Below, one piece after another: positions 1 through 64,000 of a DNA stretch of 64,000 nucleotides (positions are counted from its first letter, which is position 1; each line of letters starts with the position of its first letter). Below the pieces are notes generated by a model. It was not told where the DNA came from, ran no database searches, and saw only the letters and a list, made by a program, of their open reading frames with translations. The stretch covers positions 12,158,382 through 12,222,381 of the forward strand of contig CM049317.1 in NCBI GenBank assembly GCA_026874595.1, given 5' to 3'. The stretch comes from Sipunculus nudus. Taxonomy: Eukaryota; Annelida; Sipuncula; Golfingiida; Sipunculidae. The translations under genes were made by a program, and so were the position numbers.

Positions 1-893
1 CCATATAATTTATTTAGAGGGAAATTTCTATTTTCAGATACATCCTATATGGTAGACATCAACGTTTTGTTCGATACAAACTATGTAAACTAGCCGGAAA
101 AAAATAATTAAATGTTTCTAATACTCATCTAAAAGACATTATTTTTGCAACATTTGCTTCTGGTCTTTTGGATCATGGAACATTTATTTTTTGGAATACA
201 CATAATCAGGGAAAAGCATTTAGGCTATCATTTGATTCAGAAAGATTTACGAACTAGCGGGCCAAAATGCACGATAGCTAGACTTCATTCCTCTGAGCAA
301 AAGTGGATTACAGTCCAAAAAAAGACTATTGATGGCCTCATATTCTGGACGAGCTCACTCTGTTCGTTAGCCACACTGCTTAACTTTTGAAACTTCTAGT
401 ATCATAGACCATTCCCCCTGTGAAAACATGGCATATCCTCTGTCGCGAATCGATCCGCACTGCCTATGCACTGCTCTCCACTCCTCCTCAATTTAGGGTT
501 ACTCTTCGCATTGGTTCCGAACCAGAGCTGAAAGCTTTTAAAATACCCAAAGCACCACACTCATAAACGTTTACATGAGTAACCGCCTGTGGCAAAATAT
601 ATATGCTACTATGAATGATGCAATGCCTTGGGAGCATATAATTGTTTTATATTCTGATTTATTTTAAAATTGTAATATTTAAGTGTAAATTATACAATTA
701 TTCCAGATAACATTTAGGACACTTAACCTAATGACTGTGATATGTTGAAACATTCTTCCTTTGATAAAAAATGCCAACAGTCTTAATGCCGCTTAATTAT
801 TTTTTATTAAACTGTCTAAGGTGTCTTCATTTATTACTACAAGTCCTTCCCTTCCGGAATATTTTGAAGCTACAAACGCTAGTAATGTCTTTA

Positions 894-898
<5 letters not shown>

Positions 899-959
<61 letters not shown>
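899..959. repeat. Compound (AT)n(TG)n microsatellite
   Basis: An alternating AT tract passes directly into about 14 TG units. The small ORFs overlapping it on both strands are artefacts of the repeat. Confidence 0.95.
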
Positions 960-1140
960 GGCATAGAACAAAATATGCAAAAAGCAAAATTGCTTTAATT
1001 CAAATACATGTTGCATGTGTAGCGATATTTTATTTTGGATAATGTAAATGAAATGATAATAGTTTAACCATTTAGTTGTCAGAAAATAAAAGCTTGAATA
1101 GCGTGCTATACAGCGCGTCGGATTTAAGATCCTAAGGAGT

Positions 1141-1265
1141 CTAGAGAACACAACGAACAACCCAGAAAACATAAAAGCAGCAAACAACTGATTAGGAATG
1201 AAAGGAAGTATATTCATAAAGCAATGAATGCAAAAGTAACGCCAATGTGCATTATCGTTAAAGCA
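1141..1265 (+). repeat. Diverged copy of sequence at about 3243-3365
   Basis: The two stretches share ordered matching blocks (such as cccagaaaacat against tccagaaaacat, catgaatgcaaa against aatgaatgcaaa, and cgttaa) over roughly 120 bp. The second copy lies in the intron after the thrombospondin-like exon of the lectin gene. This is either an old dispersed repeat or a remnant of local duplication. Confidence 0.5.
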
Positions 1266-2374
1266 TTATCGTATTAAATAGAGTGCCGGATATCTTGTCA
1301 GATTCTTGTTAAAAAAGAGTCGAATATTTGTCTGCTGCTTTGCGAATGGTAATGGGCACAATAGATCTTTCTCTTTATGTGATTTTTTATGATCATATTA
1401 AAGCCATCATTACCCTGTGATCCATTGAAATAATTCTTTAAGAGAAATTTAGATATTGAATGAAATAATGCACTAACTTCCTCCTGCTTCGGTTAATAAA
1501 CATTTATAGTCAAACGGATGTTGTAAATACGCTGAAAAACAGTTGTCTAAAGAACAATAAGAGACAGGATCAGAGCCGTGATTGTTGGGTGTGACAGGCT
1601 AAAATATTATTTCCATTTTCTGCGCTAGATGTTGTTTCTACTGTTCCTTTGCCATGGCATGCTTGTCTGTATCATTGCAGCCATTCATTTTTTCCGAAGT
1701 TTTTCAAAAGCGAATGAACTCTATAGATTGCTGTGTCTGCCATGAGGACAATAGGTAACCTATGTCGGATATTCCATATTGAGACAATGGCCTATTTTCA
1801 ATATTCAGTTGCAACTCCTTTAACTGGTCGTCTGCCAAAGTCTCAACTTGTTTAACTGTCAACTAATCTAACACTGCTGAGTCAAAATGCATGCTTATTG
1901 TTACGTTTACAATACTAATTGTATCACCAAAAACATATTATGTTAGCTACAGCAAGGGAAACTAAGTAATTGATATCACATACAGTATTTAAAGCAAGTG
2001 GATATCAAGAAACGGATCAATCCTATGGCGATGCATTATCTGTTGCATGCATGCGACCGCATGGGAGTATAGTGATGACGTCCTGGTTTCTTTAACACTA
2101 TCTTTAGCCGATCAAAATAGCATATATGTCAATGTCCAGCTGCTTTACTTGTAATACATATCTCGTTATAAATTATATCTCGTGTAAATTTTTTGCTGTT
2201 TGCTTTCTTCTAATTATTATATTTATTACATAATAATAAGGAAAAGCAAACCTGACAATGATGGTGATATATTTGATTTTTCAAACCTAGAAAGAATTTG
2301 TAAATTGCGACACAGAACACATACGTTAACTGTTTTTCTTATATCATTTGTTAGAGTGGACGGTGTGGAACAAC

Positions 2375-2474
2375 ATGGAGAGATTTCTGAGGTTAAAGCT
2401 ATTATGGGGAATGTATGTTATTGCATCCATTGAATCTAATGTAAAGGCAATCAGCATTGGCAAAATTGATAGCG
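2375..2474 (+). CDS. Lectin gene exon 1: signal peptide
   Basis: It starts at ATG 2375 and ends at a strong GTAAGT donor (2475). The 33 complete codons encode a basic start (MERFLRLK) followed by a moderately hydrophobic run (LLWGMYVIAS), consistent with a secretion signal. It ends in phase 1. Confidence 0.65.
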
Positions 2475-3973
2475 GTAAGTGGCCCTGTAAACATGTTCAA
2501 GTATTACAACTAACATCATTAACGTCAATAATGTGTTTATCAGAAAAAAATCCTTAGAAATAATGTTTTTGATTATTTGAGATATTTAACATATTTTGGG
2601 TGATTCTCGTTTGTATATTTTGGTATCTATTTCTGTATTTATCAATATTTTAAATATTTCATATATTTGTTAGAATTTCGTTTGTATCTTTTGGTATCTC
2701 TTTCCGTGAGTGGAATTGAATCCTTGTTTTTTATTTCATTCTATTTTTTTTATATATTTTATTGAAAAACAAACAAAACAAAACTCATGTATTTTTGTAC
2801 ACGATCACATCAAATAAAAGGTTTACATTTGATAAATTGATACACCTCGAAATGTATTGAAATTGCATTGTTAAATTCAGGTGCTTCTCTACGGATGTGG
2901 CATGACTGGTCTTCATGGGGAAAATGTACCAAAGGTCATTCTACAAAACAACGTCGTTCCGTCTCCTATGCAAGGGTTGGTCCGTGGAGTATTTCAATGC
3001 AAACAGAAACTCTCATTTGTGGAAGCATCAGTAAAAATGATGTGTTTGCCAGGAAAATACTCTCAAAACTCCTGGTCAGCACTCAGGCCAACAAGGTCAA
3101 TATGATAACTTCTGATAATATTAGGCCCATAATCAATTATTCTGAAGAAACAGTTACATGGTTCGCAGATAGCAGAATCGGAAAGACAGATTACTACAAC
3201 CGGCAAAAACTAGGAATGAACACCAAACAGCTATCGGCGAATTTCAGAACACAAAAGACAATCCAGAAAACATCAAAATATCTAAAGCAGATCAGAACGC
3301 AAGGAAGGACTATCATAAAACATGAATGCAAAGGTATGGCGTAATTTGTATTTTCGTTAAGGTAAAACCTCTAAATGTTAGAACCATGCATTAGTTTTAT
3401 AAACTTACTGTGTTCAATTAGTTTGACGAATATATAGACGTTCACAAAGTTATAACGAACATTTCTTTCCGGGAGACACATGTCCCCTGCTTAGAAAAAA
3501 AAAAAGAGGCGTATATAGTAAAAGAGAGCATGTTTAAATGTAAAAACACTAAGATATATCACATTTCCTTGCATTGCCAGCAAACATTTATTGCCCTGAT
3601 GGCTTTCCACACAGTTTGGCGTGTGGGCGTCAATTTCCAGATGGTACTGTGAGGTCATCATGTTATAGGCTAGTGACCCTTCCCAGTATTTGGTCATTTG
3701 CCAAAACTGGTTGTGAGTTAAAGGGGGCAAATCTTGTAAGCATTGAGTCTCGAGTGGAACAGAAATTCATCGAAAATCTCATTAAGGACTATGGTATGCT
3801 TTTTATGTGCATGATTTTTTTTATATGAAAGATTTACTAAAAGTAATGCATTTATCCATCGAAAAGTGTGATCATCTATGTAGTATCTATCAAGTATCTG
3901 CGTATTGCTATTTTTCTTTAATATAGTTAGCAAGGGTGCTTTATGGAACCCCTATAGCTTTTTGGTCCAGATA

Positions 3974-4028
<55 letters not shown>

Positions 4029-4537
4029 TGCTTGTCTACACATTTGGTATTTAATTATATACTTATAAATTTTCCATTTCTTTCTAAGTGTAGCTAAAAT
4101 TCAATATTTTTGTTAGGTCCATAGCAAATAAGTATTTTATTATAATAGGACATCTTTACTGTTTTTATATGGTCAAAGTCAGTATGAATAACGATAGGTC
4201 GCCTTTTTTCCCAGGATTTGTAAAATGGATGTATATTTAATTGTTTATAGACCAATGTATCTCTTTAATAATGAATGCAATTATCACAGGAAAGGATGGG
4301 CATTATTGGACATCAGGTTCCGATGAAAAGAAAGAAGGCTCATGGACATGGACAGGGACAAGTGAAAGTGTTCGATACAAAAACTGGAGGCTCTCTCAGC
4401 CAGATAATGAAGGGAATGACAAAAGACCAGAAAATCACCTTTGTATTGGGAATTTGAAAGAAAAGTTCAGATGGAACGATGTTTCTTGGGACATGAATTA
4501 TTATTATATCTGTGAGGTTAATGGTCGAATCAAGTAA
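2375..4537 (+). CDS. Secreted TSP1-like/C-type lectin domain protein, four exons
   Basis: Proposed join: 2375-2474, 2881-3030, 3581-3793, 4290-4537 (711 nt, 236 residues plus stop). Each exon is flanked by AG/GT and all three internal junctions fall in phase 1, the classic pattern of shuffled extracellular domains. Exon 1 encodes a signal-peptide-like N terminus. Exon 2 has a thrombospondin-type-1-like start with the W-x-x-W-x-x-W motif (WHDWSSW), a C-mannosylation signal. Exons 3 and 4 form one C-type lectin domain: a CPDG start, the SCYRL strand, then WTSGSD, a QPD sugar-specificity motif, WND and a terminal ICE. QPD usually indicates galactose-type Ca2+-dependent binding. The expected cysteine after WND is Trp instead. 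The likely role is secreted glycan recognition, possibly in immunity; that is inference. A further 5' non-coding exon is possible. Confidence 0.8.
2881..3030 (+). CDS. Lectin gene exon 2: thrombospondin type-1-like segment
   Basis: The acceptor is ttcag at 2876-2880 and the donor GTAAAA at 3031. This donor is the one that keeps phase 1 with the next exon. The encoded segment contains WHDWSSWGKC, then Arg-Arg and a second Cys (LICGSI). A full TSP1 repeat has six cysteines and this has two, so it is a reduced or degenerate repeat. The open frame runs on to 3344, but that extension would not splice in frame. Confidence 0.65.
3581..3793 (+). CDS. Lectin gene exon 3: N-terminal half of C-type lectin domain
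   Basis: The acceptor is AG at 3579-3580 and the donor GTATGC at 3794. It encodes the extra N-terminal disulfide region typical of long-form domains (YCPDGF, then SLACG), the SCYRL strand, the first helix with its conserved Cys (TGCEL), and an LVSIES-like strand, then the second helix (EQKFIENLI). Confidence 0.8.
3975..4025. repeat. (AT)n microsatellite in lectin intron 3
   Basis: About 24 AT units lie in the intron between the two lectin-domain exons. Confidence 0.95.
4290..4537 (+). CDS. Lectin gene exon 4: C-terminal half of C-type lectin domain and stop
   Basis: The acceptor is cacag at 4285-4289 and the stop TAA is at 4535-4537. Visible motifs are YWTSGSD, GSWTWTG, YKNW, QPDN, HLC, WND and YYICE. 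The site after WND reads VSW where the family normally has Cys, which leaves the Cys of HLC without its usual partner. Confidence 0.85.
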
Positions 4538-4894
4538 CTTTGTTTTAGTTTGCGTTCCTTTATGTTACGAAGCTTCTGTTACTTTTATTATTATAAGAAT
4601 GCTATGACACTGGTCTAAGTCGAACTAATAAGTCAAAAATTTAAGATAATAATAACCATCGAATAGAAAAAAATGGCTCCTTAGTTAGATTAATATCCGC
4701 CTTTTGGTTTGTTTTTGGAAATCTGTTTATTTGACTAACCAGTTGTTATATCCTTAGAAAGCTTAACATTGTATAGAATGATACGGTAAAGTTGGATAAA
4801 CCAAGTTCTCCCATTTTATGTACATTCCCATTTGTCTGGAAGTCTTACTCTCGAAGAACTGAAAATCACGGAATTGTGCATTGAGCACAACGAA

Positions 4895-4900
4895 AATAAA
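4895..4900 (+). terminator. Candidate polyadenylation signal of the lectin gene
   Basis: An AATAAA hexamer lies about 360 nt after the lectin stop codon. It is the first clear hexamer downstream, but 3' end formation was not tested. Confidence 0.45.
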
Positions 4901-6240
4901 AAAATCTCATCTTTGATATATATATATTTTCTTAAAGTTGGATAATAAAGATGTTACATGCAGTGTCAAACGATGTATCTAACTATCTACCGGTTGTAAC
5001 AATATATTATATGGGTTCAGCTAATATTGTCGTTTCAAATTTGAAAAATGAATTTTAATGGTGCCCATTCCACTACCTTCTGAAATAGAATTTATGTGAC
5101 TTGTGGCTTCCTCTGTTTATATTAATGATAAAAAAGCGTCCTGTGTGTGGTGCTTTCGACGTTTTTGGCCATTTTTTTTTAAATAAAATTTCCAAGGAAT
5201 TTACTTTAGTTTAAAAAATGTCTGATTTATGAAAGTGCACCTTTAAGTATTTCAAATAGTGACTCACGTCTAGTCCATGACAAAGTACACTTAATTTTTG
5301 CACTGGATCTTGGGGAAGGGGGGAGGGTATTCGTTTGTGATGCACAAACATCGTATATAAGGAATAATTTCATAATCTTGAGTTAACAAAAGCTCAATGT
5401 CTTGGTAAAGAAAAACAAACTAAATTATGAAGTTGAATTTCAGGACTTTAATTATATTTTTATTTATCAATGACTGAAAGCATTAATAAAAGCATATCAA
5501 CGTGACATTTTACATTGACTCAGTCAATAATTGAAAACTAGATGTAGTTGGCTGTATGTGGTCTGTCTGGAGTGATATTGCTCATTAACATTATACTGGA
5601 TGTATAACATATCCGTGTCAGTTAAATTCCCTTTCGAAATCAGAACGTGGTAGCAAGGTTGGAGATCCTTTGTGCAAAGACGTAAATACAGAGATGTTCT
5701 CTCGTCACCTTCAAGGGGTTTTGCATGGTAATAAATGACAAAATGCCCTAGAGCATTTGGAGAAATATGATGAGACTGATTTAGTCGGTTATTTCAGACA
5801 ACACACGTTGCCTCTATATTTATAATTCACTAAGAAAAATCAAGATATATTTAATGTAAAATCAATTCTGCCATCTCGTTTTATAAAAAAATTAATTCTT
5901 TACCTTTAATCTGGGTAATTAACGGATTATTAAAAAGGAGAAGCTAGAATGTAGGATAATTTTCTTAAGAAACATGCTGTCACAAAGGAAGAAGATCACA
6001 AGAATTATTACTAAGCAGACATCGGCTACCCAGTTACTGTTAAATAAATAAAGAAGTTAATTGTCACGGGAACAGCAAGACACAAGAAAGTGTCCCCAAA
6101 CAAAGGGGATGGTACAGGAAAAGAATTACGGCAGCAAGAACAAGTGTCTGTACAATGTTTTGCATGATATATTGTTAGGGTTAGCTTGAAAGAAGAAAGC
6201 TAAAACAAAATTTTATATCTATTATATATCAATAAAGCTA

Positions 6241-6242
<2 letters not shown>

Positions 6243-6282
<40 letters not shown>
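6243..6282. repeat. (AT)n microsatellite
   Basis: An alternating AT tract with minor interruptions at its right edge. Confidence 0.9.
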
Positions 6283-6284
<2 letters not shown>

Positions 6285-7241
6285 AATATCCGGTAGTATT
6301 TTGAAATATTAAACTTAATACCATCTGCTCAATAAGTATCCTGATTTTTAAGTTATAACATGTATATGAAAATAAGGTATTTCATCTCACTATGTTATAC
6401 TGGAGTCATAAATAATCCAAATGGTGAGGTTTTCTAATCCTTAGTAAAAGAGTTTGAATATCTGAAATTAATGTTTATACAAAAATATAATATAAACCAT
6501 TGATCAAGCCGGAGAAAAACAAAATATCTTAAGTTCATAGCTGATAGCTTGTTAATGTAAAGTCGGTTAGATAGCAAAGCCACTTAAAAGTGTGTGAGAC
6601 CCTGATCACTCCACATGAAGCATAGTAAGGAATACCTTTTGATAATTTTATCTAAAATATGCAATATAGACGTTTTATTTAGGTGGCAGCAAACACAAAC
6701 GAATCAAAAGCTGGCCAACAACAAGAAAGAGGTCCCCATATGTTGTCAGGAGATTTTCCTTTGAAGAAATTTGGAACCAGCCTTTTCTACCACAAATAGA
6801 GAGTTAAAACAAGTCTTAGACATTATTAAGCCCCCAAACTCCTGCCGACCGCATATATATTGCAATAAAATATACCCGGTATTTGAATGGACGGACGGTC
6901 TCACCATAGGTACCCCTTTCCATTGACCAATTGTGAGTCAACGTTGAAGGAACTAAAGGGCATTACCGTGTAAACCGGAAAATGCATGATTATATAATTA
7001 TGAATGTATATATTACGGCCTCTGTTACTCAAAGTACTGTTCCATATCATGTAAGAGAGAATATTACGGTTGAAATATGTTTGTTTTACAATTCATGAGA
7101 TTTTACTATGAGGTATATTAAACATATTATGAACCTATATATTCAGAATCTAGCTCCAAAAACGAATTTCATTCTATTAACGGGGCGTTATTAGTGCTTT
7201 GTTTTTCTTATTTATTTCATGCTGTGCAAGCTTCTTTTACG

Positions 7242-7276
7242 GCCAGACCCGACAAGCCCTACAAGTCGGGTCTGGC
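7242..7276. repeat. Perfect 12-bp inverted repeat (hairpin)
   Basis: GCCAGACCCGAC at 7242-7253 pairs exactly with GTCGGGTCTGGC at 7265-7276 around an 11-nt loop. The stem is GC-rich in an AT-rich background. Confidence 0.85.
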
Positions 7277-8008
7277 ACCAGTTTTTGTGAACCTCTTACA
7301 TACCCCATCAGCCTGATACCTTACACAACCTCAAAGATGTCTGTACTCCTTGTCGTACTGGGGGTAGCACTTGAGATCTGTATCAAGATCGTTCATCATA
7401 GGCAATAGGGGCAGCGCCTGCTAACAAATTTTCAAACTTATAATTAAAAAGTCGTAAATCTATTTAATCACTGTCTTTATCGTTTAAAGTAATACGTTTT
7501 ACTTTTTTTAAAGTTTCAAATCGGACCAAAATTAGCCAAACTAACCCAAAAATTTAGTAATTTTCCTGCACTGTTTTACGAGTGGTATGGCTTCCACTTG
7601 TGCCAAGATTGAGCCAAGGGCTTGCTTGTAAGTTTGATACGCGGTGTGATACATAATAATGTCCATACAAGTAGATCTTTTAGTAATCAACATTTATTTT
7701 GCAGCAATATCACCAAGTTTTTTTCTTTAATATATTTTACATACTTTTTCTGAGTGGATATGTGAATATTTTTTGTATATCCGTAAAAAAGTAAAATTTG
7801 TACCTGGAACTTTATACTGTGAGTAGGCACGCATACGCTTGCGAAGAGTCCACCCTTCGTCAGTGCGGGAATTTCTTTTTATCGTGCAAGGACAGTTTTT
7901 TTTGTTATGTTTAGAATGAGGAGATAAAAGCTAGGTCGGAGGCAGAATACAAAAATACTTTTGCTGTTGGACAGCGGGTGCAGGTGGGTTTTTCATTTTA
8001 ATTAAAGG

Positions 8009-8180
8009 AATATATATATATATATATATATAGATAGATATAGAGAGAGAGTGTCTGTAAATAGAGACAGATACACACATAAACACGCACACACACACAT
8101 ATATGTGTATGTGTTTGTGTATATATACATTTACATATACATGTATTTTTTGCATATATATATATATATATATATATATA
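8009..8180. repeat. Compound microsatellite cluster
   Basis: AT, GATA/GA, CA and TG/TA tracts alternate, with an (AT)n block near 8151-8180. The ORFs over it on both strands are repeat artefacts. Confidence 0.9.
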
Positions 8181-10742
8181 CATTCTCATGTATACACATG
8201 TATATTTTTATGAAAATAATCATTTTTAACAGAGAAAAAAAATTATAAATTATTATAAACTGATTCTTTTTTGATGGGCTGTTTTTGTCTCTTTTATTAT
8301 TGACTGTTGTACAATTAAGTGACATAAAGGAACAGCTGGTGTCACTGACGCCCCCCCTTGGAAATAAGAATGTTTTATTATTAATTTCTTTAATATTTGT
8401 TAACACAGTTTTCACTCTGTTGGCCTGTTAAAGAGGAATGAAATTATTATAAAAGAATAGCAGGGATCAATGCTGAGGAAATGTACATATATTGAAATAT
8501 CTCTGTGGGATTATGACCTGTTTAACAAATAAGTAACATAACGGTTTGGACCCACTAGCAGAAGGAGAGGGTGGCGGGTGTATGATAGGGAGTTTTGTAT
8601 TGATATAAGAGGAAGGTTACATCCTTTCCATTATTTTTTGCTTAATATCTGTATTTCATGTTATTTCATGAAAATAAAATTATGGAAATAAAGAATGTCC
8701 AAAACAACATGTCTTTCTAAATATGAAATACAATTCAGATCTCAGATCTTTGTGTACCTGTGTGTGTCTCGTTGACCAGATGGTCTTTAAAATCTTAATC
8801 TGCCTAGGTAGTATGGTTTATAAGCATGATATCAGCTTACAATATCATAATGTGAGGTCACAACTGTCCCATTTTATATGTGAAGCTTGCCACTAACACC
8901 TCTGCCCTGCACATTGCAAAAAATATATTGTTTGCAATCATTTCGTCATCTGTACCATCAACAAGCCATGTCAGTTAGTAACAGTGCCTTAATTATAAAA
9001 TACCTGCACTTGTTTTGATATATCTGACTTACAAAGTCACAGTCATATTTTATGATTAGATGTATTATATATTTCTAAATATGTTCTCATTGGAAATCAA
9101 GATTTATGCAGAATATTATAATTAGAAGTTGTTTATGTAGAAATATTACCCCTCATATACACTGTGGCGGTTGTACATGAGTAACAATGTTGGTGAACTT
9201 AAATGTTTAATGGCCTGCATGACACAGCTCCCAACTCACTCACTGTTATATCATTTACACCTCGGTCCTGGGTCTGATGCCCAGCAACAAGGTTGTTCTC
9301 CAATGGGGTGCTTTGACAACAGGCTACACCTCTTTCATATAAATGTATATCATTTTTTCAACAGGATAATCAGCTGTACCTCTGTTTGTTCCAAGCACTG
9401 ACCAATTTATCAATCTGATCCGTCGAACATAAGTAGTACCATGCGGGTCAGTGTCCCTTGCTTTCCAAATTTCTCTAAGTAGCATGTGTTTTGTACCATA
9501 TTGAAAATATAAAATTTATATAAAATTTACTCCTTTGGTACCTGAACTGTCATCATGGCTGTTGCAGTCAGGCCTCCTAAGGTTATGTTAAGCCTGTCAT
9601 ATATGCAGCTGCAGTGCAGTACATGTTATTTGTTTCAATAATTTCAAGGATGTTGTTAATGTTCAGAGACCACAACACAGAAGCAGTCACTTGTGCTGTT
9701 GACTCATCTTAACTATCTTTGAGCTCCTAACGAAAATATACATAAAACTTGTATGTTCAGTTTCTAAATTAAATTATCTGTCAATTCTTATAAATATATT
9801 GTTTGGAATATGTTTCTTCGTGAAAAATATATACTAGGCTAAATATATATGAGATCCCAAGATATACGGGAGCTTAATTATCTTAGGCTGATTATGCAGC
9901 CTTACATAGGTGATACCAAGAGCTCTCATTTTTACAAGCTGTGTGTGTCACAGCAACTAAACGATACACTGTTACTGCTGTAACACGGGGTCAGTGACAT
10001 TCTACACGTATTAACCCTACTTGCCTCTTCAGCTTTTGATAAAGCTGCCCAGCAAACAAAAGTAGTCCCGGTACCAGATGCCATGTCCCTTATCCACTTG
10101 GCTCCTTGTCAACATTGCCATAAAAATCCCAATAGTATCACAGGCTAAGTGCTGGTATGAGAAGGCCCAAAAATGGGTCCATTCCTGTAAAGAACCGTTT
10201 TTTCGTCATGTAGATAAGACGTTTTAATAAGAATAAAAAAACTTTTATAATGTTTTATTTTTTTAGAATATCAGTACAAAAGAGGGATTTATTTATTTTA
10301 GATTCTACAGGTGGATGGATAGACTATCTATATACGATGGAAAAAAGAAAATAATGAAAAAAATTCACATCATTTTACGTTTCTGTGCCATCATTCGAAA
10401 ATACAAAAAATGTTTCATTTGGCTGACAGAAAGTGATCTTATCAGTATATTTTGAAGGGACTCAGGCAAATATTCTAAATGAAGATTGGCAAGGTGGATG
10501 AATAAAGCTCAGACGACTGAAAGGGGATATGCTTTTATTCTCAGAAGAAAAGGTGAAGATATTAATGTATTATATTTGTATAATAATATAAGATCGCTCT
10601 TACAATAATGATCTTTGCTTTTCCCTATACGCATGTACATATATGCTCCTGGATCTGAAACTAATTAATATTTTAAATCTGCCGATAATGCATGGGCAAG
10701 CATATTGGTAAGATTAGGTTCTGCAGGAAATGATTACGTATT

Positions 10743-11048
10743 TCATTGTTGAGTCATTTTCTTAACCATTTCATAATTAAAAGTATTATACTGTTCAAAA
10801 TATCGATTTTTTTGGCTGCTGAAACATTGTTTGTTAATGTTTAAATTAGGTTCTAAGTAAAGGAGACCATAGAGTTTATTGTCCATATTTTCAGTTAAAA
10901 ATGAGAAGGGCACATCTAGGATTAAGGTGATCATTGATTGACAATTAACAATCGAAATTTTTGTGTGGGTAAAAGTTGTTGAAACCAAAGGCATAAAACA
11001 ATCGTGATATGAAATATTACCCCTGAGGGATAAACATAGATAGGACAT
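10743..11048 (-). CDS. Unrecognised 101-codon ORF repeated in the array
   Basis: The ORF sits in the non-pol part of each unit and recurs at 12364-12669, and truncated at 14036-14236. It has no recognisable Gag, zinc-knuckle or protease motif. Being downstream (minus strand) of an LTR end it could be a leader or Gag remnant, but chance is equally likely. The preserved frame in copies 1 and 2 carries no weight because the DNA is almost identical. Confidence 0.25.
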   Translation of the reverse strand: MSYLCLSLRGNISYHDCFMPLVSTTFTHTKISIVNCQSMITLILDVPFSFLTENMDNKLYGLLYLEPNLNINKQCFSSQKNRYFEQYNTFNYEMVKKMTQQ

Positions 11049-11403
11049 TACAAGAGACGAATACGTATCAGAAATTCAGAACGGTTAATCCTTCAGGTAG
11101 CAGTCTATAAAGGATGGCTAAACAATCAGGCATTCTTTTGTATTTACATCAACATATCTATACCCGGAAAATTAAAAAATCGATATGGATTCTGTTTTCG
11201 GTCTTTATGATGTTTGGTATTAACTCATTTTATAATCAGTTATATATCAGGTGTTATCAAAAGAAACCTTATAAAGTTATTGAGACAGAGTAATTCCAGT
11301 TCCTGGTCCAATAAGTGTACCAAGGGATATATATAAATTGTGCATTGTTTCTCTATATAACTTTGTTTTGATCTAGCAGAGCGTGCCTATTCATGATAAC
11401 CAG

Positions 11404-12076
11404 TGTAACGGTCCCTTTTCACACCAAAAAAAAACAACTCAGGCCAAACCGTAACATAAATGCTCAGACACGTTCTCTTCAAACGAATACGTAACCAAAA
11501 TATGGGGACAAAAACAGTGCTATATTAATATATTACAATATTTACATTCGTTCACAAATTATATAATGGTCTATACATAAACAATTTACAACAAGGTCTC
11601 TGAAGGAAAAACTGAGTCTCTAAATAACGAACTGCAACGAAATACTTAACTGAATCCTGTATCTGAAAAACTGAGGTCCATCTTCAACACATAGTTCGGG
11701 CCCACACAAAACTTGTGGCACCAGAAAAAAATCTCTCCTCTTCCTACATAATAAAGTTCAGATTGTAGTTCATTGCATCCCGTGGGCTTGGGGACCAAGA
11801 GACCACGGTCACCGTCCCGGGGAAAACATTGACGTGGCGTAGCAAAATCGATAGCCCCCTTTTGTACTGCAGGCGAGTTTGTTTTATAGGCCTTTTATAG
11901 GTGGAAACCGCAGAAATTTTTGGTTTTGCTTGAGAGAAACGATAGCGCCGTCAGTTCTGCAAAACCAGTACTGAATTGTTCCAGAATAGTGTTTATGCTT
12001 CTCAAAGCGCGTCAGTAGTCACTGATACCGGGGTGGATCCATTAACGTGGACACGGGGGTAGTAACATCACTTCGT
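11404..12076 (-). repeat. LTR copy in array unit 1
   Basis: On the minus strand the LTR end reads CGTTACA (11404 edge), giving a CA terminus. It is followed by TGGTTATCATG, a possible primer-binding site beginning TGG. The opposite edge stops short of the TG terminus present in the fragments at 14525 and 17574. Confidence 0.7.
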
Positions 12077-13024
12077 ATATAATATTCTAAATATTCTAAA
12101 TGAAGATTGGCAAGGTGGATGAATAAAGCTCAGACGACTGAAAGGGGATATGCTTTTATTCTCAGAAGAAAAGGTGAAGATATTAATGTATTATATTTGT
12201 ATAATAATATAAGATCGCTCTTACAATAATGATCTTTGCTTTTCCCTATACGCATGTACATATATGCTCCTGGATCTGAAACTAATTAATATTTTAAATC
12301 TGCCGATAATGCATGGGCAAGCATATTGGTAAGATTAGGTTCTGCAGGAAATGATTACGTATTTCATTGTTGAGTCATTTTCTTAACCATTTCATAATTA
12401 AAAGTATTATACTGTTCAAAATATCGATTTTTTTGGCTGCTGAAACATTGTTTGTTAATGTTTAAATTAGGTTCTAAGTAAAGGAGACCATAGAGTTTAT
12501 TGTCCATATTTTCAGTTAAAAATGAGAAGGGCACATCTAGAATTAAGGTGATCATTGATTGACAATTAACAATCGAAATTTTTGTGTGGGTAAAAGTTGT
12601 TGAAACCAAAGGCATAAAACAATCGTGATATGAAATATTACCCCTGAGGGATAAACATAGATAGGACATTACAAGAGACGAATACGTATCAGAAATTCAG
12701 AACGGTTAATCCTTCAGGTAGCAGTCTATAAAGGATGGCTAAACAATCAGGCATTCTTTTGTATTTACATCAACATATCTATACCCGGAAAATTAAAAAA
12801 TCGATATGGATTCTGTTTTCGGTCTTTATGATGTTTGGTATTAACTCATTTTATAATCAGTTATATATCAGGTGTTGTCAAAAGAAACCTTATAAAGTTA
12901 TTGAGACAGAGTAATTCCAGTTCCTGGTCCAATAAGTGTACCAAGGGATATATATAAATTGTGCATTGTTTCTCTATATAACTTTGTTTTGATCTAGCAG
13001 AGCGTGCCTATTCATGATAACCAG

Positions 13025-13696
13025 TGTAACGGTCCCTTTTCACACCAAAAAAAACAACTCAGGCCAAACCGTAACATAAATGCTCAGACACGTTCTCTTC
13101 AAACGAATACGTAACCAAAATATGGGGACAAAAACAGTGCTATATTAATATATTACAATATTTACATTCGTTCACAAATTATATAATGGTCTATACATAA
13201 ACAATTTACAACAAGGTCTCTGAAGGAAAAACTGAGTCTCTAAATAACGAACTGCAACGAAATACTTAACTGAATCCTGTATCTGAAAAACTGAGGTCCA
13301 TCTTCAACACATAGTTCGGGCCCACACAAAACTTGTGGCACCAGAAAAAAATCTCTCCTCTTCCTACATAATAAAGTTCAGATTGTAGTTCATTGCATCC
13401 CGTGGGCTTGGGGACCAAGAGACCACGGTCACCGTCCCGGGGAAAACATTGACGTGGCGTAGCAAAATCGATAGCCCCCTTTTGTACTGCAGGCGAGTTT
13501 GTTTTATAGGCCTTTTATAGGTGGAAACCGCAGAAATTTTTGGTTTTGCTTGAGAGAAACGATAGCGCCGTCAGTTCTGCAAAACCAGTACTGAATTGTT
13601 CCAGAATAGTGTTTATGCTTCTCAAAGCGCGTCAGTAGTCACTGATACCGGGGTGGATCCATTAACGTGGACACGGGGGTAGTAACATCACTTCGT
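13025..13696 (-). repeat. LTR copy in array unit 2
   Basis: It is nearly identical to the unit 1 LTR, with the same truncated outer edge and the same TGTAACGG inner edge on the plus strand. Confidence 0.7.
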
Positions 13697-14253
13697 ATAT
13701 AATATTCTAAATATTCTAAATGAAGATTGGCAAGGTGGATGAATAAAGCTCAGACGACTGAAAGGGGATATGCTTTTATTCTCAGAAGAAAAGGTGAAGA
13801 TATTAATGTATTATATTTGTATAATAATATAAGATCGCTCTTACAATAATGATCTTTGCTTTTCCCTATACGCATGTACATATATGCTCCTGGATCTGAA
13901 ACTAATTAATATTTTAAATCTGCCGATAATGCATGGGCAAGCATATTGGTAAGATTAGGTTCTGCAGGAAATGATTACGTATTTCATTGTTGAGTCATTT
14001 TCTTAACCATTTCATAATTAAAAGTATTATACTGTTCAAAATATCGATTTTTTTTGGCTGCTGAAACATTGTTTGTTAATGTTTAAATTAGGTTCTAAGT
14101 AAAGGAGACCATAGAGTTTATTGTCCATATTTTCAGTTAAAAATGAGAAGGGCACATCTAGGATTAAGGTGATCATTGATTGACAATTAACAATCGAAAT
14201 TTTTGTGTGGGTAAAAGTTGTTGAAACCAAAGGCATAAAACAATCGTGATATG

Positions 14254-14525
14254 AAATCGATAGCCCCCTTTTGTACTGCAGGCGAGTTTGTTTTATAGGC
14301 CTTTTATAGGTGGAAACCGCAGAAATTTTTGGTTTTGCTTGAGAGAAACGATAGCGCCGTCAGTTCTGCAAAACCAGTACTGAATTGTTCCAGAATAGTG
14401 TTTATGCTTCTCAAAGCGCGTCAGTAGTCACTGATACCGGGGTGGATCCATTAACGTGGACACGGGGGTAGTAACATCACTTCGTGGCGTCATCTTGTGA
14501 TGTTCGGGTGAGTCCCCAGGCAACA
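14254..14525 (-). repeat. 3' LTR fragment
   Basis: It starts (minus strand) with TGTTGCCTGGGG immediately after a purine-rich tract, as a 3' LTR should. It breaks off at about 14257, where it is fused to the internal sequence of the third array unit; the break falls at a shared gaaat/aaat stretch. Confidence 0.75.
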
Positions 14526-14536
14526 CCCCCACCCTT
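14526..14536 (-). other. Polypurine tract of the Gmr1-like element
   Basis: On the minus strand AAGGGTGGGGG abuts the LTR start TGTTGCC. This is the expected plus-strand primer position for an LTR element. Confidence 0.65.
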
Positions 14537-14921
14537 AAAAGACAGAAGGTAAGGAGAGTAAAGCATTAGCACTGTATCACGTATGACGAGTATATGAGTA
14601 ATTTGACATCTTAAAGACTATTAAATATCGTTATTACAAATAGTATCATTCAATATTGTTTATAAATTAACAATCATCAATATCTTAATAAATGTAACAT
14701 ATGTAATACAGCTTTTCAAAAGGGCAGAACATATCCGAGGCTATAACAAGAGTCAATCATCAGATCAAAATTAATGACGTCTCGATAACGTATCAGCGAT
14801 TATGTTATCGGAGCCCTTGATGTTTTTGAAAACTAGGTTAAACTCTGACAGGGCTAGACTCCATCTCATTAATCTCTGATTATTATTCTTCATCTCATGA
14901 AGAAATGTTATTGGATTATGA

Positions 14922-17089
14922 TCAGTATAGACAGTTATATCCTAAAGCGTAGAGCCCAAATATACTTCTAAGTACTGTAACGCCATCAATAGTTTCCTTT
15001 TCAATAGTAGAATAATTCTTTTGATGAGGAAAACAATTCTTTGAATAGTAGCAAACCGGATGACTTATGTTAAAGTCATCGTCTAAAATTAGCATAGCGC
15101 CTACACCGCAATCGCTGGCATCCGTCATGAGAGAAAACGGTTTATCAAAATTTGGAAACTGTTACACAGGTGCACTTTGTAATATAGCTTTGGCTCTTTC
15201 AAAAGCATTTTGACAGTTTTTATTCCAATAGAATTCGCTGTTCTTTTTCAACAGATCCGTTAACGGATTTACAACTTCTGCAAAGTTCTGACAAAATATC
15301 GCATTAGTTCCTTACGAATAGTAGGAACTGGAAATTCTACCATAGCAGATACTTTACTGGTAACTGGTTTTACACAACCTTGACCTACTTCGTGCCCTAA
15401 ATATGTTACAGTTGCACGACAAAATTCACTCTGTGTAAGATTAACTGTCATTCCAGCTTTTTTTCAGTCTCTCAAAGAGTTCTACCAAACTTTGTTTATG
15501 GCCTTCCCATATGTGATTGTATACAACAACATCATCAATATAGCAAGTGCAGTTATCTAAGCCAGATAATACACAGTTCATTAGTCTCATGAAGCATGCT
15601 GGCGCATTTTTCATTCCGAAGGGCATAACTTTGTACTGGAACAAACCGTTTGGCGTTACAAACGCAGATATTTGCTTAGCCCTTTCGGTTAGAGGTAACT
15701 GCCAATAACCTTTGAGCAAATCTAACTTGCTACGTCTATATCTAATCTATACGTGGCAGACCCAATCCTATCAATACAAGCTTCCACCCTGGGCAAAGGG
15801 TAAGTATCTGTTAGGGTGCAAAGGGTAAGTATCTGTTCTTCTTACAGTGTTAACCTTTCGATAATCTGTACAAAATCTGTTGGTCATATCAGGCTTCTTT
15901 ATCAACTAACATGGGGAACTCCAGGACTACTGCTGTTTTCAATAATATCATTCTCTATCATATAATTGATTTCATTCTTTATGACTTGTAACTTTTGGGG
16001 ACCATCTCTATATGGTGCCTGTTTAATTGGAGAAGCATCTCCTACGTCTACATCATGCTGTAGTACATTAGTTCTACATGGGACATCAGGAAATAAAGAG
16101 TCATAATTTAGCAGGATTTCCTTCAACTCTGATAACTGATTGAAATCCAAATGTGACAATGTCTTTTCTAAATTATTTAAAATATCAGAGTTGTTCAGTT
16201 TTACAGGATGTTCACTTTTCTTCATGAGAACATCCTCGGCATTCTTTTCAGTTTCTTTAATGAATACCAAATTTGGCCCGGGGGGGGGGGGGGGACTAGA
16301 TTGAGATGTTTCCGCTGATCTGTCATGATATTCTTTCAACATATTTATATGACAAAGTTGTTGCGACTTTCTACGATCAGGAGTATCAATCACATAATTC
16401 AAATCTGATTTCTTCTCAACAACTTTGTATGGTCCAGATTATTTTGCTTGCAGGGGTTGCCCTGAAATTGGGAATAATACCAGAACTTTAACACAAGTTT
16501 AAATTCTAATTTTGTAGTCTTTTTGTCATATCATACTTTCATTTGTTTTGGGCAATCTTTAAATGTCCTTGGGCGATTTCATTTGCCCTACTTAATTTCT
16601 CCTTAAATCCCTGAACAAATTTTAACAAACTACATTGACAACTCTGTTCCATTCAAGTCTGTTTTAACACCGCCAGGGGGCCTCTTACACAGTGCCCATA
16701 CAATAATTCAAAAGGGCTAAACCCTAAGCTTTTAAGCTTGCACAGGTTCTCGGGCTGCAAATATAAAAAAGGGTAAACCCTTATCCCACTGGTTCCCAGC
16801 GTCAAGACAATAAAGTCTAATCATGTTTTCGAGAGTTTGGTGAAATTGCTCTAGAGCACCTTGACTCTCAGGATGGTAGGCACTGGATTTGTAATGTTTT
16901 ATGCCTAGCTCTGCCATAACCTGGGCAAATATATTTGACATGAAATTTGAACCTTGATCCGTTTGTATTGTTCTTAGTACCAATAGTAGTAAAAAATTTA
17001 ACCAGAGCTTCAACAATTTTCTTTGCAGATATGGTTCTAAGAGGAATAGCTTCTGGAAGTCTAGTTGCAGGACACATGGTTGTTAGCAT
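14922..17089 (-). pseudogene. pol remnant: integrase - reverse transcriptase - RNase H
   Basis: Integrase core: 17089-16732 in two frames, with MCPATRLPEAIPLR, TDQGSNF and HPESQGALE; the second Asp and the Glu are 35 residues apart, matching DD35E. The first catalytic Asp would lie upstream and is missing. The integrase tail continues with GFSPFELLYG and ends in the 16402-15902 frame (TPDRRK, INMLKEYH). RT follows: N-terminal segment, FCTDYRKVNT near 15850-15900 in a shifted frame with a short internal duplication, then 15719-15441 with LKGYWQLPLT, MPFGMKNAP and catalytic YIDD. 15451-15269 has TVTYLGHEVGQG. RNase H (15128-14922) starts TDASDCGVGA. Breaks between frames show the copy is inactive. 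Confidence 0.88.
15902..16402 (-). pseudogene. Fused integrase C terminus and RT N terminus (single frame)
   Basis: This 166-codon frame links the integrase GPY/F-type tail to the RT N-terminal region (LFPDVPCRTN, HDVDVGD, IIENSSSPG). A proline run in the linker comes from a homopolymer of about 16 G on the plus strand near 16279-16294. It is the key evidence for the INT-RT order. Confidence 0.85.
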
Positions 17090-17110
17090 ATATTCATTGC
17101 TATAAAAAGA

Positions 17111-17574
17111 AGTCCATCTTCAACACATAGTTCGGGCCCACACAAAACTGAAGTCTTGTATTAATCCATGTGGCACCAGAAAAAATCTCTCCTCTTCCTA
17201 CATAGTAAAGTTCATATTGTAGTTCATTGCATCCCGTGGGCTTGGGGACCAAGAGCCCACGGTCACGGTTCCCGGGGAAACATTAACGTGGCGTAGCAAA
17301 ATCGATAGTCCCGCCTCGTACTGCAGGCGAGTTCGTTTTATAGGCTTCTAACAATAGGTGGAAACCGCAGACGTTTGTGGTTTGCTTGAGAGAAATGAAA
17401 GCGCCGTCAGTTCTGCAAAACAAGAACTGAATTGTCCCAGAGAATAGTTTTTATGCTTCTCAAAGCGCGTCAGTAGTCACTGATAGCGGGGTGGATGCAT
17501 AAACGTGGAAACGGGGGTGGTTACATCACGTCTTGGCGTCATCTTATGATGTCCAGGTGAGTCCCCAGACAACA
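17111..17574 (-). repeat. 5' LTR, truncated
   Basis: It is similar to the array LTRs but clearly more diverged, with a 20-bp insertion near 17149-17168. It begins (minus strand) TGTTGTCTGGGG at 17574. Its inner part, including the end before the primer-binding site, is absent, and the integrase begins about 20 bp away, showing a large internal deletion. Confidence 0.75.
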
Positions 17575-18019
17575 CCAGGCTTTGTAAAGAAGCTTCGCCA
17601 ATATCCAGCTGCCGATAAGCCCAGTGTGGACGAAGTGATGGCTCTTATAAGACCACATGTTATCTTGCTGGACTCTACTATCAGCCATGTTATATTATAT
17701 CGTAGAATGACTACATGTGTGTCTACTGGGATCGGTAATATGTATACACCTATGACAAGAAACTCTTGAAAATTAATCTTAACAGTGGGTAGAGTACATC
17801 TAACACCAATTTTTACATATATTTTTTTGTTTGGAGGTAACCCCGTCCATTTTTTATGCCCCCTTATGTAATTCTTAATCTTAGGATTTACTTCAGCACA
17901 GTTCCAAAGTTTTCGGTTTTAAACTACGTGGCATGGCGGTACCTTTTGCCTCCTATCATAGTATATTTTTATTCTGGTGTCATCAAGGCAAGGTGTCTAC
18001 CGTACCTGCTGGTCCTGGG

Positions 18020-18240
18020 TGTGTATCATCATCATCGTTAGGTCATAACATCAAGGAGCTCCCTAAGGCGCAATCGTATGCGACTGATAACCGGCTGTGG
18101 GGCATATCCTTCTCGATAAGCCTGTAGAGCGTTCACCCTTGGTGGGGGCCGACCGAGAAAATCTAACCGCCTCGACCGAGGTTTGAGCTCATGGCTGTAA
18201 GTCCTTTGCTCTACCCCTGTGTCACAGAGTGTTAAAACCG
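18020..18240 (-). mobile_element. tRNA-derived SINE-like element
   Basis: On the minus strand GACACAGGGGTAGAGC resembles a tRNA D-arm/box A. About 35 nt later GAGCTCAAACCTC resembles a degraded box B, followed by a GC-richer tail. This spacing fits a pol III promoter of a tRNA-derived SINE. The boundaries are approximate. Confidence 0.5.
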
Positions 18241-19264
18241 TATTTTAAGAGGGGAAAATAGAATACTCGAAACATACTTGTACATTGTATGTTGGTAAAT
18301 GTAACAATGTCTCCACTGGTACTTTAACTATGTTTTATCACAGAAAGAAACTATGTAGCTGGCCCCATATGAAAACCACAGTTATATCATTTGTACGTCG
18401 ATGTTGAATGATTTGTTGACAAGGGACGACTTATGGGACGCTCTAATATAAATACTGAACGCTTCGAAGGTTGTCTAATTTATAATAAATATAATCAAAA
18501 GGTAAAGTTCCTCATTAATCTGCTATGCCACGAATTAGCTTATAAACATATATAAAACTATAATGAAAACATTCAGGACAAAAATCCTTAAATTATCCTT
18601 TCGTGTGTGTGTGTGGGGGGGGGGGGGGGGGAGGTAATTCCCTGTTGACAAATATTTGGTAAGACTATTTTTCTTGTAAAAAGTGTTAAAATAAGCATGA
18701 GATTGAACGATTAATTTCAATAAGTGAAAAAGAATTACACGGATGAATGCTGAAATGTACAGATATGTATTTTTGTAACATTATCAATTCATATAATGAT
18801 TATTATTGGGTGTAAAATGGTTAGAGCAGTTTCAAAACGATGTTATATAATGTAAACATTTGTAAACTGGAATTATTCCAATGAACTTTTAAAAATTATA
18901 CCCATGTTCAATAATTGAATACTTTACATATTTTGAACATCAGAGTGTGATTTATTGCTGTAACACTCTTTTTATTATATTAGGATTATCATGTTGCTAT
19001 GTATTTCACTTAAATTTATTTTTAATAATGATCAAAATATATAGTATTTGATATAGCGCCATTTATCCAATGGCCTGACTCACAGCGAAATTCAAACAGA
19101 CATACCAACATACAATTTCATGGAAATCTACTTCCTGTACCTGACCTAAGTTTAAAAAATAATTAATCCAATTATATAACATTATGCATCACTGTTTGTT
19201 TTATTCCCTGTATGCAATACGCCATCTCTGCTGCCGACAGAAGAACGTAACGAGAAATTACTGT

Positions 19265-19283
19265 ATACATACACATACACAAA

Positions 19284-19323
<40 letters not shown>

Positions 19324-19350
19324 TGTGTGTATGTGTATATATATATATCG
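19265..19350. repeat. Compound CA/AT/TG microsatellite
   Basis: A tract of about 25 AT units is flanked by CA- and TG-rich runs. Confidence 0.9.
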
Positions 19351-21446
19351 AAAAATATCTTAAAACTTTGCGGCAGTCGATGAATCTTTTATTACTCGCT
19401 TTCATGATATTATAAAAAACGTTAATGCTTTCATTCAATATGTCATGCATTATTAAAACTTCTTTTCATATTTATGGGCAACAAATACTTTAACAAATGG
19501 AGGTACTATTTTATCGTTTCCTAATCAGTTTGGTGTGCACGGTATATATAGAATGTGCTGTAAAAGACTGTCTGAATTCAACTAAGCCCAGTACAAAGCA
19601 AATAACATAAGCACACACATTTTCGGAAATCGATATACAAATGGATTTATTTAGTATTATCATGTGCATAGTAAATTTTAGACGTTGTATGTACGGATTT
19701 CTTGTCTACAATTAAACAAAGCAGTATATACACACACTTATAAAGACTTACACATGTACAAAACCAGAATAATCCGTACATGACAGGAGCCAAGTTCCAA
19801 AAACCAGTCCTGCTATAATGTTAAAGCTTCAATGAGTTTTAAGCTGCAAATAAAGGTTTCAGTATAACAGGAGGATTGAAGTCCAGTTGGGTGAAAAAAA
19901 GTAAATTATCTTTGAGTGAGAAAATTCGGTTATGCGATTCTTCTCACAAGAGGCATTTAATGTTAATGTGATTCATTGGTACCAATAAAAACGGAAATCC
20001 ATTGTTTGGCTACATCTTTGCTTTTGTTGTACACATTTACTTACAATGGAATTGTAATTTGATCCATACTTAGCAAAATTGGAAGTGCCTTCAGAATGGT
20101 AGAATACGGTTGTATTCCATGGCTGAATCATTATCGTGACCATTACATATCAAAATACTGCTTTCTTATACCAATGTCATTTTCAGTAAGGGTGACCTGG
20201 CCTGCGGGTATGTTTTCCATTTTAAGGTAAGAAAGGTAGTGGCACAATTAGAAATAACTTGGTACTTGGTTGAGACCCCGAGCATTAAACGGGCATAACC
20301 AGAAGCAATATTATGCGTTGTTTTTCACACAAGCAGTTTGTTTTTGCTTTATTCAAAACGTTTCCACCAAAACCACCCCAGCACACGTTTTCAGTACCGT
20401 CCCATCAGGTACTTAACATCTTGTTACGTTGTTAATAGAGAAGTTATACAAACTCGAACGTTAAAGGTGTGAAAGACCGGTTATACTCCTTAAAAGAAAA
20501 CAGTAATCGTTTATTTCACGATATTTTGAGGAATATTCAACTTTATTTGTACGCGAATAGGTCTCTTTAGTAACAGTTACATAAAAGATCACTGCAGAGG
20601 AATTAACTTCGAAAGGTAAATAAATAAGCCATTATGTGATCAAGGACGGTCAGTCTTTCAGAGCGGCTACTCAGTCAGGTTGTAATCTTACACTTTTGAC
20701 TTAACATCCCGGCTGCAGTGACCTTGGGCCTCTTATTCTGTTGCATGTATTTTACGGTCGCATTTGCGGGAGAGGAGTATTACTTGGGCCATGTAGCAGT
20801 GTTGTCTACTTTGACCTATCGGCTATGTTAGGACGGTAATTACCCCGCACCCCCTTACCACCATTATAATTTTTTTAAGCATTTCTGACAAAATATATAT
20901 GGCCGTAATTCTTTTTGTTATGGATTTAATTTTTAGTTACCTATTGATCATATGACCCGAAAAAAAGGATTTTGTGTGGTCTCTTTTGGGGGTGATGGAG
21001 GTGGCATTGTTGTTGTTTTGTAACGCGTGAGGTAAAAATAGTTCTACGTAAGAAAATAAATTACTCCTGTTTATATCTCCATATGTTCGAGCCATCACTG
21101 AATGCAGCACTTAATTTCTACATACACGATGTTGCGAAAAGGGACCGTGAGCGGTATCTTATCACATAGACCTAAGTTTAACGTTGTTGATATATAGATT
21201 ACGGTGGGATATACGGAAGTATTGTTCTAAGCTTTTTTTTTCTGATTATATGTATTCTCAGGTCACATGACAGATATTTAAGCATATATGTGCCGTTAAA
21301 TATTATATTGAATTATATATTCTGAAATAATGTCCCCTAGATAATAATTGTTTATTTTACATTTATTAATGTGTAACTGAAAATGGCATAACATAAATAG
21401 TATAAAGATCCTGAAAAATTGGTCATGCTTAGGTTGATATAGAAAA

Positions 21447-21594
21447 TCAAGTTTTTTAACCGTCTGTATATGATACTTGATATAATATACTGAATATTTA
21501 TTTAAATATGCATCTACCCTTCAAGTTTTTTTACCGTCTGTATATGATACTTGATATACTATGCTGAAAATTTATTTAAATATGCATTTACCTT
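21447..21594 (+). repeat. 74-bp direct tandem duplication
   Basis: Two copies (21447-21520 and 21521-21594) both begin tcaagtttttt and include ccgtctgtatatgatacttg, with few differences. Confidence 0.85.
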
Positions 21595-21654
21595 TTATAA
21601 CCAGGTCCATTTAGTCTAGTTTCACTTGATTTATGCTACAACTAAAAAAACAAC

Positions 21655-21846
21655 ATGGACAAAGGACAGTATATTCTGCTTGTCTGGACCGTATGTATGC
21701 TGAAATTCCATACAACTAATATCCGGGCATTCCATATTAGGAATAGTCTATGTAATCAAGGCGGGAAGTCAAAGTTTCGTTACATGATGGATTCAGGGAA
21801 ACTCGGTACAGGGGGGAAGCATTGTGTCCCATGCACAAAATCCTGA
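21655..21846 (+). CDS. Possible secreted-protein first exon (unrecognised)
   Basis: An ATG-initiated frame of 63 codons starts with a hydrophobic stretch (YILLVWTVCML) compatible with a signal peptide, then a short basic region with four further Cys. There is no domain match and no supported downstream exon. It may be a chance ORF. Confidence 0.2.
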   Translation: MDKGQYILLVWTVCMLKFHTTNIRAFHIRNSLCNQGGKSKFRYMMDSGKLGTGGKHCVPCTKS

Positions 21847-22325
21847 CGTAGGCTGAAGTCATCAAACAGGAAACCCGGTCAATCAAAGTGTAGATCGAAC
21901 TAAATTATTGGACAGATCTAGTGACAAAATGTAGGGATTAACTCCAAACCTCTAAACCAAATGAGTAGCCCTTCAACTCTAACGGGCTACTCATTTTGAA
22001 TAGCCCCCCAACTCTTAGAAACATACTCATAATAAAAAAAAACATAAAAAGGTTAAAGAAACAATCGGCAGAACAGACGGATCTGTTGCCTAAGTGAAAT
22101 CGACTAGTTTTCACCCCATATATTTGACGAAGGCAGAGGAAAAGATTACACCTATTATCACTCTAATAAATACATCACAACTATCACCTGTTATTGATAG
22201 CAATGCCCTTATTCTCAGCAATACAAACATTGCAATAGTTGAAGCCGTCAATGTGAAGTCCACATGGTTATATCCTGCAAACTTCCCCTTTTTTCAACCG
22301 ACAGAAACAAATATAATGAAAAAGT

Positions 22326-23060
22326 TAGTATGTTAGTATGTCTGTTAGTTGTCCCCAAATCTGCTTGCTAGCTGGTTCTTGCGTCTCACCTGAAGCATTG
22401 TGCAGAAAGCGGTTTTACAGGAATCCTTTTGAAACTGGTACATCTGCTCCTAAATACCGTCTCCATATTATTATCCAGTCATCTGTTATCCTAAATGCGT
22501 GAGCATGTCAGAATGTCTGTAGGCTTGTCGGTCGTTGTCAGCTATGTCTGCTTTCATTTTTTTTGGTGTGATATAGCAATCGGCAATCGCTCTGAAAGTC
22601 ACTGAATTGTTGGAAAACCAAGAATGCCTATTGTCTGTCCGTATGTCTGTCAATTCAATTTCCGGCAAGCGCTCGAACTCATATCGTCTTGTTTGTCTGT
22701 TTGTTTGTCTGTGCCCTCTCTACAGGTGATAATTTTACAGCCATTGCTTTCAAGCTTGCACAGCTAGTAGATAATCAAAAGCACTAGAAAACCGTTATGT
22801 TTTTGGTTAATTTAGCTCAAAGGTCAAGGCCAACAAAAAACTTATTTTCTTTATTGTCATCATAAGGCTCAATTCCTTCTACATAACCTGGTCTAGTCGA
22901 TGGGTCTAGAGCATATGTAAACTTTTCAGTATGTCTGTCTGTTCGGCAGTTGTCGTCAATTTTGCTTGCTTCAACGTTCTTGCGTCTTACTTATATCAGA
23001 CTACAGACTACAGTTTTGCAGGAATTATTTTGAAAGCTTTACATACTGTGGAAGTGGTTA
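22326..23060 (+). repeat. Degenerate direct repeat rich in GTCTGT
   Basis: The stretch at about 22326-22450 resembles 22925-23050: both run tatgtctgt, ttgcttgct, ttcttgcgtct, then a ttttgcagg/ttttacagg block and ttttgaaa. Further gtctgt-rich fragments lie between. It is an old dispersed repeat. Confidence 0.5.
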
Positions 23061-24624
23061 ATTTGGCGCGTCTGAATTTTTGCGCTTTTTTCATTTTACA
23101 GTATAAGCGCAGTTCGAATTTTCGAGCAAATCAGTATGTATGGGGATCTCAATTTGTATCATATTATTAAAATATTCCATCGATTATATAAAAGAGAGGT
23201 TTGTAACGCAACCCACTTCCTAATAAAGAGCTTCGGGTGACTGCGTTAATGCGGGATAGTGAGTACCGTAATTTCACGGGGTAAACAATAAGTAATTACC
23301 AGGACTAACCACAATTGATGATGCAATCGTACTGCACCCAGATACGCTGCCTGACATCTGAGTGAGTTGTGAAATTGTTAAGCTACAACAACAGTGTATA
23401 ATAACTAGAAGCACCTCGCTATGTGTGAACAACAAAAGAAACCCTGCCGGCTCTCAGTGGTACTTCAAAAACATTTAAAGGTGGGTTCTAAAGGTTTTCA
23501 TAGGTTATTTGTTTCACCGTTGTTTCTATAAATCTCTATAAATGGGATCGGATTTCAGCTGCGATGAAATCTTATAACGAGCAACATGACTACTCTTACA
23601 TAAATAAAAACAATATAAATAAAAGAAAACACTCTTACATCCTGGTTGAAGAAGCCTCAACTCAAGCGACCGCGCACGGAGGGATTACCAGACCCACATT
23701 ACTGTGGGTCAGGAGAGAACTCTGCAGTCTTCCAAGCAGCAAACGATCTATATGACACAGGATCGTCTATTCAATTCGCCATTACTCTTAACTTGTAAAT
23801 AAATATATAAGTAATAAAGTCATCTACACGGGCATGTCTGGGGTGTTCGAAATAACGCGTGTTCTTAAATCACGCCCCCGTAAAAAGCGGGAAAATAAAA
23901 ACCCCGCTAACAAAACCACTTCCACAGTATTCTCTTTTACAGTAATATCTCTAATCGGATTTTTCATTTTTCATTCTGGAGTCGAATCTGAAAAATATAT
24001 CTTTTTTGGGACATATATCCAAAACTATAACCTTAACTGCATAAAATTTAACTTATTTTTCTTTCTCTGATTCCTCTCTGGTGATGTCATCTGGCCTCAA
24101 TCTTGTGTCACTTTGTCAGTGACAAAGTGGATGTCTATATAAATTTTACACAACACCCAATTAAGCTGTTGAGCATATTGTGTTGTGAGATGATGCAAGA
24201 AATATCCATAGCAAATGGTAATTCTTACATATAGACCAGCAAAATATCTAATTTGGTAAGTCAGCACTAAGGTGTCAGTTTATTGTCAAAATAATAAACG
24301 AAATAACGGAGTATCCACTGTAATAGAACAAAAAATCATTTGCCTGCAATTTGGCAGGCAGGGTGCCGGCAAGGTCAGTGGCTAAACAGGCGGTCTCCCA
24401 ATCCTTTCCTTCTCCTAGAGGTTATCAAAACTCTAAGTAGCCATGATTCATTTTTCTTCGACTATTCTTATCTCATACACAATACTTCATTTGATAATAT
24501 TTACTTGCAAAAGAGAGATCATTGTGGTTAGAATAAACGGAATGGTTTCATACCCGGGAGAAAATCGAAAAGCGTCCATTTTATTAATAATATTTAATTA
24601 TTTTTTAAAGTTGATATTCAAACT

Positions 24625-25143
24625 TTGATAAACGATAAACTTGCGTCGATACAAGACGACAGTGGTTTGCAGATAATTTGGGGTGGTGACTTCAATGTCT
24701 GTTTCACGGATATGGATGCAAAAGGAGGAAGTTTCAGACCTAAAGCTAAGACAATCAGAATGGTAAAACAGATTATGTATGAAAAAGAATTGAAGGATCC
24801 AGATACCAGCCAGTTTACGTGGAGATATAAAACACCCTTAATTCAACGCAGACTAAATATGATATTAGTATCTACTGAATTAAATGCACATGTTAAACAT
24901 AAAAAGATATTGCCAGCAATGTTGACAGATCATTCAGCATTTATATGTACTGTTGAGACTGTTTTCAAAACAAGTCATGGTCCATCCCATTGGAAATTAA
25001 ATACCTCATTGTTGAACGACCAAGAGTACAATATTTTAATTAGGGAAAACGTTAAAAAGTTGCGAGACAACGATAAAGACACCATGGATGAAATGACCTG
25101 GTGGGAATATTTAAAAATAAAAAATAAGAGAAATTACAATTAA
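24625..25143 (+). pseudogene. LINE apurinic-like endonuclease fragment
   Basis: It contains IIWGGDFN, the RRLNMILVS counterpart of the usual R-I-D-x-x-L-x-S motif with the Asp changed to Asn, and LTDHSAF corresponding to the catalytic S/T-D-H motif. GPSHWKLNTSLLND follows, as in L1-like elements. The domain's N-terminal half is absent, so the fragment cannot be active. Confidence 0.85.
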
Positions 25144-25456
25144 GTATTCTGAGAAAAAAACAAAAACCAGCAAGGAAGAAATTAGAGAGCCTTGAACAAA
25201 ATGCCGCACAAGCAGAAAATAACTTATCAAATGATATACCTCTTAGTCTGGTACAATATGAACATCGCCAACTGGAGCATGAACAATTTTATAAAGCATA
25301 TGTGAAAGGATTAATAGTGAGATCCAGAGTCAAGTGGCATGAGGAGGGTGAACGCAGTACAAAGTATTTTATGAATATTGAAAAGAAAAAGAAAATAAAA
25401 TCTACTATAAGAAAATTGATAATAAATAGACAGGAAGTCCACGAGCCAGTGATATC

Positions 25457-25846
25457 ATGAAATCAGTTAAGGAATATCATCAAGAAAAATATAAGAGAAA
25501 AATATGTGTAGAAGAAAACGAATGTTTACAATTTTTAGATAATATAAAAGTTCCGACAATACCTGGAAACGAGGTAGATCAATGTGAAAGTGAAATTACT
25601 AAGGATGAATTTAAAAATGCGTTAAAAAATATGAAGAATAACAAAACACCTGGTTATGAAGGATTACCAAAAGAATTTAACATAATCTTTTTTGATATCT
25701 TGATTGATGCCCTTTTAAATTGTTTTAATCAAAGTTTTACTAAGGGGTCTCTTACAATTAGCCAAACACAAGCAATAGTAACACTAATTGAAAACCTGGA
25801 AAAGACAATAGGATACTTTCATCCTGGAGACCTATCAGTTTATTGA
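25457..25846 (+). pseudogene. LINE reverse transcriptase N-terminal fragment
   Basis: It shows ITKDEFKNALKNMKNNKTPG, the conserved fingers motif of L1-type RTs. A frameshift follows, after which the expected RPISLLNVD is readable near 25830. Farther on, IIYAIDFAAAFDSI (motif A) lies near 26010-26055, and motif C reads YADN instead of YADD near 26320-26335. Confidence 0.85.
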
Positions 25847-28210
25847 ACGTTGACTTAAAAATATTAAGCAAAGTTTTGGCAGAGAGATTAAAAAATGTTT
25901 ACCGATACTAACAGCTGAAGACCAAAGTTCTTTTGTGAAAGTTAGGAGGATTTCTGATACAAACTTATTAGAGATATATTAGATTTTTGTCGTCTGTAAA
26001 AGAAAAGGGCTATTATTTACGCAATAGATTTTGCAGCAGCTTTTGATAGTATTGATCATGTATTTCTATTCACTGCTTTAAAGAAATTTAATTTTTGGGG
26101 AACATTCTTACGATGTAATAATGTATTGCAAAATAATTTGGAAAGTTGTGTAATGAACAATGGGTAAAGCGTTGCGTATTTTAATTTGGAACGAGGAACA
26201 AGACAAGGAGATCCATTGGCCCCATATCTTTTATATTGGTGATTGAAATGTAAGCAATAATGATTCGCTAAACTAGTAAGGTAAAAGGTATAAGTATAAA
26301 CGGTTCTGAAATAAAGCAATGCATGTATGCAGACAACACAACCTTTTTTCCAAGGGATTCACAATCTATGAAAGAGGTTAGGTTAATTTTTAAACAATTT
26401 GAGAAGATTTCATCTCTCGAAATAAATTACAACAAATGTGTAGCTGCCTTGCTTGGTACTAGCACGGATATTCCGGCTAGTTGACCCATATATCGGCAGG
26501 TGAAGACGACATTCAATGGGTCAACTTACGTAAAAATGCAATTTAAATTTAAGGGATTTATTATACATATGAAACTAAACTTTCTAATACTTTTGATAGG
26601 ATTCACAATAAAATGGAAGTCCTTTTTAACATCTTGAAACAAAGAGCATTGACAATATACGTGAAAAATACAATAGTTAAAGCTTTAGGTATTTCGAAAT
26701 AACTGTATGATTCATATGTACTAGAACCTTCATCAAGCTTTGTTAAGAAAATTAAAAGCTGTATTTCAGACTTTATATGGTATGGAAGAAAGCCGAAAAT
26801 TAAATATGAGGTTCTTTTAAACGACAGAGACGTAGGGGGCATTAGATTGCCAGATATAAGTACTATTATAGAAACACAAAGAATAATGTGAGTTGTTAAA
26901 ATGAAGATATTGAAATACCGAATCACTTCTTAAGAAGTGTGGTAGGAGTGTCAAATATATCAGTTTATTTTGACATTAGTTGTATAAAAAGAACTGTATC
27001 AAAGTTCCAACAGCACTGCTTACTGGAATGGTCAAATTTTACCTCTGTAGAACCTATTAATTTAGAGACCATATTAAAACAACAGCTGTGGAATAATAAA
27101 TATATATTGCTAGGAGGAAGATCGGTATATATTTAATATTTAGATGATATAGGCATCAGATATATATACCATATATTACATGATGATGTTCGGAAAAGAG
27201 AAATTTCACAGATGATTCCCGTTAGTGCTGTTTATTTTTCTTACTTTATTCACTGGAGAGGGTTACAGGAGGCGGTTCCACGGAACTGGAGAGATATTAT
27301 TAAAACAGGCTTGTCTAATGATGATATATTACCTGACGAAATAATACCTATGGGGATATATTAATTAATCTAGAGAAACTAAATTTTAAACCAGTGTATA
27401 ATCGATCAATCATGAAAAAAATAGAAGAACGTAAGGTAGGAGAAAAAGAAAGAGAATCAGATAAATATGTTGAAAAATGGGGGAAAATACTCTCCATTTT
27501 AAATACCAGATGTTAAATCTGAGGATTGTCGTTTGAATTGTCTTCGTGTTAAATGATTTTGTATATGATTATGATATTTTGTATTGAACCATATTTAGTT
27601 CACTTTGAGTTCAATTAAATATGGGAGTTGATGATGAAAGAGAACAAAACATGGAATATCAAAAAAGAAACATTCTGAGGCGTTCCCAGAGGGAAAAAAA
27701 GTATTTCAAACATATTTCAAACACTCTTCGAAATTCTCTGTGAATTCTCCTGCTTTAAACTTGCTTAACAGTTATTAGCGTCGATAAAACCATTCTGTGA
27801 ATGTGAGAACCTGAACGATATAGTGCCTTTGTTTTTACTTTTTGAACATCTGATTGACAATAAATGTGTGCATGTAATTAAAATGAGTAAAGATAATAAG
27901 ATTAAACATTTCTCATCAGTAGAGAATTCGAATCTGTACTGTTAACTCATAAAATATGTTATTTCTCGTAAAATATATTGTATGTTATTATTTAAACGAG
28001 GCGTACGTTACAATACAAAATGAAATATACTTATCTTCAACTCATAACCAGTATGGCCCCATTGAAACGAAGTGGCTCCGGGGTTGCTGTTAGGACCTGA
28101 GCAGTCCGTACACTGAAGAAACAAAAGTCTTTAAACGAAGTCCATAGTGTGCATTCTCCCAATAACGGTACTCCGAGAGATAAACCCAGGCCTGGTGATC
28201 GTTCAACAGC

Positions 28211-28435
28211 TCATCGTGCAACCCGTCTGTAACTGGTGAGTTTCGGGCTTTTATAACGTTTAGTATCACCACCCGAGAACGGTGTGTATTGTCTGTCTTT
28301 ATTTGAAACGGGTTTTGTTTCTTTCTCAACTGGAATAATAAAAGTTCTGTGTTCTTCTATGACTGTCACCTTATTGTCCGTGTTAATTGAAAGCGTCTTC
28401 TGTGGTCCACTTGTTTTATTCCCGCGGCGTTCCAT
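28211..28435 (-). CDS. Unrecognised coding-like ORF
   Basis: This 74-codon frame starts at ATG (MERRGNKTSGPQKT) and is polar and basic, with plausible codon use. The overlapping frame at 28090-28329 also looks coding-like, suggesting a frameshifted remnant. The local sequence is richer in GC and CpG than its surroundings. No family or splice structure is recognised. Confidence 0.25.
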   Translation of the reverse strand: MERRGNKTSGPQKTLSINTDNKVTVIEEHRTFIIPVEKETKPVSNKDRQYTPFSGGDTKRYKSPKLTSYRRVAR

Positions 28436-29041
28436 GATGACGATACGGATCAGTGCGTCTCAATCACCGGTCGTTCTGCCCTTGTACCACAACTATCTGG
28501 TAATGACCCTGCACTTGTATACAAGCACCATAACACCTTCCATTCTCACTCTTCCATCATTTTAGCTGTTTTGATGTGTTTATTTCGACACTTTTGATAT
28601 CAATGATAAAAATGATATTATGTTTTTAAATTTGTGTGCTGAAAAGAGCTTTATTAAATTTATTATAAATTTGGTTAAGCGTTTGAATTAAAAAAGAAAC
28701 GAGAGTCATTTTATTAGTTTTTCTTGTAATAAGATTAAGACTTCGCGAATTATTTTTACGAAACTTGTTAAATATTGCTGGATATAATTTGTCCCAGTCA
28801 AAACGTTTCCGTCTTTATTCTATGTTTGCTAATATGTTCTTTCTAATCGGCATCGTTTCGCTCTGTTTGCTCTGTTTGATCAGGAGGAAAAAAAACAACA
28901 CGTTGAAAGAAGTCAAACCCGTTAACTGGTTCATTTAATTGGTTTTCTGTTTAGACGGTCTAAGGCCAATGTTATTTTCAAATATGAGTAACAAACATTA
29001 ATTATTTATATAGATTTATAAATAGCAATGCTGGTTCATTG

Positions 29042-29259
29042 TATATAGATGGAAAAGGTATACACAGAAAAGTTGGATTACTGACGGTAGGAATCAAACC
29101 AACGATCTTTCTATTTCCGGTCGGCGGCCATGACCTTAACCCTACTCTGGCCTAGCTAAGTGGTTAAGGCCAACGACCAAAAAAATCGGAAGATCGTGGG
29201 TTCGATTCCCAACGTCAGTGAACTGACTTTTCTGTGTATACCGTTTCCGTCTATATATC
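29042..29259. mobile_element. Head-to-head tRNA-like fold-back element (SINE dimer)
   Basis: Two arms of about 105 bp are inverted copies of each other; their outer ends share ctatatag/ctatatat, tatacacagaaaagt and the complement of gacgtcagt. The plus-strand arm has a box A-like TAGCTAAGTGG (29153-29163) and a perfect box B GGTTCGATTCC (29199-29209). The left arm has matching but degraded boxes on the minus strand. It is best read as a fold-back pair of a tRNA-derived SINE and not as a tRNA gene, since no proper acceptor stem forms. Confidence 0.75.
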
Positions 29260-30702
29260 ATATTTATCATATATATATGTGTGTGTGTAAATAAATATAT
29301 TTACATTTATATATATACTAGAACCTTCGAATTACGGAGAAAGTTCTTTGAGCTATTGTGATCATTCTCTGTCCATCTTCCATCCGTTAATAAAGCACGA
29401 ATCTTTATCACTAGACCTGGAATTTCCTAACTTACCATCGAGAGAAGTCCATAACAAAATCTCCCTGGGCACTTGAAATTAGGTTATTGCAAACTATATT
29501 TTCTGGGCTATGGGGTTTGTAATTATCCCCAACTAGCCGCATAATTGAAAACTTGATACAAAACCTTCTTTATCTTAATAATTAATGCACATTGCCATGA
29601 ATCTTGCCTGGGAACGGGATACTGATCATGACTATTTATAGTAGTTTTTGATGACTGGTGGGGCCACCTTAATTGCTTTCACGACTTTCCTTGCACAATT
29701 TTCCTTTTTATTTACATTCTCAAATTACAGCAAGGTGTCAGTTCTCAGCTGTGGTTTCATGTAATGTTCTGAAAGCTCATGTGTATTGATCATGACTAGT
29801 TTTATCATTTTCCAAAGATTTCCATAACTGTTTAAGGAGAGAAAATTCTTTTCTTCGCGTTACACATACCGATTACTTTGGTCATTTTCTCGGAAGAGTT
29901 AGAAAGACTGATGACCTTTATCATGATCTCCAAGGTCAAATCAGCTGAGTTATAGTTTATTATTTTTTTTTTTTTTGGATATCTAATGATCATGATTATT
30001 TCTATTTTGTCTCCGGTGTAGATAAAAAATTTGTTAACTTGATATGATATTGATCTTATTATACTCTTGTACAATCTATATAGACCAGTCATGAGTGGAT
30101 TAAGTCTGAAAATTTGTGACCTCTGACTTACGAAAGAACCCTGTCGAATGTGATGTCAGAGAGTCAAAGCTCAAGATCACATCTGAAGTTTATCTCGACA
30201 GGGCTTTCAAATGATAAAATTCCTGTTGTGAATGTTCGGCTCAAATGGCTTGTTGGTCAGCTGAGCGTGACCCGTGGATTACTTGTTTTTAATGAAACGA
30301 CATATAGTAAAACTGAAGACTTTAGTATATATCTTCATGCGTATAGAAAAAAATGATTATAATACCAATGGCTGTAACGTGATGTTTTTGAAAACTAAGA
30401 TTCCTGTCAAAACAACAGCTGCAAACTATCAGCTGTAATCCATAAAATGAATGTGAAATAATACCTTCCGTGTAATATTCAAAATTAGCTACAGATCGTT
30501 TACTCATACGTAGGCCATGCTAAAATACTGCTTAATAACTGAAGCATTAATTATGTTAGTTAAACTGATAATTGTCAAATATAATTACATATGTTAAACA
30601 AACATCAGTAGTTGTAACTACTTCAAGCTGCATACTCGTAATTGCTTATGAAACCTATAATGATTCATAACACGTGATATACACTCCTTTATATTTATGA
30701 AT

Positions 30703-30724
30703 ATATATATATATATATATATAT
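30703..30724. repeat. (AT)n microsatellite
   Basis: About 11 AT units. Confidence 0.85.
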
Positions 30725-31416
30725 TAGATATATAATTTGATATATGATTTTAATGTCTGGTTATCTTTGATAAAAGAAAAGTTCATATATGCTTAAGTTA
30801 CATTGCAGTTTTCAGTGATCATCATCTATACCTAGAACACGAGTCACCAATAAAAAAATACACTAATGACGCAAGATTAAACAGAGACGAGAGAATTAAT
30901 CTGAAGGGTGAGTCGTACAAACATAGATTGACATAGAACCTGGTAGCAGAAAATATCTCACAGTCATTTAACCGTATCCATAGAACAACGGCATTGCCAT
31001 ATTACAATTAATTACATATTAATTTTTTTATTACTTGATTTATATTCATAGGTTTTTCTATAATTTTCAAAGTCAGATGTTTATATGTTAAATTAATCAT
31101 TATAATGAGGTTGTGTTATGTGAATGAAAGGAATGTTATATTGAGCAAATGAAGTATATCTAAAATCATTTGTGCGATTTTTTTCAACAGTTGATATACC
31201 ACATTGTCCTCTTCGTTGAATTTATTCTTCACCTCATATGTCATGTGTCACCGGTAACTTTCCCTTGGGAAAGAAAAGAAAAATAACATTCACAGATAAT
31301 CGTATGTTGTTCTTAAACAGCTTGATTAACTGACGGATTTATGACGCTTCCTATTATCTCAGTTTTAATGCCTATTAAAAATTAATAATTTTAGTAATGT
31401 TACATTGTTAATAATA

Positions 31417-33737
31417 CTATAGTCCGTTCCATCAACCGTGAAACACTGTTTTTTCGTGATCATTTTTAAAAGAATTGAGAACGAACAGAGATTTTTGGTA
31501 CAGAGATAATTGAGAACGTGACCTAATTTTCTGACAGGAAAAATGCAACATACCCGAGATGAATAGCCTGTAATGAACAAAAATCAAAATCCAAGAGAAA
31601 CTCACGGGCTGTTTACGACATTTTGTGCATGGTCAACTGACAAGATTCTGCCTCGCACGTGCGTGACGTCATAAGCGGTGTTCCATTTTGCAGGAGATAG
31701 AATCCCCCTGTCTGGCGATGTGAGGTGGTCAAACAATAATAGCAGCTAGCACGTTACATGTATGTAGCACCTGTTATATCATATCATTGTACATGAATGA
31801 TGAATGGCACCCCTGCTCTCTCCCTACGATACGCTGTTTAAGAGTCATAGGAGATTCTTTTAAGTTTTTTATTTCAACCACCACCACCCATAATTTAAAC
31901 ATCGATGGAAGATTACTATCCTTATGTACTTATCAGTGATTACAAGCAGTGTGAATAACATTCATAATATTAATGGTTAAAACGGCAAAACTTGGTTACA
32001 CGTTTGAGTCCTATAAATTTTCTCCAGGCGCATCCTCATGCACCATCAACTTTTTCATTGTATCACTGGCGGCTCTCTGAGCGGAGGTCACACAGTCCAT
32101 TCAATCCAATGTCAATTTCAAGCTCCGCAAAGGTTAAAATTGATAATTTTAGTGAACTCTTGTTTTTGTTAATTATATATAAACAATTCCTCAGTGACAG
32201 TCATATGAATACATTACCTTTCCTGGCCAAGTTAACATAAATGCTTCTGTCACAAGCACATTATTTTTGATTAGCCTTGCGTTGGTTTGTTTTGTACGAT
32301 TTTCCATGGAAATGGAAATTCTGGTGTTGCTAAAGGCCTAATGAATTTCTTGGTAATACCAGAAACATATATTCATTATCACTTCCTTTTTAAAATGACG
32401 TATGTATGCAGTGATTATGTCCACATACCAATTAAATGTTATTTCTGAAAACATGATTTTATTTCTGCCTCAATTTAGGCATAATCTACGGGCGAGAATA
32501 AACATTATAATTAATGTGTTGCGTGATCCCAACCTTTAAATGGGATCGTCTGTATCGCACTGCAAGTACGCCCGGAACGGTCAGAAGTTGGAGAATATTC
32601 CGACCAGTTCATTATAAGTGGGGCGGCAAGAAGCCAGTATATGGGTAAGGCTACTGTAAATGACCACAGGCCCTTACAAATTGTCCTCAACCTTTTAACT
32701 CCAACAGTATTCAATCTAGCTGGAAAATCCTACATGATGATATGTAATTTTTGTATGTGGTAAAATTATTTGTTCATCTGCTAAGGCAAAGAATAATAAG
32801 AAAAACAGTGATTTTACCTATTTACTGGGTGTCCCCATTTGAAAATATAATGTTTCCATGTGATCTACAGGTACATATTTAATTTTACTGATTATTCATT
32901 TCTAGATATAATAATTAATGTAACCCATCAGAGAATTTTACGGAATTAGTAATTTAGTGAATTCAATACCATGACAATAAAACGGGCGATAGCTTTTCAT
33001 TTTCTTAATTTGCAATCCTTGCTTTGTTACCCACAGTTTGTGCTACCATGTAGCCATGATGCTACATCGCCTCTCATGACAGAGTACTGCGCGCGTGTAT
33101 AACAAGTTGACAAAATATATTATAGCTCATCTTAGAACAGGATTCCCGGCAGTGCAAAACACTTTTACCTCAGGCTCTGGTAACAATGATGAATAATGTT
33201 CTTCAGACACATATGATACGTGGATAAAAATAAGCAATATAAATTGCGTTAGTTTTGGATAATTATGCCTTTTATGTCGGATGTATATAATGACAAGTTC
33301 GACCACAGGCTACATGAATGAAACTGCCTGCCTGGCCATGACCAGGGCGCTGTGTACTATATTAAAAGACGGGCAGTATACAGTATAAGATATCGGTGCC
33401 TAGCTGGATCTACTGAACACGGTGACACCTGCTGACCTCTTCATAATGTGTATTCAGGAAATTTCACGCGACGACCGTGACGTCACGGTCACGTCATTCC
33501 ATTATGACGGCAAAGATTTCATATACAACGCCGTTCAGTTTGGCCAAGTTAGCTATGCACTTATTACATAAAGTAAACAACACCTCAGCGTCGTGATGTA
33601 AGTTGTTTTTAATACATTATCACTGACTTCATATAAGATTAGGTCGTTTTCTAGGCATTCACCTTATCTCTAAAAACACAAGGTAGAAAAGAAAACGTGA
33701 AAAAACAGTGTTTCATGGTTGGTGGAACGGACTATAG
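31417..33737. mobile_element. TA-flanked element with terminal inverted repeats, no transposase
   Basis: The ends CTATAGTCCGTTCCA at 31417 and TGGAACGGACTATAG at 33737 are inverted. The match extends about 40 bp (through GAAACACTGTTTTTTC) with two mismatches, then more weakly inward. The flanks are TA on both sides (31415-31416 and 33738-33739), fitting a TA target duplication. The 2.3 kb between has no recognisable transposase, so it is probably a non-autonomous element, with the superfamily unassigned. The short ORFs inside are not convincing. Confidence 0.75.
33473..33490. promoter_or_regulatory. 18-bp perfect palindrome containing TGACGTCA
   Basis: GACCGTGACGTCACGGTC is its own reverse complement and includes a full cAMP-response-element consensus. 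It lies inside the TIR element near its right end. Binding is not shown. Confidence 0.5.
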
Positions 33738-33778
33738 TATGGATATAGTTACTTTTGATGATGCAGGAAAAGTCTTAC

Positions 33779-33830
33779 TCTGTATGCTAAGACGTCGATG
33801 TGTCATCTCACGTTTTATTGTAACAAGTCT
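33779..33830 (-). CDS. Isolated 52-nt exon, homologous to the exon at 45625-45676
   Basis: The minus-strand acceptor is ttcag|AGA and the donor GTAAGA. It encodes RLVTIKREMTH plus a few residues and ends in phase 1, like the exon at 45.6 kb. It is about 70% identical to that exon, but the flanking introns do not match. It may be a paralogous gene piece or a distal exon of the same gene. Confidence 0.5.
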
Positions 33831-34332
33831 CTGAAGATACAAAAAATGTACATTTTAAATGAAAATTCAGAAGTTACCCAGGGAATTAAGCTCAGTGGAT
33901 AACAATACAGTTATTTCTCTCTAGTACTGGTTCTTGTAATGCTACGTCAATAAACTGTTCAGTTTAAACTTATTAATCAACATTTGAGTCATGAACTTCT
34001 GTTCAATTGGAAATTTTGCATACTTTATATTGCAAACAATATATATTACGAGGCGTGTATCCCAACTTCTATCTCGAACTCTGTTAGGGTTAATTCTCAT
34101 TCCCAGTTTTGGCATACAATAACTAAGATTCTAAAAAGCTGGGGTTATGAAATGTAAAACAAATATTCCTGATGACACTGTTGTTTCAATGACTCTTAAT
34201 AGTAAGAAGTTAACTGCAATTATTCACTTCTCATGAATCTCAAAGATCGTTCTCATATATTAACAAATATTATTGATCTATTAATAACTGAAATTTCAGA
34301 GTATAACAGAATAATAGCAACATTAACATTAA

Positions 34333-34337
<5 letters not shown>

Positions 34338-34384
<47 letters not shown>
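34338..34384. repeat. (AT)n microsatellite
   Basis: About 23 uninterrupted AT units. Confidence 0.95.
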
Positions 34385-34388
<4 letters not shown>

Positions 34389-35425
34389 GAACTTACTCCC
34401 TTTAAGCCAATGCTTGTCGAGCCTCTGTTACAGATAATAACATATCATGTATATTTTATATCTGATGATGGACTATCGCATTTATTCTAATTATCGATTC
34501 TATAACTTTAATTCAATTCTGGATTTTACTTTGATTAAGTGCAGCAACAATTAAGCTCTCACAATGTTTATTGCAGCCAATTTTGTTTTTATGAGAAGAA
34601 CAACTCTAGACAAGCCATGTCTTTTGGCAAGCGTTAAAAATTGATCTACGGAACAGACATGAAAATCGACGATTCTATATTTTTGTATTATTGTAAATTT
34701 TATTATTATTATAATAAAATAACTTAATATCAATATTGAGGTTTAGTTCAATAAGTGAATGGATTTTAACTTTGCTTATTGGATGCATTCAGAATAAATA
34801 ATCTTATTTCCTTTCCATATTGAATGTTGTGGTTTTATTAAATTTGTGACTGAGATCTCACATGTCTGGTACAAATGCAATGTAATATAGATCCCTTTGG
34901 TACAATTTGCATCGTATCAGCCAATTCCTTTTGAAACTGGTGGAACAATTCGGCGTACAATGTGCGAATTTTATTTTTTTTATTTCTTCATGGGTTATAT
35001 TCACAACACCAATGACGCTAAAAATCGTACTTAAACTGTACATTATCATTCAGAAATGTAAACCGATACACCTTTCCTTTATACACCATTTGAGTCCTCG
35101 GACGAGATTTACTGACAATTTTGAATGTAGAATATATATGTACATGCTTAAATATAGAAATTTTACAAGATAAACAGCTCAATGTAATTGAAGAATTTAA
35201 CATTAATTTATGTTTGTATTAATATTACATCAAACATCAGGAAACTCCTTCCTATCAAAATGATAAAATATACGCAAATCTTCTCTGATCATGTGTCTAT
35301 TTTTATTTTATTGAACATAAATTCAATTTTAGAAAATACTTGCTGCTGGACAATGATATAAATTAAACTTTTTCTTCATCAAAGATATATAAGAAAATCA
35401 TTCAGAGAATAAAGAGACGTATTAT

Positions 35426-35707
35426 ATGGCATTTCTTGCATTTGCAAACAAGATATGTCTGGCTCTAGCTGGATTATATACCGTCCAGCTGACGGCTGAT
35501 TCAAACTGGTGCGCTTGCTTTTATGAGTTAACCGTTAACTTACGATGTCGACTTGAACGATTTGAAATGAATCAAGAACCAATTATATATGAGACCACAT
35601 CAAAAAAGAAAAGCTCTGGTAAACGCCATAGCCAACCATATATATATATGGATGCCGCTTTGCTCACCTCGGTGAAAATGCAAAATCAAAGACACATGGT
35701 TCCTTAA
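35426..35707 (+). CDS. Possible secreted-protein first exon (unrecognised)
   Basis: It is an ATG frame beginning MAFLAFANKICLALAGLYTV, a plausible signal peptide, then a Cys-containing segment. A potential GTAAAC donor lies inside the frame near 35621. There is no recognisable domain and no partner exon on this strand. Chance remains likely. Confidence 0.22.
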   Translation: MAFLAFANKICLALAGLYTVQLTADSNWCACFYELTVNLRCRLERFEMNQEPIIYETTSKKKSSGKRHSQPYIYMDAALLTSVKMQNQRHMVP

Positions 35708-36089
35708 CGTGCGCAGTTAACAACAATATATTATAATGGTGTAATGAATATGTGAGGCTACATGTTAACCATGTTATATCCTACAAAGTCAGTACAAAGG
35801 ATAACGAATGCAACGGCCAGAAACTTCAATGTGTAGCATTACAAACAATACAAGTTCAAATAGGCCGCTTTATTTTGTCAGTTAAATACCATATACAAAA
35901 CGGAGTTTTTGTAAACATAATTCAAGAAATTTCTTGATTCTTACATGTATCTCTTTGGTTCAGTTATAACATACACTGGAAGGCAACGCAATAAAGTATT
36001 TTTTTATTATTTTCTGATTCGACTGGTAAGAATATAGATACATTAAAGGTAATATTATTGACTCGTGGGCCAAACATGAAAACTCTTAC

Positions 36090-36146
36090 CGTAGCAATCT
36101 TAGGTGATTCTGAATACAATAAGTATTCTTCGTTTTCTATCGGGAT
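36090..36146 (-). CDS. Candidate 57-nt phase-0 exon
   Basis: The minus-strand acceptor is tgcag|ATC and the donor ACG|GTAAGA. It encodes 19 residues (IPIENEEYLLYSESPKIAT), similar in style to the exons at 45.9-63 kb. Its phase-0 start does not follow from the phase-1 end of the 45.6-kb exon, so another exon, alternative splicing or a separate paralogue is needed. Confidence 0.45.
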
Positions 36147-37647
36147 CTGCAAATGAATGTACATTGATAATTAATATAATAACTGAAGTATCTTATTGCA
36201 TTAACATATACGTTAGTATTATACTAATGACAATTATTGATATATTATATAGGTCTTTATATAACAAAGTTTTGCATTTACGGTTCGGTGTTCACCATAT
36301 GATTGTTCTACGGTATATTTCTAAGTATTTAGCCGGAAACCACCGCCGGATTCGTTTCTGGAGTACCCCTCTTGGACGCTTGGACCGATCTCCCCGCAAC
36401 CAATATAAGTATTCGTTGATATGTACACATGTACAACTGCATCTGTGCAGTATGAATCCTGATGTCTTGGTGATTACATCCCATATCTCAGGAGTGGTTT
36501 AGTATATGGAGCACAGTATTTGTATATGTTTATAGATCTTGGACCTCTCCTTCACGCACTTGAGACTGTTGGCGCCACCGATAATTATTTTTGCTCGGCT
36601 TCTATTCATGCATTTGTTATCTTTTCGTCTGAAGCCTATGTCTCACTTACCACGTCTTTCCACGGTACTTCACAGTTTAGCTAATAGTGTAGGGGCATAT
36701 GTAGCAAATTTGTCCTGAGTAAATTTTGTTTGTAAAAATGTGACACCCCATGCATTTTTGTTCTTCACCTTTCTATGAAACCTTAAAAACATGGTGCCAA
36801 TTTTTTTATTCACTTTTGACATGTCTTTCAGCTTGTATAAATATGCTATATAAAACGTTAAATAAATAAATTGTTACCGAAACATAAACAAGGTAAGCAG
36901 GGACAAGAGGATAAGAAAGATTATTTTTTAAATGCATTTACATACTTAACACACAAAATTAGTTCTCTGAACAGTTTCGGATTCTCTAAAATCATTTTTT
37001 TGTTTATTTGAAATGTACCTCTTCACATACCAAGTATATTTAATAAACACATATGGTGTTATATGCTTTATATACATAGCTTCATTTTTTTCTTTAAAAT
37101 ATGATCGTATCTGCTAATATTTCTTTGTAAACCGTTTGAGTACTCTTGTACATAGGTGATGTAAGGTTTGCGAGAACAGTGGTATAAATATAAACATAGC
37201 GCGCACGCCAACTGGTGGCCATGCCGCGCTTCTTAACAAATCAAGATTATTTTTTCAAGCATAAACACAGTGTTTCTTGTGTTTTTTTTTTCTGTCATAT
37301 AATTTCTCCTAGTTTGGGAATTGTGCAAGCGCAAGATCAGAATTCTAGTTATGGTCTACAGTCTTGTTATGGTCGACAGACACACGTGGACTGTGTTTAC
37401 TCACACACAGAACCATAACAATGAATGACACAGGTGAATTGGAGATTGTCAGTGGTTTCGCCAGAAAAATGTTGTATTCAGCCAAACTAATGAACAAATG
37501 GCGTGAGATAATGCACATACTGTTATAAATATGTTTTTTTCTAAAAGCGGTGGTAATCTCTAGTATTTAAGTAATCTCCCACCCGTATTGGTTCCTTGAC
37601 ACTTATTGTCCTATACATTGAGGTAAAGATGAATGGCACACACACAC

Positions 37648-37697
<50 letters not shown>

Positions 37698-37868
37698 CAA
37701 ATACATATATGTAGAGAGTAAGAGTAATAGTAACATGTTTATTAATATTAGTCTATCTAAAAAGCGTCACGCTTACTCCAAACCCACACTTCGACTACAG
37801 ACTAATACGGCTATACCACTAATCATTATATTAGTATATATATACATATATATAATATTATGTATTAG

Positions 37869-37891
<23 letters not shown>
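36147..37891. other. Intergenic or intronic stretch
   Basis: No supported gene. AT-rich microsatellites occur at 37642-37693 and 37836-37903. The 132-codon plus ORF at 36104-36502 has no recognisable feature. Confidence 0.45.
37642..37693. repeat. (CA)n(AT)n microsatellite
   Basis: A short CACA run is followed by about 22 AT units. Confidence 0.9.
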
Positions 37892-37901
<10 letters not shown>

Positions 37902-37903
37902 GT
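37836..37903. repeat. Interrupted (AT)n tract at the Penelope element 3' end
   Basis: AT runs broken by short interruptions. The Penelope RT frame reads directly into this tract and stops there. Confidence 0.85.
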
Positions 37904-38617
37904 ATGTAGTTTCGAGTGGACAAGCATGCGTTTGAGGTTGGGAGGTTGTCTGTAAGCGACAACGGGAGGCGTGGAGAAAAGATAATCTGTAGCGGGATTT
38001 GAATTAAAGTTATTCCAGCATTTTTGTATATTTTTGTTGATAGAGATGATGGCCGGGTGAAATTCCTGGATCATGGGGATGCGTGAATTTATGTCTTTTT
38101 CTTTGTAATTGAGGAGGCTGTTTTGTTTAATATTACAAACTTTTTCAAAATTTTGTAGGATTAACTTGAAAGGGTACCCTTTAATGAGGAAATGTTTGGC
38201 TTTGCATTTAAAATCTGAATCATTTGAGCATATGCGTCTGTAGCGCAGCATCTGTGCAAATAAAATCCCTCGTTTGAGATGTTGTGGGTGAAAGCTACTG
38301 TAGTGGAGATAGCTGTGACGGTCAGTTGGTTTATGATAAATGCTGGTAGTCAAATGTCCATCAGTTATGGCAACTGACACATCAAGGAATGGGATTTGTG
38401 TGGGTGAGGTGTCGATTGTGAATTTGATATGAGGGTTGACATTATTCGCTTGTGCAAAAAAATGTTCTATATATTCAGGACCGTGTTGCCATACAATAAA
38501 TTTGTCATCAATGTAACGTTTATACTCTAAAGGCTTTGATGTGCTGTCGGACAGCAGTTTCCGTTCGAAATCCCACATAAATATATTGGCATAAGCGGGC
38601 GCCATTTTGGTTCCCAT
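37892..38617 (-). pseudogene. Penelope-like RT palm and thumb, motif C
   Basis: It opens with MGTKMAPAYANIFMWDFE and carries RYIDDKFIVW (motif C), IPFLDVSV and YHKPTDRHSYLHYSSFHP. It ends with NLKRMLVHSKL just before the AT tract. The GIY-YIG domain that follows this point in canonical elements is missing. Confidence 0.9.
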
Positions 38618-38666
38618 TGCCGTAGCCTTGGTTTGGACATAGCACTTATCATTGAACTCGATTAAG

Positions 38667-38930
38667 TTATGGGTGAGAATAAAGGGTTGTAGTATCGCTG
38701 ATTACTTGAAGTGAACACCCATGAACTGACATGAAACTGCGACAGGCTTCTATTCCCCCAGTGTTAGGAATGTTACTATACAGTCCAGTGACATCCATAC
38801 TGACTAGCAAAGTGTTAGGGGGTATTGTTGGTAAGTCCGACAGTTTATTGGGAAAATCCGTGGTGTCCTTTATGTAGCTTGGTATATTCCTGAGAAGTGG
38901 CTGCAGAATCGAATCTACATGGCCAGACAT
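38667..38930 (-). pseudogene. Penelope-like RT palm, motif A
   Basis: It includes LLVSMDVTGLYSNIPNTGGI with the motif A Asp. A single-base frameshift near 38690 separates it from the next block, where FILTHNLIEFN is readable. Confidence 0.88.
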
Positions 38931-39035
38931 GTTTTCGGTCAGGGTTCCTATGGAGGAAGCGATGGAACGGAGAGGCGGTAGTATGCCTAGTTGTTTTGCG
39001 ATATGATATACATTTTCAGCATCTGATATGTTATT

Positions 39036-39476
39036 TTATGGGCGGTTATCAGGTTGGTCGATTGTTGTCTCTTGAACCAATTTTGCTAACTTGTGAATCT
39101 TTGGAAGTCCATAAAAATTGGTTGGCTTCGGTTCGGAAGGTAGCGAGGAATTTAATTCTCTGGCACAAGTGGTGAGTGTCTTAATCATGGCCTTGGCCTT
39201 CCTGATGAAAAGTCCAATTGTAGTGGCGGTAACTGGTTCATAAGTATGAGTGTCCCCAAGAAGATCTTCACAGGTTTTGATGTAGTCTGAGGTGTTCATT
39301 AGCGTGATGGCCCCTCCCTTGTCTGCCTCTTTTATGGTGATATCCTGGTTCTTTGTCAGATCAGCTATTGCTGTACGGTGGTTCAAACTGACGTTTGGTA
39401 CTCCCATGTGAACGGGTTGTGAGAGAAAATTATTAAAATGGCTATGGGCTGTGTTTACGAAAGAGTCGATAAACAT
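39036..39476 (-). pseudogene. Penelope-like RT fingers region
   Basis: It includes KEADKGGAITLMNTSDYI and NFYGLPKIHK, both diagnostic for Penelope-like RTs. The preceding residues (WTPPPGRN, near 39490) are readable in the same frame before a break. Confidence 0.88.
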
Positions 39477-39530
39477 GTTGCGTCCAGGTGGAGGGGTCCA
39501 ATGACTTTCACGTTTCTTGCGTTCGTAAGA

Positions 39531-40322
39531 TCAAGTTTCTGTTTTGTTAATCGGGTCCTGAAAAAACTCATGAAGTCGCACTCTCCTAATGAAATCTTCA
39601 TTATTCCGGCACATCTGGATTTTGTCCATGGTTTTTGGTTTGGGGCAGAACGATAAGCCCATATGTAAAATATCCGTTTGATCATTCGATAGTGTTTGAC
39701 TGGAAAGATTGACGATGTTTGATTGATATTCCTTTGTTGGGTCGACTGGGGCCCAAGTGGAAAGAGTCTTAACCGGGTGGATGTTGCCTGATTGTACCGA
39801 GGAAATTTTACGATAGGAGGGGTGTGTGTTCCACAAAGTGTCAAGTTTGCGTACCTTTTTAGAGAATTGTTGTGTCCGGATCCGATGATAAACTCTTGTT
39901 AAGGCAGGTTCAACTTCTTTATGAGTTGATGGCAGTGAGCGTGACAGTTTAGCTTTAGACTTGTTGATTAATCCTAATAAGTGTCTTTGTTGAGAATAGA
40001 CATGTTGTAAAGCCGTATTCCGCAGGAGTTCCGAGACTTTCCGGCATATCCTGTTTCCGTTATCCCTGTGTAAATCGCTGTTAACCTGCAGTGGGTTTTT
40101 AATCCGAAGTCCCTTAGGGACGAGGTCGAACTGTTTGCACTTTTTCAAAAACACTATGTCACTTTGGCATTTGGCTAGTTTGTTGTAGAGTTGTTCCTGA
40201 ATTCTGCGTTCGCGGAGATTATCTGTGTCTAGAAATGGTCCAAAAAACATTTCTGAATTCTCCGGGTGCTGGCTTAAGACAGTCAATGAACACAAAAAGA
40301 AGAGAGACATCAACGCCAGCAT
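39531..40322 (-). pseudogene. Penelope-like element N-terminal region
   Basis: The ATG at 40322 (minus) gives MLALMSLFFLCSLTVLS, an unexpectedly hydrophobic, signal-peptide-like start. A charged region of about 230 residues follows, with the family-typical NLSSQTLSNDQTDIL and LSFCPKP near its end. It runs out of frame near 39531, where the next frames continue. Confidence 0.75.
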
Positions 40323-40352
40323 TTTAAACAATCATATTATTTGGATAACATG

Positions 40353-40416
40353 TACAGATTGTTGCTAAATTTTCAGCTACCCCTGTAGCCTTCGTCAGAG
40401 CGAGTGACTAACTGTA
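40353..40416 (-). ncRNA. Hammerhead ribozyme-like motif (type I layout)
   Basis: On the minus strand CTGACGA (40398-40392) fits the core CUGANGA. A stem follows (GGCTAC paired with GTAGCT, loop AGGG), then GAAA (40374-40371). Stem I is readable as AGC/GCT next to the core plus CTGTA/TACAG after an internal loop. Stem III is reduced to a self-complementary AATT, as in forms thought to act as dimers. Hammerheads are known in Penelope-like elements. It sits 30 nt before the element's ATG. The UUU cleavage triplet is weak, so activity is uncertain. Confidence 0.6.
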
Positions 40417-40719
40417 AACAAAGCTGATAGTGTGACCCTTCGCTAGGTCAACGGGGCTGGCTTGCCAGCTATACCCATTAATCTATCTGATGCCTTGTCA
40501 GGACTGGCCTGTGTATATCCACATGAAAATAGGGCTGCTGGGGTGTCAAAGACAGGGAGGGGAGGGGTTAGTCTCGAGGGGAAAAGTATGTGCTGAGTGC
40601 CGGGTATTTACAGAGAAAAGCCAGGTCTTTGTTTAATCCTTTTATGTGCGTACGTAGTGTATGAATGTGCCTTTGTTCTGATGTGAATCTGTCTTGGCTG
40701 GAGGAAAAGTTGCCCTTAA

Positions 40720-40720
<1 letters not shown>

Positions 40721-40771
<51 letters not shown>

Positions 40772-40777
40772 ATATAC

Positions 40778-40818
<41 letters not shown>

Positions 40819-40855
40819 AGGAGAGAGAGAGAGAGAGAGAGAAGGAGAGAGAGAT
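40721..40855. repeat. (AT)n followed by (GA)n microsatellite
   Basis: AT runs of about 20 and 8 units are followed by about 30 GA units with two AAGG interruptions. The ORFs over it on both strands are artefacts. Confidence 0.95.
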
Positions 40856-41092
40856 AATGACTTCGATGGCATTCATACAGAATTGTTTTTTCTTCCAAAA
40901 TCATTTAAAATAAAATATTGTTTAACAAGACACGTTTTAATATTTTATATTGACGTTTGCCAAATGAAAATTCAAAACTAGAATACGGGTAGTCGACAAG
41001 CGACTACGTGTATCCGCCTTAATCAGAGTGGAACGGGTGTAGTGAGGCATGGATTAAGTGGCAAGGGGAAATAGAGTAAAGTGTTGCATATT

Positions 41093-41960
41093 AGCATGGA
41101 TGTCTGCAGCCAAATTGTGTATGAAGGTTGCCCCCCCCCCTACCACACAATCCAGAAAGCCGTCCCAGTTGTATACATATGCAAAATTTAAGGCAGATAA
41201 GTCAAACCACTACATGTATATGAGTGATTTTAGCCCGTGGCAGACAATTAGTTGGACGCTGAGCAAAAATGGTTGCAGGTGACGGCACCAGTTTTGCGTA
41301 TGATAAAGAGCTATGTGAGAACTATACACATGCAAAACTTTGGCCCAGTCGGTCAAACGGTTCCCAAGATATGAGCTTGGATATCTGCTGCATAAACTAG
41401 AATGCAGGTGGCTCTACCTGTCATAAAATCAAGAGAGCTGTCGGGGATGTATAAACCTGCAAAATTTTAGCCAGGTATGTCAAACCACTGCCGAGATATG
41501 AGTGATTTTAACCCAAGGCAGACGAACAGATGGACACTGTGGAAACATGGTTGCAGGTGGCGCCACCATTTTTTATGCATGTTATAAAGCTCTCCAAGGG
41601 CTACATTTGTGCAAATAAATTTTCCTGATCGGTCAAACGGTTCCTGAGATATGAGTTTGGATGTCTGCAGCGTAAACGTGAATGTAGGTGGCGCCACCTG
41701 TCACAAAATCAGAAAAGCTATCCAGGATGTATGCGCATGCCAAATTTCAGGTGAATTAGTCAAGTCACTGCAGAGATATGAGTGAATTTAACCCATGGCA
41801 GACGAACAGATGGACACTGTGCAAACATGGTTGCAGGTGGCGCCACCATTTTTTGTGTATGTTATAAAGCTCTCCAAGGGCTACATTTGAGCGAAAAAAT
41901 TTTCCTGATCCGTCAAACGGTTCTTGAGATATGTGGGTTTATGTGTGGAAACAGACGCAC
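41093..41960 (+). repeat. 280-bp satellite, about three units of two related halves
   Basis: The block gagatatgagtg-tttaaccc recurs at 41493 and 41773 (period 280), with an earlier copy at about 41215. Within each unit a second half carries gtcaaacggttc and gagatatgagtttgg. The palindrome GGTGGCGCCACC occurs exactly at 41556-41567, 41687-41698 and 41836-41847, and in degraded form near 41274 and 41405. Confidence 0.85.
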
Positions 41961-42154
41961 AAACGGACGCAGAGCGCAGAGGAAAGGTCAGAGGTCAAAA
42001 CAAAATTTGGGCGCAGCAGTTCACATGTGACCCGAACATAATCCCGGGTTTCATGTATATATGTATGTATGTATGTATTAATGTTTATATATGTCAAGGC
42101 CCAGATCCCTATCTGGAATAATTGCCATTGGGTCCAGATCAAATACCGATCGAG

Positions 42155-42249
42155 GTTTAGGCCGGACCAAATCCCGACCGGGACCTGGTCTTGAGCAATC
42201 GCCGATTCGTCCAGACCAGATGCCGATCAGGATTTGGTCCGGCCTAAAC
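42155..42249. repeat. Long hairpin with 19-bp perfect outer arms
   Basis: GTTTAGGCCGGACCAAATC (42155-42173) is the exact reverse complement of 42231-42249. An inner perfect 7-bp stem (42185-42191 with 42213-42219) is nested inside. The sequence between is also built of related gtcc/ggacc and ccgatc words. Confidence 0.85.
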
Positions 42250-42416
42250 AACGATCATTAACTTTTAGGAAAGAGAATGAGTTCCTGTCTGAATTTATCA
42301 AGGTTCAGGTCAGCCTAGACTTAGATTCAGAGCATAGCTATATCCCTGACAAGATGTCTGAAATTATAATTTAATTATAATTTAATAAGTAATGACATAT
42401 CTTAAGGTACGTTTAA

Positions 42417-42417
<1 letters not shown>

Positions 42418-42465
<48 letters not shown>
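42418..42465. repeat. (AT)n microsatellite
   Basis: About 23 AT units directly before a CAGTGAAACC sequence. Confidence 0.95.
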
Positions 42466-42468
<3 letters not shown>

Positions 42469-42560
42469 TGAAACCTCTTTGTGTAGAAGTCCAAGGGACC
42501 CTTAGAAAACTTCAACACTTGTGAGGTTCGACACAAGCGGGTTTAATTTGGTTATAATTT
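42466..42560 (+). mobile_element. Possible pogo/Tigger-type transposon end
   Basis: It begins CAGTGAAACCTCTTTGTGTAG right after TA, resembling the CAGT-type ends of pogo/Tigger elements inserted at TA. No matching opposite end was found. Confidence 0.35.
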
Positions 42561-45500
42561 AACTAGAGTTGTCCAGCAGCACTTCCCTGGACACTGGTTG
42601 ACAGCACGTATGACTTCTGGAGACTCTGTATACTGTCTTTCTATAACACTATAACACGTATTGAAATGCCAACACTTGAGGCTTATTTATATTCATAAGA
42701 CAATTTCAAAGATTCGCCTGCTTTTCCTACTATGGCCTATCTATATTCATAAGCACACCGAATACCGAATAGGCTTTGAACAAAATAATTATGGCTTTAA
42801 TTTTATTTTCTTACTTATCTGAAGTTGAAAAGAGTAAACGAATATTCCGGATTAAAGAGAGTAGTCTGCCTAAGGGGGCGGCACAACCAAGGTTCTATCA
42901 CATGTTTTTCATGTGATGCTAAAAGCTGTCATGAAAGCTGCATGGGTTCTAGAGATATTTGGTAGAAGAAGGGGTTACAGGGTGGTCGGATGTATGGACG
43001 GATACACACGCATCATTTTAACGGTCCTCTCTCCCTTGACAGAGGACTAAATTTGATGGGCTTTATAATTTATGAGGTTCACAATAATGCTGTGTTTTAG
43101 ATCATTTGAACTGATAGGTCTGGTTTCCGAATTTCAAAAGTAATCTTTGAACTTGATTGTAACAATATATGCATCAGGATTAAATGAGCAGTACAAGAAT
43201 TTCAACAGAAATGTAAGCATATTTGACTTTCACGGGTAATGTCACATTTTTCACGGGCAAGATCACTGGTCGAAACAATAAGGGAAAATACAGCGTTACT
43301 CCATATGTTATAAGGCTCACATAAAAACTACATTTACCCATATTTGACCTTGAAGGTTAGGTTCATCAGGATTCCCGCTTGTCTCAGAATTTGGATAAAG
43401 CAATCGGAGAGTCCAAGTTTAGAAAACATTACAAAAGATATGGGTTCACAGAATTCCTATAATTCTGCAGTTCTGACCTTGACGATCCTACTCAGTCCTC
43501 AGCTTTCGATCTGAGATAAATATTTGCACGAAAGTTTATCAAAATTAAGGAAAAAGCAAAACTTTAAAAGTTAAGGACTTCACAAACATCCACTATTTCA
43601 GCTTGTCTGATTTTAAAATTCGAGGTCAATGTCAAGGTTAATATGATAACTTTCTATCCATGATCTTTGACCATCCCCGAAAGGAATGGGCTTTAGTATC
43701 ACCTATATCTATGCATATCTACACTATGGAATGAGTGTGGCAGTGATTAGACAAGAACAGCAAGAGGATTAGAGGTGGGTCTAACTTATTTCAAACAAGC
43801 CAAAGATATCCAAGATATTTTGGAAACACTAGTGGTATTCCAATATTTGGACCAGTGGAATCTGGGTTTTGGTGGGTTTTATCACGCAAATGTGACATTT
43901 ACCATAATGTTATTTCTTTATTAATTGGGAGTATCCCAAACAGTTTGTCAAACGAACGCTAACATTGAAAAAAATGTGGCTTTGACAATGCTGCTATAGG
44001 TAATTATTTCCCCGTTAATGGTTTGGACGTAAATATTGCTGAGGTTTATAAAGATTCATCTATCGCAATGTCAGCAGGTGAAAAAATAGTACATATTTAG
44101 TAAAAAAATAAATAAATGGACATTAATACATATATCGGGTATCCAATGACGGATGGGACAAGAATATTAGTTTACGTTCTGTTGAGGCATGATATGTTGA
44201 AGAAATGGTTTATTCAATAAATAAAACATTGTTTGATGACTTTCTTGTAAAATAAAAAACTTGTTGGTTGCAGGAGAGCAGCAAATATTGCTAAACGGTG
44301 GTTGTTATTAACATGTCATTTAACCGATATTTTCTGAAATATTAACTCTTCGCATTACTTATCAAATTGCCAACATATTCCTGATAAAACCATACTTTTA
44401 TTAAGGTAAACAACAGATTAATATAGGTCATCTTTAAAGAGTAAATTCCAAGTTCAGGAAAGGTTGAAGCATTTAAAACGTTAGTAAAACAAGTATTTAC
44501 ATCCGAAGAACATAGATATCATAAGTTGCATTCAGCGGTTTTCAAGAAATTAGTTTAGTCTAACCATTAATACATGATGATTGGACCATAGCAGCTGCAA
44601 TTCTTCTCTTACAAAACCATCGTAGGTTAACATAAAATAATGACGAATTTAAATATGATTGCCTGTTACATTTGACGTTTCTTTAATAAAGGCTTGCTTA
44701 AAGCTGACTGTCAGTGGTCATCGTTATATAAACATTAACATCAATAGCGCTTAACTACAATACAGTGACTAGACAAAAAAAAAGAAAAAGAAATGGTTTT
44801 ACTGCAGGCTTCAATAAAAACAATGCAGGTGATTAGGTATATGTTATCCTTGCTGGACCAAATTGCAAAAATTAAGAGAAGACCATTCAACTGTTATCAC
44901 ATCACAGTTCATTGATTAGGCCTACATTTAATGTTTGGCACTTGTTGTATAGTCAAAATAATTTCAATATTGTCCACAGTCATATATATCCATCTTTCTT
45001 CCTACTGATTACTCTAAGGTGATTAAATTTTATCCGAACTATCCTCTAGAGTAAAATGTGGTAATCTAAAACCAACATAGCCTGTTAAATCTAACACACC
45101 ATTCAGTAGCCAGTAAGCCACGTTGTCCTCTTGGTGAACATATCTTCAGTGGATATCACATTGTGTATCCTCTATAACCTGTCCCTTTTGAAACAGAATA
45201 AAAAATAATGAACTAACAAAAGAGACGTTTAAAAAGTAGAACATACAGAACTCTATACACTTATTATATTTCTTATGAGGATATACAGGTATCGTTATGT
45301 CTGCGAGAGAAAGGATATCTCAACAGGCTAAGACAGAAAAATCCCCATAGGGAGGGGTCAATAAGAAAAGCATTGTTAATATTTCTATAATTTCGTGTGC
45401 GTTCTCGTTTAACAGAAAGTTCAACGGGCATATCGAACACTTAACTTTAAATGCGCCAATGGCTTAATCCCCTATTCTATGGATACATGTACAGTTTATA

Positions 45501-45624
45501 AACATACTACTCTGGAATTTTCATTAGACTATTTGGAAGATTTAGTTTTTTTCGGTATTATATATCGTACCATTTGGAAAATGAACCGTCTTTCCCTTGT
45601 AACGACGATACTGATAAAACATAC
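42561..45624. other. Intergenic or intronic stretch
   Basis: No gene is supported. Around 43200-43680 the words tgaccttga/tcaaggtca occur several times in both orientations (for example near 43345, 43475 and 43630), probably a decayed dispersed repeat. Confidence 0.45.
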
Positions 45625-45676
45625 CCTTTATGCGAGGACTTAAATGTGTCATCCCAGCGCTCATGGTAACAAGTCT
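45625..45676 (-). CDS. Disordered-protein gene exon, 52 nt (RLVT family, phase-1 end)
   Basis: The acceptor is ttcag|AGA and the donor GTATGT. It encodes RLVTMSAGMTHLSPRIK and ends in phase 1, the only clear departure from phase 0 in the array. If the donor is not used, the frame stays open for about 25 more codons to a TAA, so it could also be the terminal exon. Confidence 0.5.
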
Positions 45677-48600
45677 CTGAAATAAAAAAAAAATAATATA
45701 TATTTTTCTGATTAAATGATTTTGTATTGATCATAGTACTATTATAAGTAATAATATATATATATAAATAAAGCTATAAATATCCTACACAATGGCATTT
45801 CCATACAGGTCACGTATTTGAACTTGATCTATAAACTGTTTCATGCATTCTGTAATAAGAATGTTACACCCTCTTTGCGTTAGGTTAAGTTAAAGTATTA
45901 TATCGTACAATACTTCACCTTGCCGTTCCATGGTTTAGAGCTTGAGCCGGTTAATTGTTTCTGTTGATCATCCCCAATGGTAGGTACATCGTGTCTGTTT
46001 CCTAGCGTCGCTCCAGCATGATAAGGATCCTGCAAAAACAATAACACCGAAAAAAATGGCGTATTTATGTAGTAAAACCTTATGGGTAGTAACACTCATT
46101 TATTGTCTCCTCGGCAAGAAACAGTATCTCATATTAAGTATTTTAGACATTCCATGCCGCTAATTAGATAAGTAAAAATACCTTGTATGAATAACTGTCG
46201 TCCCGTAACATATCCCCTGCTCGGAGGTACGGATCTGCTGCCTGTTGTATAAAACAATTAATTAAATGCATTTTTTTACTGTTTAGCACATCACACCATA
46301 TAATCTAAAAACAGTACAACTAACCGGACTTATGATTATTCAATCAATAAATATATGTTATGCGTTGTTTGTTATGCCCAATGTATGTTGAAATTATTAT
46401 TTTCCTACCGTCAGGCTGTCAATGGAATCCACGCCTTTGTCATTTGTTTGAGGGCTTGCTCTTCTTCCATTGTCAGCCCGATGGGTCTAGACAATATTGA
46501 TAAGATTTAAAATTGTTATATTGACTTTAAAGCAACATATTAAGAAACGAAATATATATTTCCTGTGGTTGTGCATGTTGAGGTATATATAAAACATACT
46601 TACCATTATTAGGCCAGTGCTTGTCATTCCATGTGAAGTTGTAACGAGTCTCTATTAAAAATATATGTATAAATAATTAGGAAATAGAACATTGTTCTTT
46701 GAATAATTAGCTATAAAAGAGTTATCGTGAAATATGTTAAACTACTGCCTTTGCAATATACAGTAGAGCGCCGTTTCTCCAAATGCCGAATTTCCGAAGA
46801 TTCTTTTCGACAATTTTAATTGGAAACCAAAACTATTCATATTAACTAAATATTTTTCAAGCGGGTAAATAATTCAAATGATTTTTTTTGTAATTGCGAG
46901 TCGCCGGGCAAAGGCGTGAAAACTACAGGCATTCCCGGAACGCTATAGGCTCCCTAGCTATACCCTACGAAAGCAACTGAGCAATTTATCCAAGAGCATT
47001 TCTGTGTTATTAACCATATCTCGTTTGTACACAAGCAAGCATAGTTCGTCGGATTAGGCTCGGATGTCAGGACTAGATCTGAGCAGTATACTCGCATGAG
47101 CATTGGTGAGATATCTCTCATACATCGCTGTGCTCGAGGAGGTTTAGGTGCAAGGCCAAAGCATACCGGCCTGACAATACAAATGAGCGGTTCATTCCCA
47201 AGAGCAATTGTGTCATCTACTTAAACTTGCTGATATTCAGCTTATTCATCATTTCACATTTGCTGTCAAGAAGAATTAAACTCAAAAGCGATCGTCTTGC
47301 TGTCACTTGTCAGAGGTATGGAGACAAAGAAGAGTAAACAACAGCGTTATGCTTTGATGACAAGTTGACAATACGTGAGCGGCTCGACCGTTACGACAAG
47401 CCTGCCATTATCCAAATGTTTAAACAAATAGAGAAACATTCTTATAAAACGAATTCAGGAAGTAAAATATGAGACGTCGACTAGGATATTCAATAAGTTT
47501 AAACCTACGTTAGATCTGGAAATTATTCAACTGTCCATTTTAATTAGTAGGCTCTACGATTGTTCTAAAACCATTAATCCTTTGCCGTTTTCTCGTTTTG
47601 CGTGTGCCGCTTTGGCGCTGCCTGTTGGCAGTTAAAGAAACTGCACCAATGGCGATGTCATTTGACCTCTCCCTCCGGGGAATTAGTTGTAAAAAAGGCA
47701 CGCACGTATCCTAAAATTAGATAAGACTGATTTTAACCAATCTAGCTCTGCAATTAATCCAGTATTTTATGTGTCAACTACGTAGGTTGAAAAAGAAAAC
47801 ACTGTGTTCTCTCAATAAATTGGCGTTAAATTAATCCCTGATTGACCCCTATATGACCCCCTGAAATTCTTTTTCCCGAAAGAAAATCTTGTCCCCGACG
47901 CTTTCGGAAACGGTGCTCTTCTGTATATACATTATAAACATATAAACAGAAATACCTTTCGTGTAAAAACCATAGGCTTCCTATGGCTTTGTTTACGAGA
48001 CTTACTGAAGAAAAGATTTCATTAGCATGACTTAACATTGATGGTTTGTATAAAAGTTAAAAAGCGTGCTTTTCGTGGAGGATTTTCCACACTGGAACAT
48101 TAATTTTGACATTTGTTGAACTATTACCGTCCATTGATGATTGTTCACTAAAATGAATTGACTGTTATATACCATAGCAATCATAAGTACTTTTTTCATG
48201 TGAAAGTTTTATGGCATGCACATATGAGTTCAGGAAATAATCTAGACAGCAATGAGCATTTCTTTTTAGCCTAAATCAACTTATAATTTGGCTTAACATT
48301 TCGCTGTTACCTTCTCAAACGACCAAGATTAGAGAAAAAAAAACATTTTTTTGTCAAAATTTCTTGATTTCGAATAAATCTAATCCTGTTTAACATCTCT
48401 AGATATTTATAAAGCAATTTACAAAAAGTACTGCTTGTGTCTCAACAACAGTACTCACGGCATCAGGGACCGGTTCTGAGCCGTTTTGTCTCCAGCTACA
48501 GGTTTCATGTCCATCTTGGTTTCCATTCAGCTAAAATATTCATATGCAAAAAGTAAAAACCGCATATAATATCATCACTAAAGGTATAAAGTACTCTTAA

Positions 48601-51600
48601 ACTAGCTGATCGTGCCTCTAATTATAAAGCTGTACATAGATGGACTGTATTTAACATTAACGTATATTCTTGTCGGCTTTCACATGTGTAATTATAATAT
48701 ATTATATTAAACTTTAAACAGATAAATGGTTGATTGTAAGTTTCGGGTAAAAAATGTACTTAGATTACTCTGGCCTCTCAGCTTAAAAATCTCAGGAAAC
48801 ACATATTAAAATAACTGTGAAAAGCGTCAAAGATAAGCGATTTTGATTAAATACATGTGTTACCAAGTTTATTTTGCCAACGGTCAAAACTTGATGCAAA
48901 GCATCCAAATTTTCCAAAGGCAACGGCACGTATAATGTAATTGCTACTGATTGAAATATGCCAAATACCTGATAGTCGGTCAAAAGGGCATTCCCGCATG
49001 ATGTTTTTTTCGACATGTAGGACAAGGAAAGTTGTCATTTTATGGTTTCTTGTGTGTTTTGCTTGTACTCGCTTGATTTTGTGCGTAAGTATTTTATTAG
49101 ATATGGTTAAAGTGTGACAAACTATTATTAAATTTCAGTAAAACAAAGTGTTAATTGCAGTACAACAAAGACAAATTAAGCAAATGTCGGACATCACCAT
49201 CTGCTTGATTTACGGCCGTTTTTGTTGGAATGCAGGATCCAAATGGTGTGTGTACTCTGAAAGTTCAGCCTTTAATCCGGCTGATTACACTTTAGTGAAT
49301 ATATGAAAGGACAAACTGCTCGTTTACTGAGTGCAAATTTAATATAACTATTACAGGTCAATGTATATGCTAGACCACGAGGTATGTATCGTTAAACGAA
49401 TAAAAGGACATCACGACAATCGTTACCTCATCGTCTCTATATTCAAATCTATGGGAAGCATCAGAGTCACCAACTGGATAACCCCCGTCTTTCTTCTGTT
49501 CCTAAAAATAAACGAATTAGCAAAATATTATATATATCTTACCAGCCGTAGGAATCCGGATGCTAATCGCACATTAAAATAGAATTTACACAGTTTAATT
49601 TGGTAGGAGTATTCGGCCATCTGCCTCAAACAGACAATAATAAGCCCGATAAATCACTCCTTGCAATTAATTCTTTAGTGACCGATTAACATGACAGACG
49701 TGTGCTACCAGGGGACAAGGTACTAGATGGTTATGGCCAGGTTCCGGGGTGTTCCATCAGCCAACTTCTCTTACCGCATTTTTTAACTGGAGTTGCAGCT
49801 CACCATTCCTTGATGAACTTAAATCTAAACTCGATAGTATGTTTACGCATCCCGATCTGATACAAGGTTCTTCCGTGTACTCATGTCCACATCAGCCGAG
49901 TTTATGTCGCATTTGCAGACATCTCCAGGGCCGAGCATTAGTGAGCCTTGGGGCCATTTGCCATCAACAAGTCTACCATCGTAGCTGCCTAGGATTCATC
50001 TCAGCCTTCATTTGAGCTAGCGAAAACGATGGAAATAGAACTTTGACTGGCCGCTAGATTGAGACCGTGCCCCCCTAAGAATTCAGTGGCTAGGATTATG
50101 TTTTTTTTTCCGTTGGATTTCAAATATACGCCGATGAGAGAGGAGGTCGAAGTGTTCAGTCGTTGCTTTACGTGTAGTGTACGGTTTATGTCTCAAAAAT
50201 GCATTGTAGACTCAGTCCGCATTATTTTGCTCATTCTTTAGGAGTAGGGGAAAGAAAGTTTTATCAAATGTAGGTGGATTTTTCAACAGGTTTTATATTG
50301 ACATGCTTTTTTTTGCAGTAGGCCTTCTGATACCCCTCATGTTGAGGAGTAATTGAATCTTCTGCATTCTGATTGTGAGACAAAAATCTCTGTAGGCATA
50401 AGACAGCCCGTCCATCAGCTTACAGAGTTGTTGAATTAGTCGGATCTATCTTCGGCGATGAGGTGCTCTCTGTTTATTACCCTGAATTTTCTGTTGGTGG
50501 GGCAAAGGTGAATTTGTCATCTGTTCTGCCCTTGGTTGAAAGCACCTACATCCAGCGAGTTTCTGGAATCGAGATACAGCACCAAAGCGAAGTGGGTCCC
50601 AAACACTGTACGTGCAAGTACGCAGCCCTTTTTAACTTTACAGCAAATATACAGGGCATATCTGGACATGGGCATTGACTGTCCTATTCATGGAGTCTGG
50701 AGTGGATTGATGGTCCTAAGTCGCGCGGAAGGCAATCCATTATTTTTTAGAGGTTTAACAGTCTTTTGCTGCTGGCCAGATCGAAAGCCTTGACGGGAGC
50801 AACAAAAGTGTTAAAGGGATTGTTCACATGACATATTTCTTGGGAAAGTGCAGCTTCTGGTACGTAATTTACATTAAAATTTAGGAAAAAAAAGACGTTC
50901 TTTCTAGGACGGAATGAAATCTAACTAGGGCAACTCTGTCGAAGATCCGTCCAATAATGCGGCCAAGTAATATAATTATTACTGTAGCTATGGTCACTTC
51001 TTTTCTTGCGTATTAAGCTATTCTTATATCGCTTTTCTTGTATATTTAGCTATTCTTACACTGCTTTTCTTGTATATTTAGCTATTCTTACATTGCTGAT
51101 GATCAGTGTTATCTTTTAAACTCAGTGAAGTTTGTGGAGCTGTGTTAGGAGCAGGCATCATCTATGCTTGAACGATTTGATTTGATGCCATCATTACTTA
51201 GCTACGTGAGACTGCCTCAGTTGTCTTGCCGGGTTCTACTTAAGTAAGATCATCATCTAGCTCTGCACTGATGGGGAGACATCCTTTGTATCCGTTGTTT
51301 CTTGTCAAATCTAAATATAAGTTGAGCAGAGTTCATAGTTGTGCCAAGTAGTTGTGTCTGTGGGGCTTGGTGACAATTTGGCCGGGTTTAGAAGTCAGAG
51401 ATGTACCTTCTATGCAGAGGACCCTCTTGTTTTTATTTTATTCCGTCTTGTTATGCTCGGATATTGACAAATGTTTCATTGCCATCTGGTTAAGGCCAGT
51501 CTCTCTTGACATGCTTTGCTGAGTCAATCATTACAAAGTTTCCTTCATTTAGTTATAGATTTTTTAAATACTTCTTTACTGAGATTACATGGCATATTTC

Positions 51601-54579
51601 CAGGTGCAATGAATTCCATCATTCTCTTGCGTTGAGCACAGAGTAGTGGAACTTTGATGAGGAGATGTTAATATCTCAAACTGCACAGTGTTATATACGT
51701 GTGACTGATTCAGTGAAGGACCTTGTATTTTTTTTAATGAGATCCAGTTGGTGCAAGTTTGAATTAGTCCAGAAAACATTATGCTGGGGTGTGGTGTGGA
51801 ATATATGAGCAATCAAGAACTTGTGTCGGGTGCAGCATTCCAGTGTTCGCATGTGACGGGCACTGTGGGATGGATATGGGCCCCGGAGCTGCATCCGAGT
51901 TTCTACCAATGTTTAAAGTGAGCTCTTGACCGCAAATACCCCATCGTGCTCCATCCTCTCTTATACAGAATCTACAGCCTTCCTTTTAGAAAAAAGCATA
52001 GCACTCTCGCTTGAACGATACGCTGTCTGGAGGTCTGGATTGGCTATGTCAGTGTCCAGTCTGTATGTCCCATGTCCAAACCGCTTTTGAAATCATGGGA
52101 GCATGGTCCTACCGTTCGAGTCCCAAGGTCCGAAGAAATGTGGTTTAGCGGAGATTTTGCTTTTCCTGATACGAATCCTTTGGGTATTCTCCCTTTCTTT
52201 GGTCGAAGGTGGTTGTTTCCTTGTTCGGATAGCAAAGCCCAAAGCAGCCGTAAAGGCAGATGTACTGCGTCGGGTCGGTACTTATGTGTTTTTGGACTGC
52301 CCTTCCTAAAGCGGGCGTTAGCTGTTGGCAAAGAAGCGAGTTGAACTTGTAATTCGTTACAGTTGTCTTCCGAGTTGGATCATCACATTGCGGGAAGGAT
52401 TTAGTAGCATTTATAGGAAGCAAGCCTTGACAGACATGTGGAGATCATGGGCAGCCCGGACGACCCTGTCTCCTTATAGGCAGTATGATCCAAAGTAATG
52501 CGGCCACGAACTTTGGCACCGTTTCAGCTTTGTGAGTTGAAGAAAGGCGACAAAAGGCTGATATGAGACCGCCAACAAGCTCTACTCGGGATTTGTTTTT
52601 TCATTAACATGCCACAGCATTTGTCCCTAGCTCCGAGGGCTACATACAGGGCAATGGGGGTATTGAACAAGTCTTGTTCATTGTTGGTGGCAGAGTTTCT
52701 CCTCGTACATGATGACCATACACAACGCCCAGATTATATAAGTATTATATTGCCTGGCTATTCTTCATCGAATTTATATTGATTCTCTGAGTCTCCGATG
52801 AAAAATCGCCAATTAAATTTCTTGTATGTAAGTTCAATGGTTAATAGACTAATTAATGTGAATACATGTAAATATATAAATTAATGTATATGTTTTTTTT
52901 ATCAATAAATTAAAGTCATGCCCAACGAGAACACATGAAGATTGTTTCCAGTCTAACATTACCGTTGGGTTTAGGATATATTATACAGTAACTCAACGGA
53001 ACTGACAAAATCACAACCTTTTTGGAATCAGCTTGTCTCAAACTATAGATCTCTTCTGATTCTGGATAATCTTGTTCACCAGGTTGCTAAAAATATGCAC
53101 ATACATATATTTTTCAAGCAGAATAAAATACGAAAATGATTATGTCATGTTATAAAATGAAAATCTGTTTCAGGTGGATCAAAAGACGAATAAATTAAAC
53201 AAATGCAAGTATCACATTGCAAAAAAAAAAAAAACAAGTAAAATATCCCTGCAATTTCAAAAGTCCCGGAACTTCTTGTAACTTTTTATATTTTATTAAA
53301 TTAAAAAAAAAATTAATATCATTTAACATTTTCTGCTTTGGTTTTGTTTTCCATTTTTATCAGATAGTTATGAGGAAAGTATTATACATTGGAACATTGG
53401 AACAAGACTAGGAAACAATATTTTGATATTATATTGCTTGCAACTACAAACCAAATATGCATTGAAATACATGTGACATATGTGGGACAGGAGCAGTTGC
53501 TAATTTTAAGACTGTTCCTGTGATTGCAAACTAACAGTGTAAAAAGATGATTAACCTGGAATCAAGGGTTTCCTTGGTGAGTTGAGGAAAATAAAATCAC
53601 ATTATATAAATGTTTGTGTGTGATATTATTCTAAGGATGTATTAACTTGTTAAGATTGAGCGGTAACTAAAAAAACATGAAAGTAACAATGATAAGGTTT
53701 TACCAGGTCCTCATATTTGTTGTTAGTTGTCAATACTGCATTTGCGTTTTCAGCTCTTACGTTTCCATGATTTCCATCACCAAGATCGGATCTTCTATGG
53801 CCAATCTATATTCAGAATCGCATGATTATCAGAATATAGCAGTTAAACAGGATTGTTAAATCTTTGCAATAACGTATAATGTAACTTGTAACACAGAAGT
53901 GAAAACAAAATATACATATATTCAACACTGAATTGTTTAAACAATAACTTTTCAATTACTTTTAAGATATTTTTTTTATATTTGACTCAGGAATAAAACC
54001 GTCAAATTGTCCATGAGCTGACGAGCTCACTTTGAGTTAAATTGGTTGTTGGTGAGAGTAAGAATTTGAAGAGCTGTTCCTAAAATAGATCTTCTCATGG
54101 ATATGTTCTTACTGCTATGCAGTGAAGAATATTTAACATGCTAATCTGAATAATCAAACATGGATAAAGACACCTGCTCACCTTACAACATAAGGCACAG
54201 GTATATTTAGAGTAATACATGTACACTTATTTTCCATTCCCTCTTTGGTCATTAAGCAGAAGAGCAAATATTGCCTAACAGGCTTTGTTCTGTTCCATGT
54301 TTGATCGTCTATATGATGTACAGATTTTTAATGCAAGTTATTTTAAAAATGATAACCGTTGCTGCAAATTGCATGAGACTACTGAAACGCAGGTTTCAGC
54401 CAACGCTAACTTATTGACTCTATCGGTTCTTGATGTCTAAAACATCCATAAATATATGGATAGATTGTAAAAGTATTTTATTATTTTGACACGTACACCA
54501 TGTATACAAATTTACAACGATGAATCAATTTTGAGAAGAAAGAAGAGAGAAATAATTTATTTAACATAAAGTAATTCTC

Positions 54580-54628
<49 letters not shown>

Positions 54629-55411
54629 TATATACATTAAATATATATATACGACGATTTGTTTTATTAGGAGTGTTTGAATAGTATTAATTATGCAGGC
54701 TTTGATGGATTTTTTCCACAGCACTCAATATAACTACTAAACGTTTTGACATTATATTATTGCGTTCCAGTTCATTCTAGAGTGTTGAGAATAGAGAGTC
54801 ATATTTACATAAATGTCAAATCAACAGTCATATTTATAGGACAGTTGTTAATTTAGATGACCATTCAATCGTTTGATAATTAATACTGAATTTTAATCAC
54901 TTGAAAATACCCTTGCACCACTATTTGACAAAAAGTATTGTAATGTAACATTTCTGTAATAATAAAGTAAATAAAAAGAAGTCTCATTTCAAATTATTTT
55001 GTTATTTAGTTAAGTAATATAGTAATAAATGTCACTAAAAAGTAATAGATGAGGAACTGTGGAGATAGTAAATTAATAATAGCAATAACCGTGAAACTAA
55101 CAGTAGTATTTATAGAACGATTTGAACTAAAGCCAACCCTGATGAGTATGTTCATATTTTTGTTCAGAATCAACGTCCAGGAGTCTGCATTAACAGAAAA
55201 CTGTCTACACAAAACAAATTTATACGTAACAGTGTTTAATGATTTTGGGAAGACCTATGTTCAAATTGTATAGAGCGCATTCAATACTGTGTGATACATT
55301 TTTTTAGATTTTGATATGTAAACCAGGAAATAAAAAGTTGTTTGTTGTCACTATGACAATGTAAATACCCTAAAAGCTTATATATATATATAAATATATA
55401 AATATATATAA

Positions 55412-55449
<38 letters not shown>

Positions 55450-58400
55450 AAAGGTGAATATATATATGAAATAGTAAAGTGCTCTTTCCTGTCAATTAAG
55501 CAGCAAATCTGCTACAAGTATGGATGCAGTTGTAATGTCCTGGACTTGCTTGACTAATAAATGTGTCTTTATACTAAGCAGAAATATAAAGAATAATATG
55601 GAAATCCTTTACCTTATCATTGTTCGTTTCAAAACCCTGCGGAACAGTAGAGACATCAGTTGGATTGCCTTGGCCCTTCTTTGTACCATTTGATCCCTGA
55701 AATAATTAAGCATGTTTGTTCAACAGCAAACAATAGTAAATCTAACCGACTATGTTTGTCCTGGAAGAATATGAGACGGGCAAAAAGCCGGTAAATGCAA
55801 AATCTTTCGTGTACCAAGTCAAAATGAAAGTAAAACATACTTTAACTGTGAAAATATCATCGTTTTGATTTGAAGGTGATTCAGACACCAAAAGGGACTC
55901 TTCCTTTTCCATCTGGAAAGACACAAATATAAAGTCTGCATAAATATATATTAATCAAATAATTATAAATGATAATCTATGAAAAAATGAACAATGAACA
56001 ATCTAAAACAAAATACGTGTCCTGTATTCAGGTCTCTTTTATTTTAGGTCAAAGTATGATGGAAGATTTGTCTTATTTTCAAAATGTTTGGATTAAAGGA
56101 TATTCATAATGATACATCTAAACAGTGTGCTGGTATATTATAACGAAAGTTTATGCTTTCTCTCACCGGCTCCTGGTCCTCTTTTGGCAGGGAACTGTTT
56201 TCAGAAATATGATCAACTTCAAGAGGGGCCGATACGCTTCGTGCCATGTCCGTCTTAAATGTAATTAGGTGAAGTAAAAAATATTCATGTGTTAACAGAA
56301 ACATTGATAGAATATCAGCATGATTGATCGATGAGCTTCAGACGATAACTATATACACTTATTTTTAACACTTATGTTTGATTTGCCTTGCCTATCGAAT
56401 TCTTAAAAATAAAGCTTCCCATGCTCGTTGTGTGGTATCTATAATTCATGCTTCCAGATGCCCCACGCTCAGTACAAGAGTCCACACAGTCGGTTTTTAA
56501 AAAGCTGCCAACAATAACTTCTTGAAAGAATGCAAAATGGCAGTTTTCAGCTGACAAAAATCACAAATTACTCTTTAATTAATCATGGATGATATAATTT
56601 AAATGCCTTTGTGCTAAATACTTTACCGGGTAGCTAAATTCAGAACTCTCAAGAGATGTATGCTTAGGCGAATGTTTGTTTCTCATTTCTCCAGTGTTGT
56701 TTGTCGTCTGTAATGAAGAGTTTTAAATTTGAGACACGACCTGGTTTTTAAAAATGGTGTAAAACATAAAGTGAGGATCCAATTAAAAGCAGATGGAACA
56801 TATTTTTATGAATAAAATAATCCTTGTATTCATAGCAGCAAATGATTTCCTGAAAGATAACATTGAAACATGCACCGATATATGGTTGACGTCAAGCAGA
56901 TATAAATATCACATTTCTTTGATGTCCATGTTATCTTTATGACATTAAGACCACCCACCATGACAGTTTGCTCTAATATTGTATCATATGGTTGATCGTC
57001 GTCGTGAAGAGAATAACCTCGAGGTCTTCCATTATCGGCAGCTGCCTGGAAAAGTATATTTATTGTGCATTCTCATGTATTCTTAATTGAAGAAATCTCT
57101 ACCGACACAGTATCCTCCGAAACATTACCAACATAACGATTTAGTCTTATTTGGCTAAACAATCTTAGGTTTGATCACGATTTATACTATGCGATTAAGA
57201 CATTAGTCAATAAATCATAATTTACCACATCAGAATCGGTGTGGAGAACGGCATGTTTTTGGACTGCTTCCGGCTGTAGTTTTACGGCTCCATTTGTGTA
57301 TGTCTGACAAAATAAACATTGTAAATCCCAAACTATTGCTGAGATGATCAAGAGACGATCAATAGTCAATAATTATACCAAGCATTAACATCAAGGGGCA
57401 CACCTTACGTCAGTACCATCACATATATCAAAGACAAATGTTGTTTTGCTAACAATTACCTCAACAGTATTCTCTTTGCTTTCTTCTCCTCTAAGTTCGA
57501 AAGCTTGAAAATGTGGTTGAGGCGATGCAGTTGATGCTTCCTGAATATTCCAAACAAAACATGTGTATTAAGAAATCTCCAATATACACAAGTTTCAAAT
57601 ACATCCGCCATTCATTCATATTTTCATACATAGGTGGTGCCGTTCCAAGATAACCGAATCCTTATGGACGACCATATTTGTCTTAAAATATTGTTAATCC
57701 TAGGAGGTCTTTAACAATATTTGCCTTTGCGGGTTTTTCGGGGAAATGGCCCGGCAAAGTGAATGATTACGAACCCTGGGCCTGGATATGCGGTAGACAT
57801 CAGGCCCAGGTGACACATAAATTTTAAAAATTTGACAAGTCAGCAATAAAAAGGAGATTGCCTCCTTAATATTTTACCATAATAATGGATGTGCATTTTG
57901 TTCCAGATAAGCAGTTGTAGTTTGAATCAAGAGATTAATGGGTTTATGTCGGTCAGGCTTGTTATTGCTGTAGAATACATGCTGATTTTGATCTTATAAT
58001 TATCAAAATTTATAATTATACGCAGCAACCCAGCTTATATGGTGCAAATTAGTAATTATAATTCTAGCATAAATGTAAGCTGCCATAAAATGGACGGTTT
58101 CCAAAGTATTTAGTGGACTTATATATTATTGACCATGTTAAGGTAAAGTATATATATTTATTCCAAAACTTGAAGATATAACAGTTAAAACTTCATGTCC
58201 GTTTTTGTTTTAGTTTAGTTCAAAGGAATGGAATGGATTTCATATCCGTTATCGGTAACCTAAAGAAGGATATGAAACGGTACCTCTTTGCTACTTGCTG
58301 TCATTGCAAGTGGCTCGGAAATGGACACAGTAGATACTTCGGGTTGTGATTCACCTTCTGTGGTCTCTGATTCTTCATTTGTTGCCTGCCCGTCTGTGCT

Positions 58401-61400
58401 TCTTTCATGATATGTTTCATGTATCCTGATTATTGCTGGCTCACTGCCATCCCCGACCGTTTTAACCTATTTTCAATTCAGAATAAAGTAATATTTTTTT
58501 GTCACTCAGAAAATATTTGTGTTCAACATATTGCGTAAGAGATCACAAGGAATCTCTGGTCCTAATACAGTTAATTAAAGGTAAAAAAAGAACATTAAGG
58601 ACGATATAAAGGGACCCTTATTAGGTTTAACACTGCAAATGTATGTTGCGACTGGCAATAAGGTATACCGTAAAAGAAGGTCACAGTGCTGTAGCCTTTT
58701 ACTGAACGAAAACTATAAAAGAACATACACAACATTTTACATATTCATGTATTTTTCATTATCCTGGACAATTTCCCTGAAAATATATCATTTGTCCATT
58801 TAAAAGAGTAATATGCTTTTAAAATTTGGCTCATCTTAAGAAATTCACTTTCAAATGTTCCACTCACAAAGTCTTCTGTGGTACCAGCAATGACCGGTTG
58901 CTGAACGTGGTCGAATGTAATTGGTGGAGATGAAAACACTTGGTCACTTGCATTGTCGATATTCCTTTCATTTGTATTCTTGACCATCTGTTCACTTGTC
59001 TCTGCTTTCGGCTCTTCGACCAACTCATCAGCTGGTTTATTGGATATCTAAAGAAGGCAGAACCCATTAGCATTTTTATTTTTGTATTGTTTGTTGCATA
59101 GTAGTGTTTGTTGCATACTGATCATGAAGTTAAAGGGGCTTGATCACATACCATTTGTGCTTAATATACATGTAGTGCGTTCTTCTTAACATTGTAAGAG
59201 CTGCCAATTTTTCCTTCTAATCATATTGATACTACTGTACACGAGTTGAAAAAAACTTCCTTAGGCCTCGATACCGAATCATGGACTTTTTCTTAAGGAT
59301 TTTTTTAGAAAGATATCTTAGTGACTTAGTTGCGAAACGGTGTTGATATTTCTTCCAGAGCTTGAACATATTACAGTTAGAGCTTCATGTTTCCCTTTTT
59401 TAGCTTATTTGGCTAAAATTAGTGCGTATATTTTCCATTATGAGGAAACCTGATGAAAGATAAAATCAATCGGTACATCTTTGGCATCGGCCGGTATGGC
59501 TAGTGCCTCCCGGTTGCACTCAGTTGATACTTCGAGTTTTGTTTCATCGACTCGGGTGTCTGATTCTTCATGTGTTACTGGCTGGTCTGCGAGTCCTTCA
59601 TGTCCTGTTTCATGAAGGCTGGTTTCTGCAGGATCTCTGCGATCCCCTACCATATTTCCCTATAATGCAAATAAGAATAATGTAACATTACTTTCGCTCT
59701 GTGAATGAGTGTGCAACATGTTCCGTAAGAAATCTCAGCCCCAAAGGCCCCCCCCCCCACACACACACCGTTTTAGAATTATAATTGAAGAATAAAATAC
59801 GACAGTGTCCTCATCTCTTGAAGTCATTTTTTAGTCTGGCCTTTCAAGCGACAAATCACGTTTTATATTTGTTCATAAAAATATTTGGTAAATACATAAT
59901 TGCATGGTGCAGATTAGGTTAAAATTGGCCCTAAAGAAATAAATAACGATTCTGCATGCTTTGATACAAAGTTCCAAAATCATCAGAGCATTTATTGTAG
60001 GAAAAAGAAGAACATGATACACATTGCAAATATTCATTTTTAATTAAACTATTTCTCCTTGGCTGTTTCAGTTATGGATTCAGTCTGCTTGGTTTGTTAT
60101 TACTGCAAATTACGTTTGCATTTGATGAGAAAACTCCGCGAATATAAAATAGTACATGGCTGATCATCCTAAATCTTTAAATAATATTTTAAATGCTTCG
60201 ATACAGATACAAAAAAAATATTAACGACGATATATAGGGAGTATTATTTGGTTTAACACAAATAAATGCTGCGACTGATAATAAGGTATGCCTTAATGAA
60301 TGCCACAGTGCTGTAGCGGTGCTGAACGAAAAGTATACACAAACGTGAACAACATTGTTCATATTAATGTATTTGCATTATCTTGGAAAATTTTTCTGAA
60401 AATATTTCATTTGTCAATTTCATTGAGAAATATGCTTCTAAAATTGGGTTCATTTATAAAAATTCACTTTTAAATGCCCCACTCACAAAGTTTTCTGCGG
60501 TACCAGGAATGACAGGTTGCTGAACGTGGTCGAATGTAATTGGTGGAGATAAAAACAAATGTTCACTTGGCTTGTCGATGTATCCTTCATTTGATTTATT
60601 GACCGTCTGTTCACTTGTGTATGCTTTCCGCTTTTCTACCAAGACATCAGCTGATTTACTCGACATCTAAAGAAGAGAGAAACCATGAATAATTGATCGT
60701 TTTTGTTATGGTAGTGTTTGTTGCATACTGATTACGAAGTTAAAGGGCCCGATCACATACCATTTGTGTTAAATATAAACAAGTAGTGCGTTCTTCTTAA
60801 CATTATAATAACTGCCAATATTTTGTTCTCAACATGTTCACTTTTTTCTGAACCTTACTGGAAAAGGTTTCTATTGGGCGCCATGCCAAATCATGGACTT
60901 TTTCTCATGGATTTATTGGAAAGAAATCTGATTAAATAAGTTGTGAAACAGTGAAGGTATTTCTTCCAGAACTTAAAGATACAACAGTTAAAAGCTTTAT
61001 GTTTCCCTTTTTTAATTTAATTTTGGCTAAAATGAGTAATTTTGGTATTATATTTTATTTCGAGGTACGCTGAGGGAAGATACATTCAATCGGTACCTCT
61101 TTGGTGTTGGGCCCTATGGCAGGTGGCTCCCGGTTGCACTCAGTTGATACTCCGGGTTGTGTTTCATCGACTCGGGTGTTTGATTCTTTGTTTGTTACTG
61201 GCTTGTTTGTGAATCCTTTAAGTCCTGTTTCATGAAAACTGGTTTCTGCAGGCTCTCTGCGATCACCTACCATTTCAACCTATAGTGCAAATAAGAATAA
61301 TGTAACATTACTTTCGCTCTGATAAATGTGTTTGCATCATAATACGTAAGAAATCACAAGCCCCCCCCCCCCTTTCTCGAGTTTTAATAACAGGATAAAA

Positions 61401-63719
61401 TACGACCGTCTCCTTATCTCTTTTAGTTATTTTTTTCAGTCTGTTTGGTTTGAACAAGCACAAAGCACGTTTTATATTTAATTATAAATATATTTGGTAA
61501 ATACATTATGGCATTGAGCAGATCAGGTTAGATGTGACCCTAAAGAGATGAATAAAAAATTTGCATGCTTCAGTACAGAGTTCTAAAATCATCAAAGTAT
61601 TAAAATTTAAGAAACACGTAATTATTCAAAACATTGCACATATTCATATGTCTGTACAATCCAAAATCTTGTTCGATCGGATATCGACGATCGAATACTT
61701 TGAACTTTAGAATATATAATGTGACCTCCCTCCTCAAAGTTATGATTTATCTCTGTTTAGCTTGTTCACTTTGCAAAATATAGACCAATAGTCAGCTATA
61801 TTATATAAAATACCTCTTGTATAGAGTCTGATAAAGTGGGAGAATCCTGAAGAGGATTGGTCGTTTCCAGTTTTTGTATATCATCGGCTGTTGTGTTTGA
61901 TGTTTCATTCGGTTCTTGTCCCACAGTGTGTCCTTCTTGAGCCGTTTCAAAGATTGTGTCCCCAGACTATAAACAAAAATGTGAATACACAACTCCCTTC
62001 GCATTTTAAACTTTTCAAATGTTGATTATGAAAAACGTTTTAAGTTTGAAATACGTAATGATTCCGAAAATGCGTTACTCTAAAACGATTTTTATAAGGA
62101 TTTTCACCTCATAAGAAATTCTTGATGGATAAAATATGTTAATTGTGTCCCGATTTTGTTTCGCTTACCATACGCTGTTTCTTCGGAGGTCCAGGCGGTC
62201 CGTCTTCACTTGGATTAGCCTGGTTATTTTCTTCCTTGAAACACATTTAATCTTCATGATGTAGAGAATATATAGTGTACCTCGTGTTCGGACCGTTGAG
62301 AGCTAACCTTTAAAAGCCTGTGATACTGTACATGTTGTACAATATCAATTAAGACACATGAGCTACGCACAATCCTGTATATTCATAAATATTGATTAAT
62401 AATTTGAACTATTTGACATTTAAAGGATGGAATTTGTATCAGTATCACAAAGTAACCTACTTGGTTTCAAACTCCTTCAGAAATATCTGGTTTTCCTACA
62501 ACTGGTCTCTCCGTATTGCTCTCTTTTCCCATAAAGAATAATAAGCCCATCAAACCATCAAAATGTTTACCATAGCAATAAGAGTTTTTAGATGGGTAAT
62601 AGCTGATTAAACACTAATGGTCTTTGGTTATTAAGTTAAACTAGCATACCAACTGATATCCAGCTCTATCCACATCATCAAATTCTTCTCCTTTCCGTTT
62701 ATCCTGCAGTTTTGATAAAAATACATTTTTATTGATTACGAGGTCGCAAGAACTATGGGATTTTGTTCATAATATCGTGTGCGATTGTGTTAGGAAGATG
62801 TTTTTATCTCTGCTGCTGTTTACAATTTTAAAAAGTCAATGCGTTTACTTTGAAGATCAATGAGAAGATTTAAATGGCTTTCTCTCCTTAGTTCGTTTTT
62901 AACATGTAGTTTCAACCATGTTGGATAGTGTCTTCGTAATATTTAGTTTATGTTTTAATATTATTCACCAAGATTTATTATATTTTATATTTCAGTGACG
63001 ATCAAATTAAATCATTAGTGATTTTTAAAACTTACAAGAACCGGTTCCATTTGTTCATCTTTAGCTGATGCTGTCTCAACATATCTCCCCTCCTCTCCCC
63101 CCTGCATTTAAACAGACACAACTTCCTGTTTTAAACTTTAAGAAATGACATTAAAAGAAGGGGTACTCAGTACGATTGTTTTATTTGGGATGAAAGCAGA
63201 AATAGGGTCATATTCATGCATTGTTCCTAAAGCAACTCTCGAATAACCGGCCGACGCACATGGCTTTAAATGTATTAATGATTGCAATAGGTCAACTATA
63301 TGTGATATTACTGTGAGTCTTTGCAGGTTTTCCGTCTTCAGGAAAAAAATATAATCTTCCTGTTAATCGATTTAAATATTAGTGTACATCATTAGTGTTT
63401 GTATTATTCTGTGATATTTTTACGTAGACATTTTGCTGAGGAAAAATGTTGGCAGATTCCAGATTCTATTTCATGTCGGTGGCGCACATGTCAGACGTTC
63501 CAACCGCTTCGCCCTTATAAGCAAGTTTGACTAGCGAGACAGTTCAGCCCACTTTCATTTAAACCCATAGATACACTCCTTTCACACAAGTGTGGACATT
63601 ATTTTGGAAGCTAATGCAAACACTTGTAAATCAGGAAAATAATATTATATACAGTTTACTCGAAAATATTATATATATATATACACATATATCTATCTAT
63701 CTATCTATCTATCTATCTA

Positions 63720-63756
<37 letters not shown>

Positions 63757-63876
63757 GTCCTATTTTCATTAAAATAAACTTGCCATGGATATCCCATCAT
63801 CGAGGCTGACATTCTCTCCTCCCACTTGGTTTTGCATCTGATCAGGGTTCGTTACCACTGGAATGTTCTTCAGAAA
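45625..63876 (-). CDS. Large multi-exon gene for an unrecognised disordered protein (open at 5' end)
   Basis: At least 24 short exons are readable on the minus strand, nearly all a multiple of three (48-183 nt), each in phase 0, with AG acceptors and GT donors. I do not recognise the protein. It is acidic, rich in Ser, Thr, Pro, Asn and Gln, with few hydrophobic runs, so probably disordered. Many cassettes carry one or two tyrosines in polar contexts (for example QPYDTIL, DPYLRAG, DPYHAG, GYPVGD), which could suit a cytoplasmic signalling tail or a scaffold; that is speculation. A pair of exon types (A, 180 nt; B, 183 nt) is duplicated. The 5' end lies beyond the right edge. The 3' end is unclear: the exon at 45625 ends in phase 1, and related exons lie at 36.1 and 33.8 kb. 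All exon calls are by eye. Confidence 0.65.
45919..46029 (-). CDS. Disordered-protein gene exon, 111 nt
   Basis: The acceptor is tgcag and the donor GTGAAG. It encodes DPYHAGATLGNRHDVPTIGD plus 17 residues, phase 0. Confidence 0.6.
46182..46241 (-). CDS. Disordered-protein gene exon, 60 nt
   Basis: The acceptor is aacag and the donor GTATTT. It encodes AADPYLRAGDMLRDDSYSYK with three tyrosines, phase 0. Confidence 0.6.
46409..46486 (-). CDS. Disordered-protein gene exon, 78 nt
   Basis: The acceptor is tctag and the donor GTAGGA. It encodes THRADNGRRASPQTNDKGVD plus SIDSLT, phase 0. Confidence 0.6.
46604..46651 (-). CDS. Disordered-protein gene exon, 48 nt (RLVT family)
   Basis: The acceptor is aatag|AGA and the donor GTAAGT. 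It encodes RLVTTSHGMTSTGLIM, phase 0. The first half matches the exons at 45625-45676 and 33779-33830. Confidence 0.6.
46761..47480 (+). mobile_element. Decayed pogo/Tigger-like DNA transposon
   Basis: It starts CAGTAGAGCGCCGTTTCTCC directly after TA, a pogo/Tigger-like end. Downstream METKKSKQQRYA (47318) and, one frame over, LTIRERLDRYDK (47365-47400) then IIQMFKQIEKHS resemble the N-terminal helix-turn-helix of pogo/CENP-B-type transposases. No opposite end or DDE core was found. It lies in an intron of the minus-strand gene. Confidence 0.5.
47481..48458. other. Intronic stretch
   Basis: I see no exon with convincing splice sites and no named repeat. The small minus ORF at 47826-48038 looks like chance. 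Confidence 0.4.
48459..48530 (-). CDS. Disordered-protein gene exon, 72 nt
   Basis: The acceptor is tttag and the donor GTGAGT. It encodes LNGNQDGHETCSWRQNGSEP plus VPDA, phase 0. Confidence 0.6.
49427..49501 (-). CDS. Disordered-protein gene exon, 75 nt
   Basis: The acceptor is tttag and the donor GTAACG. It encodes EQKKDGGYPVGDSDASHRFE plus YRDDE, phase 0. Confidence 0.6.
49640..52770. other. GC-richer block of unknown origin inside the exon array
   Basis: About 3.1 kb is visibly richer in G+C and CpG than the flanking introns and has many medium ORFs on both strands (for example 49749-50015, 50536-50793, 51585-51812, 52044-52331), none with a domain I recognise. Both sides return abruptly to AT-rich sequence. 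It looks like an inserted, decayed element or foreign segment. No terminal repeats were found by eye. Confidence 0.45.
51001..51096 (+). repeat. Three tandem copies of a 32-bp unit
   Basis: Each unit begins ttttcttg and contains agctattctta (51001-51032, 51033-51064, 51065-51096). The last two are almost identical. Confidence 0.9.
53018..53086 (-). CDS. Disordered-protein gene exon, 69 nt
   Basis: The acceptor is tttag and the donor GTTGTG, the weakest donor in the set. It encodes QPGEQDYPESEEIYSLRQAD plus SKK, with two tyrosines. Confidence 0.5.
54582..54652. repeat. (AT)n microsatellite
   Basis: About 22 AT units, a short interruption, then a further AT run. Confidence 0.9.
55378..55444. 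repeat. Interrupted (AT)n microsatellite
   Basis: AT runs are separated by aaat and aagt interruptions. Confidence 0.9.
55613..55696 (-). CDS. Disordered-protein gene exon, 84 nt
   Basis: The acceptor is ttcag and the donor GTAAAG. It encodes GSNGTKKGQGNPTDVSTVPQ plus eight residues, phase 0. Confidence 0.65.
55841..55912 (-). CDS. Disordered-protein gene exon, 72 nt
   Basis: The acceptor is tccag and the donor GTATGT. It encodes MEKEESLLVSESPSNQNDDI plus FTVK, phase 0. Confidence 0.65.
56167..56253 (-). CDS. Disordered-protein gene exon, 87 nt
   Basis: The acceptor is ttaag and the donor GTGAGA. It encodes TDMARSVSAPLEVDHISENS plus nine residues, phase 0. Confidence 0.65.
56627..56707 (-). 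CDS. Disordered-protein gene exon, 81 nt
   Basis: The acceptor is tacag and the donor GTAAAG. It encodes TTNNTGEMRNKHSPKHTSLE plus SSEFSYP, phase 0. Confidence 0.65.
56959..57045 (-). CDS. Disordered-protein gene exon, 87 nt
   Basis: The acceptor is tccag and the donor GTGGGT. It contains GYSLHDDDQPYDTILEQTVM with two tyrosines, the second in a Y-x-x-I context. Confidence 0.65.
57226..57303 (-). CDS. Disordered-protein gene exon, 78 nt
   Basis: The acceptor is gtcag and the donor GTAAAT. It encodes TYTNGAVKLQPEAVQKHAVL plus six residues, phase 0. Confidence 0.65.
57460..57540 (-). CDS. Disordered-protein gene exon, 81 nt
   Basis: The acceptor is ttcag and the donor GTAATT. It encodes EASTASPQPHFQAFELRGEE plus seven residues, phase 0. 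Confidence 0.65.
57775..57810. repeat. 10-bp perfect hairpin in an intron
   Basis: CCTGGGCCTG (57775-57784) and CAGGCCCAGG (57801-57810) are exact reverse complements around a 16-nt loop. Confidence 0.8.
58284..58466 (-). CDS. Disordered-protein gene exon B1, 183 nt
   Basis: The acceptor is aatag and the donor GTACCG. It encodes VKTVGDGSEPAIIRIHETYH and continues for 61 residues. It is the most diverged type B exon and has no A partner seen downstream. Confidence 0.72.
58868..59047 (-). CDS. Disordered-protein gene exon A1, 180 nt
   Basis: The acceptor is tttag and the donor GTGAGT. It includes ISNKPADELVEEPKAETSEQ and SPPITFDHVQQPVIAGTTED. It is a type A exon paired with B2 in the same arrangement as A2 with B3. 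Confidence 0.75.
59477..59659 (-). CDS. Disordered-protein gene exon B2, 183 nt
   Basis: The acceptor is tatag and the donor GTACCG. It includes VGDRRDPAETSLHETGHEG and RVDETKLEVSTECNRE, and is closest to exon B3. Confidence 0.75.
60487..60666 (-). CDS. Disordered-protein gene exon A2, 180 nt
   Basis: The acceptor is tttag and the donor GTGAGT. It encodes 60 residues including TSEQTVN and SPPITFDHVQQPVIPGTAEN. It is a type A exon, homologous to 58868-59047. Confidence 0.75.
61097..61279 (-). CDS. Disordered-protein gene exon B3, 183 nt
   Basis: The acceptor is tatag and the donor GTACCG. It encodes 61 residues including VGDRREPAETSFHETG and RVDETQPGVSTECNREPP. It is a type B exon, homologous to 59477-59659 and 58284-58466 with identical length. 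Confidence 0.75.
61814..61966 (-). CDS. Disordered-protein gene exon, 153 nt
   Basis: The acceptor is tatag and the donor GTATTT. The 51-codon frame begins SGDTIFETAQEGHTVGQEP and stays open, phase 0. It is a different frame from the longer chance ORF overlapping it. Confidence 0.65.
62169..62234 (-). CDS. Disordered-protein gene exon, 66 nt
   Basis: The acceptor is ttcaag and the donor GTAAGC. It encodes a Pro-rich segment with GPPGPPKKQRM, phase 0. The lysine/arginine cluster could be a localisation signal; that is inference. Confidence 0.65.
62650..62703 (-). CDS. Disordered-protein gene exon, 54 nt
   Basis: The acceptor is ctgcag and the donor GTATGC. It encodes DKRKGEEFDDVDRAGYQL, phase 0. 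Confidence 0.65.
63036..63101 (-). CDS. Disordered-protein gene exon, 66 nt
   Basis: The acceptor is tgcag and the donor GTAAGT. It encodes GGEEGRYVETASAKDEQM plus four residues, phase 0. Confidence 0.65.
63670..63755. repeat. Compound (AT)n and (CTAT)n microsatellite
   Basis: A short AT run, an AC step, about six CTAT units, then about 15 AT units. Confidence 0.95.
63826..63876 (-). CDS. Disordered-protein gene: rightmost candidate exon
   Basis: The acceptor is TTGAAG|TTT (63877-63878). The frame FLKNIPVVTNPDQMQNQ would end in phase 0 with donor GTGGGA. A different donor (GTTTAT, exon 63780-63876, 97 nt) breaks phase. The right choice is uncertain. Confidence 0.35.
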
Positions 63877-64000
63877 CTTCAAAATAATAAATAAAACATT
63901 AGAAATTGGAACATTTGGAAATTGTTGGTTCAAAATACAACAAAATATTAAGATTTATGTTTGATGGTATAAATAATATAAATAATGGTAGCTTTTAAGC

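Follow-up and report, generated by a model that had tools for sequence, protein, structure and literature searches.

The Gmr1 clade of Ty3/gypsy LTR retrotransposons, for which PMC8220671 cites Goodwin and Poulter 2002, and the SCAN domain, whose origin was reportedly set out in an original paper by Emerson and Thomas 2011, are the described systems closest to the element reported here. Gmr1 elements have an integrase encoded upstream of the reverse transcriptase (RT) and a gypsy-type RT and RNase H. Two reviews ascribe a SCAN-type capsid to Gmr1-like elements and derive the vertebrate SCAN domain from the gag of these elements (PMC3424704, PMC4592553); one of the two terms the SCAN family vertebrate specific. 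According to the accessible sections of the respective papers, Gmr1-like elements have been published for fish (PMC11117352), crustaceans (PMC3587641) and the annelid Lamellibrachia (PMC8220671). The crustacean elements GyRex4, Gychoro2, GyMaja1 and GyLiva4 were called the first such elements in protostomes, GyRex4 being known there from the stretch that encodes RT and RNase H (PMC3587641). A later annelid survey counts the Gmr1 clade as present in several phyla and, in its accessible text, did not recover the Lamellibrachia Gmr1 clade from its own data (PMC8556966). The family of our element shares with Gmr1 the listed features and differs from the published examples in host; the likeness is one of features, not of direct sequence comparison.

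The element lies in a window of 64,000 nucleotides (the whole stretch of DNA that was analysed), situated on contig C12 of an assembly of 1.43 Gb in 153 contigs. It is a decayed Ty3/gypsy element that occupies 17574–14254 of the minus strand, with its domains in the order integrase, RT, RNase H (Table 1). We consider it very probably a dead Gmr1-type LTR retrotransposon, a placement that draws on trees built within this genome and on a comparison with Gmr1 by description. A sequence-only reading had seen the end of an integrase and the start of an RT in one minus-strand frame, with integrase core motifs upstream and YIDD and RNase H downstream, and these observations hold. The frame, read stop to stop from 16438 to 15902, carries the integrase C-terminal domain (PF22938), then a linker, then the RT N-terminal part, which is 88–96% identical to the corresponding place ahead of RT in other copies. 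Upstream, the integrase core profile matches at 16732–17082, with a score under the Pfam cut-off; the remnant keeps the second D and the E motif, while the first D and the zinc finger are deleted. Downstream, RT core and RNase H follow at the positions in Table 1. Pol ends with RNase H, after which come the polypurine tract and the LTR, and no integrase was found between RNase H and the 3′ LTR (14771 to 14525).

Table 1. Features of the window copy and of the tandem duplication at its 3′ end, listed from the 5′ to the 3′ side of the element.
Feature	Position	Strand	Details
Target site duplication CTGG, 5′ side	17575..17578	-	adjoins LTR start; CTGG also past LTR end
5′ LTR, positions 1–467 of ~729, TGTTG start	17109..17574	-	86% to LTR of copy A
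Deletion junction, LTR fused to mid-integrase	17100..17109	-	LTR match stops at 17109, internal match begins at 17100
Integrase core remnant, shifted frames	16653..17100	-	PF00665 E 1.2e-5; TDQGSNF and HPESQGALEQ
Integrase C-terminal domain	16334..16435	-	PF22938 E 4.1e-12; residues 2–35 of frame 16438–15902
Linker and RT N-terminal part	15902..16333	-	one open frame with integrase C-terminal domain
RT core with YIDD	15441..15746	-	PF00078 E 5.7e-19; PDB: Ty3-G Gag-Pol E 9.1e-16
RNase H, two frames, stop at end	14771..15161	-	PF17919 E 3.7e-15; PF17917 E 7.6e-14, 4.1e-8
Polypurine tract AAGGGTGGGGG	14526..14536	-	identical tract ahead of 3′ LTR in copies A, B and C
3′ LTR stub	14254..14525	-	truncated at 14254 by deletion
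Target site duplication CTGG, 3′ side	13021..13024	-	past LTR end 13025; also 11400–11403 past 11404
Tandem duplication, period 1621 bp, ~2.3 copies	10468..14257	.	99.8% identical; K2P 0.0012

The window element is a single insertion, bounded by an LTR pair, a polypurine tract and the 4-bp sequence CTGG on both sides. As CTGG stands both before the 5′ LTR and after the LTR end, integrase and RT are parts of one element. The extent of 14922–17574 given earlier was right at its upper end, 17574 being where the 5′ LTR begins, and fell short at its lower end, since RNase H reaches 14771 and the 3′ LTR takes up 14525–14254. Relative to a young copy elsewhere in the genome (copy A, described below), ~2.9 kb has been lost: the remainder of the 5′ LTR together with gag, protease and the integrase N-terminus. 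The remaining 5′ LTR contains TATAAAA at 17342–17336. A tRNA-Lys-like primer site near 17130 was considered and rejected, because the stretch falls inside the LTR; likewise, a domesticated gene was rejected, as the window copy no longer has intact reading frames. Scanning the whole window for Rfam families and tRNAs found nothing. The LTRs of the window copy diverge by a K2P of 0.09–0.12. The two full units of the tandem duplication each contain ~0.94 kb of flank and the 3′ LTR, the latter starting near its position 40, so that the LTR end, with CTGG next to it, occurs at both 13025 and 11404. Together, the divergence of the LTRs and the near-identity of the tandem units imply that the element is old and that the duplication is either very recent or else an assembly effect. 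Elsewhere in the window, two 74-bp tandem copies, 92% identical, lie at 21447–21594.

Relatives of the window copy are abundant in the same genome. With the integrase piece as query, 150 of 4849 candidates were scored, and among these scored candidates open frames reach up to 1624 aa; long-frame copies, which the sequence-only reading had suggested looking for, thus exist. The 29 best-scoring loci after the window copy (L010–L038) are near copies and not independent families. In 28 of them integrase is followed, on its own strand, by RT or the RT N-terminal part (L031 shows no RT), and all four probes match in order in 26, counts that leave out short antisense RT matches (~45% identity) overlapping the true RT. 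The usual RT–integrase order in genome copies had been named beforehand as the finding that would speak against a Gmr1-like element; the copies are integrase-first instead. Five further loci on small, possibly bacterial contigs (L001–L005) had no probe match and were left out. Three copies were studied individually and are called A, B and C (L040, L041 and L044). Copies A and B have open frames of 1606 and 1610 aa, and copy C is not intact, with a broken gag frame and an integrase frame of 581 aa. The frame of copy A encodes, in order, a SCAN-type gag, a protease motif, an integrase with zinc finger and DDE core, RT and RNase H. Its integrase has an H2C2 zinc finger and the residues D, D and E, the last two 35 residues apart, and its RT motif is YIDD. 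The protease call stands on the motif DTGA, as the region matched no Pfam protease profile. In all three copies the frame stops 7 positions beyond the point where the terminal RNase H motif begins, 237–239 bp ahead of the LTR.

The 5′ LTRs of copies A, B and C measure 729, 744 and 734 bp, begin with TGTTG and end with AACA, and are followed after 3 bp by a candidate primer site, TGGCGAC... Across the family, copies are ~6.7 kb long with LTRs of ~730–750 bp (TG...CA). An exact search of the genome for the opening 25 bp of the LTR gives 400 occurrences, against 0 for a reversed control, and 142 of the 400 are preceded by GGGGG, which marks exact polypurine-tract/LTR junctions. Among 100 places listed, 27 same-strand pairs of LTR starts are 5.90–6.14 kb apart, a spacing that, with one LTR added, gives an element of ~6.7 kb. 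Compared with the tetraodontiform Gmr elements, as presented in the accessible part of that study (PMC11117352), the frames fall in the same range (one gag-pol frame of 1506–1634 aa there, frames up to 1624 aa here) and the element lengths are similar (consensus of 6.06–6.47 kb versus ~6.7 kb), while the LTRs are longer here (337–518 bp versus ~730–750 bp). LGF3 of the annelid Lamellibrachia luymesi is a Gmr1-clade family in a lophotrochozoan, with fewer than 25 elements in the accessible text of its report (PMC8220671) as opposed to the 142 exact junctions here.

The two LTRs of one copy are 99.3% identical in A, 99.9% in B and 99.5% in C (MAFFT, gaps set aside; for copy C, BLAST gives 97.6%), and their K2P values are 0.007, 0.001 and 0.006. 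Judged by this identity, the family has apparently been active recently elsewhere in the genome. The three copies are flanked by the 4-bp repeats GTAT, GTGT and ATAT, of which those of B and C are ambiguous as target duplications, since both copies sit in dinucleotide repeats. A target preference for such repeats is possible, yet the window copy is inserted in CTGG. On contig C9 (74615841–74642943), five gypsy integrase matches on one strand recur at ~6.7 kb spacing and mark elements arrayed in tandem. A second family (L058 with L085, L069 with L086) was found via its gag and not via its order; compared with copy A, it is 59–64% identical in RT and ~71% in integrase, and its order is integrase-first as well.

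The gags of copies A and C both match the Pfam SCAN profile (E values of 1.2e-10 and 1.6e-10; 41 bits at a cut-off of 27). Both come from a single family and are almost the same sequence; in the window copy, gag is deleted. Searching the whole genome with the SCAN profile gave 2198 candidates, and all 150 that were scored lie above the cut-off; the same search gave no signal in any of 14 control genomes. Thirty of the SCAN loci were fetched (L055–L084). The protease-region probe matches after the SCAN gag in 27 of these and integrase in 11, and in none of the 30 does an RT match precede integrase. Eighteen of the 19 loci lacking an integrase match end 255–447 bases past the protease region, where integrase barely begins, and the other one, L062, shows a gag alone. 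Neither of two scanned gags from RT-first elements of this genome matches SCAN, and the gag of the RT-first element L051 is of the PNMA type. The RT-first gags L088 and L089 match PNMA with E values of 1.3e-6 and 0.021, the latter below the cut-off. A single-sequence search of the SCAN-type gag against the PDB, with E values up to 1, matched no chain. The SCAN fold is common to both halves of the Ty3 capsid, according to the accessible text of a structural account (PMC6525542). Of the likeness to SCAN, then, only the profile match at the level of sequence carries weight. In a 2024 study, the study's own capsid profiles picked up none of the known human SCAN proteins, as far as its accessible part goes (PMC11011659). 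The same Pfam profile covers the SCAN domain of vertebrate zinc-finger proteins, where it is a domain of host genes, and the gag of the window element's family, where it is part of a mobile element.

The other gypsy elements of the genome serve as controls. All 12 with a readable order (L045–L054, L007 and L008) are RT-first. Ten of these (L045–L054) were hand-picked from 150 rows, and the set is partly redundant, with L048 and L052 sharing the same RT and with L050/L051 and L007/L008 being near-identical pairs. The RT motif lies upstream of integrase in all ten, and Pfam confirms the order RT, RNase H, integrase in the three that were scanned (L048, L051 and L054). In L054, another YxDD-like motif follows integrase, but Pfam puts the RT ahead of integrase. 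One locus, L006, whose order was unreadable, was excluded from both the order count and the trees. Trees of RT (22 rows) and integrase (23 rows) were built entirely from within the genome, on fewer than 100 columns each, and comprise eight chosen copies of the first family and, for each domain, two loci of the second; the RT-first elements number 11 in the RT tree and 12 in the integrase tree. A branch supported at 100/99 for RT and 96/96 for integrase sets the integrase-first rows, the second family among them, apart from the rest, although the tree program warned of long branches meeting. The Gmr1-like order proposed earlier is thus supported by the order of the relatives, by both within-genome trees and by the SCAN-type gag.

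An integrase ahead of RT is normal in Ty1/copia elements, and going by order alone the window copy could be one of these. Its proteins speak so strongly for gypsy that we give this reading next to no credence. The RT matches Ty3-G Gag-Pol in the PDB (best match 4ol8, which we take to be a Ty3 RT structure), the RNase H profiles are of gypsy type, as is the integrase C-terminal domain PF22938, and neither profiles nor PDB searches show copia-type RT or integrase in the window copy. Furthermore, the target duplication is 4 bp long, whereas that of copia elements is usually 5 bp. In the PDB, the integrase of foamy virus (E 9.1e-7) is a closer match to the integrase piece than that of Ty3 (E 1.3e-4); the RT N-terminal piece, searched alone, had no match there and the linker frame just weak, unrelated ones. 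Could the order instead be an accident, the integrase of one ordinary element having been placed ahead of the RT of another by chimerism or nested insertion? The region is indeed rearranged, having been duplicated in tandem and cut by deletions whose junctions are at 17109 and 14254. However, the integrase C-terminus and the RT N-terminus share one open frame, a single target duplication surrounds the whole element, and RT follows integrase in 28 of the 29 relatives too, so the window copy is not a chimera. The RT and integrase trees single out one and the same set of elements, and the diverged second family repeats the order; an accidental origin is therefore extremely improbable.

A weightier alternative, which we nonetheless regard as unlikely, is that the integrase-first order arose independently, in another gypsy lineage outside the Gmr1 clade. 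The trees, built from this genome's own elements, leave room for it, and in the RT tree the integrase-first rows adjoin the RT-first pair L050/L051 (96/98), as a rearrangement within that lineage would also show. In contrast, the SCAN-type gag is tied by the reviews to Gmr1-like elements, whereas the gag of L051 is PNMA-type, and both frame and element length are near those of the fish Gmr elements. The RT-before-integrase order of ordinary Ty3/gypsy clades, such as Mag and CsRn1, was not found in the window copy. A Gmr1-type element remains the reading that we prefer: integrase lies upstream of RT, the RT, RNase H and integrase C-terminus are of gypsy type, RT and integrase share a clade with the genome's other integrase-first elements, and the relatives examined, A and C, have a SCAN-type capsid.

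From general knowledge of LTR elements, an intact Gmr1-type copy would be expected to have its RNA copied from the 5′ LTR and its polyprotein cleaved by its own protease. A tRNA would prime DNA synthesis inside the particle, and integrase would attach the ends of this DNA at a target cut with a 4-bp stagger. The integrase-first order would shift the place of integrase in the precursor and leave these steps unchanged. The window copy arose by one insertion, followed by the loss of ~2.9 kb and of its frames and, later, by the tandem duplication of the 3′ LTR and flank.

On its own, the window copy is ordinary genomic debris. An extension of the group's host range, which the sequence-only reading had held out for a host resembling a lophotrochozoan, is mostly unsupported, because Gmr1-like elements of crustaceans (2013) and of an annelid (2021) are already in print; the element kind is known, and the novelty in host range is small. 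If the host is a mollusc, it belongs to a phylum for which a survey of 56 species, whose Table 1 holds 21 gypsy clades, does not name Gmr1 in that table (PMC6238403), and the extension would be modest. Since the clades of the survey, in its accessible text, come from RT and RNase H alone, an integrase-first group could hide among its new clades. SCAN domain-containing proteins are among the expanded families of the giant clam genome and are tied to transposable elements there, according to the accessible part of that report (PMC11700175), so molluscan gags of this kind may already have been seen without being named. A search of the open-access literature for Gmr1 in molluscs or further phyla and for SCAN in invertebrates led nowhere.

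The link between SCAN-type gag and integrase-first order in a possible lophotrochozoan is the more interesting part. If the host is an invertebrate, this combination bears on the origin of the SCAN domain of vertebrate transcription factors. Tentatively, and at somewhat less than even odds in our judgement, integrase-first elements that carry SCAN-type capsids have diversified in this genome, into at least two families, and moved recently; SCAN would then be no vertebrate feature but an ancient type of Gmr1 capsid, present in protostomes and deuterostomes and later taken into vertebrate host genes. The genome also offers a whole-genome record of an apparently recently mobile Gmr1-type lineage, probably in a protostome; it comprises young copies as well as one old relic, set beside controls from the same genome.

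Relatives were also sought outside this genome. A search of viral contigs found none, and the integrase piece gave 216 matches in plasmid records, all below 60% identity; of these, the 20 listed carry either an IS transposase annotation or none, and one is a Wolbachia plasmid. The assembly itself contains 16 contigs of 61–111 Mb, with bacterial-looking contigs beside them. COX1 matches without internal stops occur on contigs C60, C61, C62, C66, C72, C74, C75, C89 and C123: nine frames of 577–578 aa are spread over eight contigs (for five of the frames, the position exceeds 1 Mb), and C123 has a single frame of 489 aa. This suggests co-assembled bacteria or symbionts, and no animal mitochondrial contig was recognised among the COX1 matches. 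The window holds traces of other elements as well. Minus-strand frames at 37892–40331 contain YIDD, with a weak RT match (PF00078, E 0.0033), and are presumably Penelope-like. On the plus strand, frames at 24598–25846 have an endonuclease match below the cut-off (PF03372, E 0.00099) and probably belong to a non-LTR element.
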